From: an uncultured Eisenbergiella sp.
Lineage (GTDB): Bacteria > Bacillota > Clostridia > Lachnospirales > Lachnospiraceae
Direction: 5' to 3'
Assembly (NCBI GenBank): GCA_947630215.1
Contig: CANRGX010000007.1
Span: 1 to 64,000, forward strand
DNA: 64,000 bases
The notes below the pieces were generated by a model that did no database searches, had not been told where the DNA came from, and worked only from the letters and a program-made list of their open reading frames with translations. The position numbers and the translations under genes are program-made. Shown piece by piece: positions 1 to 64,000 of this stretch (position 1 is the stretch's first letter; every line of letters starts with the position of its first letter).

Positions 1-517
1 TCAACGAACTCCCCTGCCTGTCCAGCCCGTTCATCGGCTCGTCCAGGATAAGGAACGGCTGATCCTCCATCAGCACCTGTGCAAGTGCAAGCCGCTGTTT
101 CATCCCCAGGGAATATTTCCCGACTCTTTTTTTGTCCGTCGGATCGAGATGCACCAGTTCCATGAAATCCCGCATCTTCTGCCTGTCCTTTCTGTGCCTT
201 AACCGATACAGAAAATCCAGATTCTGCAACCCGCTGTATTCTTCCAGAAACGCCGGTTCCTCTATGGAGCAGGCAATATTGTGGGGCATCCTCTCCCCAA
301 TTCCCACCGGTATATTGTCTATCAGAATTTCTCCCTCACTGACCGCCAGAAATCCGCAGATACATTTAAACAAAACGGTCTTCCCGGAGCCGTTATGCCC
401 AACAAAACCCAGCGCCATCCCTTCCTGCGCCGACAGGGATATTCCGTCAAGCACCTGTCTGGCACCAAAGCGCTTTCCCACGTTTTTGATCTGTAAACTG
501 TGCTTTTCTTCTGCCAT
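1..517 (-). CDS. ABC transporter ATP-binding protein (partial, 3' end beyond window)
   Basis: This is the N-terminal part of an ABC ATPase; the gene runs off the left edge. Visible motifs are Walker A (GHNGSGKT, about residue 35-42), the ABC signature (YSLGMKQRLALA) and Walker B with D-loop (LILDEPMNGLD). The H-loop lies outside the window. The ATG at 517 follows a purine-rich GGGTAAGAGA, and the gene begins 9 bases after the feoB stop, so the two are probably co-transcribed. The motif spacing resembles bacitracin or lantibiotic-type exporters (BcrA-like), but the substrate and the membrane partner cannot be seen. The motifs are direct observations; the export role is a family-level guess. 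Confidence 0.9.
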   Translation of the reverse strand, partial: MAEEKHSLQIKNVGKRFGARQVLDGISLSAQEGMALGFVGHNGSGKTVLFKCICGFLAVSEGEILIDNIPVGIGERMPHNIACSIEEPAFLEEYSGLQNLDFLYRLRHRKDRQKMRDFMELVHLDPTDKKRVGKYSLGMKQRLALAQVLMEDQPFLILDEPMNGLDRQGSSL

Positions 518-526
518 CTTTTTCTC

Positions 527-2887
527 TTACCCCATTCCCAATGCCAGCCCGATCAGCCGCACAACAAAGGCCGCAATCCAGGCGATGACACACTGTCCGA
601 CGATCACGCCCACCGCCCACTTTCCGCCCAGCTCCCGCCGGATGGAGGCAATGGCCGCCACGCAGGGCGTATAGAGCAGGCTGAATACCAGCAGACTGGC
701 CGCGGCCAGCGGCGTCAGGACGCCGTAGAGCGTTTCCGCGCCGCCAAAGAGCACTGACAGCGTGGATACCACGCTCTCCTTGGCCATAAAGCCCGTCAGC
801 AGCGCCGTACAGATCCTCCAGTCCCCCAGGCCCAGCGGAGAAAGCAGCGGCGCAAGCACCCCGGCCAGAGCCGCCAGCATACTGCCCTGGGAATCCGTTA
901 CCGCGTTCAGCCGGAAATCGAAGGTCTGCAAAAACCAGATGAGAATGGTGGCAATAAAGATCACCGTAAAGGCGCGCTGCAAAAAGTCCCTGGCCTTATC
1001 CCACAGCAGATGTCCCACATTTTTGACCCCCGGCATCCGGTAGTTGGGCAGCTCCATGACAAAGGGCACCGGCTCTCCCTGAAAGGCCGTCCCCTTCAGC
1101 AAAAGCGCCATTCCCACGCCCAGCAGAATCCCCAGCACATACAGTGCGGTCATGATCAGGCCCCCGCGTCCCGGGAAAAACATCGCGGTAAAGAATCCAT
1201 AGATGGGCACCTTGGCGCTGCAGCTCATAAAGGGGGTCAGCAGAATGGTCATCTTCCTGTCCCGCTCGGACGGCAGCGTCCGCGTGGCCATTACGCCGGG
1301 CACGGTACAGCCAAAGCCGATCAGCATGGGCACAATGCTCCTGCCGGAAAGCCCGATCCGACGCAGCAGATTATCCATCACAAAGGCGACCCGGGCGATA
1401 TAACCGCTGTCCTCCAACAGGGAAAGAAAGAAAAACAGCACCACAATGACCGGCAGGAAGCTCAGCACGCTTCCCACGCCGTTAAAAATCCCGTCGAGAA
1501 TCAGAGAATGCAGGATCGGACTGACGCCGGCCGCATCCATGGCCCTGCCCGCCGCCTGCGACAACAGCGAGATACCGCTCTCCAAAAGCCCCTGCAGCCA
1601 CGCGCCAATCACGTTGAAGGTCAGAAAAAAGACCAGCCCCATAATGGCGATAAAGCACGGAATTGCCGTGTACTTTCCGGTCAGAATCCGATCCAGCCGG
1701 GCGCTGCGGGCGTGTTCCCTGCTCTCCCGGGGCCGCACCACAGTAGCCGCGCAGATCTCCCGGATAAACGAGAAACGCATATCCGCAATGGCCGCGGCCC
1801 GATCCATGCCCCTCTCCTTTTCCATCTGGCAGATGATGTGCTCCAGCATCTCCTTTTCGTTCTGATCCAGTTGAAGCGCCTCCAGAATCCGCGTATCTCC
1901 TTCCGCCAGCTTGCCCGCCGCAAAGCGCACCGGAATACCGGCCTGTTTGGCGTGATCCTCGATGAGGTGCATGATGGCGTGCAGACACCGGTGCACCGCG
2001 CCGCCGTTTCTGTCCTCCCGGCAGAAGTCGATACGGCCCGGCCGCTCCTGATATTTCGCCACATGGATCGCATGGCTGACCAGCTCGTCTATTCCTTCGT
2101 TCTTGGCGGCGGAAATGGGCACCACCGGGATCCCCAGCATCTCCTCCATCTCGTTGATCCGGATGGAGCCGCCGTTGCCGCGCACCTCGTCCATCATGTT
2201 GAGCGCCAGCACCATGGGAATATCCAGTTCCATCAGCTGCATGGTCAGATAGAGATTTCGCTCGATGTTGGACGCGTCCACAATATTGATAATGCCTCTG
2301 GGATGCTCTCCCAGCACAAACTGCCGCGTCACTATCTCCTCGCTGGAATAGGGAGACATGGAATATATGCCCGGCAGATCCGTGATCCGCGTATCCGCAT
2401 GTCCTTTGATCACGCCGTCTTTTCTATCCACGGTGACGCCCGGGAAATTGCCCACGTGCTGATTCGCGCCGGTCAGCTGGTTAAACAGCGTCGTCTTTCC
2501 GCAGTTCTGGTTGCCCGCCAGGGCAAAGGTCAGCACGGTGCCGTCCGGCAGCGGGTTTTCCGTGGCCTTCACATGGTATTTTCCGCCCTCGCCCAGGCCC
2601 GGATGGGCCAGATGCTTTCTGTCCGTCCTCTGCGCGCCGTCCTGTTCTTCCTCCGCCCGCTCCCGCACGTCCTCAATTTCTATTTTTTCCGCGTCCGCGA
2701 TGCGCAGCGTCAGGTCATAGCCATGGATCAGAAATTCCATGGGATCTCCCAGCGGCGCAAACTTTACCAGCGTGATCGAAGTCCCCGGTATCACGCCCAT
2801 ATCCAGGAAATGCTGTCTTAACGCCCCTTCGCCGCCCACGGCCACAATGGTCGCGGACTTTCCCACGGGCAATTCCTTTAATGTCAT
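527..2887 (-). CDS. feoB: FeoA-FeoB fusion ferrous iron transporter
   Basis: A 786-residue protein that moves Fe(II) across the cytoplasmic membrane. Residues 1-75 form a FeoA-type SH3-like domain (MTLKELPVGK start). After a charged linker comes the GTPase: G1 GNQNCGKT (about 125-132), the GVTV switch at about 150, G3 DLPG (170-173), G4 NMMD (230-233) and G5 SAAK (259-262). A polytopic FeoB membrane core with two Gate regions follows. The start at 2887 is chosen because AGGAGA lies 8 bases upstream; an in-frame upstream extension would add 23 residues of no FeoA character. It lies 28 bases after the YolD-like gene and 9 before the ABC ATPase. FeoA-FeoB fusions are known in Clostridia. No Fur box was identified. 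Confidence 0.95.
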   Translation of the reverse strand: MTLKELPVGKSATIVAVGGEGALRQHFLDMGVIPGTSITLVKFAPLGDPMEFLIHGYDLTLRIADAEKIEIEDVRERAEEEQDGAQRTDRKHLAHPGLGEGGKYHVKATENPLPDGTVLTFALAGNQNCGKTTLFNQLTGANQHVGNFPGVTVDRKDGVIKGHADTRITDLPGIYSMSPYSSEEIVTRQFVLGEHPRGIINIVDASNIERNLYLTMQLMELDIPMVLALNMMDEVRGNGGSIRINEMEEMLGIPVVPISAAKNEGIDELVSHAIHVAKYQERPGRIDFCREDRNGGAVHRCLHAIMHLIEDHAKQAGIPVRFAAGKLAEGDTRILEALQLDQNEKEMLEHIICQMEKERGMDRAAAIADMRFSFIREICAATVVRPRESREHARSARLDRILTGKYTAIPCFIAIMGLVFFLTFNVIGAWLQGLLESGISLLSQAAGRAMDAAGVSPILHSLILDGIFNGVGSVLSFLPVIVVLFFFLSLLEDSGYIARVAFVMDNLLRRIGLSGRSIVPMLIGFGCTVPGVMATRTLPSERDRKMTILLTPFMSCSAKVPIYGFFTAMFFPGRGGLIMTALYVLGILLGVGMALLLKGTAFQGEPVPFVMELPNYRMPGVKNVGHLLWDKARDFLQRAFTVIFIATILIWFLQTFDFRLNAVTDSQGSMLAALAGVLAPLLSPLGLGDWRICTALLTGFMAKESVVSTLSVLFGGAETLYGVLTPLAAASLLVFSLLYTPCVAAIASIRRELGGKWAVGVIVGQCVIAWIAAFVVRLIGLALGMG

Positions 2888-2915
2888 ATGTATCTCTCCT
2901 GTCTGTTTTATCGTG

Positions 2916-3350
2916 TTAATCCGGACTGTCCTCTGGAGGGCTGTCCTGTATCTCATAAATATCCCGGAAGGAAATCCTCCGGCCGTCCGTCAGAAGCACG
3001 AGCCCTCTCTGGGGATCCACCCGTCTGACCCGGCCGGTTACGGTGACATACGCGCCCCCGGGTTTCCTTTCATCGGGCTGAAAGCAGAGAAGCTCCACCC
3101 TGGGACAGGACGTAACCTGCTCCATGATCCGGTGCAGCTGCGCGTCCAGCCGGGCGGCCCGTTCCTCCTCTATCTCTGCCCGTCCCTGGGTGCAGCGGGC
3201 GCTTTCCTCCACGGCCTCGGCATACCCGGTCAGCGCCGCAAACGGAGAAAACTGCGCCGCCCTGTCGTGCAGGGACATATGCGCCCGGACAGCGGACTGG
3301 TGATGGGGAAGGGAAAGAATATCGTCATATGCGTGGCTTTCTGCTCCCAT
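2916..3350 (-). CDS. YolD-like protein, partner of Y-family polymerase
   Basis: A 144-residue protein with the N-terminal signature of the YolD-like family (HDRAAQFSPFAALTGY, residues 28-43), followed by an acidic helical stretch and a small C-terminal beta domain (VTGRVRRVDPQRGLVLL). YolD-like genes commonly sit beside UvrX/DinB-type polymerases on chromosomes and mobile elements. Here the gene starts 34 bases after the polymerase stop, on the same strand, which fits a two-gene unit. The biochemical role of the family is poorly defined; an accessory role in translesion synthesis is inferred from context. Confidence 0.85.
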   Translation of the reverse strand: MGAESHAYDDILSLPHHQSAVRAHMSLHDRAAQFSPFAALTGYAEAVEESARCTQGRAEIEEERAARLDAQLHRIMEQVTSCPRVELLCFQPDERKPGGAYVTVTGRVRRVDPQRGLVLLTDGRRISFRDIYEIQDSPPEDSPD

Positions 3351-3384
3351 CGCATCCTCCTTTTTTCGTTTGCCTTTGCCGCGT

Positions 3385-4893
3385 TTACGCCTTGTGTCCG
3401 CCGATCTGGCGGTTTCTCTCCAGCCCGGTGGCGCCCTCCTCCAGGTTCAGTCCCTTGAAGATGGCGTTTTTCCCATACTTGTTCCGGATGGAAAGCACCG
3501 CCTGCTGCATGCTGCGCTCCCGCGCAAGCTCCGCCTGCCGCGCTTGCTTCTCCCGGGCAAGAGCTTCCTGATCGGTGAACAGATCCAGCTGTTCGTAAAC
3601 CTCCCTGCGGCTGACCTCTCCTTCGGGCATGAGATGCTCCGCCACCACATACATCCGGCGCACCAGCAGATCCTTGCCCACAATGCGGTCATACAGCCGG
3701 GTCACCGCCTCGCCGATCTGCCGTGCGGAAGAAGTGTAGCCGTCCAGATTCACCGATCCGTGCGCGGCCTTGGGCGTCTCCCTGCCGTAGCGATCCCGGG
3801 TCACAGGGCCCTTGTAGCGGCGCCGGATCGCAGGATCGGTCAGGCATTCGGTATCATATCCCACCGTCAGCACCATCTGATCCGTCATCAGCCCTTTTTC
3901 CACCAGACTCAGCACCAGCTGATCCGTCATCTCCTGCACCACCACCCGTCCCTGTGCAAACCGGTAGGGAGACTGCAGCACCTGTCCGGAACTGAGACTG
4001 CTGCTCTCCGGCCGGTAGGCACGGATATCGGCTATCGTACAGGGCTCCCAGCCCCAGGCGTGATCGATCAGAAGCTCCGCGTTGATCCCGAACAGCCGGT
4101 ACAACAGATCCTCATCCTCCACGGAACGCCGGGCCACATCGCCCATGGTAAACATGCCGTTTTCCTCCAGCTTTCTGGCATAGCCGGGCCCGACGCGCCA
4201 GAAATCCGTCAGCGGCCTGTGCCCCCACAGCTTCCTGCGATAGGACTGTTCCGAAAGCTGGGCGATCCGCACCCCGTTTTCATCCGGTTCAATATGCTTG
4301 GCTTCAATATCCATCGCCACCTTGCAAAGGTACAGATTGGGGCCTATCCCCGCCGTGGCCGTGATCCCCGTCTCGGAAAGCACCTCCAGAATCAGCTTCA
4401 TGGCCAGCTCCCGGGCGGTGAGCCCATAGATGCCAAGATACCCCGTCACATCCAGAAACACCTCGTCGATGGAATAAACATGGATATCCTCCGGCGCAAT
4501 ATAACGCAGATAAATCTGGTAAATTTTTGTGCTGTATGCCATGTAAAAGGCCATGCGCGGCCGGGCCACAATATAGTCCAGCGCAAGCCCCGGATCCGCC
4601 TTCAGCTTCGCAGCGTCCCAGGATTTTCCCGCAAAGGAGCGGCCAGGAGCGCGCTCCAGGCGCGCAGCGTTGATTTGCTGTACCTTCTGTACCACCTCGA
4701 ACAGGCGCGCCCGGCCCGGAATCCCATAGGCCTTTAAAGACGGGGAAACCGCCAGGCAGATGGTCTTTTGCGTCCGGCTTTCGTCCGCCACCACCAGGTT
4801 GACGGATACGGGATCCAGCCCCCGTTCCACACATTCCACGGAAGCATAAAAGGACTTGAGATCGATGGCGATATAGGTTTTTTCTTCCTGCAT
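3385..4893 (-). CDS. Y-family DNA polymerase (UvrX/DinB-like)
   Basis: A 502-residue translesion polymerase. The catalytic carboxylates are visible: D11 in IAIDLKSFYASVE and the pair D143/E144 in SIDEVFLD. The region after about residue 250 is the thumb and little-finger part, ending in a basic Gln/Arg-rich tail. Its length exceeds DinB (about 350-420) and matches the UvrX/ImuB-like group paired with YolD proteins. The ATG at 4893 follows GGGAGG. An extended -10 sequence (TGATATAAT) lies about 50 bases upstream. I see no GAAC-N4-GTTC SOS operator before it, so LexA control is not supported by the sequence. Confidence 0.93.
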   Translation of the reverse strand: MQEEKTYIAIDLKSFYASVECVERGLDPVSVNLVVADESRTQKTICLAVSPSLKAYGIPGRARLFEVVQKVQQINAARLERAPGRSFAGKSWDAAKLKADPGLALDYIVARPRMAFYMAYSTKIYQIYLRYIAPEDIHVYSIDEVFLDVTGYLGIYGLTARELAMKLILEVLSETGITATAGIGPNLYLCKVAMDIEAKHIEPDENGVRIAQLSEQSYRRKLWGHRPLTDFWRVGPGYARKLEENGMFTMGDVARRSVEDEDLLYRLFGINAELLIDHAWGWEPCTIADIRAYRPESSSLSSGQVLQSPYRFAQGRVVVQEMTDQLVLSLVEKGLMTDQMVLTVGYDTECLTDPAIRRRYKGPVTRDRYGRETPKAAHGSVNLDGYTSSARQIGEAVTRLYDRIVGKDLLVRRMYVVAEHLMPEGEVSRREVYEQLDLFTDQEALAREKQARQAELARERSMQQAVLSIRNKYGKNAIFKGLNLEEGATGLERNRQIGGHKA

Positions 4894-4941
4894 ACCGGCT
4901 GCCTCCCGCCTTTTCTTCCTGTTTTGTCGCTGCCATTTTCT

Positions 4942-4970
4942 ATTATATCACGTTTTTCCCGGGCGCAACC
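4942..4970 (-). promoter_or_regulatory. Candidate promoter of the polymerase-yolD unit
   Basis: On the minus strand TATAAT (4942-4947) is preceded by TGA, giving an extended -10 element. The -35 position (GGTTGC, 4965-4970, 17-base spacer) is a poor match to TTGACA. The -10 is about 50 bases upstream of the polymerase ATG and faces away from the pepF promoter. Confidence 0.5.
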
Positions 4971-4993
4971 GGAAATTCACTTTTTTTAGAGAA

Positions 4994-5014
4994 ACCTTTT
5001 TGTCCCCAAAAGGT
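4994..5014. repeat. 7-bp inverted repeat between divergent promoters
   Basis: ACCTTTT and AAAAGGT arms (on the minus strand) surround a 7-base GGGGACA loop. It lies between the polymerase -10 and the pepF -35, so it could be an operator or a short hairpin. It lacks the expected T-tract and position for a terminator of either gene. Confidence 0.4.
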
Positions 5015-5024
5015 ACCGGCTGCA

Positions 5025-5054
5025 TTGACCGCACGGGCCGCCCCGTGCTAAAAT
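5025..5054 (+). promoter_or_regulatory. pepF promoter with palindrome filling the spacer
   Basis: TTGACC (5025-5030) and TAAAAT (5049-5054) are separated by 18 bases. The spacer consists wholly of a perfect inverted repeat, GCACGGG-CCGC-CCCGTGC (5031-5048). The -10 is about 40 bases before the pepF ATG. A palindrome placed exactly between -35 and -10 is typical of an operator, or of MerR-type activators acting on long spacers. The regulator is not identifiable here. Confidence 0.7.
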
Positions 5055-5092
5055 AACGACAGAACTATGGAAACCAGAAAGGAAAACCTGCC

Positions 5093-6898
5093 ATGGAACC
5101 TCTGAAAAGAAACGAAGTCCCCCTCCCGCTCACCTGGGATCTGTCCGCCCTCTATGCCACAGAAGCGGATATGTACGCGGATGTGGAAAAAATGGAGCGG
5201 CTGTGCCGGGAACTGGAACAGGATTTTAAGGGACAGCTTCATACCCCGGAGCAAATCAACGCCTGTCTGGATCGGCTGCGCGCACTCACCCAAATTGCCA
5301 CGCTGGTCACCCACTATACCGACCTGGCCGTCTCGGTGGACTACTATGACGTCCCCGCCCAGGAACGAAACGACCAGATCGGCCTGAAGGTATCCGGAAT
5401 TTTCAGCCGTCTGAGCTTCATCGACAGTGAAATCTTAGCGCAGGACACCGCCGTGCTGGAAAGCGCCATTTGCCAGGCGAAGGAAAACCGGCTGTATCTG
5501 CAGGATCTGCTTTCCCAAAAACCCCACCGGCTGCACCCGGAGACCGAGCGCGTCCTTTCGGCCCTCTCTCCGGTTTTTGGCGCGCCCTATCAGATCTATA
5601 ATATGGCAAAGCTGGCGGATATGCGCTTCCCTTCCTTTACGGCAGGGGGAAAGGAATATCCTCTGGGATACTCCCTGTTCGAGGACGACTACGAGTACGA
5701 ATCGGATACGCAGGTGCGCCGGGCGGCCTTTGCCGCCTTTTCCGAAAAGATCGGCGCGTATGCCAACGTCACCGCAGCCGCGTATCAGGCCAACCTGCAG
5801 GCGGAAAAAATCCTGTCCTCCCTGCGGGGCTATTCCAGCGTTTTTGACTATCTGCTTTTTGAACAGAAGGTGGATCTCTCCCTCTATCATCGCCAGATCG
5901 ATCTGATTCTGGAGCACCTTGCGCCCCATATGCGCAAATATGCGCGCCTGCTGCAGAAAATCCACGGTCTGGATCGCATGACCTTTGCGGATCTGAAACT
6001 GGCGGTCGACCCGGAATACGATCCGCGGGTAACCATCGAGGAATCCCGGCGCTATATAGAAGAAGGGCTTTCGGTACTGGGAGCCGACTATCAGGAAATG
6101 ATCCGGCAGGCCTATCGGGAGCGGTGGGTGGACTTTGCCAAAAACCAGGGCAAATCCACCGGCGGTTTCTGTGCCAGCCCCTACGGCGCCCACTCCTTTA
6201 TCCTGCTCAACTGGAACGAAAGAATGTCCGATGTGTTCACACTGGCCCACGAGCTGGGACATGCCGGCCATTTCAAGGCCTGCAACCAGGCCCAGTCCAT
6301 TTTCGACACCAATGTGTCCACCTATTTTGTGGAAGCCCCTTCCACCATGAACGAACTGCTCATGGCCCACTATCTGCTCAAGACCAATCCCGACAAACGG
6401 TTCCGCCGCTGGGTGCTTTCCTCCATGATTGGGCACACCTACTACCACAACTTTGTGACCCATCTTCTGGAAGCGGCCTTCCAGCGCGAGGTATACCGGA
6501 TCCTCGACGGCGGCGGCAGCGTACAGGCCGAAACCCTGAGCCGGATCATGCGGGAAACGCTGGAGAAATTCTGGGGCGACGCGGTTGAGATTCTGCCCGG
6601 CGCCGAACTGACCTGGATGCGCCAGCCCCATTACTACATGGGCCTTTATTCCTACACCTACAGCGCGGGCCTGACCATCGCCACCCAGGTATGCGCCCGG
6701 ATCGAGCGGGAGGGACAGCCCGCCGTGGACGACTGGAAGCGGGTGCTTGCCGCCGGAAGCACGGGCACGCCCGTACAGCTGGCCCGCATGGCCGGCGTGG
6801 ACATCACCACCGATGCGCCGCTTTTGGATACCATCCGGCAAATCGGCGAAAACATCGACGAAATCTGCCGCCTGACGCAGGAGTTGGAAGAATCCTGA
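5093..6898 (+). CDS. pepF: Oligoendopeptidase F, M3 family zinc metallopeptidase
   Basis: A 601-residue cytoplasmic peptidase that cleaves short oligopeptides. The zinc motif HELGH spans residues 386-390 (in LAHELGHAGHF), with the downstream family element FVEAPSTMNELLM that supplies the third ligand region. Length and the N-terminal helical region match PepF (about 600). The ATG at 5093 follows AAAGGA. It has its own promoter with a palindromic spacer. The next gene, a phosphate transporter, is about 96 bases downstream and functionally unrelated. There is no signal peptide, in line with an intracellular role in peptide turnover. Confidence 0.95.
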   Translation: MEPLKRNEVPLPLTWDLSALYATEADMYADVEKMERLCRELEQDFKGQLHTPEQINACLDRLRALTQIATLVTHYTDLAVSVDYYDVPAQERNDQIGLKVSGIFSRLSFIDSEILAQDTAVLESAICQAKENRLYLQDLLSQKPHRLHPETERVLSALSPVFGAPYQIYNMAKLADMRFPSFTAGGKEYPLGYSLFEDDYEYESDTQVRRAAFAAFSEKIGAYANVTAAAYQANLQAEKILSSLRGYSSVFDYLLFEQKVDLSLYHRQIDLILEHLAPHMRKYARLLQKIHGLDRMTFADLKLAVDPEYDPRVTIEESRRYIEEGLSVLGADYQEMIRQAYRERWVDFAKNQGKSTGGFCASPYGAHSFILLNWNERMSDVFTLAHELGHAGHFKACNQAQSIFDTNVSTYFVEAPSTMNELLMAHYLLKTNPDKRFRRWVLSSMIGHTYYHNFVTHLLEAAFQREVYRILDGGGSVQAETLSRIMRETLEKFWGDAVEILPGAELTWMRQPHYYMGLYSYTYSAGLTIATQVCARIEREGQPAVDDWKRVLAAGSTGTPVQLARMAGVDITTDAPLLDTIRQIGENIDEICRLTQELEES

Positions 6899-6994
6899 AA
6901 AAACAGTGGAAAAACAGCGTCGGATCTAGTAAAATACATACGGTTGCAATTTGACCCAATTCGACAAAATACGTTTTACATAAAAGGGGATGCC

Positions 6995-8842
6995 ATGAAT
7001 CTGTTCAACCTGATTTCTCTGCTGGGCGGCCTCGCCATGTTCCTCTACGGGATGCGCATCATGGGCGACGGCTTAAAGGAAAGCTCCTCCGGCACGCTCA
7101 AAACGGCGCTGGAGCAGCTTACCAATACCCCCTGGAAGGCTTTTTTACTGGGACTTGTGATGACCGCCGCGATTCAGTCCTCCACGGCTACCATCGTCAT
7201 TACCTCCGGTCTGGTGGGCGCCGGCATCATTTCCCTGCACCAGTCCCTGGGCATCATCATCGGCGCCAATGTGGGCACCACGGTCACAGGCCAGATCATC
7301 CGGCTTTTGGATCTGGATGCTTCCGGCACCTCCTTCCTGCAGTTTTTCAGGCCCTCTACCCTGGCCCCGCTGGCTCTCATCGCAGGCATTCTGCTGCTCA
7401 TGGGCTTCCGATCCAAAGGATCGGGGAAGGCCGGGCAGATCATCATCGGTTTTGGCATCCTCTTTTCCGGTCTTTTAAACATGACCGACGCGGTGAGCAC
7501 CCTGGCGGAAAGCGGTATCATCGAACGGCTCTTTTCCAATCTGGGCAGGAATCCCGTGCTGGGCTATGTCATCGGCGCCGGCGTTGCCTTTGTTCTGCAA
7601 AGTTCCTCCGCCACCATCGGCATCCTGCAGGCCTTTTCCACCTCCGGGCTGCTGACCTTTGGCGCCATTTACGCGGTGCTGGTGGGCATCTATCTGGGCG
7701 ACTGCGTCACCACGGCCATCGTCTGCAACATCGGGGCCAGACCGGACGCCAAGCGGGTGGGAATTGTCAATATCCTGTTTAACTTAAGCAAATCGCTGGT
7801 GATTCTGGTCTTTGTCACCCTGGTACATAAGCTGGGCCTGTTAGACGGGCTCTGGGACAGCGTGATCGATTCCGGCGGCATTGCCAACACCAACACGCTG
7901 TTCAATCTCGCCTGCGCCATTGTGCTGTTCCCAACCCTGTCTGTCTATGAAAAACTCAGCCACCGGATCATAAAGGACAAGCCCTCGGAGGACGCCGGGG
8001 AATACGGGGAGCTATTAGACGCCCTCAGCCCCGTGTTCTTCAATACGCCTGCGCTCGCCTTCGGCCGCTGCTATGACGCCTTGGCCGCAATGTTCGATCT
8101 GGCACGGGCCAATATCGAACGCGCCTTTGCCGTGATCCGGCAATATGACGAAAAAACATCCGCCCGGATCCGGGCGGATGAAGATCAGGTGGACACCATG
8201 GCGGATCGGATCAGCAACTATCTGGTGCAGTTCTCCGCCCACGTCACGGCCCCCGACCATTTGGAAATGCTGGATCATTATCACTCTGTCACGACGGAAT
8301 TTGAGCGGCTCAGCGACCACGCCTTAAACATCGCGGAATGCGCGGATACGCTCCATGAGAACCAGACCGACTTTTCCGAAGCGGCCCTGTCGGAGCTGAC
8401 CGTGGTACAGGAGCTGATCGACCGGATCCTGGATCTGGCCGGTCAGAGCTTCAAAAAACGGGATCTGGCCGCCGCCCGTCACATCGAACCGCTGGAAGAA
8501 GTGGTGGACGACATGATCAGCTCCCTGCAGAACAACCATCTGGAACGTCTGAGAAACGGCGCCTGCTCGGTTCTGGCGGGCACGGAATTTCTGAATCTGC
8601 TGTCGGATGTGGAACGCATCTCCGACGTCTGTTCCAACATCGGCGTCGCCGCCATCGCCCGCGCGCTGCCGCAGCTCAAACACCAGGTACACGACTATGT
8701 TTCCCGCCTGCATTCCGGGCGAAACGAGGAATTCAACCAGGAATATCAGCTGGCCCACGACCTGTATTTTGGGAAACTCTCCCCTTTTCAAAACGGAACC
8801 AGTGAAAATCAAAACAGCTTCCCGGCAGAAACACAAACGTAA
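6995..8842 (+). CDS. Na/Pi-cotransporter family protein with PhoU-like C-terminus
   Basis: A 615-residue protein. The first 310 residues hold two inverted NptA/PNaS3-type repeats, each with a QSS motif (QSSTATIV near residue 60 and QSSSATIG near 200) and a following G-rich stretch (GANVGTTVT; GIYLGDCVTTA). Residues from about 355 form a helical PhoU-like domain. This architecture is common in Firmicutes and is thought to import or regulate phosphate. The ATG at 6995 is preferred because AAAGGGG lies just upstream; an in-frame ATG at 6944 lacks this. The last 110 bases overlap, tail to tail, the end of the GH2 gene on the other strand. Confidence 0.93.
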   Translation: MNLFNLISLLGGLAMFLYGMRIMGDGLKESSSGTLKTALEQLTNTPWKAFLLGLVMTAAIQSSTATIVITSGLVGAGIISLHQSLGIIIGANVGTTVTGQIIRLLDLDASGTSFLQFFRPSTLAPLALIAGILLLMGFRSKGSGKAGQIIIGFGILFSGLLNMTDAVSTLAESGIIERLFSNLGRNPVLGYVIGAGVAFVLQSSSATIGILQAFSTSGLLTFGAIYAVLVGIYLGDCVTTAIVCNIGARPDAKRVGIVNILFNLSKSLVILVFVTLVHKLGLLDGLWDSVIDSGGIANTNTLFNLACAIVLFPTLSVYEKLSHRIIKDKPSEDAGEYGELLDALSPVFFNTPALAFGRCYDALAAMFDLARANIERAFAVIRQYDEKTSARIRADEDQVDTMADRISNYLVQFSAHVTAPDHLEMLDHYHSVTTEFERLSDHALNIAECADTLHENQTDFSEAALSELTVVQELIDRILDLAGQSFKKRDLAAARHIEPLEEVVDDMISSLQNNHLERLRNGACSVLAGTEFLNLLSDVERISDVCSNIGVAAIARALPQLKHQVHDYVSRLHSGRNEEFNQEYQLAHDLYFGKLSPFQNGTSENQNSFPAETQT

Positions 8843-11800
8843 CTGTCCCGCGGCCCGTAAAGGGCTCCAGGTCAAAGCGCCGGATTTCGTACGCGCTGCC
8901 GGCCGGAAATTCCAGAATCTGCCGGATTTCTTTCTGTCCGTCTGAGAACAACAGATGGATGGTGTTGGCGGTTTTCTCCGCCCTTCCCTCTATCACAAGC
9001 TGTCCGGGCGCTTCCTGCCCAAAATCCATTTCCGAAAAGACCAACGATACGTTATTTCCGATCTCCTCTACTCCCTCCGGCGTGATCCGGTAGCTGTCCC
9101 CGTATACCCTGTCCGCTTCCCGTGCCGGAAGGGTCGTCCAGGCCTTCTGCACCCGCTCGAAGGAAAATCCTTTGATATGAACCTTCTGATACACCTGAAA
9201 GCTGAGCGAGGTGATTCCCTTTAAGGGACGGCTCAGCGTCCAGCTCTCCGGCTGATACACGTTCCAGATGGACGGTTTATCATAGATCACATCCGCCAAA
9301 AGTTCCCCGCCCTCGCCGGGGACGCCTTCCCAGATCCGAATGGGAAAAGGCTCGCCCGAAAGATCGAAAATGGGGACGGTGATCCGGGCGGATCCGGTAC
9401 TGCCAAAATCCAGCTGATCAAAAGTGACCACCGTTTCTTCGTCCCGGGCCGTGGCAACGCCCCTCTCGTTTCCGCTGGTCGCCTCGCCCCGGACGCGGGT
9501 ATACAGGCTGCCCGCCACAAAGGCATACGGATCCAGATAGGCGGGCCCCAGCCCCTGTACCGAAAACTCCAGCAAAGAGATCACCCGCACCTGATCGGTG
9601 CCGCTTTTGGACAGACAGCGCAGATAGAAGTCCCCGTCGCCCAACGCGGTTAAAAGCACACTATCGCCCTGCTGCTCCAGCTGTACCAGATGGGAGGGCG
9701 CGCCGTTTGCGCTGGCCGCCGCAAAGGTCAGTTCCCGATCCTGCGCTTCTTTGGGCTCTATCCTGGCCTGTACGCGCAGCGTGCGCTTTTCCGGGGAAAA
9801 ATGCTGTCCCTCCGGCGCGGACAAGGTCACCCTGCGCACCGGAATTTCCTCCTTCTGTCCGGTGTAAAGGGGCCGTTCCCGGTTTTCCTCCCCTACAAAG
9901 GCGGCCCCGGTATCCGACTTCCACCGAAACGGCCCCCGATCTACACAGGCCAGACAGGGACAGACCAACCGGGCCCCGGTCAGTCCCATGGCCGAAACCT
10001 CCACGATCACCGGCTCCGGCTCTCTGCCCTCCTGCACGGGATTGGACTGCAGAATAGCCAGCAGCTTCCCGTTGAACATTCTTTTGCTGATGCCTTTATA
10101 GCTGTCCTCGTCGGTACTGTCCCCGTTGTCCAGCCCCACCAGCCTGGCCCCGCCCGTGACGCGTACCTGCACCCGGTCGCAGGCGTTCTCCACCGGCCTG
10201 CCCTGTTCGTCCTGCGCGCCAATCTCCAAAAAGAGCAGATCTTTGCCGTCCGCAATCAGCGTTTCCTTTTCCGGCTTTATGACCAGCCTTTTGGAATTGC
10301 CAAAGCTCCGGCGGCGGGCCGTAGCGATGCTTCTGCCCTCTTTGTCATAGGCCACGGCGGTCAGTTCGCCCTCCTCATAGGGCACCCGGTAGTCCGCGAT
10401 GAGTTTTTTGCCGCTTCCGGGCGCATGGGTCAGTTCCTGCCGCCCCAGGCTTTTTCCGTTTAAGAACAGCTCCGCGCTGTCCGCGTTGGTGCAGACGCGC
10501 ACATCGATCATCTGACCGGGATTAAAGTCCCAATAGGGAAAGATATGGATCATGGGCGCCACGGCCGGATCGGTCCAGGCCGACTGCCACACATAATAGG
10601 AATCCTTGGGAAAGCCCGCCGTATCCACCTGTCCGAAATAGGAGTTTTTGGTATGATAAGGGGTGGGCTCCCCGATATAATCAAAGCCGGACCACAGAAA
10701 CTGCCCCAGGGAAAAAGGCGTGTCCCGATCCACCGCAATACAATCCTCCATCGATTTGGCGCTCCAGCTGGTAGCGCTGTTTCCCAGAGCCGAGCACTGC
10801 CGGTCATCCTCCGCCAGAATCGCCGCCCGCAGCGGAAAATGGTAAACGCCCCTGCTCTGTACGATGGAGGAGGTTTCGCTGCCGTAGATCACCCAGTCCG
10901 GATGCGCCTTATGATGCGCCTCATAAAATTTTTCCGCGTAATTGTAACCGGCAATTTTCAAAATATCCGCGCACTTTTGTGCGTTCTCCCAGGGCATATA
11001 ATTGGAGGCAATCGTGACGGAGGCGTTCCGGTACGGATCGTGGCGTTCCACCAGCTCTTTCAGCCGCCTGGTGATCTCCTGTCCCCGGCCGTCCGCGTGC
11101 GTGTCGTAGATTTCATTGCCGATGCTCCAGAGGATCACGCTGGGATGATTCCGATCCCTTCTGATCCAGCTTTCCACGTCCCTCTCGTGCCATTCCGGGA
11201 AAAAGCGGGCGTAGTCCCATTCCGTCTTGGGGCGTTCCCACATATCAAAGGCCTCCGAAATCAGCAAGATCCCCATTTCATCCGCCAAATCCAAAAGACC
11301 GGGCGCCATCATATTGTGGCTGCCCCGCACCGCGTTGACCCCCATTTTCTTTAAAATACGCAGCTTCCGGGCCATGGCGCAGGAGGAAAAGGCCGCTCCC
11401 AGCGCCCCCAGATCATGATGCTCGCAGACGCCGTTCAGCTTGAGGTGCCTGCCGTTTAAGAAAAAGCCCTCCCGGGGAGAAAAGGAGACGGTGCGAAAAC
11501 CAATCCGGGTTTCCTCCTGCTGACAGAGCCGGTCTTCTTTCCATAACCCGGTGCGCAGCACATACAGCGCAGGGTTTTGGACGTCCCAGCATACCGGGGA
11601 TTTTACCAGATACTCCTGCGCCGTTCCCCGGCTATACAGGGGCGTCAAACCGACTTCCTTCCCGTCAGGATCCAAAAGGCTGTGACACACCCGGTATCCG
11701 GCGTCCTCACCGCCGATCTGCGTTTCGACCCGCAGCACAAAATCGCTGTCCTGCCGGCGGGTGCTGACATAGATCCCGTTTTGCACCAGATAGGTTTCTT

Positions 11801-12224
11801 CCGTCACCTCCAGCCAGACGTTCCGGTAGATCCCGGCGCCGGAATACCAGCGGCTGTTGGGGCTCTGATAGCGGACCCTGACCAGGATCCGGTTTTCCCC
11901 ATTCCTGAGAAAATCCGTGATTTCCAGCGTAAACGACGAATAGCCGTATTTCCATTCGCCGGCCATTCTGCCGTTTACAAAGACGGTACTGTCCATATAG
12001 ACGCCCTCAAAAGAAAGAAAGGCTCTGCGGTTTTCCTCCTCCCAGGAAAATTCCTTCCAATACCAGCCTATGCCGTCTTCATACAGCTTCCGGCTGTCTG
12101 CGATGAGCCAGTCGTGGGGCAGCTGCACCGGCGTAAACGCTTCCTTTCTTTCCAGCGCCGTCTCCGGCTCCACCCCCAGATCGGTGCGCCAAAAACGCCA
12201 TCCGTCATTGAACAGATATTTCAT
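8733..12224 (-). CDS. Glycoside hydrolase family 2 (beta-galactosidase-like) with C-terminal accessory domains
   Basis: A 1163-residue GH2 enzyme. Residues 1-140 are the jelly-roll sugar-binding domain (ending SGAGIYRNVWLEV), 145-245 an Ig-like domain, and 250-560 the TIM barrel with likely acid/base E371 in SIGNE and nucleophile E450 in GSETSS. DUF4982-like and Ig-like segments follow, and the last 250 or so residues resemble a CBM6-type beta-sandwich ending near FDFHWFRFE. There is no signal peptide, so it should act inside the cell on imported oligosaccharides. The ATG at 12224 follows AAGGAGA and overlaps the GH67 stop by 20 bases, showing translational coupling. Exact substrate (galactoside, glucuronide or other) cannot be read from sequence. 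Confidence 0.9.
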   Translation of the reverse strand: MKYLFNDGWRFWRTDLGVEPETALERKEAFTPVQLPHDWLIADSRKLYEDGIGWYWKEFSWEEENRRAFLSFEGVYMDSTVFVNGRMAGEWKYGYSSFTLEITDFLRNGENRILVRVRYQSPNSRWYSGAGIYRNVWLEVTEETYLVQNGIYVSTRRQDSDFVLRVETQIGGEDAGYRVCHSLLDPDGKEVGLTPLYSRGTAQEYLVKSPVCWDVQNPALYVLRTGLWKEDRLCQQEETRIGFRTVSFSPREGFFLNGRHLKLNGVCEHHDLGALGAAFSSCAMARKLRILKKMGVNAVRGSHNMMAPGLLDLADEMGILLISEAFDMWERPKTEWDYARFFPEWHERDVESWIRRDRNHPSVILWSIGNEIYDTHADGRGQEITRRLKELVERHDPYRNASVTIASNYMPWENAQKCADILKIAGYNYAEKFYEAHHKAHPDWVIYGSETSSIVQSRGVYHFPLRAAILAEDDRQCSALGNSATSWSAKSMEDCIAVDRDTPFSLGQFLWSGFDYIGEPTPYHTKNSYFGQVDTAGFPKDSYYVWQSAWTDPAVAPMIHIFPYWDFNPGQMIDVRVCTNADSAELFLNGKSLGRQELTHAPGSGKKLIADYRVPYEEGELTAVAYDKEGRSIATARRRSFGNSKRLVIKPEKETLIADGKDLLFLEIGAQDEQGRPVENACDRVQVRVTGGARLVGLDNGDSTDEDSYKGISKRMFNGKLLAILQSNPVQEGREPEPVIVEVSAMGLTGARLVCPCLACVDRGPFRWKSDTGAAFVGEENRERPLYTGQKEEIPVRRVTLSAPEGQHFSPEKRTLRVQARIEPKEAQDRELTFAAASANGAPSHLVQLEQQGDSVLLTALGDGDFYLRCLSKSGTDQVRVISLLEFSVQGLGPAYLDPYAFVAGSLYTRVRGEATSGNERGVATARDEETVVTFDQLDFGSTGSARITVPIFDLSGEPFPIRIWEGVPGEGGELLADVIYDKPSIWNVYQPESWTLSRPLKGITSLSFQVYQKVHIKGFSFERVQKAWTTLPAREADRVYGDSYRITPEGVEEIGNNVSLVFSEMDFGQEAPGQLVIEGRAEKTANTIHLLFSDGQKEIRQILEFPAGSAYEIRRFDLEPFTGRGTVTFVFLPGSCFDFHWFRFEKGRVSQNTGRGPADIPG

Positions 12225-14289
12225 TTCCTGTCTCCTTCCCCAAAGCGCCGTACACCGGCCTTCCCTTTTCATCGGCGATCCCGCTCTTGCGGTAAAAATA
12301 AGAATTGACCTGGTCGCGCCATTCCCTGGCGTTTTCCAGCTGTCGTGCGAACCGTTCCCGCACCCGCTCATACGGTTTTGACGGCAGTTTTTCCCGGAGA
12401 CTTTCCCAGACCTCTATCATGCGCTCCACCTCCCGTACGCCCTCAAAATGGCTGTCGTAAATATGCTGGATCAGCGTTTTTCCGGAAGGCAGCACATAGG
12501 AATAGGGCACATGGTGGAAGAAAAGCAAAAGCTCCTGCGGGCACTGTTCCAAACGATTGTAGCGGGAAGCGTTGGGCTCGTGGTACTGTCTCACAAACCC
12601 GGTCCCTACATCCGTCCGATCCACCCCCACGCCCAGATGGTCGGCCCGGTGATAAGTCCCCCACCGGGAATATTCATAGCCGTCCACACTGGGCCCGTAA
12701 TGGGTGGAGGGCGTCACCATCCACCCGATGCCCAGCGGGCTGGTATATTTTTCATAGGTGTCGCGGGATCCCATCAGAAGCGCCACGACAGCGTCCCTTG
12801 TGCCAGGATCGTTGGAAAACGTCAGGCTCGCCCACTCTTTGGCAATTTCCTCTGCCGAAAGGGAGGTGTCAAAGGCCAGCCGCCCAAAGCCGTAAAAATT
12901 GGCGGCGGCCAGATCGTTTCCCGTCCAGTTTTCCTCGTTTCCCGTGTTGCACACGGCGGCCATGCCCCAGCGCGGGCGCGCGGCCCGCTCTTTTTCATCC
13001 TTTTCCCCAAACGTGCGTCCGCTGACAATATCGGCCACCGTATCCTGCTGTTTTGCGCAGTACGTTTGAAAGGAAAGCACCTCCTGAAACAGCGGGATCA
13101 GATAACACAGATCGATCTGCTGCCCCGTGTATTCCTGGGCGATCTGCACCTCCAACATCTGATTGGTCCGGCGCAGTCCGCCGAACAGCGGCGACACAGG
13201 CTCTCGGATCTGAAAATCCATGGGCCCGTTTTTGATCTGGAGGATCACATTTTCATGATACGCCCCGTCCGTCCCGATGAAATTGTCGTACCCGGCGCGG
13301 GCTCGATCCGTCTTGTAATCCCGCCAATCCTGGGTACAGTTATAGACAAAACAGCGCCAGAGGATCACCGCCCCATAGGGTTGGACCAGATCCGCCAGCA
13401 GATTGGCCCCGTCCGCCTGGGTGCGCCCATAGGTAAAGGGGCCGGGTCTGCCCTCCGAATCCGCCTTCACCAAAAAGCCTCCCAGCTTAGGGATGGCGGA
13501 AAATACGATCCGAAAGCGCTCTGCCCACCAGCTTCGCACCTCCTCCGACAGCGGGTCGGCGCTGTCCAGCCCTCCCAGTTCCATCGGCGCGGCATAGTTC
13601 AGACTCAAAAACAGACGGATCCCATATCCGGCAAAGATCTCCGCCATCTTTGCCAACGCGCCAAGATGCTTTTGCGTGATCAGCCAGGTGGCCTCATCCT
13701 TGACATTGACGTTGTTGATCACCACTCCGTTGATGCCCACGCTGGCGGCCAGCCGCGCAAAATCCCGCGTGCGCCCGTTCACAATCACACGGTTTTTCTC
13801 AAAGAAAAAGGAACGGCCCGAATATCCCCTCTCAATACTGCCGTCCATATTGTCCCAGTGGTTTGTCATCCGCAGCAGATTGTCCGGATTGCAGCAGATA
13901 GAAAGTTCCGTAAGGGGCCGCTGCATGGCCACGCATCGGAGCAAATAAAACACCCCATACAAAAGGCCGGTTTCCTCCCCTGCCTCCAGGCAGACCGTCC
14001 CCGCCGCGTCCGCGTGAATGCGGTATCCTCCCAGAATCAGCCCGTCCTCGTTTCTGCGGATCCACAGACCGCCCCGCGCGCCCTCCTTTTGCAGCGTTTC
14101 CCGTTCTGTCAGCTTCGGCGTTATGCCCAGCATCCCGCCGATTCCCCGCCGCCATTCCCGCCAGGCATTTTTTACCACGGGATGCGCCAGGTCAAATCCT
14201 TCCAGCGCTGTGTACCGCACAACGGGGCCGTTTTCGCTCTCCCGGCACGGCCGGTAAGCCAGCCAAAGCTGCGTCCATTTCTTTTCCAT
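12205..14289 (-). CDS. aguA: GH67 alpha-glucuronidase
   Basis: A 694-residue enzyme that removes (4-O-methyl-)glucuronic acid from the non-reducing end of glucuronoxylan oligosaccharides. Hallmark strings are KADSEGRPGPFTYGR (about 276-290), VILWRCFVYN (308-317) and QIKNGPMDFQIREPVSPLFG (351-370). D335 (in YDNF) and E363 (in REP) have the spacing of the paired catalytic carboxylates of the family; I could not place the third carboxylate with certainty. Length matches bacterial GH67 (about 680-720). No signal peptide, so it is intracellular. It begins 24 bases after yraN with no room for a promoter and overlaps the GH2 gene downstream. Confidence 0.95.
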   Translation of the reverse strand: MEKKWTQLWLAYRPCRESENGPVVRYTALEGFDLAHPVVKNAWREWRRGIGGMLGITPKLTERETLQKEGARGGLWIRRNEDGLILGGYRIHADAAGTVCLEAGEETGLLYGVFYLLRCVAMQRPLTELSICCNPDNLLRMTNHWDNMDGSIERGYSGRSFFFEKNRVIVNGRTRDFARLAASVGINGVVINNVNVKDEATWLITQKHLGALAKMAEIFAGYGIRLFLSLNYAAPMELGGLDSADPLSEEVRSWWAERFRIVFSAIPKLGGFLVKADSEGRPGPFTYGRTQADGANLLADLVQPYGAVILWRCFVYNCTQDWRDYKTDRARAGYDNFIGTDGAYHENVILQIKNGPMDFQIREPVSPLFGGLRRTNQMLEVQIAQEYTGQQIDLCYLIPLFQEVLSFQTYCAKQQDTVADIVSGRTFGEKDEKERAARPRWGMAAVCNTGNEENWTGNDLAAANFYGFGRLAFDTSLSAEEIAKEWASLTFSNDPGTRDAVVALLMGSRDTYEKYTSPLGIGWMVTPSTHYGPSVDGYEYSRWGTYHRADHLGVGVDRTDVGTGFVRQYHEPNASRYNRLEQCPQELLLFFHHVPYSYVLPSGKTLIQHIYDSHFEGVREVERMIEVWESLREKLPSKPYERVRERFARQLENAREWRDQVNSYFYRKSGIADEKGRPVYGALGKETGNEISVQ

Positions 14290-14313
14290 CTCTTTCCTCC
14301 TGCCCTGCCGCCG

Positions 14314-14670
14314 TCACCGGCCCCTGTAATCAAAAGCGTTTTGGATCCAGTCGATCCGTCCGGCACAGATCGCCACCACGTCGAAGCGCACCGGCTGCTG
14401 CGCCGGGATCCGCTTTTGGTACAAATAGACATCCGCGCAGCGGCAAATCCGCCGCTGTTTGTAAAAGTCCACCGCCTCCCGGGGACTTCCGAACCGTTCG
14501 TCCCGCCGGTATTTCACCTCAAAAAAAACAAGGCAGCCCTGATGATATCCTATCATATCGATCTCACCCTGGCTGCACCTGAAATTCTGTTCCCGGATCC
14601 GGACGCCGTTTCTGCGCAGATACCCGGCGGCCTCGTCCTCCCAGAATTTTCCTTCCTTTCTTGTATTCAT
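14314..14670 (-). CDS. yraN: YraN/UPF0102 family putative endonuclease
   Basis: A 118-residue protein with the core of the YraN family, a restriction-endonuclease-like fold: GEIDMIG (about residue 34) followed by VFFEVKYR (about 48). The cellular role is not firmly known. I use the ATG at 14670, which has CAGGAG six bases upstream, over the GTG at 14685. It sits 23 bases after rnhB, the usual partner in Firmicutes. Confidence 0.9.
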   Translation of the reverse strand: MNTRKEGKFWEDEAAGYLRRNGVRIREQNFRCSQGEIDMIGYHQGCLVFFEVKYRRDERFGSPREAVDFYKQRRICRCADVYLYQKRIPAQQPVRFDVVAICAGRIDWIQNAFDYRGR

Positions 14671-14693
14671 CCTTTTCTCCTGCACAGGATAGT

Positions 14694-15449
14694 TCAGACA
14701 AAATTGCCGATAAAACTCCTCCTGTGGATCGGCGTCGGCCCGTATTTTTTCAGCGCCGCAATGTGCTGGGCCGATCCGTAGCCCTTGTTGGAAGCAAAGC
14801 CGTACTCCGGGAAAATAGCGTCGTACTGTTCCATCAGCCTGTCCCGGGTGACCTTGGCCACAATGCTGGCGGCCGCAATGGAAACGCTCTTTTCGTCCCC
14901 TTTTATGATGGGCACCTGTCGGATGGAAATGCCCGGAATGGTCACCGCGTCGTTTAACAGCACCGCAGGCTCTGTGGTCAGCTTTCCCACGGCCTGCCGC
15001 ATGGCCTCATAGGTGGCGTTTAAAATATTGATCTCGTCGATGCGCTCGGGGCCCACAAATCCCAGCCCCACGGAAACTGCTTTTTCCAGGATCACCTGGT
15101 AGAGTTCCTCCCGTTTTTTGGCGGAAAGCTGTTTGGAATCGTTCAGATAAAGGATTTCACAGTCCCTGGGCAGAATGACCGCGCCCGCCACCACCGGCCC
15201 CGCCAGCGGGCCGCGTCCCACCTCGTCGATGCCGCACAGAAAACCGAACGCCTCATACTGCCGCTCATAGGATTTCATTTGAAAGATCCGCTGTTTTTCC
15301 GCTTCCAGTGCCTCCAGCCTTTTGCCGGCCCGCTGAATCTGCGCCTGTACGCCGGTGCGCCCATCCTCCCGGAAGCGGGCGATCAGCCCCGGCAGTTCCT
15401 CTATGCTGCAGGCGTCGAATGCCGCCTTAATCTCCGCAATCTTATCCAT
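14694..15449 (-). CDS. rnhB: Ribonuclease HII
   Basis: A 251-residue enzyme that removes ribonucleotides and RNA primers from RNA-DNA hybrids. The defining GIDEVGRGPLAG motif is at about residue 73, with later acidic residues in LNDSKQLS and LLNDAV. The N-terminal extension of about 70 residues is helical and charged, as in B. subtilis RNase HII. The ATG follows GGGAG. Position downstream of rbgA and lepB matches the conserved Firmicutes order. Confidence 0.96.
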   Translation of the reverse strand: MDKIAEIKAAFDACSIEELPGLIARFREDGRTGVQAQIQRAGKRLEALEAEKQRIFQMKSYERQYEAFGFLCGIDEVGRGPLAGPVVAGAVILPRDCEILYLNDSKQLSAKKREELYQVILEKAVSVGLGFVGPERIDEINILNATYEAMRQAVGKLTTEPAVLLNDAVTIPGISIRQVPIIKGDEKSVSIAAASIVAKVTRDRLMEQYDAIFPEYGFASNKGYGSAQHIAALKKYGPTPIHRRSFIGNFV

Positions 15450-15492
15450 TTGTATGCTCCCGCTGACAGCTGCATGCTGTTCCGTATGTCCG

Positions 15493-16032
15493 TCACTGAT
15501 GCTTTAGCACACCAAATTTGGAAAAGGGCCAGATCCGGACCCACGCCCGGCCCACAATCTGATTCCGCTTTATGTTCCCCACGCTGGGATCCCGGCTGTC
15601 CGAGCTGTTGTTGCGGTTATCCCCCAGCACAAAATACTCGTCTGAGCCCAGGGTGATGGTCTCTGCCGCCCGTCCGGCGGAAAGTATGACTTCCTTGCCG
15701 TAGTTTTCCTGCAGCAGCTCCCCGTTGATAAAAATGCCGCCGTTCTCGTCAATATACACCGTCTCCCCCGGGAGACCGATGATCCGTTTGATATAGAAAA
15801 CGTTCTCCTCATACTGAAAAGGAAATACGATGATATCGTACCGCTCCGGATCATGAAAACGATACGAGATCTTATCCACAATCAGATTGTCCCGGTCGCT
15901 TAGCGTCGGCTCCATGGAGCTGCCCCGCACGCCTGTCCGCTGTCCCACAAAGGCGATGAACAGATAAACGGCCACCAGCACCACCAGAATGTAGAGCACC
16001 GTACTGATCACTTCCCTGATTACGTTCTTCAT
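15493..16032 (-). CDS. lepB: Type I signal peptidase (copy nearer rnhB)
   Basis: A 179-residue membrane protease that removes signal peptides from secreted proteins. One N-terminal membrane segment (about 8-28) is followed by catalytic Ser39 in SSMEPTL and general base Lys82 in FYIKRIIGLPGE; the C-terminal box GDNRNNSSDSR is intact. The ATG at 16032 has AAGGAGG nine bases upstream and overlaps the rbgA stop as ATGA. A longer in-frame start at 16059 has no such site. Confidence 0.95.
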   Translation of the reverse strand: MKNVIREVISTVLYILVVLVAVYLFIAFVGQRTGVRGSSMEPTLSDRDNLIVDKISYRFHDPERYDIIVFPFQYEENVFYIKRIIGLPGETVYIDENGGIFINGELLQENYGKEVILSAGRAAETITLGSDEYFVLGDNRNNSSDSRDPSVGNIKRNQIVGRAWVRIWPFSKFGVLKHQ

Positions 16033-16886
16033 GACGTTTTTCCTCCTTCCGGCGGCCACTCCAGGGAAATGCGTCCCAGACGCCCGCTTCTGAAATCCTC
16101 CAGCAGAATGCCGGCGGCCTTTTCCAGATCCACCTCGCCGCCTTTTTTATAGCATTTCCGGGTTTCCCCAATCTGACACAGCGCCTCTGCGCCTTTTTTT
16201 CCCTCCGTCCGGTAGCGGTTCTGGAGCGCGTCCGGATAAGCCTGCGTCAGAAAGGCAATCAGTTCAACCGCCAGTTCCTCCTTTACCAGGATCTCATCGT
16301 TCATGGAACCGATAAAGGCCATCCTTTTCCCCACCGCCTGATCCGCAAACTTCGGCCAGAGGATCCCCGGCGTATCCAAAAGCTCCAGACCGGCGTTTGT
16401 CCGGATCCACTGCTTTCCCTTGGTAACGCCCGGTTTATTTCCCGTTTTGGTCACGGCCCTTCTGGCAAAGGAATTGATGAAGGTAGACTTGCCTACGTTG
16501 GGCACGCCCGCCACCATGGCCCGCACCGGCCTGTTTTGGATCCCCCGGCGCCGATCCCGCTCCGTTTTTTCCCGGCAGGCTTTCGCCACCATTCCGGTGA
16601 TTTCCTTCATGCCGGCCCCACTTTTGGCGTTGATTGGCAGCGCATAGATCCCCTGTTTTTCAAACCAGGCGCACCAGGCTGCATTGGCGGCCTCATCCGC
16701 CAGATCCGCCTTGTTTAAAAGCACCAGCCGCGCCTTGTTTTTTCCCAGTTTATCGATGTCCGGGTTGCGTGAGGAGAGCGGCATCCTGGCGTCCACCAGC
16801 TCAAGGATCAGGTCGATCAGCCGGATATCCTCCTCCATCTCCCTTCGCGCCCTGGTCATATGTCCCGGATACCATTGATAGATCAT
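16029..16886 (-). CDS. rbgA: Ribosome biogenesis GTPase A (YlqF)
   Basis: A 285-residue circularly permuted GTPase needed for late 50S subunit assembly. The order of motifs is G4 NKAD (58-61), G1 GVPNVGKST (127-135), G3 DTPG (171-174), as expected for the family. The opening YQWYPGHM is also diagnostic. It starts after a GGAGA site, 9 bases from the preceding signal peptidase gene, and overlaps the next one by 4 bases. Confidence 0.97.
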   Translation of the reverse strand: MIYQWYPGHMTRARREMEEDIRLIDLILELVDARMPLSSRNPDIDKLGKNKARLVLLNKADLADEAANAAWCAWFEKQGIYALPINAKSGAGMKEITGMVAKACREKTERDRRRGIQNRPVRAMVAGVPNVGKSTFINSFARRAVTKTGNKPGVTKGKQWIRTNAGLELLDTPGILWPKFADQAVGKRMAFIGSMNDEILVKEELAVELIAFLTQAYPDALQNRYRTEGKKGAEALCQIGETRKCYKKGGEVDLEKAAGILLEDFRSGRLGRISLEWPPEGGKTS

Positions 16887-16895
16887 CTGTCTCTC

Positions 16896-17480
16896 CTATT
16901 TCACCAGGCCCCATCCGTCTCCGCCGCCGCCGAAATGAAACCACGCCTTTCCGATGATGGCGCTCTTGCGGACCGGCCCGATATTCGCGGAACGGCTGTC
17001 CTCACTGTTATTGAAATTGTCTCCCATCACAAAATACTCGTCGTCGCCCAGACGGATCTCGTTTTCCGCAATCCCCGCCGACGCGATCAGATCCATGCTG
17101 TCGTCGCCGTATCTTTCGCCGTCCACATAGAGGATGCCCCCCTCTATCCGCACCGTCTGTCCCGGCACGGCCACCACGCGCTTCACATAATTGTGCGTGT
17201 TCTCGTTTCCGTTGGGCCAAAAGACCACCACATCCCCTGCTTTCGGGGAAAAAATCTGATAGGTGAACCGGTTCACAAGGATTCCCTGTCCGTTGGACAG
17301 CCCCGGCTCCATGGAAAGACCGATCACATTTGTGCGCAGCCCCACGAACCAGGTCAGCGTAAAGGCAAAAAACGCCGCCACAAACACAACGACAATCCAA
17401 CTGAAAATTTCCCGCATCAGGGTGGCATTGATCCCTTTTTTCTTATGATAAAAATGCAGACCTCTGCGACGTTTCCTCAT
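16896..17480 (-). CDS. lepB: Type I signal peptidase (copy nearer rplS)
   Basis: A 194-residue signal peptidase paralogue. It has a basic N-terminus, a membrane segment (about 26-46), catalytic Ser56 in GLSMEPGL and Lys100 in NYVKRVVAVPGQ, and the box GDNFNNSEDSR. It is clearly diverged from the second copy about 860 bases downstream, from which it is separated only by rbgA. Firmicutes often keep several SipS-type peptidases with overlapping substrate ranges. Confidence 0.94.
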   Translation of the reverse strand: MRKRRRGLHFYHKKKGINATLMREIFSWIVVVFVAAFFAFTLTWFVGLRTNVIGLSMEPGLSNGQGILVNRFTYQIFSPKAGDVVVFWPNGNENTHNYVKRVVAVPGQTVRIEGGILYVDGERYGDDSMDLIASAGIAENEIRLGDDEYFVMGDNFNNSEDSRSANIGPVRKSAIIGKAWFHFGGGGDGWGLVK

Positions 17481-17500
17481 ATCCCGCCCTTACGTTAACA

Positions 17501-17534
17501 AGGAGGGTACAACCACCAAAGTGGCGCCCCTCCT
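17501..17534 (-). promoter_or_regulatory. Hairpin between rplS and signal peptidase gene
   Basis: Arms AGGAGGG and CCCTCCT (7 bp) enclose an inner CCAC/GTGG stem. There is no clear T-run on the minus-strand 3' side, so it is at best a weak terminator, attenuator or processing site within the operon. Confidence 0.4.
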
Positions 17535-17563
17535 GTATGCCTGTGATTATCGGGAATCGCTCC

Positions 17564-17911
17564 TTATTTCACAACTTCTTTTACCTTTGCGGCTTTGCCG
17601 ACTCTCTGTCTGAGGTAATTCAGCTTCGCCCGGCGGACCTTACCCCTTCTCACCACTTCCACCTTCTCTACGTTGGGGGAGTGCAGCGGCCAGGTCTTCT
17701 CGACGCCCACGCCGTTGGAGGTCTTTCTCACCGTGAAGGTGGCGCGGTTGCTTCCGCCCTGCTTCTTTAAGACAACCCCTTCAAAAACCTGGATCCTCTC
17801 GCGGTTTCCTTCTTTGATTTTGCCATAGACCCGGACGGTGTCGCCCGTGGAAAACTCCGGCACTTCGGCCTTTAACTGACCGGCTTCGATCTCTCTGATG
17901 ATCTCGTTCAT
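17564..17911 (-). CDS. rplS: 50S ribosomal protein L19
   Basis: A 115-residue large-subunit protein with the typical features of L19: [26 protein letters not shown] near residue 23-48 and [14 protein letters not shown] near the C-terminus. The ATG at 17911 follows ACAGGAGG; an in-frame upstream extension of 30 residues is not part of L19. It has its own promoter about 85 bases upstream, leaving a leader of about 75 bases that could host an L19 autoregulatory structure. Confidence 0.98.
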
Positions 17912-17991
17912 TGCTTTTCCTCCTGTTTCCCGGATGTTCTTAATACGTCTTTTCGTAACAGAGGACCATCTCCTGTTTTCGCAACAGTAAT

Positions 17992-18020
17992 AATATAGCA
18001 TAACCCTGCCGGTATTGCAA
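17992..18020 (-). promoter_or_regulatory. rplS: rplS promoter
   Basis: TTGCAA (18015-18020), 17-base spacer, TATATT (17992-17997), with a TG one base before the -10 (extended -10). Transcription from here gives a leader of about 75 bases. L19 leader RNAs are known in Firmicutes; the leader contains a small CTGTT/AACAG stem but I could not match a consensus fold. Confidence 0.7.
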
Positions 18021-18058
18021 GGATTATTTTCGGTTTCGGACGCGTCCTGGGCCGGTTA

Positions 18059-19453
18059 TCAGATCCAATACAGCTTTTCCCGGCAAATCCTCATGCCGAC
18101 CGCTTCCGCCAGGGTAAGAGACGGCATATCGTCCGCCCCCATCTGTGCGTAGGGCGTCCAACCCATTTCCAGCGTCCGGTTGATCCCAAAGCGCAAAAGC
18201 GCCTGCCCGATCCCACGTCTGCGGTATGGCGCCAGAACCAGCGGCATCCCGATCCTGCCATCTATACAAAGGCCGATCACGCCCACAGGCCCCTCGTCTC
18301 CGTCTGCAGGACAGACCCCGAAAAGCCGTCCCTCGCGGATCAGACAGTCCGGATCCTCCCCGTGGACGGACGCAAAATGCCGGGGCAGCGCCCCTTCTGG
18401 CTCCGTCCTGTCAAGCGGCCTTACCGCCACGTCTTCCGGCTCCGGGAGCGGCGTTTTTCTGGAATAGACCGCCTGACAGCATTCTCTTACGGTTTCCCTG
18501 CCGAACCGGCCCGCCACGCTTTCCGCCAGAAAACGCTGGTGACAGCAATAGATCGCACCGTCCGGTTTTGTCAGGGACAGCAGCCGTTCCCCCGCGTCCC
18601 GATCCCGGGCCGTGAGCAGATAGACGCTGCTTTTTGGATTCCAAAGCAGCACGCCGCTTTCCGATGCCGCCACTACCCGAACCAGCCTGCGGCGGATATT
18701 TTCTATCATATCCGTATGCCCCAGCCGGTCCTGCCGCAAATATTCCAGGGCCTTTCCCGGCAGATCGTAGCGGGCGTACAGATCCGGACGGCGCAGCCGG
18801 GTGCGCTCCAGGGAACGCTCCTGCCGCCACTTCTCCACCCTGCCATGATCGCCCGAAAGCAAAACCTCAGGCACCTGCCGGCCGCGCCATTCCTCCGGCC
18901 GGGTGTACTGGGGATATTCCAGCAGACCGTCCCCGAACGATTCCGTTTCCCCCGACTCCTCATTTTTTAAAACGCCGGGCACCATCCGGGAAATCGCATC
19001 GATCATAACCATGGCCGGCAGTTCCCCTCCGGTGAGCACATAGTCGCCCAAAGAGACCTGGTCCGTCACGATCTCCTCCAGCACACGTTCGTCCACGCCC
19101 TCATAGTGGCCGCACAGGAAGATCAGTTCCTCCTCCTGCGCCAGCTCCCGGGCCATCTTCTGATCGAAGATCCTGCCCTGGGGCGTCGTATAAATCACCC
19201 GCAACGGACGTTTCGACCGGCAGGCCGACGCCACGGCGCGGTACGCGTCATAAATGGGCTGGGCCTGCATCAGCATCCCCGCGCCGCCGCCGTAGGGATA
19301 GTCGTCCACCCGTCCGTGCCGATCCAGGGTAAAATCCCGGATGTTGACCGCGTGAATGTCGAGAATCCCCTTTTGACAGGCCCGCCCCAGAATACTGGTC
19401 CGCAGGCCGTTCTCCACCATCTCCGGGAACAGAGTCAGGATATGAAACCGCAT
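18059..19453 (-). CDS. trmD: tRNA (guanine-37 N1)-methyltransferase fused to a GNAT-like domain
   Basis: A 464-residue protein. Residues 1-235 are a complete TrmD, which methylates G37 of tRNAs reading CNN-type codons; visible are the start FHILTLFPEM, DYPYGGGAGM (51-60), the knot region GHYEGVDER (116-123) and DYVLTGGELPA (137-147). TrmD normally ends near residue 240. Here the reading frame continues through about 225 more residues with a GNAT acetyl-CoA motif A (RRRGIGQALL, 411-420) and a C-terminal GNAT-like end. The frame is uninterrupted and there is no internal start with a strong ribosome site at the junction. The ATG at 19453 follows GAGGG. The acetyl acceptor is unknown. Confidence 0.93.
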   Translation of the reverse strand: MRFHILTLFPEMVENGLRTSILGRACQKGILDIHAVNIRDFTLDRHGRVDDYPYGGGAGMLMQAQPIYDAYRAVASACRSKRPLRVIYTTPQGRIFDQKMARELAQEEELIFLCGHYEGVDERVLEEIVTDQVSLGDYVLTGGELPAMVMIDAISRMVPGVLKNEESGETESFGDGLLEYPQYTRPEEWRGRQVPEVLLSGDHGRVEKWRQERSLERTRLRRPDLYARYDLPGKALEYLRQDRLGHTDMIENIRRRLVRVVAASESGVLLWNPKSSVYLLTARDRDAGERLLSLTKPDGAIYCCHQRFLAESVAGRFGRETVRECCQAVYSRKTPLPEPEDVAVRPLDRTEPEGALPRHFASVHGEDPDCLIREGRLFGVCPADGDEGPVGVIGLCIDGRIGMPLVLAPYRRRGIGQALLRFGINRTLEMGWTPYAQMGADDMPSLTLAEAVGMRICREKLYWI

Positions 19454-19470
19454 CTTTTCGCCCTCTTTGC

Positions 19471-19977
19471 CTATAACAGTCCTTCCAGGATATGCACCTT
19501 CATAAAACCGGCCTGCACGTCCACCTCCAGCACGCACTGCCGGATGGCCGGCAAAAGCAGCTCCCTGCCGTCGTTCAGACGGATCCGGTAGACGTCGTTG
19601 GCTCCCGTGCCAAGAACATCCTCCAGGACGCCGATGGGCTCCCCTGTCTCGTCCTGCACGCTAAGGCCGATCAGATCCGCGATAAAATACTCGTCCTTTT
19701 GCAGCCGGACCGCGTTTTCCCGCGTGACATACAGACTTTTGCCGCGGTACTTTTCCACTGCGTTGATATCGTCAAGTCCCTCGAACTTCACGATCACAAA
19801 CTGCTTGAAATATTTCACGCTCTGCACCGACAGGTTCAAATCTCCCTTTCCCGTATCCAGGATCACTTCTTTGAGCTTCCCGAACCGGCGCACGTCGTCG
19901 GTGGTGGGAAATACCTTCACTTCCCCACGGATGCCGTGGGTGGAGGAAATGATGCCGATCTGAAATCTGCTTTCCAT
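19471..19977 (-). CDS. rimM: 16S rRNA processing protein RimM
   Basis: A 168-residue ribosome maturation factor that binds S19 and assists 30S head assembly. It has the N-terminal RimM barrel (FQIGIISSTHGIRGEVKVFP) and the C-terminal PRC-like barrel (YFIADLIGLSV; IRLNDGRELLLPAI). It is 17 bases upstream of trmD, the conserved pair. Confidence 0.97.
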   Translation of the reverse strand: MESRFQIGIISSTHGIRGEVKVFPTTDDVRRFGKLKEVILDTGKGDLNLSVQSVKYFKQFVIVKFEGLDDINAVEKYRGKSLYVTRENAVRLQKDEYFIADLIGLSVQDETGEPIGVLEDVLGTGANDVYRIRLNDGRELLLPAIRQCVLEVDVQAGFMKVHILEGLL

Positions 19978-20008
19978 TCTGTCCTCTCCCGTTCCTGCCG
20001 TCCTTACG

Positions 20009-20042
20009 AAAAAAGGCGTCCACCCGAAGGGGAACGCCTTTT
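20009..20042 (-). terminator. Intrinsic terminator or attenuator between khpA and rimM
   Basis: On the minus strand AAAAGGCGT-TCCCC is followed by a TTCG tetraloop closed by C-G, then GGTGG-ACGCCTTTTTT. The stem is long and ends in a T-run, the form of a Rho-independent terminator with a very stable UUCG loop. Because rimM and trmD lie downstream without an obvious new promoter, it probably reduces rather than stops transcription. Confidence 0.8.
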
Positions 20043-20048
20043 GCCGAC

Positions 20049-20279
20049 TCAGACGATATCCACATCGACTCTCCTGTTGTTGTCTTCCATCGCCGCCGCT
20101 TTTACCACGGTGCGGATTGCCTTCGCAATGCGTCCCTGTTTCCCGATAACCTTGCCCATATCGGAAGGAGCGACGTGAAGTTCGAGCGTCAGGTTTCTGC
20201 CGTTTTCCTTTTCCGTGACGACCACTTCATCAGGATTGTCCACAAGCGCTTTCGCGATCACTTCCACCAACGCTTTCAT
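20049..20279 (-). CDS. khpA: KH-domain RNA-binding protein KhpA (YlqC)
   Basis: A 76-residue protein made of one KH domain with the nucleic-acid-binding GXXG loop in IGKQGRIA (about residue 45). KhpA pairs with KhpB/Jag in Gram-positives and affects RNA stability and cell division. It lies between rpsP and rimM, its conserved place. Confidence 0.96.
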   Translation of the reverse strand: MKALVEVIAKALVDNPDEVVVTEKENGRNLTLELHVAPSDMGKVIGKQGRIAKAIRTVVKAAAMEDNNRRVDVDIV

Positions 20280-20301
20280 ACTGCACCTCCAAATCCAGTG
20301 G

Positions 20302-20547
20302 TTATTTTCCGATACCCGCTGCCTTCAGGATCTTGCTGACCACTTCGGTAGGCTGCGCGCCGTTACTCAGCCACTTCTTTGCCAGCTCCTCATTCACCTT
20401 GATCGTGCTGGGATCCGTGTTGGGATCGTAGCTGCCGATCTCCTCGATGAAACGTCCGTCTCTGGGAGATCTGGAATCCGCCACGATGATCCGGTAAATC
20501 GGATGCTTCTTGTAACCCATTCTTCTCAGTCTGATCTTTACTGCCAT
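20302..20547 (-). CDS. rpsP: 30S ribosomal protein S16
   Basis: An 81-residue small-subunit protein. The start [24 protein letters not shown] (residues 2-25 region) is diagnostic of S16. It is located between ffh and khpA, as in most Firmicutes, and preceded by a GGAGG site. Confidence 0.98.
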
Positions 20548-20604
20548 TTTTCTTACCTCCAGGTTTGCTTGATATTGTTCTCTGCCGCGCCATCGCGCGA
20601 TCTA

Positions 20605-21960
20605 TCAGAAAGGAAATCGGAACTTTCCTTTTCTTCCACCTTTGCTGCCCAGCATACCGGGGAGCTGTTTCATCATTTTCTGGCTCTGCTCGAACTGCTT
20701 GATAAAACGGTTCACGGTGCTGATATCCACTCCCGCCCCCCGCGCAATGCGGTGCTTACGGCTGGGATTTAAAAGTTTGGGATTGCGCCGCTCCTGCGGT
20801 GTCATGCTCAGGACAATGGCCTCCGTGCGGGCAAGCTGTTTTTCGTCCACCATGGATTCCAGATCGCCCATGCCAGGGACGGCGCGGCCGGGGAACATCC
20901 CCAGGATGCCAGACAGACCGCCCATATTGCGCATCTGCTTCATGCTCTCCAGGTAGTCGTCAAAGTCGAACTTCCCCTTCTTCATCTTTGCGGCCATCTC
21001 TTTTTCCCGGTCCGCATCGATGTCCAGGTTGGCCGAAACCTTATCGATCAGGGTGAGCACGTCCCCCATGCCCAGAATCCGGCTGGCCATGCGGTCAGGA
21101 TAAAACTGTTCCAGATCGGACAGCTTCTCTCCCACGCTCACATACAGAATCGGCTTTCCCGTTACGGCCTTGATGGAAAGCGCCGCGCCGCCTCTGGTAT
21201 CGCCGTCCATCTTGGAAAGGATGACGCCGTCCACGCCCACCTTTTCGTCAAACTCCCTGGCCACATTTACGGCGTCCTGTCCGGTCATGGCGTCCACCAC
21301 CAGCAGGGTCTGATGCACCGTCACATTCTCCTTGATCTCCGAAAGTTCGGCCATCATTTCCTCGTCGATGTGCAGCCGCCCCGCCGTATCCAGAATCAGG
21401 ATATTGCAGCCGTTCTTTCCGGCGTGCTCCACTGCCGCCCTGGCGATGTTTACGGGCTTGTGGCCCGTTCCCATGGAAAAGACCTCTGTGCCCTGCTTCT
21501 CACCGTTTCGCTGGAGCTGTTCTATGGCGGCCGGCCGATAGACATCGCAGGCGGCCAGCAGTACCTTTTTGCCCTTTTGCTGGAACTTGCCGGCCAGCTT
21601 GGCCGCAGCCGTGGTTTTGCCAGCGCCCTGCAGACCGCACAGCAGGATCACAGTCAATGCCTTGCCCGGCTGCAGCGCGATTTCCGTAGTCTCAGAGCCC
21701 ATCAGCGCGGTCATTTCCTCGTTGACGATCTTAATGACCATCTGCCCCGGATTGAGACCGTTCATCACATCCTGGCCGATGGCCCGCTCCTCCACGGACT
21801 TCACAAACTGCTTCACTACCCGGAAGTTCACGTCCGCTTCCAGCAGCGCCATGCGCACTTCCTTCAGAGCGGCCCTGACATCGTCCTGTGTCAGCCGTCC
21901 CTTGCTGCGCAGGTTCTTAAAAACATTCTGCAATTTGTCGGTTAAGCTCTCAAATGCCAT
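20605..21960 (-). CDS. ffh: Signal recognition particle protein Ffh
   Basis: A 451-residue GTPase that binds signal sequences and 4.5S/scRNA and hands ribosomes to FtsY. It has the N domain (1-90), the G domain with GLQGAGKTT, DTAGRL and SKMDGDTRGG, and the methionine-rich M domain with the RNA-binding element near PSRKHRIARGAG. The C-terminus is basic (GGRKGKF). Length and order are normal. Confidence 0.98.
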   Translation of the reverse strand: MAFESLTDKLQNVFKNLRSKGRLTQDDVRAALKEVRMALLEADVNFRVVKQFVKSVEERAIGQDVMNGLNPGQMVIKIVNEEMTALMGSETTEIALQPGKALTVILLCGLQGAGKTTAAAKLAGKFQQKGKKVLLAACDVYRPAAIEQLQRNGEKQGTEVFSMGTGHKPVNIARAAVEHAGKNGCNILILDTAGRLHIDEEMMAELSEIKENVTVHQTLLVVDAMTGQDAVNVAREFDEKVGVDGVILSKMDGDTRGGAALSIKAVTGKPILYVSVGEKLSDLEQFYPDRMASRILGMGDVLTLIDKVSANLDIDADREKEMAAKMKKGKFDFDDYLESMKQMRNMGGLSGILGMFPGRAVPGMGDLESMVDEKQLARTEAIVLSMTPQERRNPKLLNPSRKHRIARGAGVDISTVNRFIKQFEQSQKMMKQLPGMLGSKGGRKGKFRFPF

Positions 21961-21994
21961 CTATCCTCTCCCGGAAACGGCGCCGGGCACGCTC

Positions 21995-22309
21995 TCACAG
22001 TTCTTCCAGAATCTGCTGCGCCAGCAGTCTTACGCTCTCCTCCGAACTCGTCCGCTCGATCTGCGCTATCGTGTCCTTTACGCGGTTGAACTTCTCCAAC
22101 AGGTGCAGCCGTTCCTCATATCCGGCCAGGATCCTGTCGCAGCGCCGGATCAAATCGTGGACGCCCTGCCGGCTGATGCCCTGTTCCTGGGCGATTTCAC
22201 TCAGGGACATATCGTGGATGACCACATCCTCATAGACCCGCCGCTGATGCTCGGTCAGCAGCTCCCCGTAAAAGTCATATAGCAGTCCCTGCTCCACGAT
22301 CTTTTCCAT
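21995..22309 (-). CDS. ylxM: YlxM-like HTH protein, SRP operon regulator
   Basis: A 104-residue helix-turn-helix protein of the YlxM/p13 family, whose members interact with SRP in streptococci and precede ffh in Firmicutes. The HTH is visible as LSLSEIAQEQGISRQGVHDLIRR-type sequence (about residues 32-54). The ATG at 22309 is preferred; it lies about 20 bases from the promoter -10, giving a very short leader. An in-frame extension up to 22381 would run through the promoter. Confidence 0.92.
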   Translation of the reverse strand: MEKIVEQGLLYDFYGELLTEHQRRVYEDVVIHDMSLSEIAQEQGISRQGVHDLIRRCDRILAGYEERLHLLEKFNRVKDTIAQIERTSSEESVRLLAQQILEEL

Positions 22310-22330
22310 GACGGACACCTCACTTTGGGT

Positions 22331-22359
22331 ATCATACACGATTGCGGGAGTGCTGTCAA
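22331..22359 (-). promoter_or_regulatory. Promoter of the ylxM-ffh-rpsP operon
   Basis: TTGACA (22354-22359), 17-base spacer, TATGAT (22331-22336). This near-consensus sigma-A promoter drives the long operon that runs through ffh, rpsP, khpA, rimM and trmD. Just upstream lies a 12-base tandem repeat cluster. Confidence 0.85.
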
Positions 22360-22378
22360 GTATTTTTTCTTTACAGAG

Positions 22379-22430
22379 CAAATTTGCCGGGTATATTTGC
22401 GGGCATATTTGCGGGCAAATTTGCCCGGCA
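22379..22430. repeat. 12-bp tandem repeats with a 16-bp palindrome between ilvA and ylxM
   Basis: On the plus strand TATTTGCGGGCA occurs twice in direct succession (22394-22405, 22406-22417), flanked by variants AAATTTGCCGGGTA and AATTTGCCCGGCA. CGGGCAAATTTGCCCG (22412-22427) is a perfect palindrome, and outer GCCGGG/CCCGGC arms can close a larger hairpin. It begins about 20 bases upstream of the ylxM -35 and ends 14 bases from the ilvA stop. It may end ilvA transcription, or be a regulator array; there is no T-run next to the stem. Confidence 0.75.
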
Positions 22431-22443
22431 TATATACCTTCGG

Positions 22444-23670
22444 TCAGATATTCGTGCGCACCACCTTCGGCTGATAGCCGCTTTCCTCCAGCGCCTGGAG
22501 AATCTCGTTCTTATGCTGCGTCCCGAAGGCTTCCATGGTGATACGCAGCTCCACCGCCGTATTGCGGTTGATGGAGACAAACTGGTTGTGGGCCAGCCGG
22601 ATGACATTGCCGTTGGCCTTTGCCACAATGCCGGAAACCTTGCACAGCTCTCCCGGCTTGTCGGGCAGAAGGACGGATACCGTGAAAATCCGATCCCGCA
22701 GAATCAGTCCCTGCTGCACCACGGAGGACATGGTGATCACATCCATGTTGCCGCCGCTTAGGATGGCGACCGCCTTTTTCCCCTTCAGCTCCAGATGCTT
22801 TAAGGCGGCCACGGTCAGCAGACCGGAGTTTTCCACGATCATTTTATGGTTTTCCACCATATCCAGAAACGCCACCACCAGTTCCTCGTCTTCCACGGTC
22901 ACGATGTCGTCCAGATTTTCCTGCAGATAGGGAAAAATCTTTTCTCCCGGCGTCTTGACCGCCGTGCCGTCCGCAATGGTATTGACCTTGGGCAGAGTGG
23001 TCACTTTCCCGTTCTGTATGGAGACCTGCAGGCAGTTGGCGTTGGCGGGTTCCACGCCGATGACCTTGATCTTGGGATTCAGCAGCTTGGCCAGCACGGA
23101 TACGCCGGTGGCCAGTCCGCCGCCGCCCACAGGCACCAGAATATCATCCACCAGCGGAAGCTCCTTCACAATTTCCATGGCGATGGTGCCCTGTCCGGTG
23201 GCCACGGCAGGATCGTCAAAGGGATGCACGAAGGTATAGCCATATTCCCGGGCCAGCTCATAGGCCTTATCGCACGCTTCGTCATACACATCCCCGTACA
23301 GAATCACCTCCGCGCCGTATCCCTTGGTGCGGTTCACCTTGATGAGCGGCGTGGTGGTGGGCATGACGATGGTGGCTTTCACCCCGTAGCACTTGGCCGC
23401 ATAGGCCACGCCCTGGGCATGGTTCCCGGCGGAAGCTGTGATCACGCCCCGCTGCCTTTCCTCCTCGGACAGGGTGCTCATCTTATAGTAGGCGCCGCGC
23501 ACCTTATAGGCGCCGGTAAACTGCATATTCTCCGGCTTCAGATAAATTTTGCCGCCGGTCATTTCACTGAAGTAATCGCTGTATACCAGCTTGGTCTCCA
23601 GCGTCACCCTTTTGACCACCTCGGTGGCTTCCTCAAATTTTTCCAGCGTCAGCATCTTCTCCTCTGTCAT
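22444..23670 (-). CDS. ilvA: Threonine ammonia-lyase with C-terminal ACT domain
   Basis: A 408-residue PLP enzyme that deaminates threonine to 2-oxobutyrate. The PLP lysine lies in FTGAYKVRGAYYK (about residue 56), the substrate loop in SAGNHAQGVA (about 84) and the phosphate-binding glycines in VPVGGGGLATG. A single ACT domain occupies the last 80 or so residues, the form seen in short clostridial IlvA/TdcB enzymes. The start overlaps the ftsY stop as ATGA, indicating translational coupling. Its place in the smc-ftsY-ffh series is not explained by function. Confidence 0.95.
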   Translation of the reverse strand: MTEEKMLTLEKFEEATEVVKRVTLETKLVYSDYFSEMTGGKIYLKPENMQFTGAYKVRGAYYKMSTLSEEERQRGVITASAGNHAQGVAYAAKCYGVKATIVMPTTTPLIKVNRTKGYGAEVILYGDVYDEACDKAYELAREYGYTFVHPFDDPAVATGQGTIAMEIVKELPLVDDILVPVGGGGLATGVSVLAKLLNPKIKVIGVEPANANCLQVSIQNGKVTTLPKVNTIADGTAVKTPGEKIFPYLQENLDDIVTVEDEELVVAFLDMVENHKMIVENSGLLTVAALKHLELKGKKAVAILSGGNMDVITMSSVVQQGLILRDRIFTVSVLLPDKPGELCKVSGIVAKANGNVIRLAHNQFVSINRNTAVELRITMEAFGTQHKNEILQALEESGYQPKVVRTNI

Positions 23671-24629
23671 GGTTCTTCTATCCGGCCTCCTTCTTCTTCC
23701 TCTTTTCTGTCAAACAGCGCGTTCACAAACTGATCCGCGTCGAATTTCTGAAGATCCTCCATCCGTTCTCCCACCCCGATGTATTTCACCGGAATGCCCA
23801 GCTCCGACTGTACCGCCACGGCAATGCCGCCCTTGGCCGTACCGTCCATTTTGGTCAGGATAATACCGGTCAGATCCGTCACTTTGGCAAACTCCCTCGC
23901 CTGCACCAGGGCGTTCTGTCCTGTGGTGCCGTCCAGCACCACCAGGTTCTCCCGGTGCGCGCCGGGAAACTCCCGGTCGAGGATGCGGTTCATTTTCTTT
24001 AGTTCTTCCATGAGATTCTTTTTATTGTGCAGCCGTCCCGCCGTATCGCACAGCAGTACGTCGATGTGGCGCGCCTTTGCCGCATTGACCGCGTCAAAAA
24101 TCACACTGGAAGGATCGGAACCTTCCCGGCCGCCGATCACATCCACTCCGGCCCGGTTCGCCCACTCTGAAAGCTGTTCGCCGGCCGCGGCGCGGAAGGT
24201 GTCCGCGGCCGCAATCAGCACCCGGCGGCCCTGCGCTTTTAACATCCCCGCCAGCTTGCCTACGGAAGTGGTCTTTCCCACGCCGTTGACGCCGATCACA
24301 AACACCACGGACTGCTCTTGTTCAAAATCATAGGCCGTCTCGCCCACATGCATCTGTTCTTTGATGCTGTCCGTCAAAAGCTGGCGGCAGTCTTCCGGTT
24401 TCCGGATCCCTTGCTCCTTCACCTGCCTGCGCAGCCGATCCAGAATTTCCTCCGTCGCGCCAACGCCCAGATCGCCCATGATCAGGACTTCTTCCAGTTC
24501 CTCATAAAACGCCTCGTCGATGGAGGAAAACCCGGAAAAAACCGAATCGATCCCGTGGACGATATTTGCCCTGGTCTTGGAAAGCCCGTCCCGAAGCCGG
24601 GCAAAAAACCCTCTCTTTTCCTCGCTCAT
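23667..24629 (-). CDS. ftsY: Signal recognition particle receptor FtsY
   Basis: A 320-residue NG-domain GTPase that receives SRP-ribosome complexes at the membrane. Motifs: GVNGVGKTT (G1), DTAGRLHNKKNLM (G3 region), TKMDGTAKGG (G4). The acidic A domain of E. coli FtsY is missing and replaced by a short N-terminal amphipathic segment (RGFFARLRDGL), as in other Firmicutes. It starts one base after the smc stop. Confidence 0.97.
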   Translation of the reverse strand: MSEEKRGFFARLRDGLSKTRANIVHGIDSVFSGFSSIDEAFYEELEEVLIMGDLGVGATEEILDRLRRQVKEQGIRKPEDCRQLLTDSIKEQMHVGETAYDFEQEQSVVFVIGVNGVGKTTSVGKLAGMLKAQGRRVLIAAADTFRAAAGEQLSEWANRAGVDVIGGREGSDPSSVIFDAVNAAKARHIDVLLCDTAGRLHNKKNLMEELKKMNRILDREFPGAHRENLVVLDGTTGQNALVQAREFAKVTDLTGIILTKMDGTAKGGIAVAVQSELGIPVKYIGVGERMEDLQKFDADQFVNALFDRKEEEEGGRIEEP

Positions 24630-24630
24630 A

Positions 24631-27600
24631 TCAATCCGTCAGCTCCTTGTCAATGAGATTTACACTGACCAGCGTAGATACGCCCTTTTCCTGCATCGTA
24701 ATGCCGTACAGCCGGTCTGCCGCTTCCATTGTGCCTCTCCTGTGGGTGATGACAATGAACTGGGTATGGCTGGTCAGCTTGTGCAGATACCTGGCGTACC
24801 GTCCCACGTTGCTGTCGTCCAGCGCCGCCTCTATTTCGTCCAGCAGGCAGAAGGGCGACGGCTTGAGATTCTGAATCGCAAACAGCAGGGCGATGGCGGT
24901 CAGCGCCTTTTCTCCGCCGGAAAGCTGCATCATGTTCTGCAGCTTCTTCCCGGGCGGCTGGGCGATGATACGGATGCCCGCTTCCAGAATGTCTTCGTCC
25001 TCTATCAGCTCCAGCGTTCCCCTTCCTCCGCCGAACAGTTCCCGGAACACACGGTCAAATTCCCTGCTGATTTCAGAAAACTTCTCCTTAAACTGCCGGC
25101 GCATGGCCTCGTCCAGTTCCAGGATGATGTTGGTCAGCGTCTTCTCCGCCTCCGTCAGATCCTCGTGCTGGGTTTTTAAGAACGTATAGCGCTCCATCAG
25201 ATTTTTGTAATCCTCGATGGCGTTGACGTTCACATCCCCCAGTTTCCGGATGTCGTCCTTCACCGAAGCCGCCTGCCGTTTCATTTCTGCCAGATCCGTC
25301 AGGGCACTGTCCCGCAAGGTCTCCGCGCTCCCCGGCGTGATCTCGTACTCCTCCCACATATAATTGATCTGGTTCTCCAGGTTCTCCTCCAGACGCTCCT
25401 TCTGGGCGCCAAGACGGTACACCTCCTTATCCAGTGCGTTCATGCGGCCGGACAGCTCCTCCCGGGCGGCGAAAAAGTTCTTCTGCTTCGCCGAAAGCTG
25501 CTCCTTTTTCTTTGTGTCCTCCTCCAGCTTTTGCTGGGTGTCATCCTGCGCCCGGTGGGAAGCCTGAATGGTCTTTTCTATCTCCTCAATATTATGTTCC
25601 TTCTGCGCGATACCTTCCTGGCCGGCTGCAATTCCCTCCTGCACCTCGGCCAATTCCGCGCGGTAGCGTTCCATTTCGCTTTCGATTCGATCCAGGTTGG
25701 CCTGGACAAAGCCCGTCTGCTGACGCAGCTTCTCCACCTCCAGATCCCGCTCTCCCAGCAGCGCGGTACAGTCGGACTCCTCCCGTCTTTTCTGCTCCAG
25801 TTCCTCCTGCAGGACAGCGATTTTCTCCTCCGTCTCTTTCTCAAAACGTTCCGAGGACTCCAGCTCTTTGCCGATGGCTTCCTTGTCCGTCCGGATCTGC
25901 TGTATCTGCTTCTCGATTTCCGCTTCCTCCAGCTTCAGGGAATCGACTCCCGCTTCCGCCTGGGAATGCTTTTCCTGGGCCGCCAGCACGTTGAGTCTGG
26001 CCGTATTCTGCCGGAGAAAGGCCTGCTGCAGACCGGCCTTTGTCTCCTCCAGTTCCAGCCGGAGACGGTTGCGCCGCTGCTTCGTCTGTTCGATCCCGTC
26101 CAGCAGCTCGTCCACCTGCTGCAGCCGTTTCTTGACCTGTTCCTCCAATTCCTCGATTTCCCGGCGCCGCCCCAGCAGATTGCTGCTGTTTTTAAAAGCG
26201 CCGCCGCTGATGGCGCCGCCGGGCACCAACAGTTCGCCCTCCAGCGTGACGATGCGGAAGGCATAGCCGTATTTTCTGGCCAGACGCACCGCGTTGTCCA
26301 CGTTATCCGCCACCACAATACGGCCCAGCAGGGATTTTGCCACATCGGCATAGCTGCTTTTTGTCTTTACCAGGGTATGGGCCAGACCCAGCACCCCTTT
26401 TTCCGCCAGCACCTCTTTCTGTTTCAGTTCCTGGGCGTTTTTTACGGCGGTCAGCGGCAGAAAGGTGGCGCGCCCGCCCTTGGTCTGCTTTAGGTAGGCG
26501 ATCATGGCCTTGGCCGTTTCCTCGTCCCGGGTCACCACATTCTGAATGTTTCCTCCCAGTGCGGTCTCGATAGCGGTCTCATACTTTTTTTCTGTCTGTA
26601 TGATGTCCGCTACCACCCCGATGATGCCCGGATTGCCCTCCTTTTGCTCCATGACGCGCTTGACGCTGCCGCCGTAGCCTTCGTAGCGTTCCGTCAGATT
26701 GTTCAGCGCCTCCAGTCGGGACTTATCCTGATGATACAGGATCTGGGTATCCCGCAGCTTCCGATCCTTCTCTGCCAGTTCCTCCCGCATACCGCCCAGC
26801 TTTTCTTCCAGGGAATCCTGCGTATGACGGATGTTTTCAATCTCCTGGCTGACCTCCTGAAACGCGGCTTCCAGATCCCGGATCGTCTCCGCCTGTTCCA
26901 CTTCGTCGGATTTCACCTGCAGCAGGCGGGAATTGAGTTCTGCCCGCCGGATCTGGATCTGCTCCAGCATGGCGTCGTGGCTTCCCATACGGGAACGAAT
27001 GGCCGCCCTGTCGTTTAAGGTATGGATAATGTCGTTTTTCTTCGTCTCGATCTGATCGTTGAGTTGTGCGATCCGATCCTGTACCGTTTCCAGCGCGGCG
27101 GCCGCCTCGTCGCGGCTTTGCGCAAGCTGGGCAAAGCGCTGGTCGTACTGCGCCTTTTCCTCCAGGATCCCATCCTTTTGGCCCTGGCGCTGCGAAATTT
27201 CTTCCTCCAGCGTCTTTTTCCGGTTCTGCAGATGTTCCTCGCTGCCGTGCGCCGAATGGATCTGCTCCCTTAGAACCGCGATCTCCTTTTCCAGCTTTCC
27301 CCGCAGGACCGAGGTGTCCGTCAGCTGCGCCCTGGCCTGATCCATCTGCTTTTCCAGTTCCTCAATCCCGGCCTGTATCCGCTCGTATTCTTCCCGGATC
27401 CCCTGGTATTCCTCCGTTGTGGTGCGCAAATCGTCCGACGCAATGCGGTGTTTTTCTTCCACGGAAGACAGCTGGGTGCGTATCCGCTCGCTTTCCAGCA
27501 GAAAAACGTTCACATCCAGCGATTTTAATTCTTCCCGTTTTTTCAGATAGACCTTCGCCTTTTCCGACTGCTTCTCCAGCGGGCCCACCTGTTTTTCCAG

Positions 27601-28191
27601 TTCCGTCAGAATGTCCGTGACGCGCAGCAGATTCTGCTTCTCGGATTCCAGCCGCTTTACCGCCGCGTCCTTGCGATGCTTGAATTTGACAATACCGGCG
27701 GCCTCGTCGAACAGTTCCCTGCGCTCCTCCGGTTTTCCGCTGAGGATCTTATCGATCTGTCCCTGTCCAATGATGGAATAGCCCTCTTTGCCGATGCCCG
27801 TGTCAAAAAACAGTTCGTTGACGTCCTTTAAGCGGCAGACCGTTCCGTTGAGCAGATATTCGCTCTCCCCGGAACGGTAGAGCCTGCGGGCCACCGTCAC
27901 CTCATCGTAATCGACGGCCAGCGAATGATCCCGGTTGTCCAGTGTGATGGCCACATAGGCATACCCCAGCGGTTTTCTCAGTTCGGTACCGGAAAAAATA
28001 ACGTCCTGCATGGATGCGCCCCGCAGCTGCTTGATGCGCTGCTCGCCCAGCACCCATCGCACCGCGTCCGCCACGTTACTCTTTCCGCTGCCGTTGGGTC
28101 CCACAATCGCGGTAATACCGTTGTGAAACTGGAAGTGGATTCGGTTCGCAAAAGACTTAAACCCGTGTACCTCAATACTCTTTAAATACAT
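24631..28191 (-). CDS. smc: Chromosome segregation protein SMC
   Basis: An 1186-residue condensin subunit. The N-terminal head has Walker A GPNGSGKSN (32-40); two long coiled coils flank a hinge (around residues 510-650, containing YGGSVKRVM and the G-rich ISGGAF segment); the C-terminal head has LSGGEKALTAIALLFAI and Walker B CLLDEIEAALDD. It lies between rnc and ftsY, the conserved order. The ScpA/ScpB partners are not in this window. Confidence 0.98.
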   Translation of the reverse strand: MYLKSIEVHGFKSFANRIHFQFHNGITAIVGPNGSGKSNVADAVRWVLGEQRIKQLRGASMQDVIFSGTELRKPLGYAYVAITLDNRDHSLAVDYDEVTVARRLYRSGESEYLLNGTVCRLKDVNELFFDTGIGKEGYSIIGQGQIDKILSGKPEERRELFDEAAGIVKFKHRKDAAVKRLESEKQNLLRVTDILTELEKQVGPLEKQSEKAKVYLKKREELKSLDVNVFLLESERIRTQLSSVEEKHRIASDDLRTTTEEYQGIREEYERIQAGIEELEKQMDQARAQLTDTSVLRGKLEKEIAVLREQIHSAHGSEEHLQNRKKTLEEEISQRQGQKDGILEEKAQYDQRFAQLAQSRDEAAAALETVQDRIAQLNDQIETKKNDIIHTLNDRAAIRSRMGSHDAMLEQIQIRRAELNSRLLQVKSDEVEQAETIRDLEAAFQEVSQEIENIRHTQDSLEEKLGGMREELAEKDRKLRDTQILYHQDKSRLEALNNLTERYEGYGGSVKRVMEQKEGNPGIIGVVADIIQTEKKYETAIETALGGNIQNVVTRDEETAKAMIAYLKQTKGGRATFLPLTAVKNAQELKQKEVLAEKGVLGLAHTLVKTKSSYADVAKSLLGRIVVADNVDNAVRLARKYGYAFRIVTLEGELLVPGGAISGGAFKNSSNLLGRRREIEELEEQVKKRLQQVDELLDGIEQTKQRRNRLRLELEETKAGLQQAFLRQNTARLNVLAAQEKHSQAEAGVDSLKLEEAEIEKQIQQIRTDKEAIGKELESSERFEKETEEKIAVLQEELEQKRREESDCTALLGERDLEVEKLRQQTGFVQANLDRIESEMERYRAELAEVQEGIAAGQEGIAQKEHNIEEIEKTIQASHRAQDDTQQKLEEDTKKKEQLSAKQKNFFAAREELSGRMNALDKEVYRLGAQKERLEENLENQINYMWEEYEITPGSAETLRDSALTDLAEMKRQAASVKDDIRKLGDVNVNAIEDYKNLMERYTFLKTQHEDLTEAEKTLTNIILELDEAMRRQFKEKFSEISREFDRVFRELFGGGRGTLELIEDEDILEAGIRIIAQPPGKKLQNMMQLSGGEKALTAIALLFAIQNLKPSPFCLLDEIEAALDDSNVGRYARYLHKLTSHTQFIVITHRRGTMEAADRLYGITMQEKGVSTLVSVNLIDKELTD

Positions 28192-28218
28192 GAAAGCGAA
28201 AACTCCTTCTTCTTACGC

Positions 28219-28911
28219 TCACTGCCGGCGCAGGCGCAAAAGCGCTTCATAGGCGGCCTGCTGCTCCGCCGCTTTTTTGGTCCGGCCCCGCCCGCTCCCC
28301 ATCACCTTTCCGTCGATGGATACCTCCACCAGAAACTCCTTGTCGTGATCCGGCCCCGTCTCTCCCGTAAGCTCGTAGGAAAGGACGCTGCCTTCCGTTG
28401 CCTGTACGGTTTCCTGCAGCACGGTCTTACTGTCATAAAACAGGATTTTATGTTCCAGATCCGACAGCACAAAACGGTGAATGAAGTTGTGCGCCGCCGC
28501 AAAACCGCCGTCCAGATAGAGGGCGCCGATCAGAGCCTCCATCACATCCGAGGTGATGGAATCCCGCTTCCGCCCGCCGGCGGCCTCCTCGCCCCTGCCC
28601 AGCAGAATATATTCCCCCAGCGTCAGCTCCCTGGCGCAGTAAGCCAGCGCCGGCTCGCACACCATGGAGGAACGCAGCTTGGTGAGCTTGCCCTCCGGCA
28701 TCTGCGGGTTCTCATGGAACAAAAAATCGCTGGAGACCAGCTCCAACACCGCATCCCCGAGAAACTCCAGCCGTTCATAATCCGGATACCGGTTGATCTT
28801 TTGCTCATTGGCAAAGGAGCTGTGGGTCAACGCCTGCCGCAGCAGTCCTCTGTCCCGGAAACGGTATCCGATTTTCTGTTCCAGTTCTTCCATCCGGTTT
28901 TCCGCAATCAT
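28219..28911 (-). CDS. rnc: Ribonuclease III
   Basis: A 230-residue double-strand-specific endoribonuclease for rRNA and mRNA processing. The catalytic signature is ERLEFLGDAVLEL (about 46-58), with later acidic residues in DVMEALIGALYLD. The C-terminal dsRNA-binding domain ends VMGSGRGRTKKAAEQQAAYEAL-like sequence. It lies between acpP and smc. Confidence 0.97.
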   Translation of the reverse strand: MIAENRMEELEQKIGYRFRDRGLLRQALTHSSFANEQKINRYPDYERLEFLGDAVLELVSSDFLFHENPQMPEGKLTKLRSSMVCEPALAYCARELTLGEYILLGRGEEAAGGRKRDSITSDVMEALIGALYLDGGFAAAHNFIHRFVLSDLEHKILFYDSKTVLQETVQATEGSVLSYELTGETGPDHDKEFLVEVSIDGKVMGSGRGRTKKAAEQQAAYEALLRLRRQ

Positions 28912-28965
28912 CTTCCTCTGCCCTCACGCCGGCGGCCGCCATACGCCGCAAAACATCCTTACGCG

Positions 28966-28993
28966 AAAAGTGTGCGCGCCGCTGCACGCACAC
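28966..28993 (-). terminator. Hairpin with short T-run between acpP and rnc
   Basis: On the minus strand GTGTGCGTGC-AGCG-GCGCGCACAC forms a 10-bp stem with one G-U pair, followed by TTTTC. It resembles a weak intrinsic terminator or processing hairpin that would separate acpP from rnc-smc-ftsY expression. Confidence 0.6.
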
Positions 28994-29024
28994 CTCCTCC
29001 CAAACCGCTTTCCCGTCCGGCGCC

Positions 29025-29252
29025 TTATACGCTCCTGCGGATCAGCGCCACTGCCTCGCCCACCGTTTTGATCCGGAGAACATCCTCCTCTGCAATATCG
29101 ATGTCAAAGGTCTCCTCTATTCCAATAACGATCTGATAGACATCCAGGGAATCCGCGCACAGATCCTCCACAAACCGGGTTTCTTCCGTCACCTCACGCG
29201 GATCCACGCTCAAAACCTCTGCAATAATTTCTTTCAGCTTTTCCAGTTCCAT
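29025..29252 (-). CDS. acpP: Acyl carrier protein
   Basis: A 75-residue carrier of fatty acyl chains. The phosphopantetheine serine is S35 in ADSLD, followed by the usual acidic helix. The ATG at 29252 lies 2 bases past the plsX stop, so the two genes are coupled; a longer in-frame ORF upstream is only plsX in another frame. Confidence 0.97.
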   Translation of the reverse strand: MELEKLKEIIAEVLSVDPREVTEETRFVEDLCADSLDVYQIVIGIEETFDIDIAEEDVLRIKTVGEAVALIRRSV

Positions 29253-29254
29253 AC

Positions 29255-30295
29255 TCAGTTGCCTTCTTCCTTTGCCGTCCCTGATGCAGCTTTTGCTATG
29301 CTCGACTGGATCTTTCCAATGATATCCTGCTGGCCAAACGTCACGCACTGCAGAATGGTATTGCGAATTTCCACCGGGCCGGAGCTGCCGTGGGTCTTGA
29401 CCACAAGCCCTTTGAGTCCCAGCAGCGGAGCGCCGCCGTACTCCTCCAGATCAAACGCCTTCAACGTCTCCTTTAAGGCAGGCTTTACGAGAAGCGCACC
29501 GATCTTGCTGCGCAGAGAGGTCATCATGCCTGCCTTCACTTTCCGGATCAGGGTGCCCCCCACGCCCTCGTAGAGCTTGAGGATCACATTCCCCACAAAG
29601 GCCTCGCAGACCACCACGTCCGCATAGCCCGCCGGAATGTCCCGCGCCTCTATACTGCCGATGAAGTGAATATCCTGACATTCCTTGAGCAGCGGGAACG
29701 TCTCCTTGACGAGCGCGTTGCCCTTCTCCTCCTCTGCCCCGATGTTCACGATGGCCACCCGCGGGTTTTTCACCCCCATCACGTTTTCCATATAAATCGA
29801 TCCCATTCTGGCAAACTGCACCAGATGAGAGGGACGGGCGTCCACGTTGGCGCCGCAGTCGATCAGAAGCGCTGCGCCCTTCTCTGTGGGGATCAGCGGC
29901 GCCAGCGGCGGCCGTTCCACGCCCTTGGCCCTTCCCACCAGAACCTGTCCGCCCACCAGGACGGCTCCCGTGCTCCCGGCGGACACAAAGGCGTCGCACT
30001 CGCCCGCCTTTACCAGCATCAGCCCTTTGACAATGGAGGAATCCTTCTTCTTGCGGATCGCGTTGACCGGCGGCTCTGCTGTCTCGATGACCTCCGAAGC
30101 GTGCACAATCTCCACCCGGTGCTCAGGATAAGGGCCCAAAGCAGAAAGCGCTTCCCCAATCCTGTCCTGATCGCCGACCAGATATACCTTCACCCGCCCG
30201 TCTGCGCGCACCGCCTCTATAGCGCCCTGTACGATCTGGGACGGAGCGTTGTCCCCGCCCATGGCGTCCAGCGCGACCTTCACCAATTCCGACAT
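29255..30295 (-). CDS. plsX: Phosphate acyltransferase PlsX
   Basis: A 346-residue enzyme that makes acyl-phosphate from acyl-ACP, the first step of phospholipid synthesis in Gram-positives. Diagnostic strings are VALDAMGGDNAP at the start, SAGSTGAVLVGG (about 100) and LLGLKGLVVKTHGSS near the end. The ATG at 30295 follows GGAG; an ATG at 30307 is a less likely alternative. It has its own promoter. In related genomes it usually follows rpmF, but here the glycan island intervenes. Confidence 0.96.
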   Translation of the reverse strand: MSELVKVALDAMGGDNAPSQIVQGAIEAVRADGRVKVYLVGDQDRIGEALSALGPYPEHRVEIVHASEVIETAEPPVNAIRKKKDSSIVKGLMLVKAGECDAFVSAGSTGAVLVGGQVLVGRAKGVERPPLAPLIPTEKGAALLIDCGANVDARPSHLVQFARMGSIYMENVMGVKNPRVAIVNIGAEEEKGNALVKETFPLLKECQDIHFIGSIEARDIPAGYADVVVCEAFVGNVILKLYEGVGGTLIRKVKAGMMTSLRSKIGALLVKPALKETLKAFDLEEYGGAPLLGLKGLVVKTHGSSGPVEIRNTILQCVTFGQQDIIGKIQSSIAKAASGTAKEEGN

Positions 30296-30384
30296 ATCCT
30301 GCTCCATTCTGCCCCGGCAGGGGAAACCGCGCTCCGGCAGCGGCCCCATTTTCCGCGGCATCCGATTCTTTCATAACATAATTT

Positions 30385-30413
30385 ACTATACTAAACTCGG
30401 CCGTAAAAATCAA
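30385..30413 (-). promoter_or_regulatory. plsX promoter
   Basis: TTGATT (30408-30413), 17-base spacer, TATAGT (30385-30390). It lies in the gap of about 170 bases between the last glycan gene and plsX. A FapR-like operator could not be recognised; the TTTAGTATAGTAAA around the -10 is only partly symmetric. No terminator for the glycan operon is visible before it. Confidence 0.7.
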
Positions 30414-30462
30414 GCGTCAGTTCTGCATGCCCTCTTGCTTTATCCGTTTGATACAGGGACAG

Positions 30463-31806
30463 TTACAACGCCAATACCAGCAGGATGACAAAAATCGGAG
30501 AACTGATCGGCTGAAAGCCATAGAAAAAGCTTTGAAATAAAAACAGTGCCGAAAGCATCAAATATACCTTATCCAGCCCGCAGGCCGCTTTCTTCCACCC
30601 CTTTGCGATCATCATGGCCAGCACGGCAAGCACCAGGCCCAGAACGATCTCTCCCACAATACCGTAATCCGCTAAAATATTCTCAATCATATTCTGATTT
30701 ATTTCCACTGACTGCCGGATTTCCTCACTGAACGCAGATAAAACAGGAGAGGAAGCACCCCCGCCCTCCTCTACGAAAAGGCAGCTGATAACTAATATTC
30801 CTACGGTAGACAACGCATAGACAAATCCGCGCCGGAACCGTGTCATAAGGATTCGTTTGGGATCCCCTTTGGGCACTCTCTCCCAGTATTTCAGTACCAA
30901 TAAGCCGGCAATTACGAGAAATACGTCCAGATAAACGCTGTATTCCAGCGTAAAACGCATTGTCTCCCGATACCCCTTCACATATTGGACCAACGGGATA
31001 TTACTCAAAAGAATCAGAAAAACAAAAGACAAGAGCAAAACCCGCTTTACCAGATAAGCAGTTGCCGGCAGTATTAGAGGAAGCATAAGCAGGAAAAACG
31101 CCGTAATACAAATTGCCACGGGATCCTGATAGAAAAAGAGAACCAGATAACTGATCGCAGCCGCAGCCAGGCAAAAGATACTTGCCCGTTCCCCCTCCTC
31201 CACACAATACATACCGGACGCAACGCAGGCTGCAAGAATCAGCCAGGAAGCGGTTCCTTCCGGCTGCGCCAGCAGAAGTCTGATATCGGTATTTTCCGTA
31301 AAGGAAAAATAATATGCTAAAATTTCCGCATCTAAAACCAGTCCGGCCGCCATAAGCAGCCCCAGATAGTATGCGCTTCTCCCGGGAGCAAAGCGCAGCA
31401 GGAAATAGGTTCCAATCAGACAGCAAAGAAAAACAGCGCTTTCAAATTCCATGCTTCCCCGTAAAACCGTCCCGGCCGTCCAAAGGACAAGCAGAATTGC
31501 CGCCATGAGCAAAATCAGCTCGGACTTCACGATTTGGACCCGGCACAAGACCCGCCCTCTGGAAACAAGAAGGATAAAGATTACAGCCGTCACACAGGTC
31601 ATCAGTACATATAGGAGCGTCTTCTCTGTAAGATTCCCCAATATTTGTTCAGAAGCCAGAAACAGCGGAAACAAAAACAACATGATGCGAATGTAGTAAT
31701 CCAGCACGATCCTGCCGTCCCGGGCCAGTTCCGGAAAGCATATTTCTCTCATTTGTTTCAGAAAGGTTTTTTTCCTTTCCACTTTTTCCCCTTCTTCCCG
31801 CTTCAT
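30463..31806 (-). CDS. Polytopic membrane protein, candidate glycan polymerase (Wzy-like)
   Basis: A 447-residue integral membrane protein with roughly 11-12 hydrophobic segments and a short charged N-terminus (GEKVERKKTF). A hydrophilic loop of about 50 residues around 345-395 (VEEGGGASSPVLSAFSEE) lies between late membrane helices, the usual position of the large outer loop in Wzy and O-antigen ligase proteins. Sequence conservation in that class is very low, so the assignment rests on topology and on coupling to the flippase gene, which it overlaps by 4 bases. It is the last gene of the island. Confidence 0.55.
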   Translation of the reverse strand: MKREEGEKVERKKTFLKQMREICFPELARDGRIVLDYYIRIMLFLFPLFLASEQILGNLTEKTLLYVLMTCVTAVIFILLVSRGRVLCRVQIVKSELILLMAAILLVLWTAGTVLRGSMEFESAVFLCCLIGTYFLLRFAPGRSAYYLGLLMAAGLVLDAEILAYYFSFTENTDIRLLLAQPEGTASWLILAACVASGMYCVEEGERASIFCLAAAAISYLVLFFYQDPVAICITAFFLLMLPLILPATAYLVKRVLLLSFVFLILLSNIPLVQYVKGYRETMRFTLEYSVYLDVFLVIAGLLVLKYWERVPKGDPKRILMTRFRRGFVYALSTVGILVISCLFVEEGGGASSPVLSAFSEEIRQSVEINQNMIENILADYGIVGEIVLGLVLAVLAMMIAKGWKKAACGLDKVYLMLSALFLFQSFFYGFQPISSPIFVILLVLAL

Positions 31807-33245
31807 TTACCCCTCAACCTTCCTTTCAGTCGTTTTGTTCCATTCGTAAGAACCGGATTTTTAAAAGCAATTAAAACAGAAAAATAAACAGCCGCACCGA
31901 TACCGCAGCAGATAAAAAAACCTGCCCCGTTATTTCCCATACCCCTTTTTAACGCCGTCAGGGTAATGCCAAAGATAACACAGCCCGCAGCCCAGGACGA
32001 GAGATACCCCTTTTCAAATCGGAGACGAAACTCCCGTTTCGATTGAAGCAAATAAAAAAACAGTACCGACAATTCGCTGATCACCGATGCGAACGCCGCC
32101 CCGGCAGTCCCATACGCCGGGATCAGCACAAGGTTCAGCGCCACGCTGAGTACGGCTCCCGCGGCCATGGCATGAAGCTGATATTTCTCTTTTCCGGAAG
32201 CAATCAACACACTTTGCCCCAACAGCCCGCAGGACGATATAATCAGAACCAACGGCGCCAAAATGCGCAAAAGGGCGGCAGACTCCAGATATTGCCCTCC
32301 AAACAGCGCGGCGGTCATCATCTCCGGGATCAACAGCAGCCCTATCGTACAGGGAGCGGCAAACAAAAGAATTATTTCATATGTATCAGACACCCACCGG
32401 GAGAATTCTTCCCGCCGTTTTTGCGCATGACACAGACTCAGTCTCGGCAGCACCGCCATGCCGGCTGTCACGGCAATCATACATAACGCCCGGATGGGAC
32501 GGACAGCATAGGTATATACCGCAACGTCCTCCGCACTTCCCCGGATGCCCAGCATTGTCGTATCCACCTTTACATAAATGTCATTGGCAATGATGGAACC
32601 AAGAAGCAGCATAACCGGTGCAAAATGCCGCCTGCAGTCAAGTTTTCTAACCGAAATCCTGACATCTTTCAGCAGATGCAGCGCATTCCATACAAAATAT
32701 CCGACCGTGGCGGCACTGCAGACAAGGGCATACGGCAGGCCATCAAAACGATCCCGGACAGAAAAGATCAGGACAAGCATACACAGCAGCTTTGTCAGTC
32801 CGTTCCGCCGCGCAATTTCCCGATAAGCTTCCTGTCCTGCATAAAACCAATCCAAATTACCGATGTTGGCAAAAAGGGGCAATGCCACCGCCAGATATAC
32901 CGTAAGTCTCTCCCGGAAATACGGTACGGCAAAAATCATTCCCAGATACAGCAGACTGCAGACCACCGTAGAAAACAGGTTGATAACAAACAGCTCCGAA
33001 AAAATCTTTTCCCTTTCTCTTTTGTCTTCCAGATGACAGGCGATCTCCCGAATACCGTACTTGGGGATCCCCAAAGAAGCAAACGTGAGGAAATACGAAA
33101 CAATATTCTGCGCGAACGCGATCTGTCCCACATCCTCCTTCAGCAGGATTCTTGCTACATATACAGAAGAAATCAGAGGAAACGCCGCATTCCATAAAGC
33201 ATAAATGACATTGAATATAATATTCCCGGATATTGACTTCTTCAA
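31803..33245 (-). CDS. Polysaccharide flippase (Wzx/MATE-like)
   Basis: A 480-residue membrane protein with about 14 hydrophobic segments, of the oligosaccharide flippase class. The N-terminal segment GNIIFNVIYALWNAAFPLISSVYVARIL is typical, as are the paired central helices ending TTMLGIRGSAEDVAVYTYAVR. These proteins move undecaprenyl-linked oligosaccharides across the membrane. It is one of two flippases in the island, and is stop-start overlapped with the polymerase candidate. Confidence 0.88.
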   Translation of the reverse strand: MKKSISGNIIFNVIYALWNAAFPLISSVYVARILLKEDVGQIAFAQNIVSYFLTFASLGIPKYGIREIACHLEDKREREKIFSELFVINLFSTVVCSLLYLGMIFAVPYFRERLTVYLAVALPLFANIGNLDWFYAGQEAYREIARRNGLTKLLCMLVLIFSVRDRFDGLPYALVCSAATVGYFVWNALHLLKDVRISVRKLDCRRHFAPVMLLLGSIIANDIYVKVDTTMLGIRGSAEDVAVYTYAVRPIRALCMIAVTAGMAVLPRLSLCHAQKRREEFSRWVSDTYEIILLFAAPCTIGLLLIPEMMTAALFGGQYLESAALLRILAPLVLIISSCGLLGQSVLIASGKEKYQLHAMAAGAVLSVALNLVLIPAYGTAGAAFASVISELSVLFFYLLQSKREFRLRFEKGYLSSWAAGCVIFGITLTALKRGMGNNGAGFFICCGIGAAVYFSVLIAFKNPVLTNGTKRLKGRLRGK

Positions 33246-33274
33246 TCCTGCTCCTCCGATTCTCCGTTTTTATA

Positions 33275-35197
33275 TCAGCGGACCAGGACGGCGGTATAAT
33301 AAGTGATAGCTCCGCCGAAGCTGTCTGCCTGAAATTTTTTCACATCCTTATAATGCTCAAACAAAGTCTGCTGGCTCTCCTGACCGACCCGGCCATCGTT
33401 GAAAGCGGTTTCCAAAAAAATCGCTTTATCCTTTAAAAGGCCCTTTTCATATGCCCCCTGCAAACCCGGATCTTCTGCGGATTCGTAAACGGACAGTTCC
33501 AACGTGCCGGGCTCCTCAAGCATTCGCCAGTCTCCTGCCTGTATGTTCCATCCCCGGCCGCCGCTTCCCAGAGCAATGCCGCGGTTGCTTCCAAGAACAA
33601 TAATATCTGTCTCTGCGTCTGCCCCGGCCGTCCGGAAAGCATCCCGGATACACCTGTCCAGATAGGTATACTGATAATTATAGATCAGATAATCCCCTTT
33701 CCAGCTCCCCTCCTCATTGCAGGTAACCAACGGCATCGAACCCGTATCTACATTTCGGTACACTGTCAGCATCACCGGATCGACGGTCACGTAAGCCTGC
33801 AGGATATAGAGCAGAGACACCGACAAACAAAGGAATCCGGTCAGTTTTTCCCTTCCTCCATAGCTGCCGGCGAAAACGGTCGAAGACAGTATGACAAGCG
33901 CCGTCTGAATCGGCAGATTATACCGCGGGATAGGATAGGTGACGACCAGGCAGGAGCAGAAAAAATAAATAAGCGAAGCGCCGGCGATACCGGAACACAG
34001 CACAGCAAATCGCTCCGAAAAGAGACGGCGGTCTCTTTCCCGGCCTTTGCGCTTTGCAAGAAACCGCCTGACGCCCCCCAGTCCCGCCAGTAATAAGGAC
34101 AACCAGCCGAAATTCACACACCAGCACTGTCCAAATTTATCTAATATATACCGGCCGTCAAACCCAAGGTACCCTCTGGCACTTCCCCCCAGATATTCGG
34201 CCTGACCCTGAAGTATTTTCCCTCCTCCCAGCCATCCCATGGACGGGCCGAACAGATAAAACAACACTCCTATTCCACCCAACAGGCACAGCACAGCCAG
34301 AACCGCATTCTCCGTCCGCCGCAGCGTCCGCGCCGCCCGCCCAAACAGCGGCCCTTTTTCCACGAAGATGACTTCATAAAATACGACGCCTGCGAAGAAG
34401 CCGCACAGAAGCGCAATTCCAAATTCCTTACTGAAAACCAGAATCAGAGAACCGAAAATCAACAAAAGCAGCTTCTTGCGGAAGAAGGCCCAAAGGACAA
34501 AGCAAAAAAACACCGTGCATCCGAAGTCAAGCTGTAGATAACTGTCCAAACCAAGGAACATGGGACAGCATCCGGTCAGAAGCCCGATCCAAAACGCCCC
34601 CTTCTCTCCTATCCTTTTCTGTTCCCGCACAATATCATAGACACAAAAAATTGCGCCAAGAGAAAGCGCCGTCTGTATAAGCCAGATATTTTCAAATCTG
34701 CCGGGCCGGAAAAATTCCGCAACGGCAAGAAGCGCCGCATAACCGTAGGACGGATGTGCAGCGAGCCGGAAGCTGGAAAGGAAATAAGAGAGATCAAAAG
34801 TAAAATTTTTACAGGCGCGATACAAAGCAGCATAATAAGCGGCGCTGTCATTGCGCACCATCGTCTCCATCTGCGGCAGACGCAGCAACAGAGAAACCGA
34901 CAGGAGAAAAAGAAGGCCGCCTTTCGCCCGCAGCCAGACGACCGGCCCTGTTTTCCCCGTCTTATATTCCAACCGGCATTTGCCCGCGTTCCATACGAGC
35001 AGAAATATCAGAAGAAACAGCGCCAGGTATACGCCGAAAGAAATCGTTTCCCCATTCCTCCGAACCGCCGTCATACCGCCCAAAAGGAAAAGCAGAACGG
35101 GAATTTCTGCTATCAGCAGCTGCTCATAGAAAACAGGGGAAAGCGAAAACATCTTTTTCGGTTTTGTTGTCATGTTATGTTGATTCTTATCCATCAT
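33275..35197 (-). CDS. Large polytopic membrane protein, GT-C-like
   Basis: A protein of about 640 residues with roughly 12 membrane segments and a C-terminal hydrophilic region of about 150 residues (VDPVMLTVYRNVDTG onward). The first outer loop carries RNDSAAYY, an acidic residue in the place expected of GT-C glycosyltransferases that use lipid-linked sugars. No ribosome site is convincing: in-frame starts lie at 35221 (TTG), 35197, 35194 and 35173, and I give 35197 as a compromise. Function is inferred from topology and neighbours only. Confidence 0.6.
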   Translation of the reverse strand: MMDKNQHNMTTKPKKMFSLSPVFYEQLLIAEIPVLLFLLGGMTAVRRNGETISFGVYLALFLLIFLLVWNAGKCRLEYKTGKTGPVVWLRAKGGLLFLLSVSLLLRLPQMETMVRNDSAAYYAALYRACKNFTFDLSYFLSSFRLAAHPSYGYAALLAVAEFFRPGRFENIWLIQTALSLGAIFCVYDIVREQKRIGEKGAFWIGLLTGCCPMFLGLDSYLQLDFGCTVFFCFVLWAFFRKKLLLLIFGSLILVFSKEFGIALLCGFFAGVVFYEVIFVEKGPLFGRAARTLRRTENAVLAVLCLLGGIGVLFYLFGPSMGWLGGGKILQGQAEYLGGSARGYLGFDGRYILDKFGQCWCVNFGWLSLLLAGLGGVRRFLAKRKGRERDRRLFSERFAVLCSGIAGASLIYFFCSCLVVTYPIPRYNLPIQTALVILSSTVFAGSYGGREKLTGFLCLSVSLLYILQAYVTVDPVMLTVYRNVDTGSMPLVTCNEEGSWKGDYLIYNYQYTYLDRCIRDAFRTAGADAETDIIVLGSNRGIALGSGGRGWNIQAGDWRMLEEPGTLELSVYESAEDPGLQGAYEKGLLKDKAIFLETAFNDGRVGQESQQTLFEHYKDVKKFQADSFGGAITYYTAVLVR

Positions 35198-35241
35198 AAA
35201 TAAGTCAGCGGCATTCACCAACGTCTACTTGTTAAAGAAGG

Positions 35242-36295
35242 TCATATTTTTCTGCTGCTCCCTGACAGTTCATCGGAACATTTCTTCTTCCTTGCGACCA
35301 CCAGCATTTGATCCGCGTATCCCGCCTCATCAATAACCGGCTGAATCCGATTGCTTATATTCATCAAACTGACATATAATTCCGATTCCTCCAAACCGCC
35401 AAGAATCATCGCATTGTTAATAAGATCCGTATACCCCTGCCCGAACTCCCATTTCCCGATGATTTCCAACTGTTCGCCCAAAAGGTATATAAGGGATTTT
35501 TCACTGAACACCTGCAGATGAATCGGCGGTACGATATGACGGTACACCGCGTTAGGGCAGGTCTGGTTTGCAAATGAGGCCAGCGAAGGGTGCCTGGGAA
35601 CTTCAAACACAAAAACGCTGCCGGCTTTCATTCTGTCACAGATATATTTAACGAACCGTACCGGTTCTTCAACGTGCTCAATCACATTGATACATGAAAT
35701 AATATCGCTTGTGCTTATCAGATCATTGATTTCTTTTTCTTCCTTTGTCAAATCAATATAATAATGATATACCCTCAAACCGTGCTCGGAAGCAAAACGC
35801 ACTTCATCCGGGTCCGATTCGATTCCCACCGCTTCAATCTTTGTGTTTTTCAGATATGTAAGGATTTCCCCGCCGCCGCATCCGATATCCAGCCATTGGC
35901 GGACAGGACACCCGTCTTGTTCGCATGCTTCCAGAACAAACCGTACCTTTGGCTCCGATATCAGCCTTACTCTCTGCATATAAACAGACTCGTCTATATA
36001 AAAACTGCCATTTGCGGTGTGATCCGATGCGTACAGTTTTTTAATGTCCGGGAGATTATGAAGAAAAACCGCGCCGCATGTTTTGCACAAATAATAATGA
36101 TATTTTCCCCAGACCGATACAAATAAATCTGAATACCCCCCCCCCGCATATACGGCACCGGGGCGCGTCCCCCTCCATCGGTTCCTTATAACATTCTTCC
36201 GACCGTTTCCTATCCTCGTCAATCATATTCCGAATGGTTCCCAAATTTCTGGAAATCTTTCTCATTTGCATCGGCTTTCCATATTTAATTAACAT
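35242..36295 (-). CDS. SAM-dependent methyltransferase, split by a G10 tract (likely phase-variable, off as written)
   Basis: Two adjoining frames form one protein. The first (from ATG 36295, overlapping neuA by 11 bases) encodes 50 residues ending CRIC just before ten Gs (minus strand), then leaves frame and stops at 36056. The second frame continues from the tract to 35242 with KYHYYLCKTCGAVF, a Rossmann methyltransferase motif I (WLDIGCGGGEIL), motif II acidic residue (GIESDPDEV) and CINVIEHVEEP. Read with nine Gs the product is 350 residues, and CRIC plus CKTC make the paired zinc-binding CxxC module that usually precedes this methyltransferase type. With ten Gs only a 79-residue fragment, or an internal start at 36222, is available. 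The likely target is a sugar of the surface glycan. Confidence 0.85.
36136..36145. repeat. Homopolymeric G10 tract (C10 on plus strand) inside a methyltransferase gene
   Basis: Ten consecutive C residues on the plus strand, the longest G/C homopolymer I found in the window. It lies at codon 51 of the methyltransferase. Loss of one G, or gain of two, joins the two parts of the gene. Confidence 0.95.
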
Positions 36296-36986
36296 ATTTT
36301 CCCTCTCCTTTATTTTCTAACAAGGCTTCCAGTACAAGTAAATCCCGCTGCTCATCTATATCCAGATCAAATTCCGAGGGCATTTCGTACCCGTATAAAT
36401 TGTCGTTCAAACTGGTTTCGGCGGTCAAATCCCGGATTCTGTTAATATAAATCGCACCGTTCACAACATAATAATCCGGGAAATCCTGCCTTCGTACCGT
36501 GCTTTGACAGGGAAGCATAGACGTCAGCTTCCCCTCCTGATCCATCCGCCTCAGTAACAGCGGATGGTTTCTTGCGGGAGAGATACTCAACAGAGACGGA
36601 TATTGATTGTCAATCATCAGCTCCAGCGCTTCATCAATATGCAACGCGGTTCTCAACGGCTGTGTCGGCTGCAGCAAAACCAGATAATCAAAGCATTCAC
36701 CCATTTTTTCAACAACGTGGAGCAACACATCAATCGTCCTGCTGGTATCCTGCGCAAGCTCCTTCGGACGGTTCAACACTTCGGCTCCTTCCCGCAATGC
36801 GACCTCCCCGATGGAACTGTCATCTGTGCTGACAATTATCTTATCAATATATTTTGAGGCTCTCGCCGCATCAAGGGTATAGGTTATCAGTTCCTTTCCC
36901 TTTACCTTCACAATATTTTTATGGGGAATCCCCCGGCTGCCGCCCCTTGCCGGAACAACTGCCAGGATCTTATAATTTTTATACAT
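36285..36986 (-). CDS. neuA: CMP-N-acylneuraminate cytidylyltransferase
   Basis: A 233-residue enzyme that couples CTP to a sialic (nonulosonic) acid. The N-terminal nucleotide-binding signature VVPARGGSRGIPHKN (about 10-24) is diagnostic; LLQPTQPLRTA (about 103) and the C-terminal EFDLDIDEQRD also match NeuA. AAAGGGAAGG lies upstream of the ATG. It follows neuC and neuB in the same direction, completing a sialic acid activation set. Confidence 0.93.
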   Translation of the reverse strand: MYKNYKILAVVPARGGSRGIPHKNIVKVKGKELITYTLDAARASKYIDKIIVSTDDSSIGEVALREGAEVLNRPKELAQDTSRTIDVLLHVVEKMGECFDYLVLLQPTQPLRTALHIDEALELMIDNQYPSLLSISPARNHPLLLRRMDQEGKLTSMLPCQSTVRRQDFPDYYVVNGAIYINRIRDLTAETSLNDNLYGYEMPSEFDLDIDEQRDLLVLEALLENKGEGKYVN

Positions 36987-37000
36987 TTTGAACCTTCCCT

Positions 37001-38146
37001 TTAGTCATTTGACCATTTGAGATCAATAAATTTCTTCTGAATATCGAACTTCCAGATTTCATCCTGATGAAGGATATCCAAAAACATCCGCGTACTATTT
37101 CCCATTCCGAAATGTTTCCCGGAAAAACGATATTGCTCCACCTTCCTTATCGCATTTTTAATATCCTCTTTATCTTCTTTTACATGCTGTATATTTTTTA
37201 TCGCATTCTCATCATATCTTCCGCTTTGCCGGCTCCCTATATCAATAGACGGGATGCCGTATATCTCGCTTTCCCTGATCCCTGCGCTTGAATTTCCGAT
37301 AATAAATTTTGCATTTTTCAATAAAGTAAGAAAATATTCAAACCGGATACTGGGAAATACACGAAAGCGTTTACTGTTGCTAAATTTTTTGTATTCTTCC
37401 AATATAATCTCGGAGCCCAAATCATTATTCGGATAAATGACAATATAGTTTTCACCCGATTCAAGGACCGCACCGACAACCCGGCTGATTCTATCGGATA
37501 TAGATTCGTATTCCGTGGTCACCGGATGGTACATCAAAATACCGTACTCCTCAAACGGAATGTCATAGCGCTTTTTACACATGGGAAAAGCAGGCAGATG
37601 AGGGGACAACATGATATCAATATCCGGAGAACCGATAACATATATTCTTGCTTCCTCCTCTCCCAACTGAATCAGCCTGTTTCTGGCCTCGTTGTTACAG
37701 ACCATATGTATATGGGCAAACTTGGATATGGCATGACGGATAGACTCATCAATGGTCCCTGAAAGCTCTCCGCCCTCGATATGAATCACCCGTACATTCT
37801 TTAACGCACCGACAATGGCGCCGGCAAGGGCCTCTATGCGGTCCCCGTGAACAACGATCATATCAATCCCTACTTTTTGTATATAACCGCTCAGTTCACA
37901 GATTACATCTCCCAGATTGTAACTCATATCATTTGTCAGCGCCAAGCCAAATGCCAGATATATATTTTCATAATGGTCCTTTTCGATTTCCCGAAACGTA
38001 TTACCAAACTGCGGAAGCAGATGCATACCGGATACAAAAACAAAAACTTCAAAATCCTCATCTTCATCCACAGCACGAAGCAGACTCTTTATTTTCCCGT
38101 AATCCGCACGGGTGCCGGTTATAAATAATACCTTTTTTCGCATCAT
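37001..38146 (-). CDS. neuC: UDP-N-acetylglucosamine 2-epimerase, hydrolysing (NeuC type)
   Basis: A 381-residue enzyme of the epimerase-2 (GT-B) fold that converts UDP-HexNAc to the free 2-epimer, such as ManNAc. Features: FITGTRADYGK at the start, VVHGDRIEALAGA (about 98), HIEGGELSGTIDE (about 121), HPVTTE and IGNSSAGIRE near the end. Because no aminotransferase or C4,6-dehydratase typical of legionaminic acid is present nearby, a Neu5Ac-type product is the simplest reading. It begins 7 bases after neuB ends. Confidence 0.92.
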   Translation of the reverse strand: MMRKKVLFITGTRADYGKIKSLLRAVDEDEDFEVFVFVSGMHLLPQFGNTFREIEKDHYENIYLAFGLALTNDMSYNLGDVICELSGYIQKVGIDMIVVHGDRIEALAGAIVGALKNVRVIHIEGGELSGTIDESIRHAISKFAHIHMVCNNEARNRLIQLGEEEARIYVIGSPDIDIMLSPHLPAFPMCKKRYDIPFEEYGILMYHPVTTEYESISDRISRVVGAVLESGENYIVIYPNNDLGSEIILEEYKKFSNSKRFRVFPSIRFEYFLTLLKNAKFIIGNSSAGIRESEIYGIPSIDIGSRQSGRYDENAIKNIQHVKEDKEDIKNAIRKVEQYRFSGKHFGMGNSTRMFLDILHQDEIWKFDIQKKFIDLKWSND

Positions 38147-38153
38147 ACCCCCG

Positions 38154-39200
38154 TTACTCTGCCTTTATCATAGAATATTGCAGCTGTATATCCCGTTCGA
38201 TATCACAGGCCGCGCGCCGCCCAAGTATACTTTCATATTCTTCCGCCAGGATCCCTCCGACACCCGGCCGCTTTACCCATAAATTCTCCCTTGTGAAAGG
38301 TTCCCCGGCTTTTACCGGTTCAATGGTAACAACAGATGCAAAGGCAAAGTCCTCCGTCACTTTTTCTTCTCGAATAGCTTTTTTCTCTCCGTTGAGCATA
38401 AGCGGGATCTCGTCTGCCGCAGCAACAAGCTCCCTCAATCTCTGCTCATCCATAGAACACACGATATCCGGGCCGGTTCGTTCCATTTTATCTGTAAAAT
38501 GCCGTTCCACCAGACATGCGCCCAGAGCCATTGCTGCAATGCAGGCATTGTTATTCAGCGTGTGATCGGAAAGCCCAATCGGAGTATCCGGAAATTCCCG
38601 CATCATTTCCTGCATGGCCCCGAGTCTGACCCATTCCGGCCTGGTCGGATATAAATTGGTCGTATGCATAAGCGCATATGCGACGCCATGCTTTTCCAAT
38701 ATGTTTACCGCCTTAGCAATACTTTTGATATCATTCATCCCTGTAGATACAATCATCGGTTTATGAAACTGCGCCACATATTCGACCAAAGGATAATTGT
38801 TTAGCTCCCCGGATCCAATTTTATATGCCTGTACGCCAAATCTCTCAAGACGTTCGGCCGCTGCTCTGGAAAACGGCGTGCTTAAAAAAAGCATCCCCAG
38901 AGATTCTGTGTATCGCTTCAGTTCTTTTTCATCCTCCTCCGATAAAGCGCACCTTTTCATAATCTCATAAATCGACACATCGGAATTCCCCGGAATAACG
39001 GACTTTGCCGCATGGCTCATTTCATCGTCTACAATATGTGTCTGATGCTTGATCAATTTCGCGCCCGCCCTATGTGCCGCATCCACCATCAGCTTGGCAA
39101 CCTCAAGGCTGCCCTCGTGATTGATTCCAATCTCCGGAATTACCAAAGGCGTGCATCCTATTCCGACTTCAACAGATCCGATAAAAAATTTTTTTTGCAC
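38154..39200 (-). CDS. neuB: N-acetylneuraminate synthase with SAF domain
   Basis: A 348-residue enzyme that condenses PEP with ManNAc (or a related hexosamine). The TIM barrel has [25 protein letters not shown] and STGMND; the antifreeze-like SAF domain occupies about residues 285-348 ([15 protein letters not shown]). The start is a GTG at 39200 with GGGAGG eight bases upstream, placing its first 43 bases inside the end of the upstream flippase gene. It is distinct from the SAF-less NeuB-like protein encoded near 51 kb. Confidence 0.94.
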
Positions 39201-40570
39201 TTTATTTTCCTCCCAAACATAACAGTCAAAACAGAAACGTAGGAAACCAGGACCAAATATCGAACGATTGTATGGCTATATAAAAATGCGCATATGCCGG
39301 AGGCCGCAAAACCAAGTACAACCGTTAATAACACCTTTTTATAACTGTATACCCCTGCATATCCCAGTCGGGCAACCAGAACCATATGAATCACCAAAAG
39401 CCACAAATAACCGGCCAGAGTCGTATAGGCGGCGGCGGTGTACCCGAATCTGGGAATGAAAACATAATTCAGTATCAAATTCAACAGCGCAGCAGATACG
39501 CTGGCAAATGCCATCCCCACTGTTTTCTTCTTGCATTGCTCTACGTTTACGAACATGGTATATAAGAATTGGCACACACACCCAAGCATTACCGGCGGCA
39601 TAACATATACGGCTTCCATATAGGAACGTCCGCCCATGATCCACAGGATTTCCGGAGCAATCAACATAACGGCTAAACTGCAGCAGGCAAAAACGTCTAT
39701 ATATTTAAAGGAAAAAAGCCGAATTTGATCATACTCCTCATTGGCAAGTTTTTCTGCAAGCCATGGGCTATATGCCATATTGCATGCCGTCAGTAATAAC
39801 ATCATGATAAGTCCGCAGTTGTATGCGAGACCGTATAAAGCGGTTTTCTCTGTTCCGCAAAAAAAGGTAATCATCAGTCTGTCCGTTGAATGAAGCACAA
39901 TCAACGATAAGGAATGCGGAATATACGGCAGCCCGATTTGTAACGCATATTTCCAACTGGACAGATAAATTCTCTTTTTTCTATGTGCAAAAAACAGGAA
40001 TAGCGCTCCGCCCAAAAAAATTGTTCCGACGGCCATTCCCAGAATAACGGCAGTCAGTTTATTTTCCAGAATAAGGGAAAATATAAGCGGGAAAATCAAA
40101 CTGCATACAGAGACAATTATACTGATCAGCGCATTCTTTTTATATGCAAAGCAGAATCTTTCCCTTGCCTGGAACAAATCCACCGCAGGGGAAAAAAGCA
40201 GATACAACATCATGATATTCAGATGCTGCCTTTCAATTCCAAAAAAAGGTTCCAGATATTCCCAAAAAATATTGAAAAAAACGGTCCATCCTGCTACGGA
40301 CATGAAACTGAGCAATAATACAGAAAAAATATAACTGTCAAACGTATCTGCGTAATCATACTTAGCACAGACCATTGTTGAAGATAGATTTAACGTAACA
40401 AGGATCGTCAAAATAGCCAACAGAGAAGTATAATTATTGTAGATTCCATATGATTGTTTGGTCAGGATACGCGTAAAAATCGGAATCGTCAAGTAACTGA
40501 TCCCGCGTACTAAAACATAAGAAAGCGTATACCATACTCCCGATTTTAAAGCTTTTATATTATTGTTCAT
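39158..40570 (-). CDS. Oligosaccharide flippase (second Wzx-like protein)
   Basis: A 470-residue membrane protein with about 14 hydrophobic segments. The opening [28 protein letters not shown] is typical of the flippase family (N-terminal amphipathic helix then first paired helices). It lies directly before neuB with a 43-base overlap, suggesting that it exports the sialylated unit. The C-terminus is basic and rich in A/T homopolymers at the DNA level. Confidence 0.88.
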
Positions 40571-40603
40571 AGTTTTCCTGTCTTTATAATACTCTTTCCT
40601 TTG

Positions 40604-42670
40604 CTAACTTAATTTTACAATAATCACTTCTTCATTCTCATACACAATACTTGAGGCTTCTAAAATATTTAAAATTGTTTCTTTATTTTCCGCAAAGGTC
40701 AAAAAGTAATCCACATCCTCATCGATCAACACTTCTATAGCCTGTTCATCTCCCTGTGCCGCGTCCATGATAATTTGATTATCTTTTTTCCAAATGCGGC
40801 GCTCTCCTATAATCCCAAAAGGATATTGGTAAAACATGGTGTCTTTTTGTAAATTTGCAGTAATTATGGCATAGTCCTCTGTATTCGACTTAATCCATAA
40901 TGCCGCTTCATATTCTTTCTCTGTAATAAGAATATTACCGTTCTCGTACGATGGCAGATCCGCGATCAGATCACATCTCGGCTCGCTATGATTATAAACC
41001 ATATATTTTGTCTGGTTTCTTTCTCCGCTGATTACCGATATTATTTTTGTGAGGCCCGACTCCATCGGGTAAAAAAAAGAATTGGAGCATACAAAATACC
41101 AGCTTCCAATCAAAAGGAGCAGCATAGCTCCAATCGGCTGTATCCTTTTCATTTTAGAATGTGCTTTTAAGAAATCACCCTCCATAAATTCTTCTATAAC
41201 TTTTAAAGAGAAACCTATTCCATACGGAATACCGGCCATTATAAAATACATTTGCGAATAGCCGCCCAGTTTTAATGCTCTTGTCAATATTACTCCGGTT
41301 ATAAATCCACAGAGTGTAATGATATCGACAACATCCGTTTTCCTATAATTAACCGCCAGGAGTACAACTGCAGCACAGAATAAGACAAATACTGCCGGCT
41401 GCGCCTTTAATACATAAAACAGCGAAAAAACAAATTCTCCAACAATGGGCAACTTGCTTGTAACCGAATAAACAGAAATCAACTCCGGTCTATCAGCCAA
41501 AAGCGATCTCCCCGTCCCTCCTCCCACAAAAGAGGCCGCTTTTGAAGCTGCTCCGCCTATAGGGCCGCTGACAACAAGGATATATAGCTTCAGGAAAAGC
41601 GAAAGCAAAACGCTTCCATATACGAATCCGCCAACAAGATTTCTTTTTTTCGGAATCAATACCCAACATACGCATGTTATGCCTATCATCAGCAATACGA
41701 TTGCTGCAATCGGTCCCTTGGTGCCAACACAGGTGAAGAAGCATATCAGTATGGCGGCAAATAATCTCCAGTTGAACCTGACTTCCTTAATCTGCTTCAT
41801 CCAGAAAGCCATTGTCAGCAGCCCGAATGCCGTACCTACATCGTAACCAAAGGGAGAGGTAAACAGATGGGAAATTATCGTCACCCTGACAAGCTGTTCG
41901 TCTCCTGTCGTAAACAACGCAAGAATCATTCCAAACGCAATATATGAGGGTTTTCTCAATACTGTCTTAAAAAAGCAATATGCTGCGCACACCAGCAATA
42001 TCGCTGACTGAACAAATGAAAACCCAAACACAAAACCATTAATGGGAATGCCCGTACACATACACACGACAGCTCCCTGCATACTGGAGAAATAATGGTA
42101 ATAATACGGGGCACCGATAATTCTGTAGTCTTCCGGGGGAAATTTCTTTGATAAACTGACAATATCTCCTGCCCAATAGAAAGAATCCCGATAATATGTA
42201 TTAAATCCCAGCAGCCCGGGACTCATATTATTTGCAGCGGAAACAAAAAACTGAAACAGTAAAACAAAAAGCAAGAAAAGATAGACAAAATTCTTCTTCT
42301 TTCTATCCAGTCTGCAAATTTGTTTCAAATGACCCGACTTAATCAAATATATAAAAGACAAAATACTGATGCAGTATAAGGATATTATCAGAGGTGTTTT
42401 TCCATAGAGGGGAAAAACAATCAAATAAAGAATTATATTAAAAGCATATCCAAATGCGTACGATATACCGAAGGTTTCCCAAAAATCCAAATTTTCAATA
42501 TCAATCAATTTGAGTACGGCATACCCAACGGTTAAAATCCCGAACGTTTGAAACAGGAGAAAAATAAGCGCATAAACTACGGAAATTTCTTGAAAAAAGG
42601 CGCTGATTCCACAATACACCAATAAAAGCAAAACGCTTATCATAACAGGGATTCTCAACCTGGCTTTCAT
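40604..42670 (-). CDS. Large polytopic membrane protein, GT-C-like
   Basis: A 688-residue protein with about 13 hydrophobic segments and a C-terminal soluble domain of about 140 residues (EKEYEAALWIKSNTEDYAIITANL). Outward-facing acidic loops and a tail of the 'ALxWIKxNT' type are common in GT-C-like membrane enzymes and related proteins of glycan clusters. The ATG follows AGGAGAG. The DNA here is strongly AT-rich compared with the flanks. I cannot assign a specific reaction; glycan polymerisation or decoration on the outer face is a guess. Confidence 0.6.
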   Translation of the reverse strand: MKARLRIPVMISVLLLLVYCGISAFFQEISVVYALIFLLFQTFGILTVGYAVLKLIDIENLDFWETFGISYAFGYAFNIILYLIVFPLYGKTPLIISLYCISILSFIYLIKSGHLKQICRLDRKKKNFVYLFLLFVLLFQFFVSAANNMSPGLLGFNTYYRDSFYWAGDIVSLSKKFPPEDYRIIGAPYYYHYFSSMQGAVVCMCTGIPINGFVFGFSFVQSAILLVCAAYCFFKTVLRKPSYIAFGMILALFTTGDEQLVRVTIISHLFTSPFGYDVGTAFGLLTMAFWMKQIKEVRFNWRLFAAILICFFTCVGTKGPIAAIVLLMIGITCVCWVLIPKKRNLVGGFVYGSVLLSLFLKLYILVVSGPIGGAASKAASFVGGGTGRSLLADRPELISVYSVTSKLPIVGEFVFSLFYVLKAQPAVFVLFCAAVVLLAVNYRKTDVVDIITLCGFITGVILTRALKLGGYSQMYFIMAGIPYGIGFSLKVIEEFMEGDFLKAHSKMKRIQPIGAMLLLLIGSWYFVCSNSFFYPMESGLTKIISVISGERNQTKYMVYNHSEPRCDLIADLPSYENGNILITEKEYEAALWIKSNTEDYAIITANLQKDTMFYQYPFGIIGERRIWKKDNQIIMDAAQGDEQAIEVLIDEDVDYFLTFAENKETILNILEASSIVYENEEVIIVKLS

Positions 42671-42683
42671 GCTTCTCTCCTAT

Positions 42684-43814
42684 TTACGTATCTATTACGA
42701 TCCAGTTTTCTTCCTGCAGTTCCATGATCTTACTTGTCCAGTTCAAAACGCTGTGATATGACTTTGATTGAATATTTTTAAAATACACTACTTTGAATTG
42801 ACGGTTCTCTCTGCATGCTTTCAGCAACAAGGTAGATACAGATAAAAATAACAACGGCGTTTCCGGAAATAAATCAAGAACCTCCTCTCCAGATATCGAC
42901 ATATAATCTGCCTTGACATTCAAATCGTCCCATTGATAAGGATATTCTTCTCTCGGGTGCGGTTTTATCAGGATGGCCTTATCTGCATATTCTTTTTTTA
43001 ACCATTTATGCAAAAATTCATAGATATAGTCTGCATGATAGTTTTCAACGAACGGCGCAGAGAAAATAATAAGGTCATATTTCTTTTCCGCTTCCCTTAT
43101 TCCTGCTTCCGGTTTTTGTTTCCTTTCCGTTTCATCTGCAAATAACTGTTTTATTTTCTTATAATTTCTATATTTCAGTTTGTCAGGAAGGCTGCTGTAT
43201 TTTATTATGCTGGAATCGCACTTCATTCTATATTGATACCCGTGGCTCACGAAATTCATAATATTCAGCTTGGCCAGGATGAAATAGAGTATCTGTTCCC
43301 AATTCACAACATTCCGTATATGAAAAAGCGGAGCATAGTCAGATAGTCCTTCTTCCATACATATTAGAATTTTTTTCGTCCCAATTCCAATGTTGATAAA
43401 TGTGTTTTCAATACTATTGCACCTTGAATGCACGATGATTTTTTTGTAATCCGTTTTTCCCGTAATACTCTCAATCAGTTTTTTGTCATAAAGATCACGC
43501 TTCCGGAAAAGATTCAGGAAAAAATAATTTACTACAATCTTTATTTTCTCTAACACCGGCAAATCCATTCTTCCATTTTCAACAACATATACATTCGAAA
43601 AAAAACCGCACTTCAAGCATTCGTTATACATTATATTTACTATTCTTTTTCCGGTGTTCCCAACGGTAAACGGAATGATTACAGCCTCCCATATCCCCTC
43701 CGGGTACATAGAATGATACCATTTTGTTTGAAAAAGCATATATTGGTTAGGAATGGCCACTAAAACTCTGTCTTCCTTTCCGATTTTTTCTTCATCTATC
43801 CCGTTTACACGCAT
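42684..43814 (-). CDS. Putative sialyltransferase (GT52/polysialyltransferase-like)
   Basis: A 376-residue GT-B-type protein. It carries the three short motifs shared by bacterial sialyltransferases: an acidic-acidic-Gly motif (EEG in CMEEGLSDY, 153-160), an HP motif (KPHPRE, 284-289) and an S-S/T motif (SVST, 325-328), in the right order and spacing. With neuABC a few genes downstream, CMP-sialic acid is the natural donor. The overall sequence is divergent and linkage or acceptor cannot be predicted. AT-rich like its neighbours. Confidence 0.7.
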   Translation of the reverse strand: MRVNGIDEEKIGKEDRVLVAIPNQYMLFQTKWYHSMYPEGIWEAVIIPFTVGNTGKRIVNIMYNECLKCGFFSNVYVVENGRMDLPVLEKIKIVVNYFFLNLFRKRDLYDKKLIESITGKTDYKKIIVHSRCNSIENTFINIGIGTKKILICMEEGLSDYAPLFHIRNVVNWEQILYFILAKLNIMNFVSHGYQYRMKCDSSIIKYSSLPDKLKYRNYKKIKQLFADETERKQKPEAGIREAEKKYDLIIFSAPFVENYHADYIYEFLHKWLKKEYADKAILIKPHPREEYPYQWDDLNVKADYMSISGEEVLDLFPETPLLFLSVSTLLLKACRENRQFKVVYFKNIQSKSYHSVLNWTSKIMELQEENWIVIDT

Positions 43815-43857
43815 AATGACTCCTATATATGAAATACCGGCATATGCTGGCTCAAAA

Positions 43858-44886
43858 TTACATCTCCACCAGTTGATAGATCAGGGCCGTCAGTTTATAC
43901 AATTTAAAACGGCTGTATCTTAATAATTGAATACACAAATTTTCATTTGCGTAATAAACATCTGCTGACTGCATCTTCAGTTTTTGATCATACGCTATCA
44001 TTTCTTCCTTTTTCACTTTGTTATTGTAACTTAATAAAACTGCATAAATCCCCTGAATATGGTTATTGATGTATCGTACATAAAACCTACATTGGTTTTC
44101 TGTCAATTTATCCTTATTCTGATTGTAATATGCGACCAGCCAATCTGCGACATCCATATACTGGCCATGGTTTTTCCGCCGGCTCTCCATAGCCACGCTC
44201 TGTCCGTCCCTTCCCAGCCAATATCGGCATATCGTCCAGTCCACATAGGTAACCGTTTTGGCATACCACAAAGAATAGAGGACATACTCTGTATCAATAT
44301 AAAAATGATGACAGTGGCACCGCACATTTGCCTTTTGTAAAACAGTATTCCTTATAAAATAATTGTGCATTCCAAACAGCGGGATCTGCTTTCCAAGATA
44401 GTCGTCCAATAATACTTCCCGGAAGCTTGGCAAGTTCTTAATTTTCCCTGCGTCTACTACTTTTTTCCCTTTTAATCCCTTAATTCCCCCGCCCTGAAGC
44501 ACCTTATCATCGGAATCTACTGTAACCATATCTGCGACGATCAAATCCGATTCGCATTTTTTCATATATTGTATAAGTTTGACATAATTCTCCGTATCCA
44601 CCCAATCATCAGCATCGGAAAGATATACATACTTTCCCGTTACCGCCTGTATACAGCTATTGATAGCGGAACCATGGCCCCCGTTTTCCTGGTGTATTAC
44701 TTTGACGACATCCGGATATCCGCTTTTATAATCATCCGCAATTTGGGCAGTACCGTCCGTCGAACCGTCGTCAACAATAATGATTTCTACGTCGTCTAAA
44801 ATCCGTTTATCCAATAATGTGGTCATGATTTTATTTAAATACTTTTCTGCGTTATAGGCCGCAATTCCTACGCTCAATATCTTCAT
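43858..44886 (-). CDS. Glycosyltransferase family 2
   Basis: A 342-residue GT-A enzyme. ILSVGIAAYNAEKYL opens the fold, DDGSTDGT (about 45) and the DxD-like DADDW (about 92) mark nucleotide-sugar and metal binding. The region after 220 is helical and lacks membrane segments, so it is probably peripheral. The ATG at 44886 follows CAGGAGA; an ORF extension of 30 residues upstream is not conserved-looking. Confidence 0.9.
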   Translation of the reverse strand: MKILSVGIAAYNAEKYLNKIMTTLLDKRILDDVEIIIVDDGSTDGTAQIADDYKSGYPDVVKVIHQENGGHGSAINSCIQAVTGKYVYLSDADDWVDTENYVKLIQYMKKCESDLIVADMVTVDSDDKVLQGGGIKGLKGKKVVDAGKIKNLPSFREVLLDDYLGKQIPLFGMHNYFIRNTVLQKANVRCHCHHFYIDTEYVLYSLWYAKTVTYVDWTICRYWLGRDGQSVAMESRRKNHGQYMDVADWLVAYYNQNKDKLTENQCRFYVRYINNHIQGIYAVLLSYNNKVKKEEMIAYDQKLKMQSADVYYANENLCIQLLRYSRFKLYKLTALIYQLVEM

Positions 44887-44914
44887 GTTCTTTCTCCTGT
44901 CTGCAATCATCCTT

Positions 44915-45820
44915 CTACTCTCCAAATGAATACATTTCCAGCTGCTTTCTAAAGCCTGCATTGGTATGATATTCATTCAGATAATATTCCCACAGCCGTT
45001 CTATGCCGCCGGTAAGATCGGTAAATGTAAATTCTCCTATTTCTGCAAGCAGCCTTGTGTTATCACCCGTATATGGCAGCTTATCCCCCCCTTGGCGTAT
45101 GCGGACGGGAAATCCTCTCCCGCACCTTTGTCCTATCAAATCCGCTATCTTGGAAAGTCTGACGGCACTTCCCGTACACACATTATAATCATGATATTCA
45201 GGGGTATGTTCAATATACCAAATCATAAGCCGGCGCAAATCATCGATATACAGATAATCAAATTCCATATCCTGATAAATGGAAATCGGAAACCCTCTTA
45301 ATATTCGGCACATATTATTCGAGATAAACCGCCGGTTCCATTCCTCATATTTCCCATATACGCCAAAGAGACGCAGATTATATATATTTTCTGACTTTCT
45401 TGCACTCTGGTTCATAATATATTTGGAAAACCCATAGGCATCCTGCGGAATGTGTGTCCCAAAGTATCCTTCCGACATATTGGGGATATAGTGCTGCGTA
45501 TCAAATTCTGCCCCCGAGCCAAAATAGTACAGCTTTTTATAGAGCTGGCTGCACCGTGCAAGATTCCAATACATTCTCAAATTTCCGTACAAAATGTCAT
45601 ACGGATTTACATTCTCTTTATTGATTCTGGTATTATTTGTATTGGCACAGTGAATTACCGTATCAAAAGAATGTTCCTCCAAATACTGTGCGGTCTTTTC
45701 CGTGTCCAGCAGATCCAGTTCATAACGGGACGGCGCGTATACCTGATACTGCTCTTTCAGACCTTCCGCCAGATTCCTGCCAATGAATCCACCGCCGCCT
45801 GTTACTAAAATCTTTTGCAT
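44915..45820 (-). CDS. NAD-dependent epimerase/dehydratase or sugar-nucleotide reductase
   Basis: A 301-residue extended SDR. The Rossmann motif is TGGGGFIGRN (7-16); the catalytic residues are Ser in FGSGAEF and Tyr/Lys in YGFSK. It lacks the long insertions of 4,6-dehydratases. In context it could be the 4-keto reductase or epimerase that finishes a CDP-dideoxy sugar, or an unrelated epimerase. It contains a G7 run (45085-45091) that is in frame. The ATG at 45820 follows AAGGGG. Confidence 0.85.
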   Translation of the reverse strand: MQKILVTGGGGFIGRNLAEGLKEQYQVYAPSRYELDLLDTEKTAQYLEEHSFDTVIHCANTNNTRINKENVNPYDILYGNLRMYWNLARCSQLYKKLYYFGSGAEFDTQHYIPNMSEGYFGTHIPQDAYGFSKYIMNQSARKSENIYNLRLFGVYGKYEEWNRRFISNNMCRILRGFPISIYQDMEFDYLYIDDLRRLMIWYIEHTPEYHDYNVCTGSAVRLSKIADLIGQRCGRGFPVRIRQGGDKLPYTGDNTRLLAEIGEFTFTDLTGGIERLWEYYLNEYHTNAGFRKQLEMYSFGE

Positions 45821-45862
45821 TCTTTTCCCCTTAAAACCGTCCGCCATACTGTAAAATTCCCG

Positions 45863-46813
45863 TCAGATACCGGCCGAATCTTCCGTTTCAAAATTGATTT
45901 CTTCCGTTGTAACCACATCAGGCAATGTGGACACCCGGTTCAATACTTCTCCCACATATTCCCCCAGGATCCCCAAAATAAAAATCTGTACGGATCCCAG
46001 GAAAAACATGCCGATCAATATCGGCGCAGTTCCCGCTTGAAAGCTGTGCCACCAGATCAGTTTTAGGACCAGGTAAACCAGCCCGATCACAAAACTAAAA
46101 AAGGAAAGTCCCAATCCCACAACTGTCATAATACGAATAGGCGCGGTTGAAGTGGTAACGAGAGAATTGACGGCAAAACTCAGATACCTCCATACATTAT
46201 AAGAGGATTTCCCACTTTTCCTCTTTTTCTGCGCGTAGGGGATCAGCTTCACCTCACATCCCATGTCTGCAATAGCAAACCGTAATTGAAAATCATAGTC
46301 TGTTTTCATATACCTTTCCAGAATATCTCTGTCGCAAAGAGTAATGCCTGATATATGCTCATATTGCGGTACATTGGATAAATTTTTTATAATCCTATAA
46401 TAAAAATGACGAAGGGCATATTTTATTTTTCCTTCCTCAGAACTGGTCTTCTGTCCGCAAACAATCTTATACCCTTCTTCCCAGCATTTTAAAAAATCAG
46501 GGATCAGCTCCGGCGGATCCTGAAAATCACAGGCAATAATAACCAGGACGTCACCGGTTACATATCTTGAGGCATTTTTGAAGGATCTGCCGTCTGTTCC
46601 GTAATTCCTGCTGTTCATCAGGACCTTAATATGCCTATCCTGAGACGCAAGTTCACGTAAAATTTCCTTTGTGCCATCGGTAGAACAGTTATCGGTAAAT
46701 ATTATCTCATACTCGTATGGGAGCTTTTGCATAATATCAGTCAGGGTTTCTGCCATATCCCGAACATTTCCCACTTCATTATAGCAGGGAACGGATATAC
46801 TTACTTTTTTCAT
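45863..46813 (-). CDS. GtrB/DPM1-like glycosyltransferase with C-terminal membrane helices
   Basis: A 316-residue GT2 enzyme of the undecaprenyl-phosphate glycosyltransferase type: VPCYNEVGNV near the start, FTDNCSTDGT, and two membrane helices near residues 230-300 (IMTVVGLGLSFFSF; PILIGMFFLGSVQIFILGILGEYVGE). Such enzymes load one sugar on undecaprenyl phosphate for use by GT-C enzymes on the outer face, of which the island has three candidates. The ATG at 46813 has AGGAG upstream. Confidence 0.88.
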   Translation of the reverse strand: MKKVSISVPCYNEVGNVRDMAETLTDIMQKLPYEYEIIFTDNCSTDGTKEILRELASQDRHIKVLMNSRNYGTDGRSFKNASRYVTGDVLVIIACDFQDPPELIPDFLKCWEEGYKIVCGQKTSSEEGKIKYALRHFYYRIIKNLSNVPQYEHISGITLCDRDILERYMKTDYDFQLRFAIADMGCEVKLIPYAQKKRKSGKSSYNVWRYLSFAVNSLVTTSTAPIRIMTVVGLGLSFFSFVIGLVYLVLKLIWWHSFQAGTAPILIGMFFLGSVQIFILGILGEYVGEVLNRVSTLPDVVTTEEINFETEDSAGI

Positions 46814-46881
46814 AACCATCATCTCCTGTATAAGATACCAATAGAACTGTGTGCTCCATAGTCCCGGCGTATCATGGATCC

Positions 46882-48054
46882 TTATAGCTGCTCTCCTACG
46901 GCAACATATTCCTGATTCAACGCTCCCTCACCTTTACACCGGTCGCAGAAAGCAATATATCCATTTTCAAAAGCATTTTCTACATCAAATCTTAGCAGCT
47001 CCCGCAGCATCTCCTGCCTGCTTAACCGATTGAAAACATCAAGCTGTATAATTTCATCCTTAGCGCATTCCTTTACCGAAGCAATTCCCGCAATATATGC
47101 GTTCCCCAACTGTCCGCAGGGAAAGATCATTCCATCTATGAGGGATCTGCGATCTAATTTACAATCCTCATAACGCTCAATCAGCTGTTCTTTTGTTAAG
47201 CCCGAAGGCTGCAGGGGATTTCCCAAATCAATCCACCTAAGAGTTCTGCTGAACACATATTTTATTTTGCTGTTATCCAGTACTTTCCTCAATTTATCAT
47301 ATTGCGTATCAGACGTTAACGGATGCCCGCAGGAGGAATAATCACTGATAAAAAAGTTCACATGATAGCGCACCAGCGTTTTTTGCAGTTCCTCCGTTGG
47401 AATAACAGTGCCGTTTGTCACAAGAGTAAATTCCCCAATCTTCTGTCTGTAATTTTCCCCAATATACTCTACCAACTCCTTCAATCGGGGATATAAAAGC
47501 GGCTCTCCCCCTACAAGCCTGAACCGCGCGGTCCAGTCGATATTGCAAAAATACCTTTCAAGATCTGCTTTTAAGCTTTCCAGTAAACGGTTTTTACGGT
47601 TTAACGCATAAGGCATATACGCCGCGCATTTTTTGCATCTTAACGTACATAATGTGGTAATTGGCATTTCCATATAGGGAACGGCCAGCTTCTGTTGGTA
47701 TTCCCAGCCCCAATAAGAAATAAAATACTGGTAATATGAGAAATCCGTATTTTCTTGATAGCCCATGCGCTTTAATTCTTCACAGATCGCATTTCTTGTG
47801 ACAGGATAATGATTGGTTATTATGATTTTGTGTCTCCGATCACTTAATAATTGTTTGACACTTTTTACTTCGTACCCCGCGAAAGATTTTCCGCATATCT
47901 GCTCATTTCTGTCAACAATATAAGCGATTTTCATAATATCACCGATGGATGCAATCAACGACTCCGCAAATTCTGTGCACCCCCAAAGAACATAGGTTTC
48001 TTCTCTGTTAAAAATAGTCATCCAATCGGCTATTTGCCTTGTCTCCTGCCTCAT
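46882..48054 (-). CDS. Radical SAM protein with N-terminal nucleotide-sugar Rossmann-like domain
   Basis: A 390-residue protein. Residues 1-115 resemble the small Rossmann-like domain found in glycan cluster proteins (WGCTEFAESL, IVDRNEQ, GYEVKSVKQLL). The radical SAM core follows, with the 4Fe-4S motif C136-x3-C140-x2-C143 (CTLRCKKC), the GGEPLL motif and VTNGT. Late cysteines (FPCGQ and FCDRCKG) suggest auxiliary cluster ligands, as in SPASM proteins. The substrate is unknown; its place right after the ThDP enzyme gene suggests a step on the same sugar. Confidence 0.8.
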   Translation of the reverse strand: MRQETRQIADWMTIFNREETYVLWGCTEFAESLIASIGDIMKIAYIVDRNEQICGKSFAGYEVKSVKQLLSDRRHKIIITNHYPVTRNAICEELKRMGYQENTDFSYYQYFISYWGWEYQQKLAVPYMEMPITTLCTLRCKKCAAYMPYALNRKNRLLESLKADLERYFCNIDWTARFRLVGGEPLLYPRLKELVEYIGENYRQKIGEFTLVTNGTVIPTEELQKTLVRYHVNFFISDYSSCGHPLTSDTQYDKLRKVLDNSKIKYVFSRTLRWIDLGNPLQPSGLTKEQLIERYEDCKLDRRSLIDGMIFPCGQLGNAYIAGIASVKECAKDEIIQLDVFNRLSRQEMLRELLRFDVENAFENGYIAFCDRCKGEGALNQEYVAVGEQL

Positions 48055-48103
48055 CGTCTTGTTTCTCCTTTATCCAAATATGCAGGAAAATTGCGGCACA
48101 AAT

Positions 48104-49876
48104 TTATTCATTTTCATACGGCCACATTTTTTCCAGGGGGCCCGAAGTCATTTTCCCGTCTTCTCCTACGATTGCTTTTACTCTTGGGGAGACAGTTTCT
48201 TCCGGCAGTACCATCAATTCGCACAACATAGGTTCATCATCTGCCAGCAGCTTTGGCAGCAGCTTATCCAACTCCGTATTATTATGTATCTGATATGTCC
48301 GAAACCCATACGCTTCTGCGACTTTTGAAATCTCCGGCATAGTCAGCCCGCTGTTTTTGTCACTCGCCACATAATGTCCCGAAAAGTTATTGCGCTGCAT
48401 GGCCCGGATACTGGCATACCCGTCGTTATTCCAGATAAACATCTTGACGGGCAGTCCCAGCCGGTGCAGCGTCTCCAGTTCCTGAATATTTAATTGAAAG
48501 GCCCCGTCCCCGTTGATCAATACGGTTCTTCTTCTGTCATTCGCAATACAGGAACCAATCGCATAGGGCAGACCGAATCCCATGGAACCCAGGCCGGCCG
48601 CATTCTTCATCTTCTGTCCTTTTTTGAGTTGAAACGCCTGATATGTAATTTCACCCGCTCCTCCGGAGCTCTCCGGTACAATCACATCGTCCTCTCTCAA
48701 AAGCTCACACAGCTTTCCGATAAAGTAATAGGCGCTGACATAGCCGTTTACGTCCTTATGTTCTTTTGTAATAACAGGATATTTCTTTCTGATATTCCTG
48801 CAATATTCAATCCATTCCTTTCGTTCTGCCCGGATCCTGTCCGACCATACATCCGCAGCGTTTTCTTTCACCGCCTCCAACAGACCGTCCAGGAAATATC
48901 CCGCGTCGCATACGGCGTATGCCTCCTTTTCCATATCCATTCTGGCAATTTCGTTGGGATCAATATCGATAATAATTTTTTTTGCGCATTTTCCAAAGTT
49001 TCTGTCATTAAACGCCGTCACGCTCGTATCCAGGCGGCAGCCTATGGACAAAATAAAGTCGGCAGTCTGCAGGATAAGATTGGCTCCCCTGTCGCCCATA
49101 ATACCCGGATGCCCCACATATAAACCGTCCGTCTCAGCAAACATATCGATGGTCTTCCAGGTGGTTTCCACCGGCAAACCCAACTGTTCTACTAACTGAT
49201 AAAGCTTATCTTCCGCCCCGGATAATTTAATGCCGTTTCCGGCCAGAACAAGCGGTCTTTTACTTGTCTTTAACAGAAAAACCGTCCTGGCGATTGCTTC
49301 CCGGATATCCGGTTTCTCTGCCGCAGGATACTCAAAGCCCCGCAATAATGTCTCGTCCAGCAAAGCCGCCTGCACATCCAGCGGAATATCCAGCCAGACA
49401 GGCCCCGGCCTTCCGCTGGTAGCTTCGTAATATGCCCTTTCAAGGTGATAACGGATTTCCTCCGGGTTTAAAATCTGTACGGCATATTTTGTGATTCCCT
49501 TCACCATGGGAACGATCTGGACTTCCTGTGACCCGATCTGGCGCACTCCCTTATCGCCGACAAGATCGGCGCGTTTAGACTGCCCGGAAATAATGATCAT
49601 AGGGGTAGAATCAATCCATCCCGCCGTAACGCCGGTGATCGTATTCGTTGCACCGGGGCCGGACGTCACCAGAACCAGCCCGGGCGTATTGGTATGCTGA
49701 GCATAGGCCTCCGCGGCAATCGCAGCGCCCTGCTCATGTAAAAAGCAGACGTATTGGATTCCCGATTTTCCAATGGAATCATCCAGGTGCATCGCGCCTC
49801 CTCCCGGAAGCATAAACGCATGCCGGATCCCCTTCTCCTCCAAAAAACGAAATACGTAATCAGATAATTTTATCAT
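48104..49876 (-). CDS. Acetolactate synthase-like ThDP enzyme, possibly sugar-branching
   Basis: A 590-residue ThDP-dependent enzyme. The activating glutamate is in LHEQGAAIAAEAYA (about 48), the PYR domain ends near 170, and the PP domain holds the ThDP/Mg motif NGDGAFQLN...WNNDGY. It looks like the large subunit of acetolactate synthase, but there is no small subunit gene or other ilv gene here. YerE, a homologue in yersiniose synthesis, joins a two-carbon unit from pyruvate to a CDP-3,6-dideoxy-4-keto sugar; with rfbFGH just upstream, a similar C-C ligation on a CDP sugar is a plausible role (inference). Confidence 0.85.
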   Translation of the reverse strand: MIKLSDYVFRFLEEKGIRHAFMLPGGGAMHLDDSIGKSGIQYVCFLHEQGAAIAAEAYAQHTNTPGLVLVTSGPGATNTITGVTAGWIDSTPMIIISGQSKRADLVGDKGVRQIGSQEVQIVPMVKGITKYAVQILNPEEIRYHLERAYYEATSGRPGPVWLDIPLDVQAALLDETLLRGFEYPAAEKPDIREAIARTVFLLKTSKRPLVLAGNGIKLSGAEDKLYQLVEQLGLPVETTWKTIDMFAETDGLYVGHPGIMGDRGANLILQTADFILSIGCRLDTSVTAFNDRNFGKCAKKIIIDIDPNEIARMDMEKEAYAVCDAGYFLDGLLEAVKENAADVWSDRIRAERKEWIEYCRNIRKKYPVITKEHKDVNGYVSAYYFIGKLCELLREDDVIVPESSGGAGEITYQAFQLKKGQKMKNAAGLGSMGFGLPYAIGSCIANDRRRTVLINGDGAFQLNIQELETLHRLGLPVKMFIWNNDGYASIRAMQRNNFSGHYVASDKNSGLTMPEISKVAEAYGFRTYQIHNNTELDKLLPKLLADDEPMLCELMVLPEETVSPRVKAIVGEDGKMTSGPLEKMWPYENE

Positions 49877-49885
49877 GCTTTTCCT

Positions 49886-50944
49886 TCAATCCTGTTTTTC
49901 AAACATTTTATATTCCACATACTCTGCAATTACATGCCCTATAAATATGTGTGCCTCCTGAATCCTCGGTGTCACCAATGACGGTACTTGAATCATATAA
50001 TCTGCCACATGGTTCAGCTCCGGGGTCTCAAATCCTCCCATAAGCAAAACCGATACGATCCCGTTCTGTCTGGCGTAGCGCAGCGCTTCCAGTACATTTT
50101 TGCTTGTCCCGCTGGTGGAAAGTCCGATTAACATATCCCCCTCGCGCGCCTTTGCCTCTAATTGCCTTGCGAACACCCTTTCAAAACTATAGTCATTTCC
50201 GATTGCGGTCAGCGTGGAGGTGTTGACTGACAGAGCTTCCGCATTCAGTCCGGGACGTTCTCTGTAAAACCGACTGATAAATTCCGTTGCGATATGCTGC
50301 GCATCCGCGGCGCTTCCGCCATTGCCGCACAGATAAATACATCCGCCTTTTCTCAGAACCGAAACCATCCTCTCTCCGACCGCCATAACTTTGTCTGTCA
50401 ATTCCTGATCGGATGCAAGTGTTTTAAATATATTCGTGTGTTCCTCGATTTTCTGATAAAAAAAATGCTGCGTGCAGTTTTCGTTGTTATATCTCTCCAA
50501 TATGGAAATAATTTCCCAAATACATCCTTTTCCGCCATCATTATGCAGAATCATATCCGCAGCGTTTTTCGCCGCGTCGATAGCGTTGGCCGGACATATG
50601 CCAAGCCCCGCATAGGAAAGCGGCTCCACGTCATATTTTCCATCGCCGATATAACAGATTCTTTCTCTGCCGATGCCGGTGTTCTTTTCGATCCGCTGCA
50701 GAGTTTCTTTTTTTGATTTATTGCCGCGGTAAAAAGAATGCCAGGGAAACCTTTTTTCAAAATAATTCACAATGTCCGTGTCCTCGCCGGTAATGGCGAC
50801 GAGCTTATATCCCCTGCGATGCAGTTCAAAAATAGCATCTATATCTTTTAGATTAACCAGCTTTTGTTCTTTCCCGTCAGAATCAACGATGACGGAACCG
50901 TCCGTTATAACGCCATCAATATCCAATACGATTAATTCGATCAT
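49886..50944 (-). CDS. KdsC-like HAD phosphatase fused to GmhA-like SIS isomerase
   Basis: A 352-residue two-domain protein. Residues 1-150 are a KdsC-type HAD phosphatase (catalytic D8 and D10 in LDIDGVITDG, then AITGED and GDGKYDVEPL). Residues from about 160 form a SIS domain very like GmhA, sedoheptulose-7-phosphate isomerase (CGNGGSAADAQHIATEF; YSFERVFARQLEA; STSGTSKNVLEAL). The pair of activities, ketose-to-aldose phosphate isomerisation and removal of phosphate, fits either side of the NeuB-like synthase encoded 4 bases upstream. The exact sugar length cannot be set from sequence. Confidence 0.9.
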   Translation of the reverse strand: MIELIVLDIDGVITDGSVIVDSDGKEQKLVNLKDIDAIFELHRRGYKLVAITGEDTDIVNYFEKRFPWHSFYRGNKSKKETLQRIEKNTGIGRERICYIGDGKYDVEPLSYAGLGICPANAIDAAKNAADMILHNDGGKGCIWEIISILERYNNENCTQHFFYQKIEEHTNIFKTLASDQELTDKVMAVGERMVSVLRKGGCIYLCGNGGSAADAQHIATEFISRFYRERPGLNAEALSVNTSTLTAIGNDYSFERVFARQLEAKAREGDMLIGLSTSGTSKNVLEALRYARQNGIVSVLLMGGFETPELNHVADYMIQVPSLVTPRIQEAHIFIGHVIAEYVEYKMFEKQD

Positions 50945-50948
50945 AAAA

Positions 50949-51773
50949 TCAACCTCTGAGTTTTTTCTTTACTTCTTCTTCGGCGGCGGTCAGAACTTTT
51001 TCTCCCGTACCCATAATCTTTTCCGTCTTACGAATATCCCGAACCAATCCGCACAGCTCATGGGGCTCAATGGATGCTTTCTGATCGGAACCGTACATAT
51101 TCTTATCCAGTGTAATATGACGCTCGATGGAGGCCGCGCCTGCCGCAACCGCACAGATACTTACAAATATCCCTTTTTCATGTCCGCTGTATCCGACCTG
51201 GCAATGATATTTGTCTGCGAGTACCCGTATCAGCTTTAGATTTGCATCTTCCTCAGGCATAGGATAGGTACTGTTACAGTGCATCAGTTCAAAAGGACAG
51301 TTATGTTTCCTGAATATTTCCACCGCATGGTCAATCTCGGCATATGTACTCATGCCGGTGGCAATAAAGGTATACTTCCCCTCTCCGGCAATCTCCTCTA
51401 AAAGTTCATCGTTAACCAACATAGCGGAAGCTACCTTGTTAAATTTACAGTCGTACTGACGCAAAAATCTCTGGGAGTCCACATCCCATGCGGAGGCAAA
51501 CCATGCGATTCCTTTTTCCCTGCAATACCGGTTTATTTCATCGTACTCCTCCTTGCCAAACTCCAGCCCCTCCTTCTGGGCACGCTGAGTATTTCCCCAG
51601 GGGCTTTGCCTCGGGCTGTCCAGATACTCTTTGGAATACACCTTGTCCACAGTGCGCTTCTGAAATTTTACGGCATCACATCCTGCCGCTGCTGCGGCGT
51701 CGATCAGCTTTTTTGCAAGAGCCAAATCCCCGTTGTGGTTAATTCCGATTTCTGCAATAATCGTCGTTTTCAC
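50949..51773 (-). CDS. NeuB-like PEP-condensing synthase without SAF domain
   Basis: A 274-residue protein with only the TIM-barrel half of NeuB: IAEIGINHNGD at the start, ATGMSTYAEID, HCNSTYPMPEED and GYSGHEKG. The SAF lid domain that binds ManNAc in true NeuB is absent, and no second neuA or neuC accompanies it. It therefore probably condenses PEP with a different aldose or aldose phosphate. The start overlaps the rfbH stop as ATGA and the next gene begins 4 bases after its stop, tying it to the CDP-sugar and HAD/SIS genes. Confidence 0.88.
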   Translation of the reverse strand: MKTTIIAEIGINHNGDLALAKKLIDAAAAAGCDAVKFQKRTVDKVYSKEYLDSPRQSPWGNTQRAQKEGLEFGKEEYDEINRYCREKGIAWFASAWDVDSQRFLRQYDCKFNKVASAMLVNDELLEEIAGEGKYTFIATGMSTYAEIDHAVEIFRKHNCPFELMHCNSTYPMPEEDANLKLIRVLADKYHCQVGYSGHEKGIFVSICAVAAGAASIERHITLDKNMYGSDQKASIEPHELCGLVRDIRKTEKIMGTGEKVLTAAEEEVKKKLRG

Positions 51774-53125
51774 AATGCTTCTCCTTTAGTGCTGTTTACA
51801 ATCATTTTCACCATATAATCGATCCTGTCGTCTGTCATTCCCGGATATACCCCTACCCAAAAGCTGTCCCTCATGATCCGATCCGTATTTTCCAGAGAAC
51901 CGGCGACACGATACCCTTGTCCGCTCTTTCTCATTTCATCAAAGCAGGGGTGCTTGAGCAAATTGCCGGCAAAAAGCATTCTCGTCTGAATCCCTTTCGC
52001 CTCAATATTTCTCACAACACGGTTCCGATCCGTTCCTTCCTTACAGGTAATAAGAAATCCGAACCAGCTAGGCTCGGCGTTCTCACAGGCCTCCGGAAGA
52101 ATAAAAGCATTTTCCGTTCCCTTCAATCCCTCTTTCAAACGGTTAAAATTGTGCTTCCTGCGCTCCGTGAACCACGGTATTTTATCCACCTGCGCGCAGC
52201 CGACCGCGGCCTGCAGATCGGTGGCCTTCAGATTATAGCCAAAATGAGAATAAACATATTTATGGTCATATCCTGCCGGCAGTTCTCCATACTGCCCGTC
52301 AAACCGGTGTCCGCACAAATTATCCGTTCCGGACGGACAGATACAGTCACGTCCCCAATCCCGGAAGGAACGAAGTATCTTATGCAGTAACGGATTATCC
52401 GTATATACCGCTCCGCCCTCCCCTGTTGTCATATGATGCGGAGGATAAAAGCTCGACGTCCCGATATCGCCAATCGTTCCCGTATACTTTTGTGTACCGT
52501 CTATTGTATACTTCGATCCCAGCGCATCACAGTTATCTTCAATCAGCCACAATCCGTTTTCCTCACAAAACCGGCGCACATAAGCCAGATCGAACGGATT
52601 CCCCAAGGTATGCGCGAGCATGACCGCTTTTGTTTTCTCCGATAAGGCTTCCTTCAGCCTTGAGATGTCCACATTGTATTGCGGGATCGTCACATCCACG
52701 AACACCGGAACTGCCCCATACTGCAATATGGGGGTTACGGTAGTAGGAAACCCGGCGGCCACCGTGATCACTTCGTCGCCTCGTTTGATCCTCCTTTCTC
52801 CAAGCAGCGGAGAGGTAAGCGCCATAAAAGCAAGCAAATTGGCCGACGAGCCGGAATTAACCAGAGAGCAGAACCGAACGCACAGATAATCGGAAAGTTT
52901 TTTTTCTAATAAATCCGTAAATCTGCCGGAGGTAAGCCAAAAATCCAATAGAGCATCTGTCAGATTGAGCATTTCCTGTTCATCGTAAACTCTGGAAGCG
53001 TAAGGTATTCTATCGCCTTCCTTGAACGCTTTGAGCTGCTCCGGTTTCTTAAAATCGTTATAATAGTTTAGAATCAGTTCCTTGATCTGTTCTCTTGCTT
53101 GTGTCTCACTGTTCCATTTTCTCAT
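51770..53125 (-). CDS. rfbH: CDP-6-deoxy-L-threo-D-glycero-4-hexulose-3-dehydrase (E1)
   Basis: A 451-residue PMP- and iron-sulfur-dependent dehydrase of the DegT fold that starts C3 deoxygenation of CDP-4-keto-6-deoxyglucose. The PLP lysine of aminotransferases is replaced by histidine in FYPPHHMTTGEGG, the hallmark of E1. The [2Fe-2S] ligands are present: Cys in EDNCDALG and C-x-C-x7-C in DCICPSGTDNLC. All this marks a true E1 rather than an aminotransferase. Its reductase partner E3 (RfbI/AscD/DdhD type) is not seen in the window. Confidence 0.95.
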   Translation of the reverse strand: MRKWNSETQAREQIKELILNYYNDFKKPEQLKAFKEGDRIPYASRVYDEQEMLNLTDALLDFWLTSGRFTDLLEKKLSDYLCVRFCSLVNSGSSANLLAFMALTSPLLGERRIKRGDEVITVAAGFPTTVTPILQYGAVPVFVDVTIPQYNVDISRLKEALSEKTKAVMLAHTLGNPFDLAYVRRFCEENGLWLIEDNCDALGSKYTIDGTQKYTGTIGDIGTSSFYPPHHMTTGEGGAVYTDNPLLHKILRSFRDWGRDCICPSGTDNLCGHRFDGQYGELPAGYDHKYVYSHFGYNLKATDLQAAVGCAQVDKIPWFTERRKHNFNRLKEGLKGTENAFILPEACENAEPSWFGFLITCKEGTDRNRVVRNIEAKGIQTRMLFAGNLLKHPCFDEMRKSGQGYRVAGSLENTDRIMRDSFWVGVYPGMTDDRIDYMVKMIVNSTKGEAL

Positions 53126-53164
53126 TTTTCTATCCCTTGTATTTGATAGCTTCTTAAAGTCCCT

Positions 53165-54235
53165 TCATCCGGTTTCATCCGTTTTGCGTATATACTCTCC
53201 TATTTCCCTCTCCATCTCCCGGGCAATATCCCCTTTTTCCAGATACACACGGGTGAACCGGCAAGTCTGCTCGACGGCTTTAGCAATATGCCAGCGCGGG
53301 ATCCAGCCGATTTTCTGTTTGATTTTTGAGCAGTCGAGCTTCAGAAAATTGGCCTCATGCGGCCCGCCTGCGTCTTGGGCCTCCCAGCTCTGTTCCTTCC
53401 CCCACTCTTTGCAGAATAAGGCGACCAGGTCGCCTGTTGTCACACAGTCCTCCTCGTTTGGCCCGACATTGTAGCAGCCGGCATACGATATATCTTCATA
53501 CTGCGCTCTGGCAATCATCAAGTAGGCAAAAAGCGGCTCCAGTACATGCTGATACGGTCTGATAGAGGAAGGATTTCTCACAATAATCGGCCGTCCCTGC
53601 AGAGCGGCCCTGACACAATCGGGAATAATCCTGTCCTGCGCAAAGTCTCCGCCGCCAATCACATTCCCGGCGCGCGCTGTAGAAACCGCAGTATTGCGCT
53701 GTGTCAGAAATGAGTCCCTATAACAATGCGTGATCAGTTCCGAGCAGGATTTGCTGTTGGAATATGGATCATATCCGTCCAGCGGTTCATATTCCCGATA
53801 CCCCCAGGCCCATTCCCGGTTCAGATATACCTTATCGGTTGTCACATTCAGAAACGATCTGACGCCCCCGTTGTTTCGGATACATTCACACAGATTGACC
53901 GTTCCCATGACGTTTGTCTCGAAGGTGCCGGCAGGATCCTGATAAGACCGTCGGACAATCGGCTGTGCGGCCAGATGAAATACAATTTCCGGCCGTGCTT
54001 CCTCAAAAGCCCTCCGCAGTCTGTCACGATCCCGCACATCGCCAAACACGCTGTGCAGCTTACCGGCCGTTCCGCTCAGATCATATAAATTGGGGCCTTC
54101 AGGCGGCGCCAGCGCGTATCCGGTCACGTCAGCGCCGGCATCCGTCAGCAGCTTGCACAGCCATGACCCTTTAAAGCCGGTGTGCCCGGTAACGAACACT
54201 TTTTTGCCCCGGTAAAACTCCAACGTTTCCTTCAT
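53165..54235 (-). CDS. rfbG: CDP-glucose 4,6-dehydratase
   Basis: A 356-residue extended SDR. The Rossmann motif is VTGHTGFKGSWL, typical of this enzyme, and the catalytic Tyr and Lys sit in YDPYSNSKSCSE. It converts CDP-glucose to CDP-4-keto-6-deoxyglucose. The ATG at 54235 overlaps the rfbF stop as ATGA; an in-frame extension to 54316 lies within rfbF and is not needed. Confidence 0.95.
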   Translation of the reverse strand: MKETLEFYRGKKVFVTGHTGFKGSWLCKLLTDAGADVTGYALAPPEGPNLYDLSGTAGKLHSVFGDVRDRDRLRRAFEEARPEIVFHLAAQPIVRRSYQDPAGTFETNVMGTVNLCECIRNNGGVRSFLNVTTDKVYLNREWAWGYREYEPLDGYDPYSNSKSCSELITHCYRDSFLTQRNTAVSTARAGNVIGGGDFAQDRIIPDCVRAALQGRPIIVRNPSSIRPYQHVLEPLFAYLMIARAQYEDISYAGCYNVGPNEEDCVTTGDLVALFCKEWGKEQSWEAQDAGGPHEANFLKLDCSKIKQKIGWIPRWHIAKAVEQTCRFTRVYLEKGDIAREMEREIGEYIRKTDETG

Positions 54236-55008
54236 GTATCCCATACCTTCCACGGCGCTTCTCCGCTTTCCCACAAATCTTCCAATCTTTCCTTTTCCCG
54301 CAGCGTATCCATACATTGCCAGAAACCAGTATGCGTATAAGCCATAAGCTGGCCGTCTCGGATCATTTGATTGATCGGTTCCTTCTCAAATACAGTGTCA
54401 TCGCCTTTTAAGTACTGAAATATCGTCGGTTCACACACCATGAAGCCAACATTGATCACACTGCCGTCGGATTTATCCTTCTCCCGGAACCCCTCTATCC
54501 GATTATCCTTATCTATTTCCAGTACGCCGAACCGCTGTCCCACATTCATTGCCGTCACAGTGCAGCACCTTCCGTGCGACCGGTGAAATCTTACCAGTTT
54601 TTCTATGTTAATATCAGAAACACCGTCTCCGTAAGTCAGCAAAAACGGTTCCCCTCCGACATATTTTTCTATCCGTTTAATTCTTCCGCCTGTCATAGTA
54701 TCCAGTCCGGTATCTATTACAGACACCCGCCACGATTCAGAATGACTGGAATGTACTTCCATACGGTTTGCCTTCAAATCAAACGTTACATCAGAATTGT
54801 GGAGATAATAATTGGCAAACCACTCCTTAATCACCTGCTGCCTATACCCTGCGCATATAATAAAATCATTAAATCCGTAATACCCGTACAGCTTCATAAT
54901 GTGCCACAGGATCGGTTTCCCGCCTATTTCGATCATGGGCTTGGGCTTAAACATACTTTCTTCGCTGATTCTTGTCCCATAGCCTCCCGCGAGGATTACT
55001 ACCTTCAT
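54232..55008 (-). CDS. rfbF: Glucose-1-phosphate cytidylyltransferase
   Basis: A 258-residue nucleotidyltransferase that makes CDP-glucose. Signature: VVILAGGYGTRISEES (3-18), KPMIEIGGKPILWHIM, and YGDGVSDINIEKL for the metal site. The start at 55008 overlaps the preceding glycosyltransferase gene as ATGA and has GGAGA upstream. First step of the CDP-dideoxyhexose branch. Confidence 0.96.
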   Translation of the reverse strand: MKVVILAGGYGTRISEESMFKPKPMIEIGGKPILWHIMKLYGYYGFNDFIICAGYRQQVIKEWFANYYLHNSDVTFDLKANRMEVHSSHSESWRVSVIDTGLDTMTGGRIKRIEKYVGGEPFLLTYGDGVSDINIEKLVRFHRSHGRCCTVTAMNVGQRFGVLEIDKDNRIEGFREKDKSDGSVINVGFMVCEPTIFQYLKGDDTVFEKEPINQMIRDGQLMAYTHTGFWQCMDTLREKERLEDLWESGEAPWKVWDT

Positions 55009-55826
55009 TTTGATTTCTCCCGTTCTCCATCTGTAAACGCGGCGTATCTGTGCTTCAGATATATTTTTTCCAGCCATAACCGCCCGCTGTTCGGCACGAT
55101 CCTAGCGCATACCTCTTTGCCGTATGCCAGCAGAAGCCCCGCAAAACGTCCCGGTCCCGCTTTTGGCTGCAGACCATGCTTTCGCCTCACCGCTTCCGTT
55201 TCCCGATAGCGCAGCACGAACCGGGTAGAGGAAACACCCTGCAGGCAAAAGACGGCTATCAGCCTGTCCACATACAGAAACCGGGCCCCTTTTTCGTACA
55301 GCGTCAATAGATTGTCATAATCTGCGGCAATCCGATACTGCAAATCGAACGGAGTCTGCTTCAGTAATTCCCGCCGGATCAGACACGCCTGATGACAAAA
55401 CGGCATTTTCCGATTGATTGACGGAAAATCCGCCTTCCATACTGCCTGTCCCGCCTTTGCGCTTACGATGGCATCCCCGTACAGCACATCGGCCTTTTGC
55501 ACATCCTTCTTTCCGAAAATATCGGCCAATACATGGGGAGAGACAAACAAATCCCCGCTGTTCATAAAGAGGATCCATTCTCCCCGGCAGATGGCGACAG
55601 CCTGATTCATCGCATCGTATATGCCTCCATCCGGCGTATCCACATACCGAATCCTTCTGTCGGGATACTGTCTTATGACGGAATCGACGATTTCCGGTGT
55701 GGCATCCTTGGATCTGCCTCCTTTAATCACATACTCTAAGTCCCCATATTGCTGATCCAAAACGGAACACATGGTTTCCTCAATATGTGCCGCATCATTT
55801 TTCACCACAGTGATGACAGATACCAT
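55005..55826 (-). CDS. Glycosyltransferase family 2 (WcaA-like)
   Basis: A 273-residue GT-A enzyme with VSVITVVKNDAAHIEETM at the start, GGRSKDAT in place of the usual GGSTDGT, and a metal-binding region near FMNSGDLF. The family transfers single sugars during repeat-unit assembly. Overlaps rfbF by four bases. Confidence 0.88.
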   Translation of the reverse strand: MVSVITVVKNDAAHIEETMCSVLDQQYGDLEYVIKGGRSKDATPEIVDSVIRQYPDRRIRYVDTPDGGIYDAMNQAVAICRGEWILFMNSGDLFVSPHVLADIFGKKDVQKADVLYGDAIVSAKAGQAVWKADFPSINRKMPFCHQACLIRRELLKQTPFDLQYRIAADYDNLLTLYEKGARFLYVDRLIAVFCLQGVSSTRFVLRYRETEAVRRKHGLQPKAGPGRFAGLLLAYGKEVCARIVPNSGRLWLEKIYLKHRYAAFTDGEREKSK

Positions 55827-55878
55827 GCGTTCTCACCCGTTCCCCAAAAACAGAGTTTCCAGCCGCCTGCACCGGCCT

Positions 55879-57063
55879 TCACAGAACGATGCGATCCAAA
55901 AGCTCCAGGTACCGTCCCGCCAAAATAGAATAATCATAATCCCGGACGCTTTGATACGCTTTCTCTCTGATCGCATCAGAAAGGGCGTCCTCCTTTAAGA
56001 TACGGTTAATGGCATCGGCAAGCTGCCGTACATTTTTTTCCTCACACAGCAGGCCGTTCTCTCCGTCGCGTATTAACTGTCGAATGCCCCCCGAATCGTT
56101 TGCGACCACCGGGACTCCGGAGGACATCGCTTCCAGCACAACCAGGCCGAGTCCTTCCACATCTCCGTCCCTGGCCGTTATGGAAGGAACCACAAATACG
56201 TCCGCCGATGCGTAAATCGCTTTTAATTCCTCATGAGATTTTGGCCCAAGGAACCGGACCCTGTCCCCCATTTCCTTCGCCTGTTCCTTCAGGCTTCTCT
56301 CCAAAGGGCCCTCTCCTACGACGACAAGCATGGCATCGACCTGCTTCATCGCCTCAATCAGATAAGAGACGCCCTTTTTCTCGGCTAACCTGCCAACAAA
56401 TAATACAACCTTCGCTTTCCCCTGCCCAAAGAAATTCTCCCGGTAATACCGCCTGCTGAACCGTTCTTTTTCCACCCCCATGGGAAGGACGAGCGCTTCG
56501 GTCCGGGGCGAAAGCTCTCGGATCCGTTCCTTCAGATAGTCGGAAACCACCGTAACATATACGGCTTTCTCTATGCAGCGGCATTTTAATTTTCTGAGCA
56601 GTCTTTTGTTTAACGAGGTCACATCCCCGCCGTGCCCCGTGACGATATACGGCGTTCCAAAAAAAGACTGTATGATCCCCTGCGGAATCAGCCAATGCGC
56701 ATGTACCACGTCATAATCCGGCAAAAGCCGGAACAGATTCCAAAACAAGGCAAGAACAAGAAAGGGAACCTGCAGAACCCTGACTTTTTTTTCTTTTATT
56801 CTCGAGACGATGGCGCCGGGATAACACAGGGTTTCCCATCTGTGGATCGGAAGATAATGATAACGCAGAACCCTGACGCGACCGCCGGATTCCCCGTACA
56901 TGTATTCCTGCTCCGCCGCTCCGGGCGCCGCCGGGGCGAGCACCGTCACCTCATACTGCTTCGACAAATGAAGGGACATGTCCAAAACAAATCTGGGTTC
57001 CGTATCGTTTTCCCACCGCGGAAAGGTGGAGGAAGTCACCAGCAATTTTTCTTTATTCTTCAT
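55879..57063 (-). CDS. Glycosyltransferase family 4 (GT-B)
   Basis: A 394-residue retaining glycosyltransferase. The N-terminal half has HAHWLIPQG and VTGHGGDV; the C-terminal GT4 domain has VGRLAEKKGVSYLIEA, the EGLGLVVLEAMSSGVPVV nucleotide-binding stretch (E-x7-E), and GLLCEEKN. It overlaps the SH3 protein gene by 11 bases. Confidence 0.92.
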   Translation of the reverse strand: MKNKEKLLVTSSTFPRWENDTEPRFVLDMSLHLSKQYEVTVLAPAAPGAAEQEYMYGESGGRVRVLRYHYLPIHRWETLCYPGAIVSRIKEKKVRVLQVPFLVLALFWNLFRLLPDYDVVHAHWLIPQGIIQSFFGTPYIVTGHGGDVTSLNKRLLRKLKCRCIEKAVYVTVVSDYLKERIRELSPRTEALVLPMGVEKERFSRRYYRENFFGQGKAKVVLFVGRLAEKKGVSYLIEAMKQVDAMLVVVGEGPLERSLKEQAKEMGDRVRFLGPKSHEELKAIYASADVFVVPSITARDGDVEGLGLVVLEAMSSGVPVVANDSGGIRQLIRDGENGLLCEEKNVRQLADAINRILKEDALSDAIREKAYQSVRDYDYSILAGRYLELLDRIVL

Positions 57064-57559
57064 TCTTTTTCAAGGCGGATACCACTCCTGTCACAAAAAT
57101 AGCAAGAATCAACCCAAGGATCACGAAGCGCCATATTTTTGACCGGCGGATAGCATCCTTCTGCATTTCAAATGACTCAACCCAGGATTTCCCGTTATCC
57201 TCAGCCTGCTTCAGCTCATCGTTTAGGGAATCCAGATCAATCTGAATGTCTGAAACCGCATCCGATTTTACATAAGCGGTCTTCCCCTGATAGTAGATCT
57301 CGCACCAGCCGTCCCCTCGATCCTGTGTGACAAATACCGTGTTCCCGGACTCCAGTCCCACTACAACAGCAGCATCCTCCCTGGGCTCCTCGCGTGCCTG
57401 TACCCGCTTCGAGATGACCATCGGCGTTCCTTCCACTCCGTCAGCTGCAGCTGCCCGGGCCTGTAAGGGGTGCAGGAAACAAAACAGAAAGAAGCCTGCC
57501 GCCAGCAAAATAATGTATTTTCTTATCATCCTCAGCCGTTCATCCTTCTCGATTCCCAT
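57053..57559 (-). CDS. Membrane-anchored SH3-domain protein
   Basis: About 168 residues. A hydrophobic N-terminal segment (YIILLAAGFFLFCFLHPL) ends in an ARA-A site, so it is a signal peptide or anchor. A bacterial SH3 domain follows (VQAREEPREDAAVVVGLESGNTVFV; WCEIYYQGKTAYVKSDAV), then a short coiled stretch and a C-terminal membrane helix (FVILGLILAIFVTGVVSAL). SH3b domains often bind cell wall peptides. In-frame starts at 57577, 57568 and 57559 are possible; the last has AAGGA upstream. Inside a glycan operon it could help place the assembly machinery at the wall (inference). Confidence 0.75.
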   Translation of the reverse strand: MGIEKDERLRMIRKYIILLAAGFFLFCFLHPLQARAAAADGVEGTPMVISKRVQAREEPREDAAVVVGLESGNTVFVTQDRGDGWCEIYYQGKTAYVKSDAVSDIQIDLDSLNDELKQAEDNGKSWVESFEMQKDAIRRSKIWRFVILGLILAIFVTGVVSALKKNEE

Positions 57560-57583
57560 GCTCCGCATCCTTTCCATCTCTTT

Positions 57584-59410
57584 TTATGACCGATCATCTT
57601 TTCCCGATTCCAAAGACGGTTCGTTGTAATACAGGCTGAAATGTCCTTCCGTCTGGGAACTGTTATATTTTCCCCTGAGTATTTCGTTCCACTGGCTGTC
57701 ACAGTCAACCAAAACCTTATCTTCCGCTCTCAGTTCTTCTGCCTTTGCTTCCCGCTTTGCAACATCCAAAATTTCGATGCGCAATTCCCTCAACCGGAAC
57801 TGGATCCGTGAGATATAAGGTAACTCACCTTCATAAATACAGATAACTTTTCCGGTTCCGTCCGTTCCGTTCAAAGACTCCTTCTGCAAAATTTCCTGCA
57901 GCTCCTGCGCCATTCGGAGATCCAGATAAGCATATGTGTTCCCCGTATAAACATAATGCTCGCAGACATGAATTCCTCCGAGGATCTGAACCGCCAGGAG
58001 AATGGCCAGAAAACATTTGGCATACGCAAACTTCCGATAACAGCAAACAATCAGGATATAAAAGAAAATCATGATACTCCCGAGCACCCATGTCCGCAGC
58101 AGAAAGGACTCCGGCACAAACGCGGCATCCTCTATCAGGTAACTGAGACTCGGAATAAAATAACCGTTCACCTGTGTCAGGGAAAGCTTCTGCGCGATAT
58201 GGGCCGCTATAACGGAAAACACACCGGTGCAGCACGTCAGGAGCAGTCCCTGCGTCCAGAGCCTCCGACCGCGTTTTTCTCCGATCATTTGATAAAGTCC
58301 TGCCGCTATGAGAATCGGAAAAACAAACTCGTCGTATCTTCCGTGGACAAACATATCAAATCTGTCGTTTTCTTCCCTGACCCCTCCGAGCGTATATACA
58401 ACTGCCACAAATAATTGGGCCATAGAAGACAAAAACACAAACAGCCAAAACAAATCCCCGTCTCCGTCTTCCCCACGGAACATCCGGCGAATCAGACGTA
58501 CAGAACGGGAACCGGAATAAACAAGGCCCCTGGCGGCCAATCCGGCAGTGGCCAGCGTCAGATATAATAGCTTTCCAATCCATCCCAGCAAAAAATCCCG
58601 CATTCCGTCCAACGTCAGGAGATAGCGGAATTTTCCCATATGACCTGCGTAATCATTCATCCGCAGCATTTCGGCGGAAGAACCGGCATACAGAGTTTCC
58701 ATCAGATACTGTTTTATCCATGCCCCTGCCAGGAAAAGGAGAACAAATTCCGCAAGCGCCAGAAGGATCTCTCTCTTTTCTTTCTTCCCATCCCGACTGA
58801 AAAAAAGGAAAAGGAACATTCCTGCGCCTACAGCCAATACGCCGACACAGCGCATATGCACATAATACAGATAAACAAAAGCTGCAGACAGTCCCAATGC
58901 CGTTATCAGCCGGAAATTCCTCAGAAGCCTCCAGAACAAATAACAGCATAAAAGATAGGTAAAGAAAAGGAGCCCTTCAGACAGCGTCGTCTGCGTATAA
59001 AAAATCCACGTAGGATAAATAACGGCTATGCCGGCAATAAAAACCGCGTCCCTGCCGCTGCGTTCTTCAACCGCCTCCTTCACAATCCGATAAAGCATCC
59101 AAAGCCCCACGCACATCAGGCCTGCGTTTACCAGAACAGCGGCCCGGTACGCCATGACGGAATCTTTAAAAAAAAACAGAATCGGCGTGAGGATCAAACT
59201 GTATCCAAAAGAGTAATAAGAGCCGACAGAACAGATTTCAGACCAGTCCCATCCCAGTCTCTGTGCGGCCGGCGCCCAGTATCCAAATTCATCCGGGAAA
59301 AAGGAAAACCCGAATATACGCCGCAGCCCGTAAAAACATATACATATACACAGGAGCATCTCTGCCGCCAGAAAGAAAGCAGTCCTGTTCTCAGTTCTTT
59401 TCAAATACAT
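57584..59410 (-). CDS. Large polytopic membrane protein, GT39/GT-C-like
   Basis: A 608-residue protein with about 12 hydrophobic segments. The first outer loop has FFPDEFGYW, an acidic DE motif where GT-C enzymes of the PMT/ArnT group keep catalytic acid, followed by YYSFGYSL. A soluble C-terminal region of about 130 residues ends the protein. It is preceded by AAGGG and by a nested hairpin. Probable role: transfer of a lipid-linked sugar on the outside; donor and acceptor unknown. Confidence 0.65.
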   Translation of the reverse strand: MYLKRTENRTAFFLAAEMLLCICICFYGLRRIFGFSFFPDEFGYWAPAAQRLGWDWSEICSVGSYYSFGYSLILTPILFFFKDSVMAYRAAVLVNAGLMCVGLWMLYRIVKEAVEERSGRDAVFIAGIAVIYPTWIFYTQTTLSEGLLFFTYLLCCYLFWRLLRNFRLITALGLSAAFVYLYYVHMRCVGVLAVGAGMFLFLFFSRDGKKEKREILLALAEFVLLFLAGAWIKQYLMETLYAGSSAEMLRMNDYAGHMGKFRYLLTLDGMRDFLLGWIGKLLYLTLATAGLAARGLVYSGSRSVRLIRRMFRGEDGDGDLFWLFVFLSSMAQLFVAVVYTLGGVREENDRFDMFVHGRYDEFVFPILIAAGLYQMIGEKRGRRLWTQGLLLTCCTGVFSVIAAHIAQKLSLTQVNGYFIPSLSYLIEDAAFVPESFLLRTWVLGSIMIFFYILIVCCYRKFAYAKCFLAILLAVQILGGIHVCEHYVYTGNTYAYLDLRMAQELQEILQKESLNGTDGTGKVICIYEGELPYISRIQFRLRELRIEILDVAKREAKAEELRAEDKVLVDCDSQWNEILRGKYNSSQTEGHFSLYYNEPSLESGKDDRS

Positions 59411-59426
59411 AACCCTTACAGTAATA

Positions 59427-59467
59427 CTGGGAAACGAACTTTGGGAATCCCGCAGTTCATCTCCCAG
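59427..59467 (-). promoter_or_regulatory. Nested hairpin in the leader of the glycan genes
   Basis: Three pairs of complementary segments are nested: CTGGGA/TCCCAG, GAACT/AGTTC and GGG/CCC, with symmetric internal loops. The structure ends 16 bases before the first GT-C gene start. No T-run follows, so it is not a plain terminator; it may cap the transcript of the secreted protein gene, or act as an attenuator or processing site. Confidence 0.55.
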
Positions 59468-59494
59468 TCATCTGACCATTTTAGATTGCTGCAA

Positions 59495-60139
59495 TCAATA
59501 AACAACGATTGCGTATGCGCCAAGGCCTCCGGTCGTATCGAACGTTACCGTGTTGGGATCGTCATCCAGATCAGGCAATACCTCGAATACTCCGCCGGGG
59601 CGTACACAGATGATAGCATATGTACTGCCAGCGGAAAGAGCCTTCTTCGGAATGGCAAAGCTGATATTGATAGGCGTGCCATCCTGAGACAGCAGGGTAA
59701 ACCTGCTATTCAGAATGCTTCCCAGCTCCAGGTTCACGCTGGCAATCACTCTGGCACCGATAGAATCCGCAACTGCATTGATGCTGGCGTATGCCGCAGG
59801 GCTCTGCTTTTCAGAAATATCATACACCCTCACGTAAGGCTTTGCACCGGACTCCAGAGCATAGCCCTGGCTGATTGCAGCCATACCGGTTGTCACAGCC
59901 ACCCCCGGAACCGTATTGCTCAGATACGCACCGGAAACAGTGGTTGCAACGACTTTCCCGTCTACCGTAACGGAACTGGTAGTCGGTACTGCCGCCGCTT
60001 CCTCCGCCGTCACTGTAGAATTGGACGTTCCTTCTCCCCCATCATCGCCGGTCGCATTTACACAAATGGCCGGAGTAGTGACGAGAACAAACGCCAAAGC
60101 AGCGGAAAGCAACTTCTTGATTGTTCCTGATTTGATCAT
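59495..60139 (-). CDS. Small secreted protein of unknown function
   Basis: A 214-residue protein with a clear signal peptide (basic MIKSGTIKK, hydrophobic LLSAALAFVLVTTPAI, cleavage after about CVNA). The mature part starts with a Gly/Ser/Thr/Glu-rich stretch and continues with two beta-rich halves (ISFAIPKKAL; GGLGAYAIVVY). No known enzyme motif is recognised, and there is no sorting signal or membrane anchor. It has a consensus promoter and a strong AAGGAGGAGA site, so it should be well expressed. It opens the glycan island. Confidence 0.85.
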   Translation of the reverse strand: MIKSGTIKKLLSAALAFVLVTTPAICVNATGDDGGEGTSNSTVTAEEAAAVPTTSSVTVDGKVVATTVSGAYLSNTVPGVAVTTGMAAISQGYALESGAKPYVRVYDISEKQSPAAYASINAVADSIGARVIASVNLELGSILNSRFTLLSQDGTPINISFAIPKKALSAGSTYAIICVRPGGVFEVLPDLDDDPNTVTFDTTGGLGAYAIVVY

Positions 60140-60466
60140 TTTATCTCCTCCTTACATACTTTTCTCCCATCCGGAGCAAGCTCCAAACGGAAGGGCATTG
60201 ACCAATCTGCCCTCTTACAGTCAACTATAAAGGATAAATCCGATTATGTCAACACATTTTACTAACTTTTTTTCATTTCTTTGTTGAAAATATTCATAAT
60301 TATGTCTGTATATATGACTGGGAATTATATATTTATCACAATTTTGTTTTGGTATATTCTTACATCCCGTGACGTTCGATCACGTTTATTTATGAGAATT
60401 ATAACAAAACACAACGCAAGTTTCCATCAATCATTTTTTCCACTTTTTCCAATTACTCCCCCGAAA
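60140..60466. other. AT-rich intergenic region upstream of the secreted protein gene
   Basis: This stretch of about 330 bases holds the promoter at 60224-60252 and a leader of about 80 bases with a small GGAG/CTCC stem. Upstream of the promoter the DNA is strongly AT-rich (for example TATATATGACTGGGAATTAT), with one short CGTGA/TCACG inverted repeat near 60369-60385. I see no gene in it. Confidence 0.6.
60224..60252 (-). promoter_or_regulatory. Promoter of the secreted protein gene and probably the glycan operon
   Basis: TTGACA (60247-60252), 17-base spacer, TATAGT (60224-60229). It is the only near-consensus promoter I found at the head of the island. AT-rich DNA upstream may act as an UP element. 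Confidence 0.85.
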
Positions 60467-60508
60467 AGGATAAAATACAAAAGGAAGCCCCCGCTTTCCG
60501 GGAGCTTC
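60467..60508 (-). terminator. Rho-independent terminator after rpmF
   Basis: On the minus strand GAAGCTCCCG-GAAAG-CGGGGGCTTC forms a 10-bp stem with one G-U pair (60484-60508), followed by CTTTTGTATTTT. It lies about 30 bases after the rpmF stop and isolates the ribosomal unit from the glycan island. Confidence 0.9.
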
Positions 60509-60536
60509 TCTGTCATTCTGTATTTCTTTGCTGTGC

Positions 60537-60719
60537 TCAATCCTCAACCTTGATGATCTCGCGTTTGTTATAAGAACCGCAGGCCTTACATACTCTGTGG
60601 GGCACCATCAGAGCGCCGCATTTGCTGCACTTCACCAGAGTGGGCGCGCTCATTTTCCAGTTCGCCCTTCTCTTATCCCTTCTGGACTTTGAAGTCTTAT
60701 TCTTAGGACAGATAGACAT
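60537..60719 (-). CDS. rpmF: 50S ribosomal protein L32
   Basis: A 60-residue protein. It starts SICPKNKTSKSRRDKRRANW and has a zinc ribbon with CSKCG and CKACG, the zinc-containing form of L32. The ATG at 60719 follows AAGGAGG; the longer ORF is an upstream extension through the DUF177 gene. Followed by a strong terminator. Confidence 0.98.
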   Translation of the reverse strand: MSICPKNKTSKSRRDKRRANWKMSAPTLVKCSKCGALMVPHRVCKACGSYNKREIIKVED

Positions 60720-60721
60720 CG

Positions 60722-61246
60722 TTACACCTCCTTGTTTTCGTGAAAGACATCCGCAATCGCCGCCATTCTCGGATCGGGAACGAAAGTATCGCAGCCGCAA
60801 GCTCCCGCGTTCAGATCCTTTCCGCAAACGGGGCAGAGCCCTTTGCAGTCCGGCCTGCACAACACCTTCATAGGCCAGCTCATCACAATCTCATCTTCAA
60901 TCAGGCTATCTATATTCAGCTCATAACCTTCCATGAAAGCCGCCTGCTCATCCAGTTCCTCTGCGTTTGCAAATTCCGGCCGGACAACCGGCCTGACCGC
61001 ATGTAGATCAAAGGCGTACTCCACTTCTCTCAGGCACCTGTCGCAGGGTATCAGCACCGCCATCCTGAGCCTGGCCTCTGCCAGCGCCTTTCCCTGCGCC
61101 GTATGGGAAGCCCGGAAGGAAACCGTACCGCACTCCTTCACCGGATACGAAACGCCCTCATGGATGACCGTCGTGGCTTCATAAGGACACGTCGTCTCGA
61201 TGACCTTGCCGTCGGATGTAAAGACATCTGTTAAATTCACTAACAT
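60722..61246 (-). CDS. DUF177 (YceD) family protein
   Basis: A 174-residue protein of the YceD family, nearly always encoded just before rpmF. The central CDRCLREVEYAF and the C-terminal CRPDCKGLCPVCGKDL carry conserved cysteines. A role in rRNA or ribosome formation has been suggested for the family. The ATG at 61246 follows TAGGAG, and rpmF starts 2 bases after its stop. Confidence 0.93.
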   Translation of the reverse strand: MLVNLTDVFTSDGKVIETTCPYEATTVIHEGVSYPVKECGTVSFRASHTAQGKALAEARLRMAVLIPCDRCLREVEYAFDLHAVRPVVRPEFANAEELDEQAAFMEGYELNIDSLIEDEIVMSWPMKVLCRPDCKGLCPVCGKDLNAGACGCDTFVPDPRMAAIADVFHENKEV

Positions 61247-61300
61247 AGTATCTCCTAATGGGCAGACAAAGCCCCTGCGGACTTCATCCACACTCTATGA

Positions 61301-61329
61301 ATTATACCGACAGCCCCTGTGTTTGTCAA
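61301..61329 (-). promoter_or_regulatory. Consensus promoter of the DUF177-rpmF unit
   Basis: TTGACA (61324-61329), 17-base spacer, TATAAT (61301-61306): a perfect sigma-A match, suited to a ribosomal protein gene. The transcript leader would be about 50 bases. Confidence 0.92.
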
Positions 61330-61396
61330 GAACTATTTTCACCTGTTTTCGCGCTGCGCATTTGCGTTGCGCAAACGGACCGGCCGGACTGCCGTC

Positions 61397-61570
61397 TTAC
61401 ATCTGATGACGCACAATGCGGTACTCGTCGTCAACCTGGTAGTAGGGACAGTCGTCAAAGGAGCTTTTTAAGAACCGGTACATTTCATCCTCGTCCAAAT
61501 CCATGTCGCAGAAGCAGCACTCCTCCTCGTCGTCGTATACGTAATGGATACAGGTATCGCAGTTACTCAT
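61397..61570 (-). CDS. Small acidic Cys-rich protein (DUF6472-like)
   Basis: A 57-residue protein with an even shorter length than most called genes. It reads MSNCDTCIHYVYDDEEECC at the start, then DMDLDEDEM and DDCPYYQVDDEYRIVRHQM at the end. GGAGG lies six bases before the ATG, and it starts 15 bases after the aminotransferase stop. The pattern of paired cysteines and acidic residues suggests metal binding. I recall similar small proteins in Lachnospiraceae annotated DUF6472, but the function is unknown. Confidence 0.85.
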   Translation of the reverse strand: MSNCDTCIHYVYDDEEECCFCDMDLDEDEMYRFLKSSFDDCPYYQVDDEYRIVRHQM

Positions 61571-61585
61571 AACGCCTCCGCGTAT

Positions 61586-62872
61586 TTATTTGGTTTCCAG
61601 TATTTTCTCCACACTCACCAGCTTCACGCACAGGATGAACAGCTCCGTTGCCTGGATCAGTTCTTCGATGGGCGGGAAGGAAGGCGCGATCCGGATGTTG
61701 GAATCGTGAGGATCCTTCCCATAGGGGAACGTAGCGCCTGCGCCTGTCATCACCACGCCGGCCTCCTTCGCCTTTGCCACAATGGCCTTGGCGCAGCCGT
61801 CCAGCGCGTCAAAAGAAATGAAATAGCCGCCGTGGGGCTTGGTCCAGGTGCCGATTTTTAAGCCGTCCAGTTCCTTTTCCAGCATCCCCAGCACCGCCTC
61901 GAACTTGGGCCGCATGATGTCGGCGTGCTTTTTCATCTGCTTCTCAATGCCTTCTATGCTCTTGAAATAACGGACATGGCGAAGCTGGTTCACCTTGTCA
62001 TGACCGATGGTCTGCACCTTCAGCTGTTTGCGCAGATCCGCCAGATTCGCCTGGGAAGCGGACAGGGCGGCCACCCCGGATCCCGGGAATGAAATCTTGC
62101 TGGTGGAACTGAATTTATAAACCATATCCGGATTCCCGGCCTTTTCGCATTCATGCAAAAGCTCCAGGATCACGTCCTGCGGCTCGTCGTAAAGATGGTG
62201 TACGTTGTAGGCGTTATCCCAGAAAATGCGGAAGTCCTTCGCGGCGGGTCTGAGGTTGGCAAAGCGGCGCACCGTCTCGTCGGAATAAGTATACCCCTGA
62301 GGGTTGGAATATTTGGGCACGCACCAGATGCCCTTGATCGCCTCGTCCTGGCTCACCAGCCTTTCCACCATATCCATATCGGGCCCGTCCGGCGTCATGG
62401 GAACGTTGATCATCTCGATGCCGAAATATTCGGTGATGGAAAAATGCCTGTCGTAACCGGGCACGGGACAGAGGAATTTCACCTTGTCCAGCTTACACCA
62501 GGGCGTCATGCCCATCACGCCGTGTGTGTACGCGTGGGACACCACATCGAACATCACGTTTAAGCTGGAGTTGCCGTAGATGATAATGTGATCCGCCGGC
62601 ACCTCGATCAGCTCTCCCAGCAGGCGCTTGGCCTCCGGAATGCCGTCCATCACGCCGTAATTGCGGCAGTCAATCCCGTCCTCACATTTGAGGTCGGTGA
62701 AATTGTCCAGCACACACATCATGCCCATGGACAGATCCAGCTGTTCCGCGCTGGGCTTCCCGCGGGACATATCCAGCTTCAGCCCCTTCTCCTTAAATTT
62801 TTCATACGCAGCCTGCAGTTCTTCCCTGATCTGCAGCAGCTCCTCCCTGCTTTTGTCCTGATATGCCGTCAT
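61586..62872 (-). CDS. Class I aminotransferase (aspartate aminotransferase-like, PF12897 type)
   Basis: A 428-residue PLP enzyme. LDMSRGKPSAEQLDLS near residue 35 is typical of the PF12897 subgroup; the PLP lysine is in FSSTSKISFPGSG (about 250), with the cofactor aspartate in FWDNAYNVHHL and the substrate arginine probably in NIRIAPSFP. The usual role is transamination of aspartate or related amino acids; substrate not certain. The ATG at 62872 follows AAAGGAGAG, and an upstream in-frame extension towards the tRNA is not coding. Confidence 0.92.
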   Translation of the reverse strand: MTAYQDKSREELLQIREELQAAYEKFKEKGLKLDMSRGKPSAEQLDLSMGMMCVLDNFTDLKCEDGIDCRNYGVMDGIPEAKRLLGELIEVPADHIIIYGNSSLNVMFDVVSHAYTHGVMGMTPWCKLDKVKFLCPVPGYDRHFSITEYFGIEMINVPMTPDGPDMDMVERLVSQDEAIKGIWCVPKYSNPQGYTYSDETVRRFANLRPAAKDFRIFWDNAYNVHHLYDEPQDVILELLHECEKAGNPDMVYKFSSTSKISFPGSGVAALSASQANLADLRKQLKVQTIGHDKVNQLRHVRYFKSIEGIEKQMKKHADIMRPKFEAVLGMLEKELDGLKIGTWTKPHGGYFISFDALDGCAKAIVAKAKEAGVVMTGAGATFPYGKDPHDSNIRIAPSFPPIEELIQATELFILCVKLVSVEKILETK

Positions 62873-62989
62873 TTTCCTCTCTCCTTTTGTATGGATTGTG
62901 CAGCGTCCGGCGGATCCGGATCTTTTCATAAGAAAAGCGACAGATGTTACCTCCATCAGCCGCTTCGCCCATTCGTATGCTTACAACCA

Positions 62990-63062
62990 AGCCGGGAAAG
63001 GGACTCGAACCCTCGACCTACTGATTACGAATCAGTTGCGCTACCGACTGCGCTATCCCGGC
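62990..63062 (-). tRNA. tRNA-Thr (CGT anticodon)
   Basis: A 73-base cloverleaf on the minus strand: acceptor GCCGGGA/TCCCGGC, D stem GCGC, anticodon stem ACTGA/TCAGT with loop TTCGTAA (anticodon CGT, codon ACG), T arm GAGGG-TTCGAGT-CCCTT, discriminator T. CCA is not encoded. Confidence 0.95.
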
Positions 63063-63080
63063 AAACCCTCAGCAATGGAT

Positions 63081-63109
63081 ATTATAACCGTTAAAGGGAC
63101 ATTTGGCAA
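63081..63109 (-). promoter_or_regulatory. tRNA-Thr promoter
   Basis: TTGCCA (63104-63109), 17-base spacer, TATAAT (63081-63086), about 18 bases upstream of the mature tRNA 5' end. Confidence 0.85.
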
Positions 63110-63149
63110 GCATTTTTTTTCAATTCCTTCCGGGCCTTTCCTGCCGCCG

Positions 63150-63980
63150 TCAGCGCTCCAGGCGCACCTCCATCTGCGGGAACGGGATCCGGATCCCTTC
63201 CTCGTCAAAGCCGTATTTGACGGCTTCCATCATCTCACAGCGGGCCTGCCAGAAATCTTCCCTTTTCGCCCAGAACCGTATGCCCAGCACCACGCTGCTT
63301 TCCCCGAAGCTGTCGAGGAATACGGAAACCTCCCGGTCGTCAAGCACCAGCGGGTGCTCTTTGGCCAGGCGCTGTACCACCTGCCGGGCCTTACGGATAT
63401 CGGAATCGTAGGAAATTCCCACGGTAAAATCGATCCGCCGGAACGGTTCGTTGGTGGCGTTGGTGATCCCGGCGTTTGCCAGCGCGCCGTTGGGAATCAG
63501 GACAATCCGATTGTCCAGCGTGGCCAGCTTCGTATAGAAAATGGAAATTTCCTGTACGATGCCCTCATTTTTGTAAGTATCCTCCACGATATAGTCCCCC
63601 ACCTGAAAGGGCCGCAGGATCAAAATGAGGATACCGCCGATGCAGTTACTGAGGCTTCCCTGAATGGCGAGGCCCACCGTCACACCCACGGATCCGATGA
63701 CGGTGGCGATGCTGGCCGCTTCCAGGCCGAAAATCTGCAGGATCCAGAAAATCAGCACCACATACAATAGCGTCTTGACCGCCGAATCCAGAAACTGTCC
63801 CGCTTCCACCGAAGCGCCGGTCTTCTTCAGCGCCCGCCCAATCAGCCGCCTGAGCAGGGCAATGCCCCGGCCGCCCAGTACAAACACTGCCAGCGCCAGC
63901 AGTGCGTGCGCGCCCAGCGTCAGCAGCCTGTCCGGCAGCGCAGCCAGATACCGCCCCATGACGCCGGCTTCTTTTCCCAT
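63150..63980 (-). CDS. MscS-family mechanosensitive ion channel
   Basis: About 276 residues. Membrane segments lie at the N-terminus, and the pore helix region reads VTVGLAIQGSLSNCIGGILILILRPFQVGDYI, diagnostic of MscS, followed by the beta domain (VLIPNGALANAGITNAT) and the alpha/beta C-terminal part. It releases solutes during osmotic down-shock. The frame stays open to the right window edge; a GTG at 63989, an ATG at 63980 and sites beyond 64000 are all possible starts, so the N-terminus is uncertain. Confidence 0.9.
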   Translation of the reverse strand: MGKEAGVMGRYLAALPDRLLTLGAHALLALAVFVLGGRGIALLRRLIGRALKKTGASVEAGQFLDSAVKTLLYVVLIFWILQIFGLEAASIATVIGSVGVTVGLAIQGSLSNCIGGILILILRPFQVGDYIVEDTYKNEGIVQEISIFYTKLATLDNRIVLIPNGALANAGITNATNEPFRRIDFTVGISYDSDIRKARQVVQRLAKEHPLVLDDREVSVFLDSFGESSVVLGIRFWAKREDFWQARCEMMEAVKYGFDEEGIRIPFPQMEVRLER

Positions 63981-64000
63981 CTCCTGCACCGCCTCTGTCA

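Follow-up and report, generated by a model that had tools for sequence, protein, structure and literature searches.

The window studied here, i.e., the whole analyzed stretch of 64,000 nucleotides from an uncultured Eisenbergiella sp. (Lachnospiraceae), encodes a protein that joins a phosphatase of KdsC type to an isomerase of GmhA type. Which product does such a fusion serve? A sequence-only reading had placed it in a Kdo-type pathway that possibly starts from sedoheptulose 7-phosphate. Judging from the encoded enzyme families and their arrangement, we consider it rather likely that the fusion would serve to build that part of a branched higher sugar which comes from the donor, via NeuB and a ThDP-dependent carboligation.

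The fusion protein and its gene neighborhood

The features of the window that are relevant to this question are the following.

36285 to 39200, reverse strand: NeuA-NeuC-NeuB(SAF) trio, kept apart from the fusion module
44915 to 45847, reverse strand: NAD-dependent epimerase/dehydratase-like SDR (Pfam Epimerase), candidate post-carboligation reductase
45863 to 46822, reverse strand: PgfS/ArnC-like family 2 glycosyltransferase (NF047588, 164 bits, below cut-off)
46882 to 48054, reverse strand: radical SAM protein, directly downstream of the ThDP gene
48104 to 49876, reverse strand: predicted YerE-like ThDP-dependent carboligase, 590 aa, directly downstream of the fusion
49886 to 50944, reverse strand: HAD-SIS fusion of KdsC-type phosphatase and GmhA-type isomerase, 352 aa, ATG start
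50949 to 51773, reverse strand: SAF-less NeuB-type PEP-condensing synthase, 274 aa, GTG start
51770 to 53125, reverse strand: RfbH, CDP-4-dehydro-6-deoxyglucose 3-dehydrase (NF011936, 695 bits, over the curated cut-off)
53165 to 54316, reverse strand: RfbG, CDP-glucose 4,6-dehydratase (TIGR02622, 435 bits, over cut-off)
54232 to 55077, reverse strand: RfbF, glucose-1-phosphate cytidylyltransferase (TIGR02623, 393 bits, over cut-off)

The fusion is encoded by one uninterrupted reading frame. Residues 2-154 match the KdsC/YrbI family (TIGR01670, about 92.5 bits, below the curated cut-off of 106.95) and reach 82 bits with the KDN-9-P phosphatase model, also below its cut-off (180). Residues from about 160 to 351 form a GmhA-type SIS domain (NF010546, 173 bits; Pfam SIS_2, 88 bits), for which the NCBIfam gmhA equivalog TIGR00441 yields 167 bits given a cut-off of 209. 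Since both halves stay under the curated equivalog or subfamily cut-offs, we name them KdsC-like and GmhA-like only. The AlphaFold2 model of the fusion has a mean pLDDT of 93.2. Foldseek pairs its SIS half with 2xbl, i.e., B. pseudomallei GmhA in complex with its product (TM 0.96 on target, rmsd 1.2 Å, 44% identity). The HAD half pairs with the KdsC structure 4um7, and 3e81/4hgo-type phosphatases are among its close solved relatives. Reading frame, Pfam/NCBIfam matches and structure matches thus bear out the fusion of a KdsC-like and a GmhA-like domain that the sequence-only reading had claimed.

That reading had also described both domains as catalytically complete, which an alignment of 30 fusions supports. 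The HAD residues D8, D10, K78, D101 and D105 are invariant. The zinc/catalytic residues of GmhA are H61, E65, Q175 and H183 (PMC5387315); they correspond to H217, E221, Q329 and H337 of the fusion, which are invariant or at least 90% conserved. The Glu and His residues of the SIS site, whose loss would have spoken against the sequence-only reading, are thus in place, and both active sites look complete.

The synthase gene ends 4 bases before the start of the fusion and encodes, as had been noted, a NeuB without SAF domain: the TIM barrel PF03102 is matched at 252.6 bits and no C-terminal SAF domain follows. With 264 bits for NeuB_NnaB (curated cut-off 400) and 6ncs as its best solved relative, we treat it as a putative NeuB-family synthase that is not classed as a sialic acid synthase. 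Directly upstream of it lie rfbH, rfbG and rfbF (51770-55077).

For the ThDP enzyme, the best solved relative is JanthE (8rph, 407 bits; next 265 bits), and the profile of its own 23-member family scores 515 bits (next 380). The ThDP-binding GDG at 456-458 and the activating Glu48 in HEQ are invariant in the 23 sequences. We rejected an identity as acetolactate synthase, given that JanthE and then 5ahk, which we take to be PpYerE, outscore every acetolactate synthase. JanthE is a YerE-like carboligase that accepts ketones and, as is the case for most YerE-like enzymes, its native substrates are not known (PMC12188165). YerE itself transfers an acyl unit derived from a 2-keto acid to CDP-3,6-dideoxy-4-keto-glucose, and ErwE and MMAR_2332 favor longer hydroxylated 2-keto acids (PMC12247030). 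We infer that the enzyme of the window is a YerE-like carboligase that would use an ulosonic acid as acyl donor. A search of the plasmid collection with this enzyme gave no match at 1e-80.

Downstream of the ThDP gene, homologues of the SDR occur in 11/24 ThDP loci and in 0/23 other loci. The glycosyltransferase may act in the transfer to a lipid carrier. Weak homologues of the radical SAM protein, whose N-terminal region matches no Pfam model, are found in 8/24 ThDP loci and 0/23 others.

No CMP-ulosonate cytidylyltransferase is encoded beside the cassette: the sole NeuA of the window (36285-36986) is part of the trio, 13 kb from the module in the same polysaccharide region. The SAF-containing NeuB of this trio is 30% identical to the SAF-less one, and the trio looks like a separate, conventional route of sialic acid type.

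Spread of the fusion and the alternation of ThDP enzyme and NeuA

A profile search of genome contigs (profile built from an alignment of four fusion members) retrieved full-length homologues of the fusion with 33-80% identity from more than 30 genomes, which rules out an assembly artefact or a single-genome fusion. The search for further HAD-SIS fusions and their neighbors, which the sequence-only reading had suggested, thereby places the fusion in more than 30 species of several phyla, i.e., well beyond the source assembly. Carriers belong to Lachnospiraceae, Oscillospiraceae, Peptococcaceae, Bacilli, Chloroflexota and Myxococcota and include one Syntrophorhabdus. The plasmid collection adds one Azospirillum fusion in a NeuA-type locus, which is one of four NeuB-matching plasmid records.

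A SAF-less NeuB adjoins the fusion in every fusion locus where the contig extends far enough. Because one PEP-condensing NeuB accompanies each viewable fusion locus, it is very likely that both halves serve one shared pathway, as had been deduced from the fusion itself. In one genome of the same genus, SAF-less NeuB was not found, and the locus is therefore strain-variable. Two loci labeled Bacilli/Mycoplasma (L067:6697-11056, L068:1638-5997) combine fusion and NeuB, and neither NeuA nor a ThDP gene was found nearby.

To compare what accompanies this NeuB, we used loci retrieved via HAD sequence patterns only, i.e., independently of ThDP and NeuA genes (L033 duplicates L045). The 47 distinct SAF-less-NeuB loci comprise 23 with ThDP enzyme and without NeuA, 18 with NeuA and without ThDP enzyme, one with both and five with neither, several of the latter on short contigs. 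That is, a NeuA-type gene is absent beside 23/24 ThDP-type loci; in the sole exception (L047) it is located 8 kb away, beside a different NeuB. The Fisher value for the exclusion is 9e-8, where independence is overstated given that the rows are phylogenetically related. On the NeuB tree, the ThDP/NeuA state switches at least 4 times, and an independent-pairs sign test on the tree has too few pairs for significance. A second, NeuB-anchored sample within the family gave 8 ThDP, 3 NeuA and 0 loci with both. Unfused versions of the ThDP class are present in Lentisphaerota, Omnitrophota, Desulfobacter and Peptococcaceae.

Given this exclusion in related loci, the ulosonic acid of the window is probably a carboligation donor and not CMP-activated. 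The sequence-only reading, which ended with a Kdo-type pathway, is supported for the module of isomerase, synthase and phosphatase, to which the ThDP enzyme would add a step in place of NeuA. The CMP route is found in another branch of this family of fusions. Enzyme families, catalytic residues, conserved clustering and the replacement of NeuA can be read from the sequences themselves.

At the genome level, a cytidylyltransferase match of at least 40 bits is missing in 10/23 ThDP-type versus 0/9 NeuA-type genomes (p 0.03), where many of the counted genomes are incomplete MAGs; matches of 21-33 bits look IspD-like. The genome G104 (96% complete, 3 contigs) has no PF02348 cytidylyltransferase anywhere and carries three YerE-like ThDP enzymes (L035, L247, L248), each near a NeuB-family synthase. 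Several ThDP-type genomes also carry NeuA elsewhere. For the source genome, genome-wide absence of NeuA failed as a test, since it has two PF02348 genes, one of them within the window.

The loci L059-L076, L180, L181 and L196 combine NeuB, HAD-SIS fusion, NeuA, SDR, Gfo/Idh and TIM-barrel genes in Bacillota, Chloroflexota, Myxococcota and Azospirillum. These NeuA-type fusion loci apparently represent an undescribed CMP-ulosonate pathway.

Donor synthases, ligases and acceptor genes

YerE-like enzymes are encoded in 120/397 genomes of the family Lachnospiraceae, i.e., about 30% (E<=1e-130), and the eight top scores are exactly the eight genomes with a SAF-less-NeuB cassette. Within the family, the ThDP enzyme occurs in 40/55 genomes with rfbG and in 1/65 without, and rfbG is present in 8/8 distinct cassette genomes tested versus 55/120 in the family.

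This bears on the reading that the locus is a plain Kdo- or KDN-type CMP-ulosonate pathway with the ThDP gene as an unrelated neighbor, e.g., a divergent acetolactate synthase. The NeuB, KdsC and SIS families are indeed those of the Kdo, KDN and sialic acid routes. We nevertheless give this reading very little credence: members of Bacillota, Lentisphaerota, Omnitrophota and Thermodesulfobacteriota have the ThDP gene next to the cassette, the gene co-occurs with rfbG at the genome level, and its product is far nearer to JanthE than to acetolactate synthases.

Other YerE-like loci mostly have a 2-keto-acid synthase of their own, either an aldolase or a NeuB (36/40); for the remaining 4/40, none was found nearby. 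The synthases of the first 20 loci are 14 HMGL-like aldolases, 3 NeuB-cupin fusions and 3 SAF-type NeuBs, two of the latter loci also having NeuC. In a second batch, scored with the synthase sequences of the first, a synthase is present in 16/20 loci compared to 0/15 control rfbG loci without ThDP enzyme (p 2e-6). The ThDP tree sorts by synthase type with 7 changes in all (quick tree).

Some ThDP loci carry an additional SDR, a Gfo/Idh oxidoreductase and a TIM-barrel protein. NeuA-type loci typically have the same genes, and a role in modifying the ulosonic acid or a precursor of it is therefore probable. Loci with SDR and Gfo form a single clade on the ThDP tree (99/97), while the NeuB tree requires five changes. 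The window and L042 illustrate this: their NeuBs are 92-93% identical, their ThDP enzymes fall into different clades, and one locus is without, the other with the modifying genes.

These observations are also relevant for a reading with two separate sugars. Here, the ThDP enzyme would join pyruvate to the RfbFGH product, resulting in a yersiniose-type sugar, and the ulosonic acid would be CMP-activated independently by the NeuA at 36285-36986. Such a NeuA is at hand in the same polysaccharide region 13 kb off, and type B loci pair the same fusion and NeuB with NeuA. Still, we think this division improbable: the NeuA of the window belongs to a trio with NeuC and another NeuB, ThDP enzyme and NeuA are mutually exclusive in the compared loci, 10/23 ThDP-type genomes are without a clear CMP-synthetase, and the ThDP type follows the type of keto-acid synthase, which the use of pyruvate would not predict.

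Considering the whole family, we lean toward the view that NeuB-made ulosonic acids serve as ThDP acyl donors in several phyla, giving C14-C15 branched sugars, and that Lachnospiraceae have this as one version of a modular set, in which an exchangeable synthase for the 2-keto acid is combined with RfbFGH and a YerE-like ligase and which about 30% of their genomes possess.

Several further loci deserve mention. The YerE-like loci L229-L248 and L265-L284 mostly encode an HMGL-like aldolase of about 535 aa, often with a HAD_2 phosphatase, and putatively constitute a large unexplored set of branched-sugar loci. NeuB-cupin fusions of about 500 aa directly adjoin YerE-like ThDP genes at L230:6486-7982, L233:6422-7948 and L244:6435-7949. 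At L239:8001-11949, NeuC and a SAF-type NeuB lie beside a YerE-like ThDP enzyme and rfbFGH, and NeuA was not found nearby; possibly, sialic acid itself is the ThDP donor there. On a Methylomagnum plasmid (L198:3841-9453), NeuB and HAD genes have an aminotransferase and a split, transketolase-like ThDP enzyme as neighbors; here, another ThDP superfamily may follow the same donor logic.

Proposed route, its starting sugar and known systems

For the preferred reading, i.e., an ulosonic acid as carboligation donor, we propose the following route, in which every reaction as well as the aldose and the product are deduced from the enzyme families. The SIS domain would convert a ketose phosphate, most likely sedoheptulose 7-phosphate, into an aldose phosphate. 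The SAF-less NeuB would condense this and PEP, yielding the phosphate of a 3-deoxy-2-ulosonic acid (C10 from a heptose, C9 from a hexose). After dephosphorylation by the HAD domain, the YerE-like ThDP enzyme would decarboxylate the free ulosonic acid and add the acyl carbanion to C4 of CDP-4-keto-3,6-dideoxyglucose, the acceptor presumably made by RfbF, RfbG and RfbH. Ketone reduction may follow, for which the SDR at 44915-45847 is a candidate, and glycosyltransferases would place the branched sugar (C15 if heptose, C14 if hexose) into a surface polysaccharide.

Some points speak against this route. Reported donors of characterized YerE-like enzymes reach up to C8, compared to the C9 or C10 ulosonic acid considered here. 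Such an acid also cyclizes strongly. Finally, the NeuA at 36285-36986 could in principle activate it.

Sedoheptulose 7-phosphate, which the sequence-only reading had brought up, is a plausible starting point. No second GmhA-like gene of the source genome exceeds the cut-off. Nine cassettes are without SIS domain (Lentisphaerota, Omnitrophota, Methylomirabilota, Thermodesulfobacteriota, Pseudomonadota, Elusimicrobiota), and 8/9 of their genomes carry a GmhA-like gene elsewhere, the exception being a partial genome of 1.5 Mb. These host groups are mostly LPS-bearing. The pattern fits a fused SIS domain that supplies the same heptose 7-phosphate where the host is without LPS heptose synthesis; as LPS-bearing hosts commonly carry gmhA anyway, this amounts to an argument from consistency.

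A variant of the preferred reading retains the ulosonic donor and lets the SIS domain isomerize fructose 6-P, a pentulose 5-P or a modified sugar, resulting in a C8/C9 acid and a C13/C14 product. The chain length is not fixed by solved relatives, the HAD half is near the KDN-9-P phosphatase, and for SIS-less ThDP loci mannose 6-P is conceivable as substrate, in analogy to the KDN-9-P route. Against it, the SIS half resembles true GmhA most closely and keeps all zinc/catalytic residues, and the GmhA-like genes of the SIS-less hosts are as expected if the host GmhA supplies the same heptose phosphate. We hold this variant to be a tentative, rather doubtful option; as it is nested within the preferred reading, the confidences of the two overlap.

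By current understanding, ulosonic acids are activated with CMP and then transferred. If the preferred reading is true, decarboxylation and grafting onto a nucleotide sugar is a second fate and thus a new branch point of surface glycans, which would account for NeuB genes in genomes without a CMP-sialate-type synthetase. YerE-like enzymes, for which there is demand as tertiary-alcohol biocatalysts, would gain candidate physiological donors. Furthermore, the preferred reading predicts large branched sugars to be common on gut Lachnospiraceae, from which, to our knowledge, none has been described, and it points to a widespread, uncharacterized class of very large branched bacterial sugars. For annotation, a 'sialic acid synthase' gene in Lachnospiraceae need not mean sialic acid, such that NeuB annotations should be read with caution.

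The kind of ligase is already known, while the class of NeuB-supplied ulosonic donors is undescribed as far as the literature covered here shows. An in-silico survey by Krug from 2024, which the 2025 review cites, is said to cover more than 200 YerE-like clusters and may already mention NeuB. The terms NeuB, sialic, ulosonic and Kdo are absent from the 2025 review of YerE-like enzymes (PMC12247030), and for aurantose, tetradecose and deculosonic acids, a literature search found no further source than this review.

With YerE, ErwE, MMAR_2332, MygE and JanthE, the system shares the sequence family of the ligase, the linkage to genes for CDP-4-keto-3,6-dideoxyglucose and the logic of a 2-keto-acid donor; it differs in the donor, which here would be a 3-deoxy-2-ulosonic acid made by NeuB. 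The products caryophyllose, erwiniose and yersiniose follow the same skeleton logic, i.e., a 3,6-dideoxyhexose that is branched at C4 via an acyl-derived unit, whereas the branch proposed here is longer (presumably C8 or C9). The KDN-9-phosphate pathway of Bacteroides thetaiotaomicron type (NeuB-like synthase, HAD phosphatase, CMP-KDN synthetase) has the succession of PEP synthase and KdsC-like phosphatase in common with the window, where in contrast the phosphatase carries a fused GmhA isomerase and the ThDP enzyme takes the place of the cytidylyltransferase. GmhA, the sedoheptulose 7-phosphate isomerase, agrees with the SIS half in fold, zinc/catalytic residues and 44% identity to 2xbl; here, however, the domain is fused to a phosphatase, without heptose kinase/HldE context, in a host that is probably without LPS. 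Finally, the KdsD-KdsA-KdsC pathway to Kdo has the same order of reactions, i.e., isomerase, PEP condensation and phosphatase, but the window uses the GmhA instead of the KdsD subfamily and NeuB instead of the KdsA family, and it has no KdsB step.
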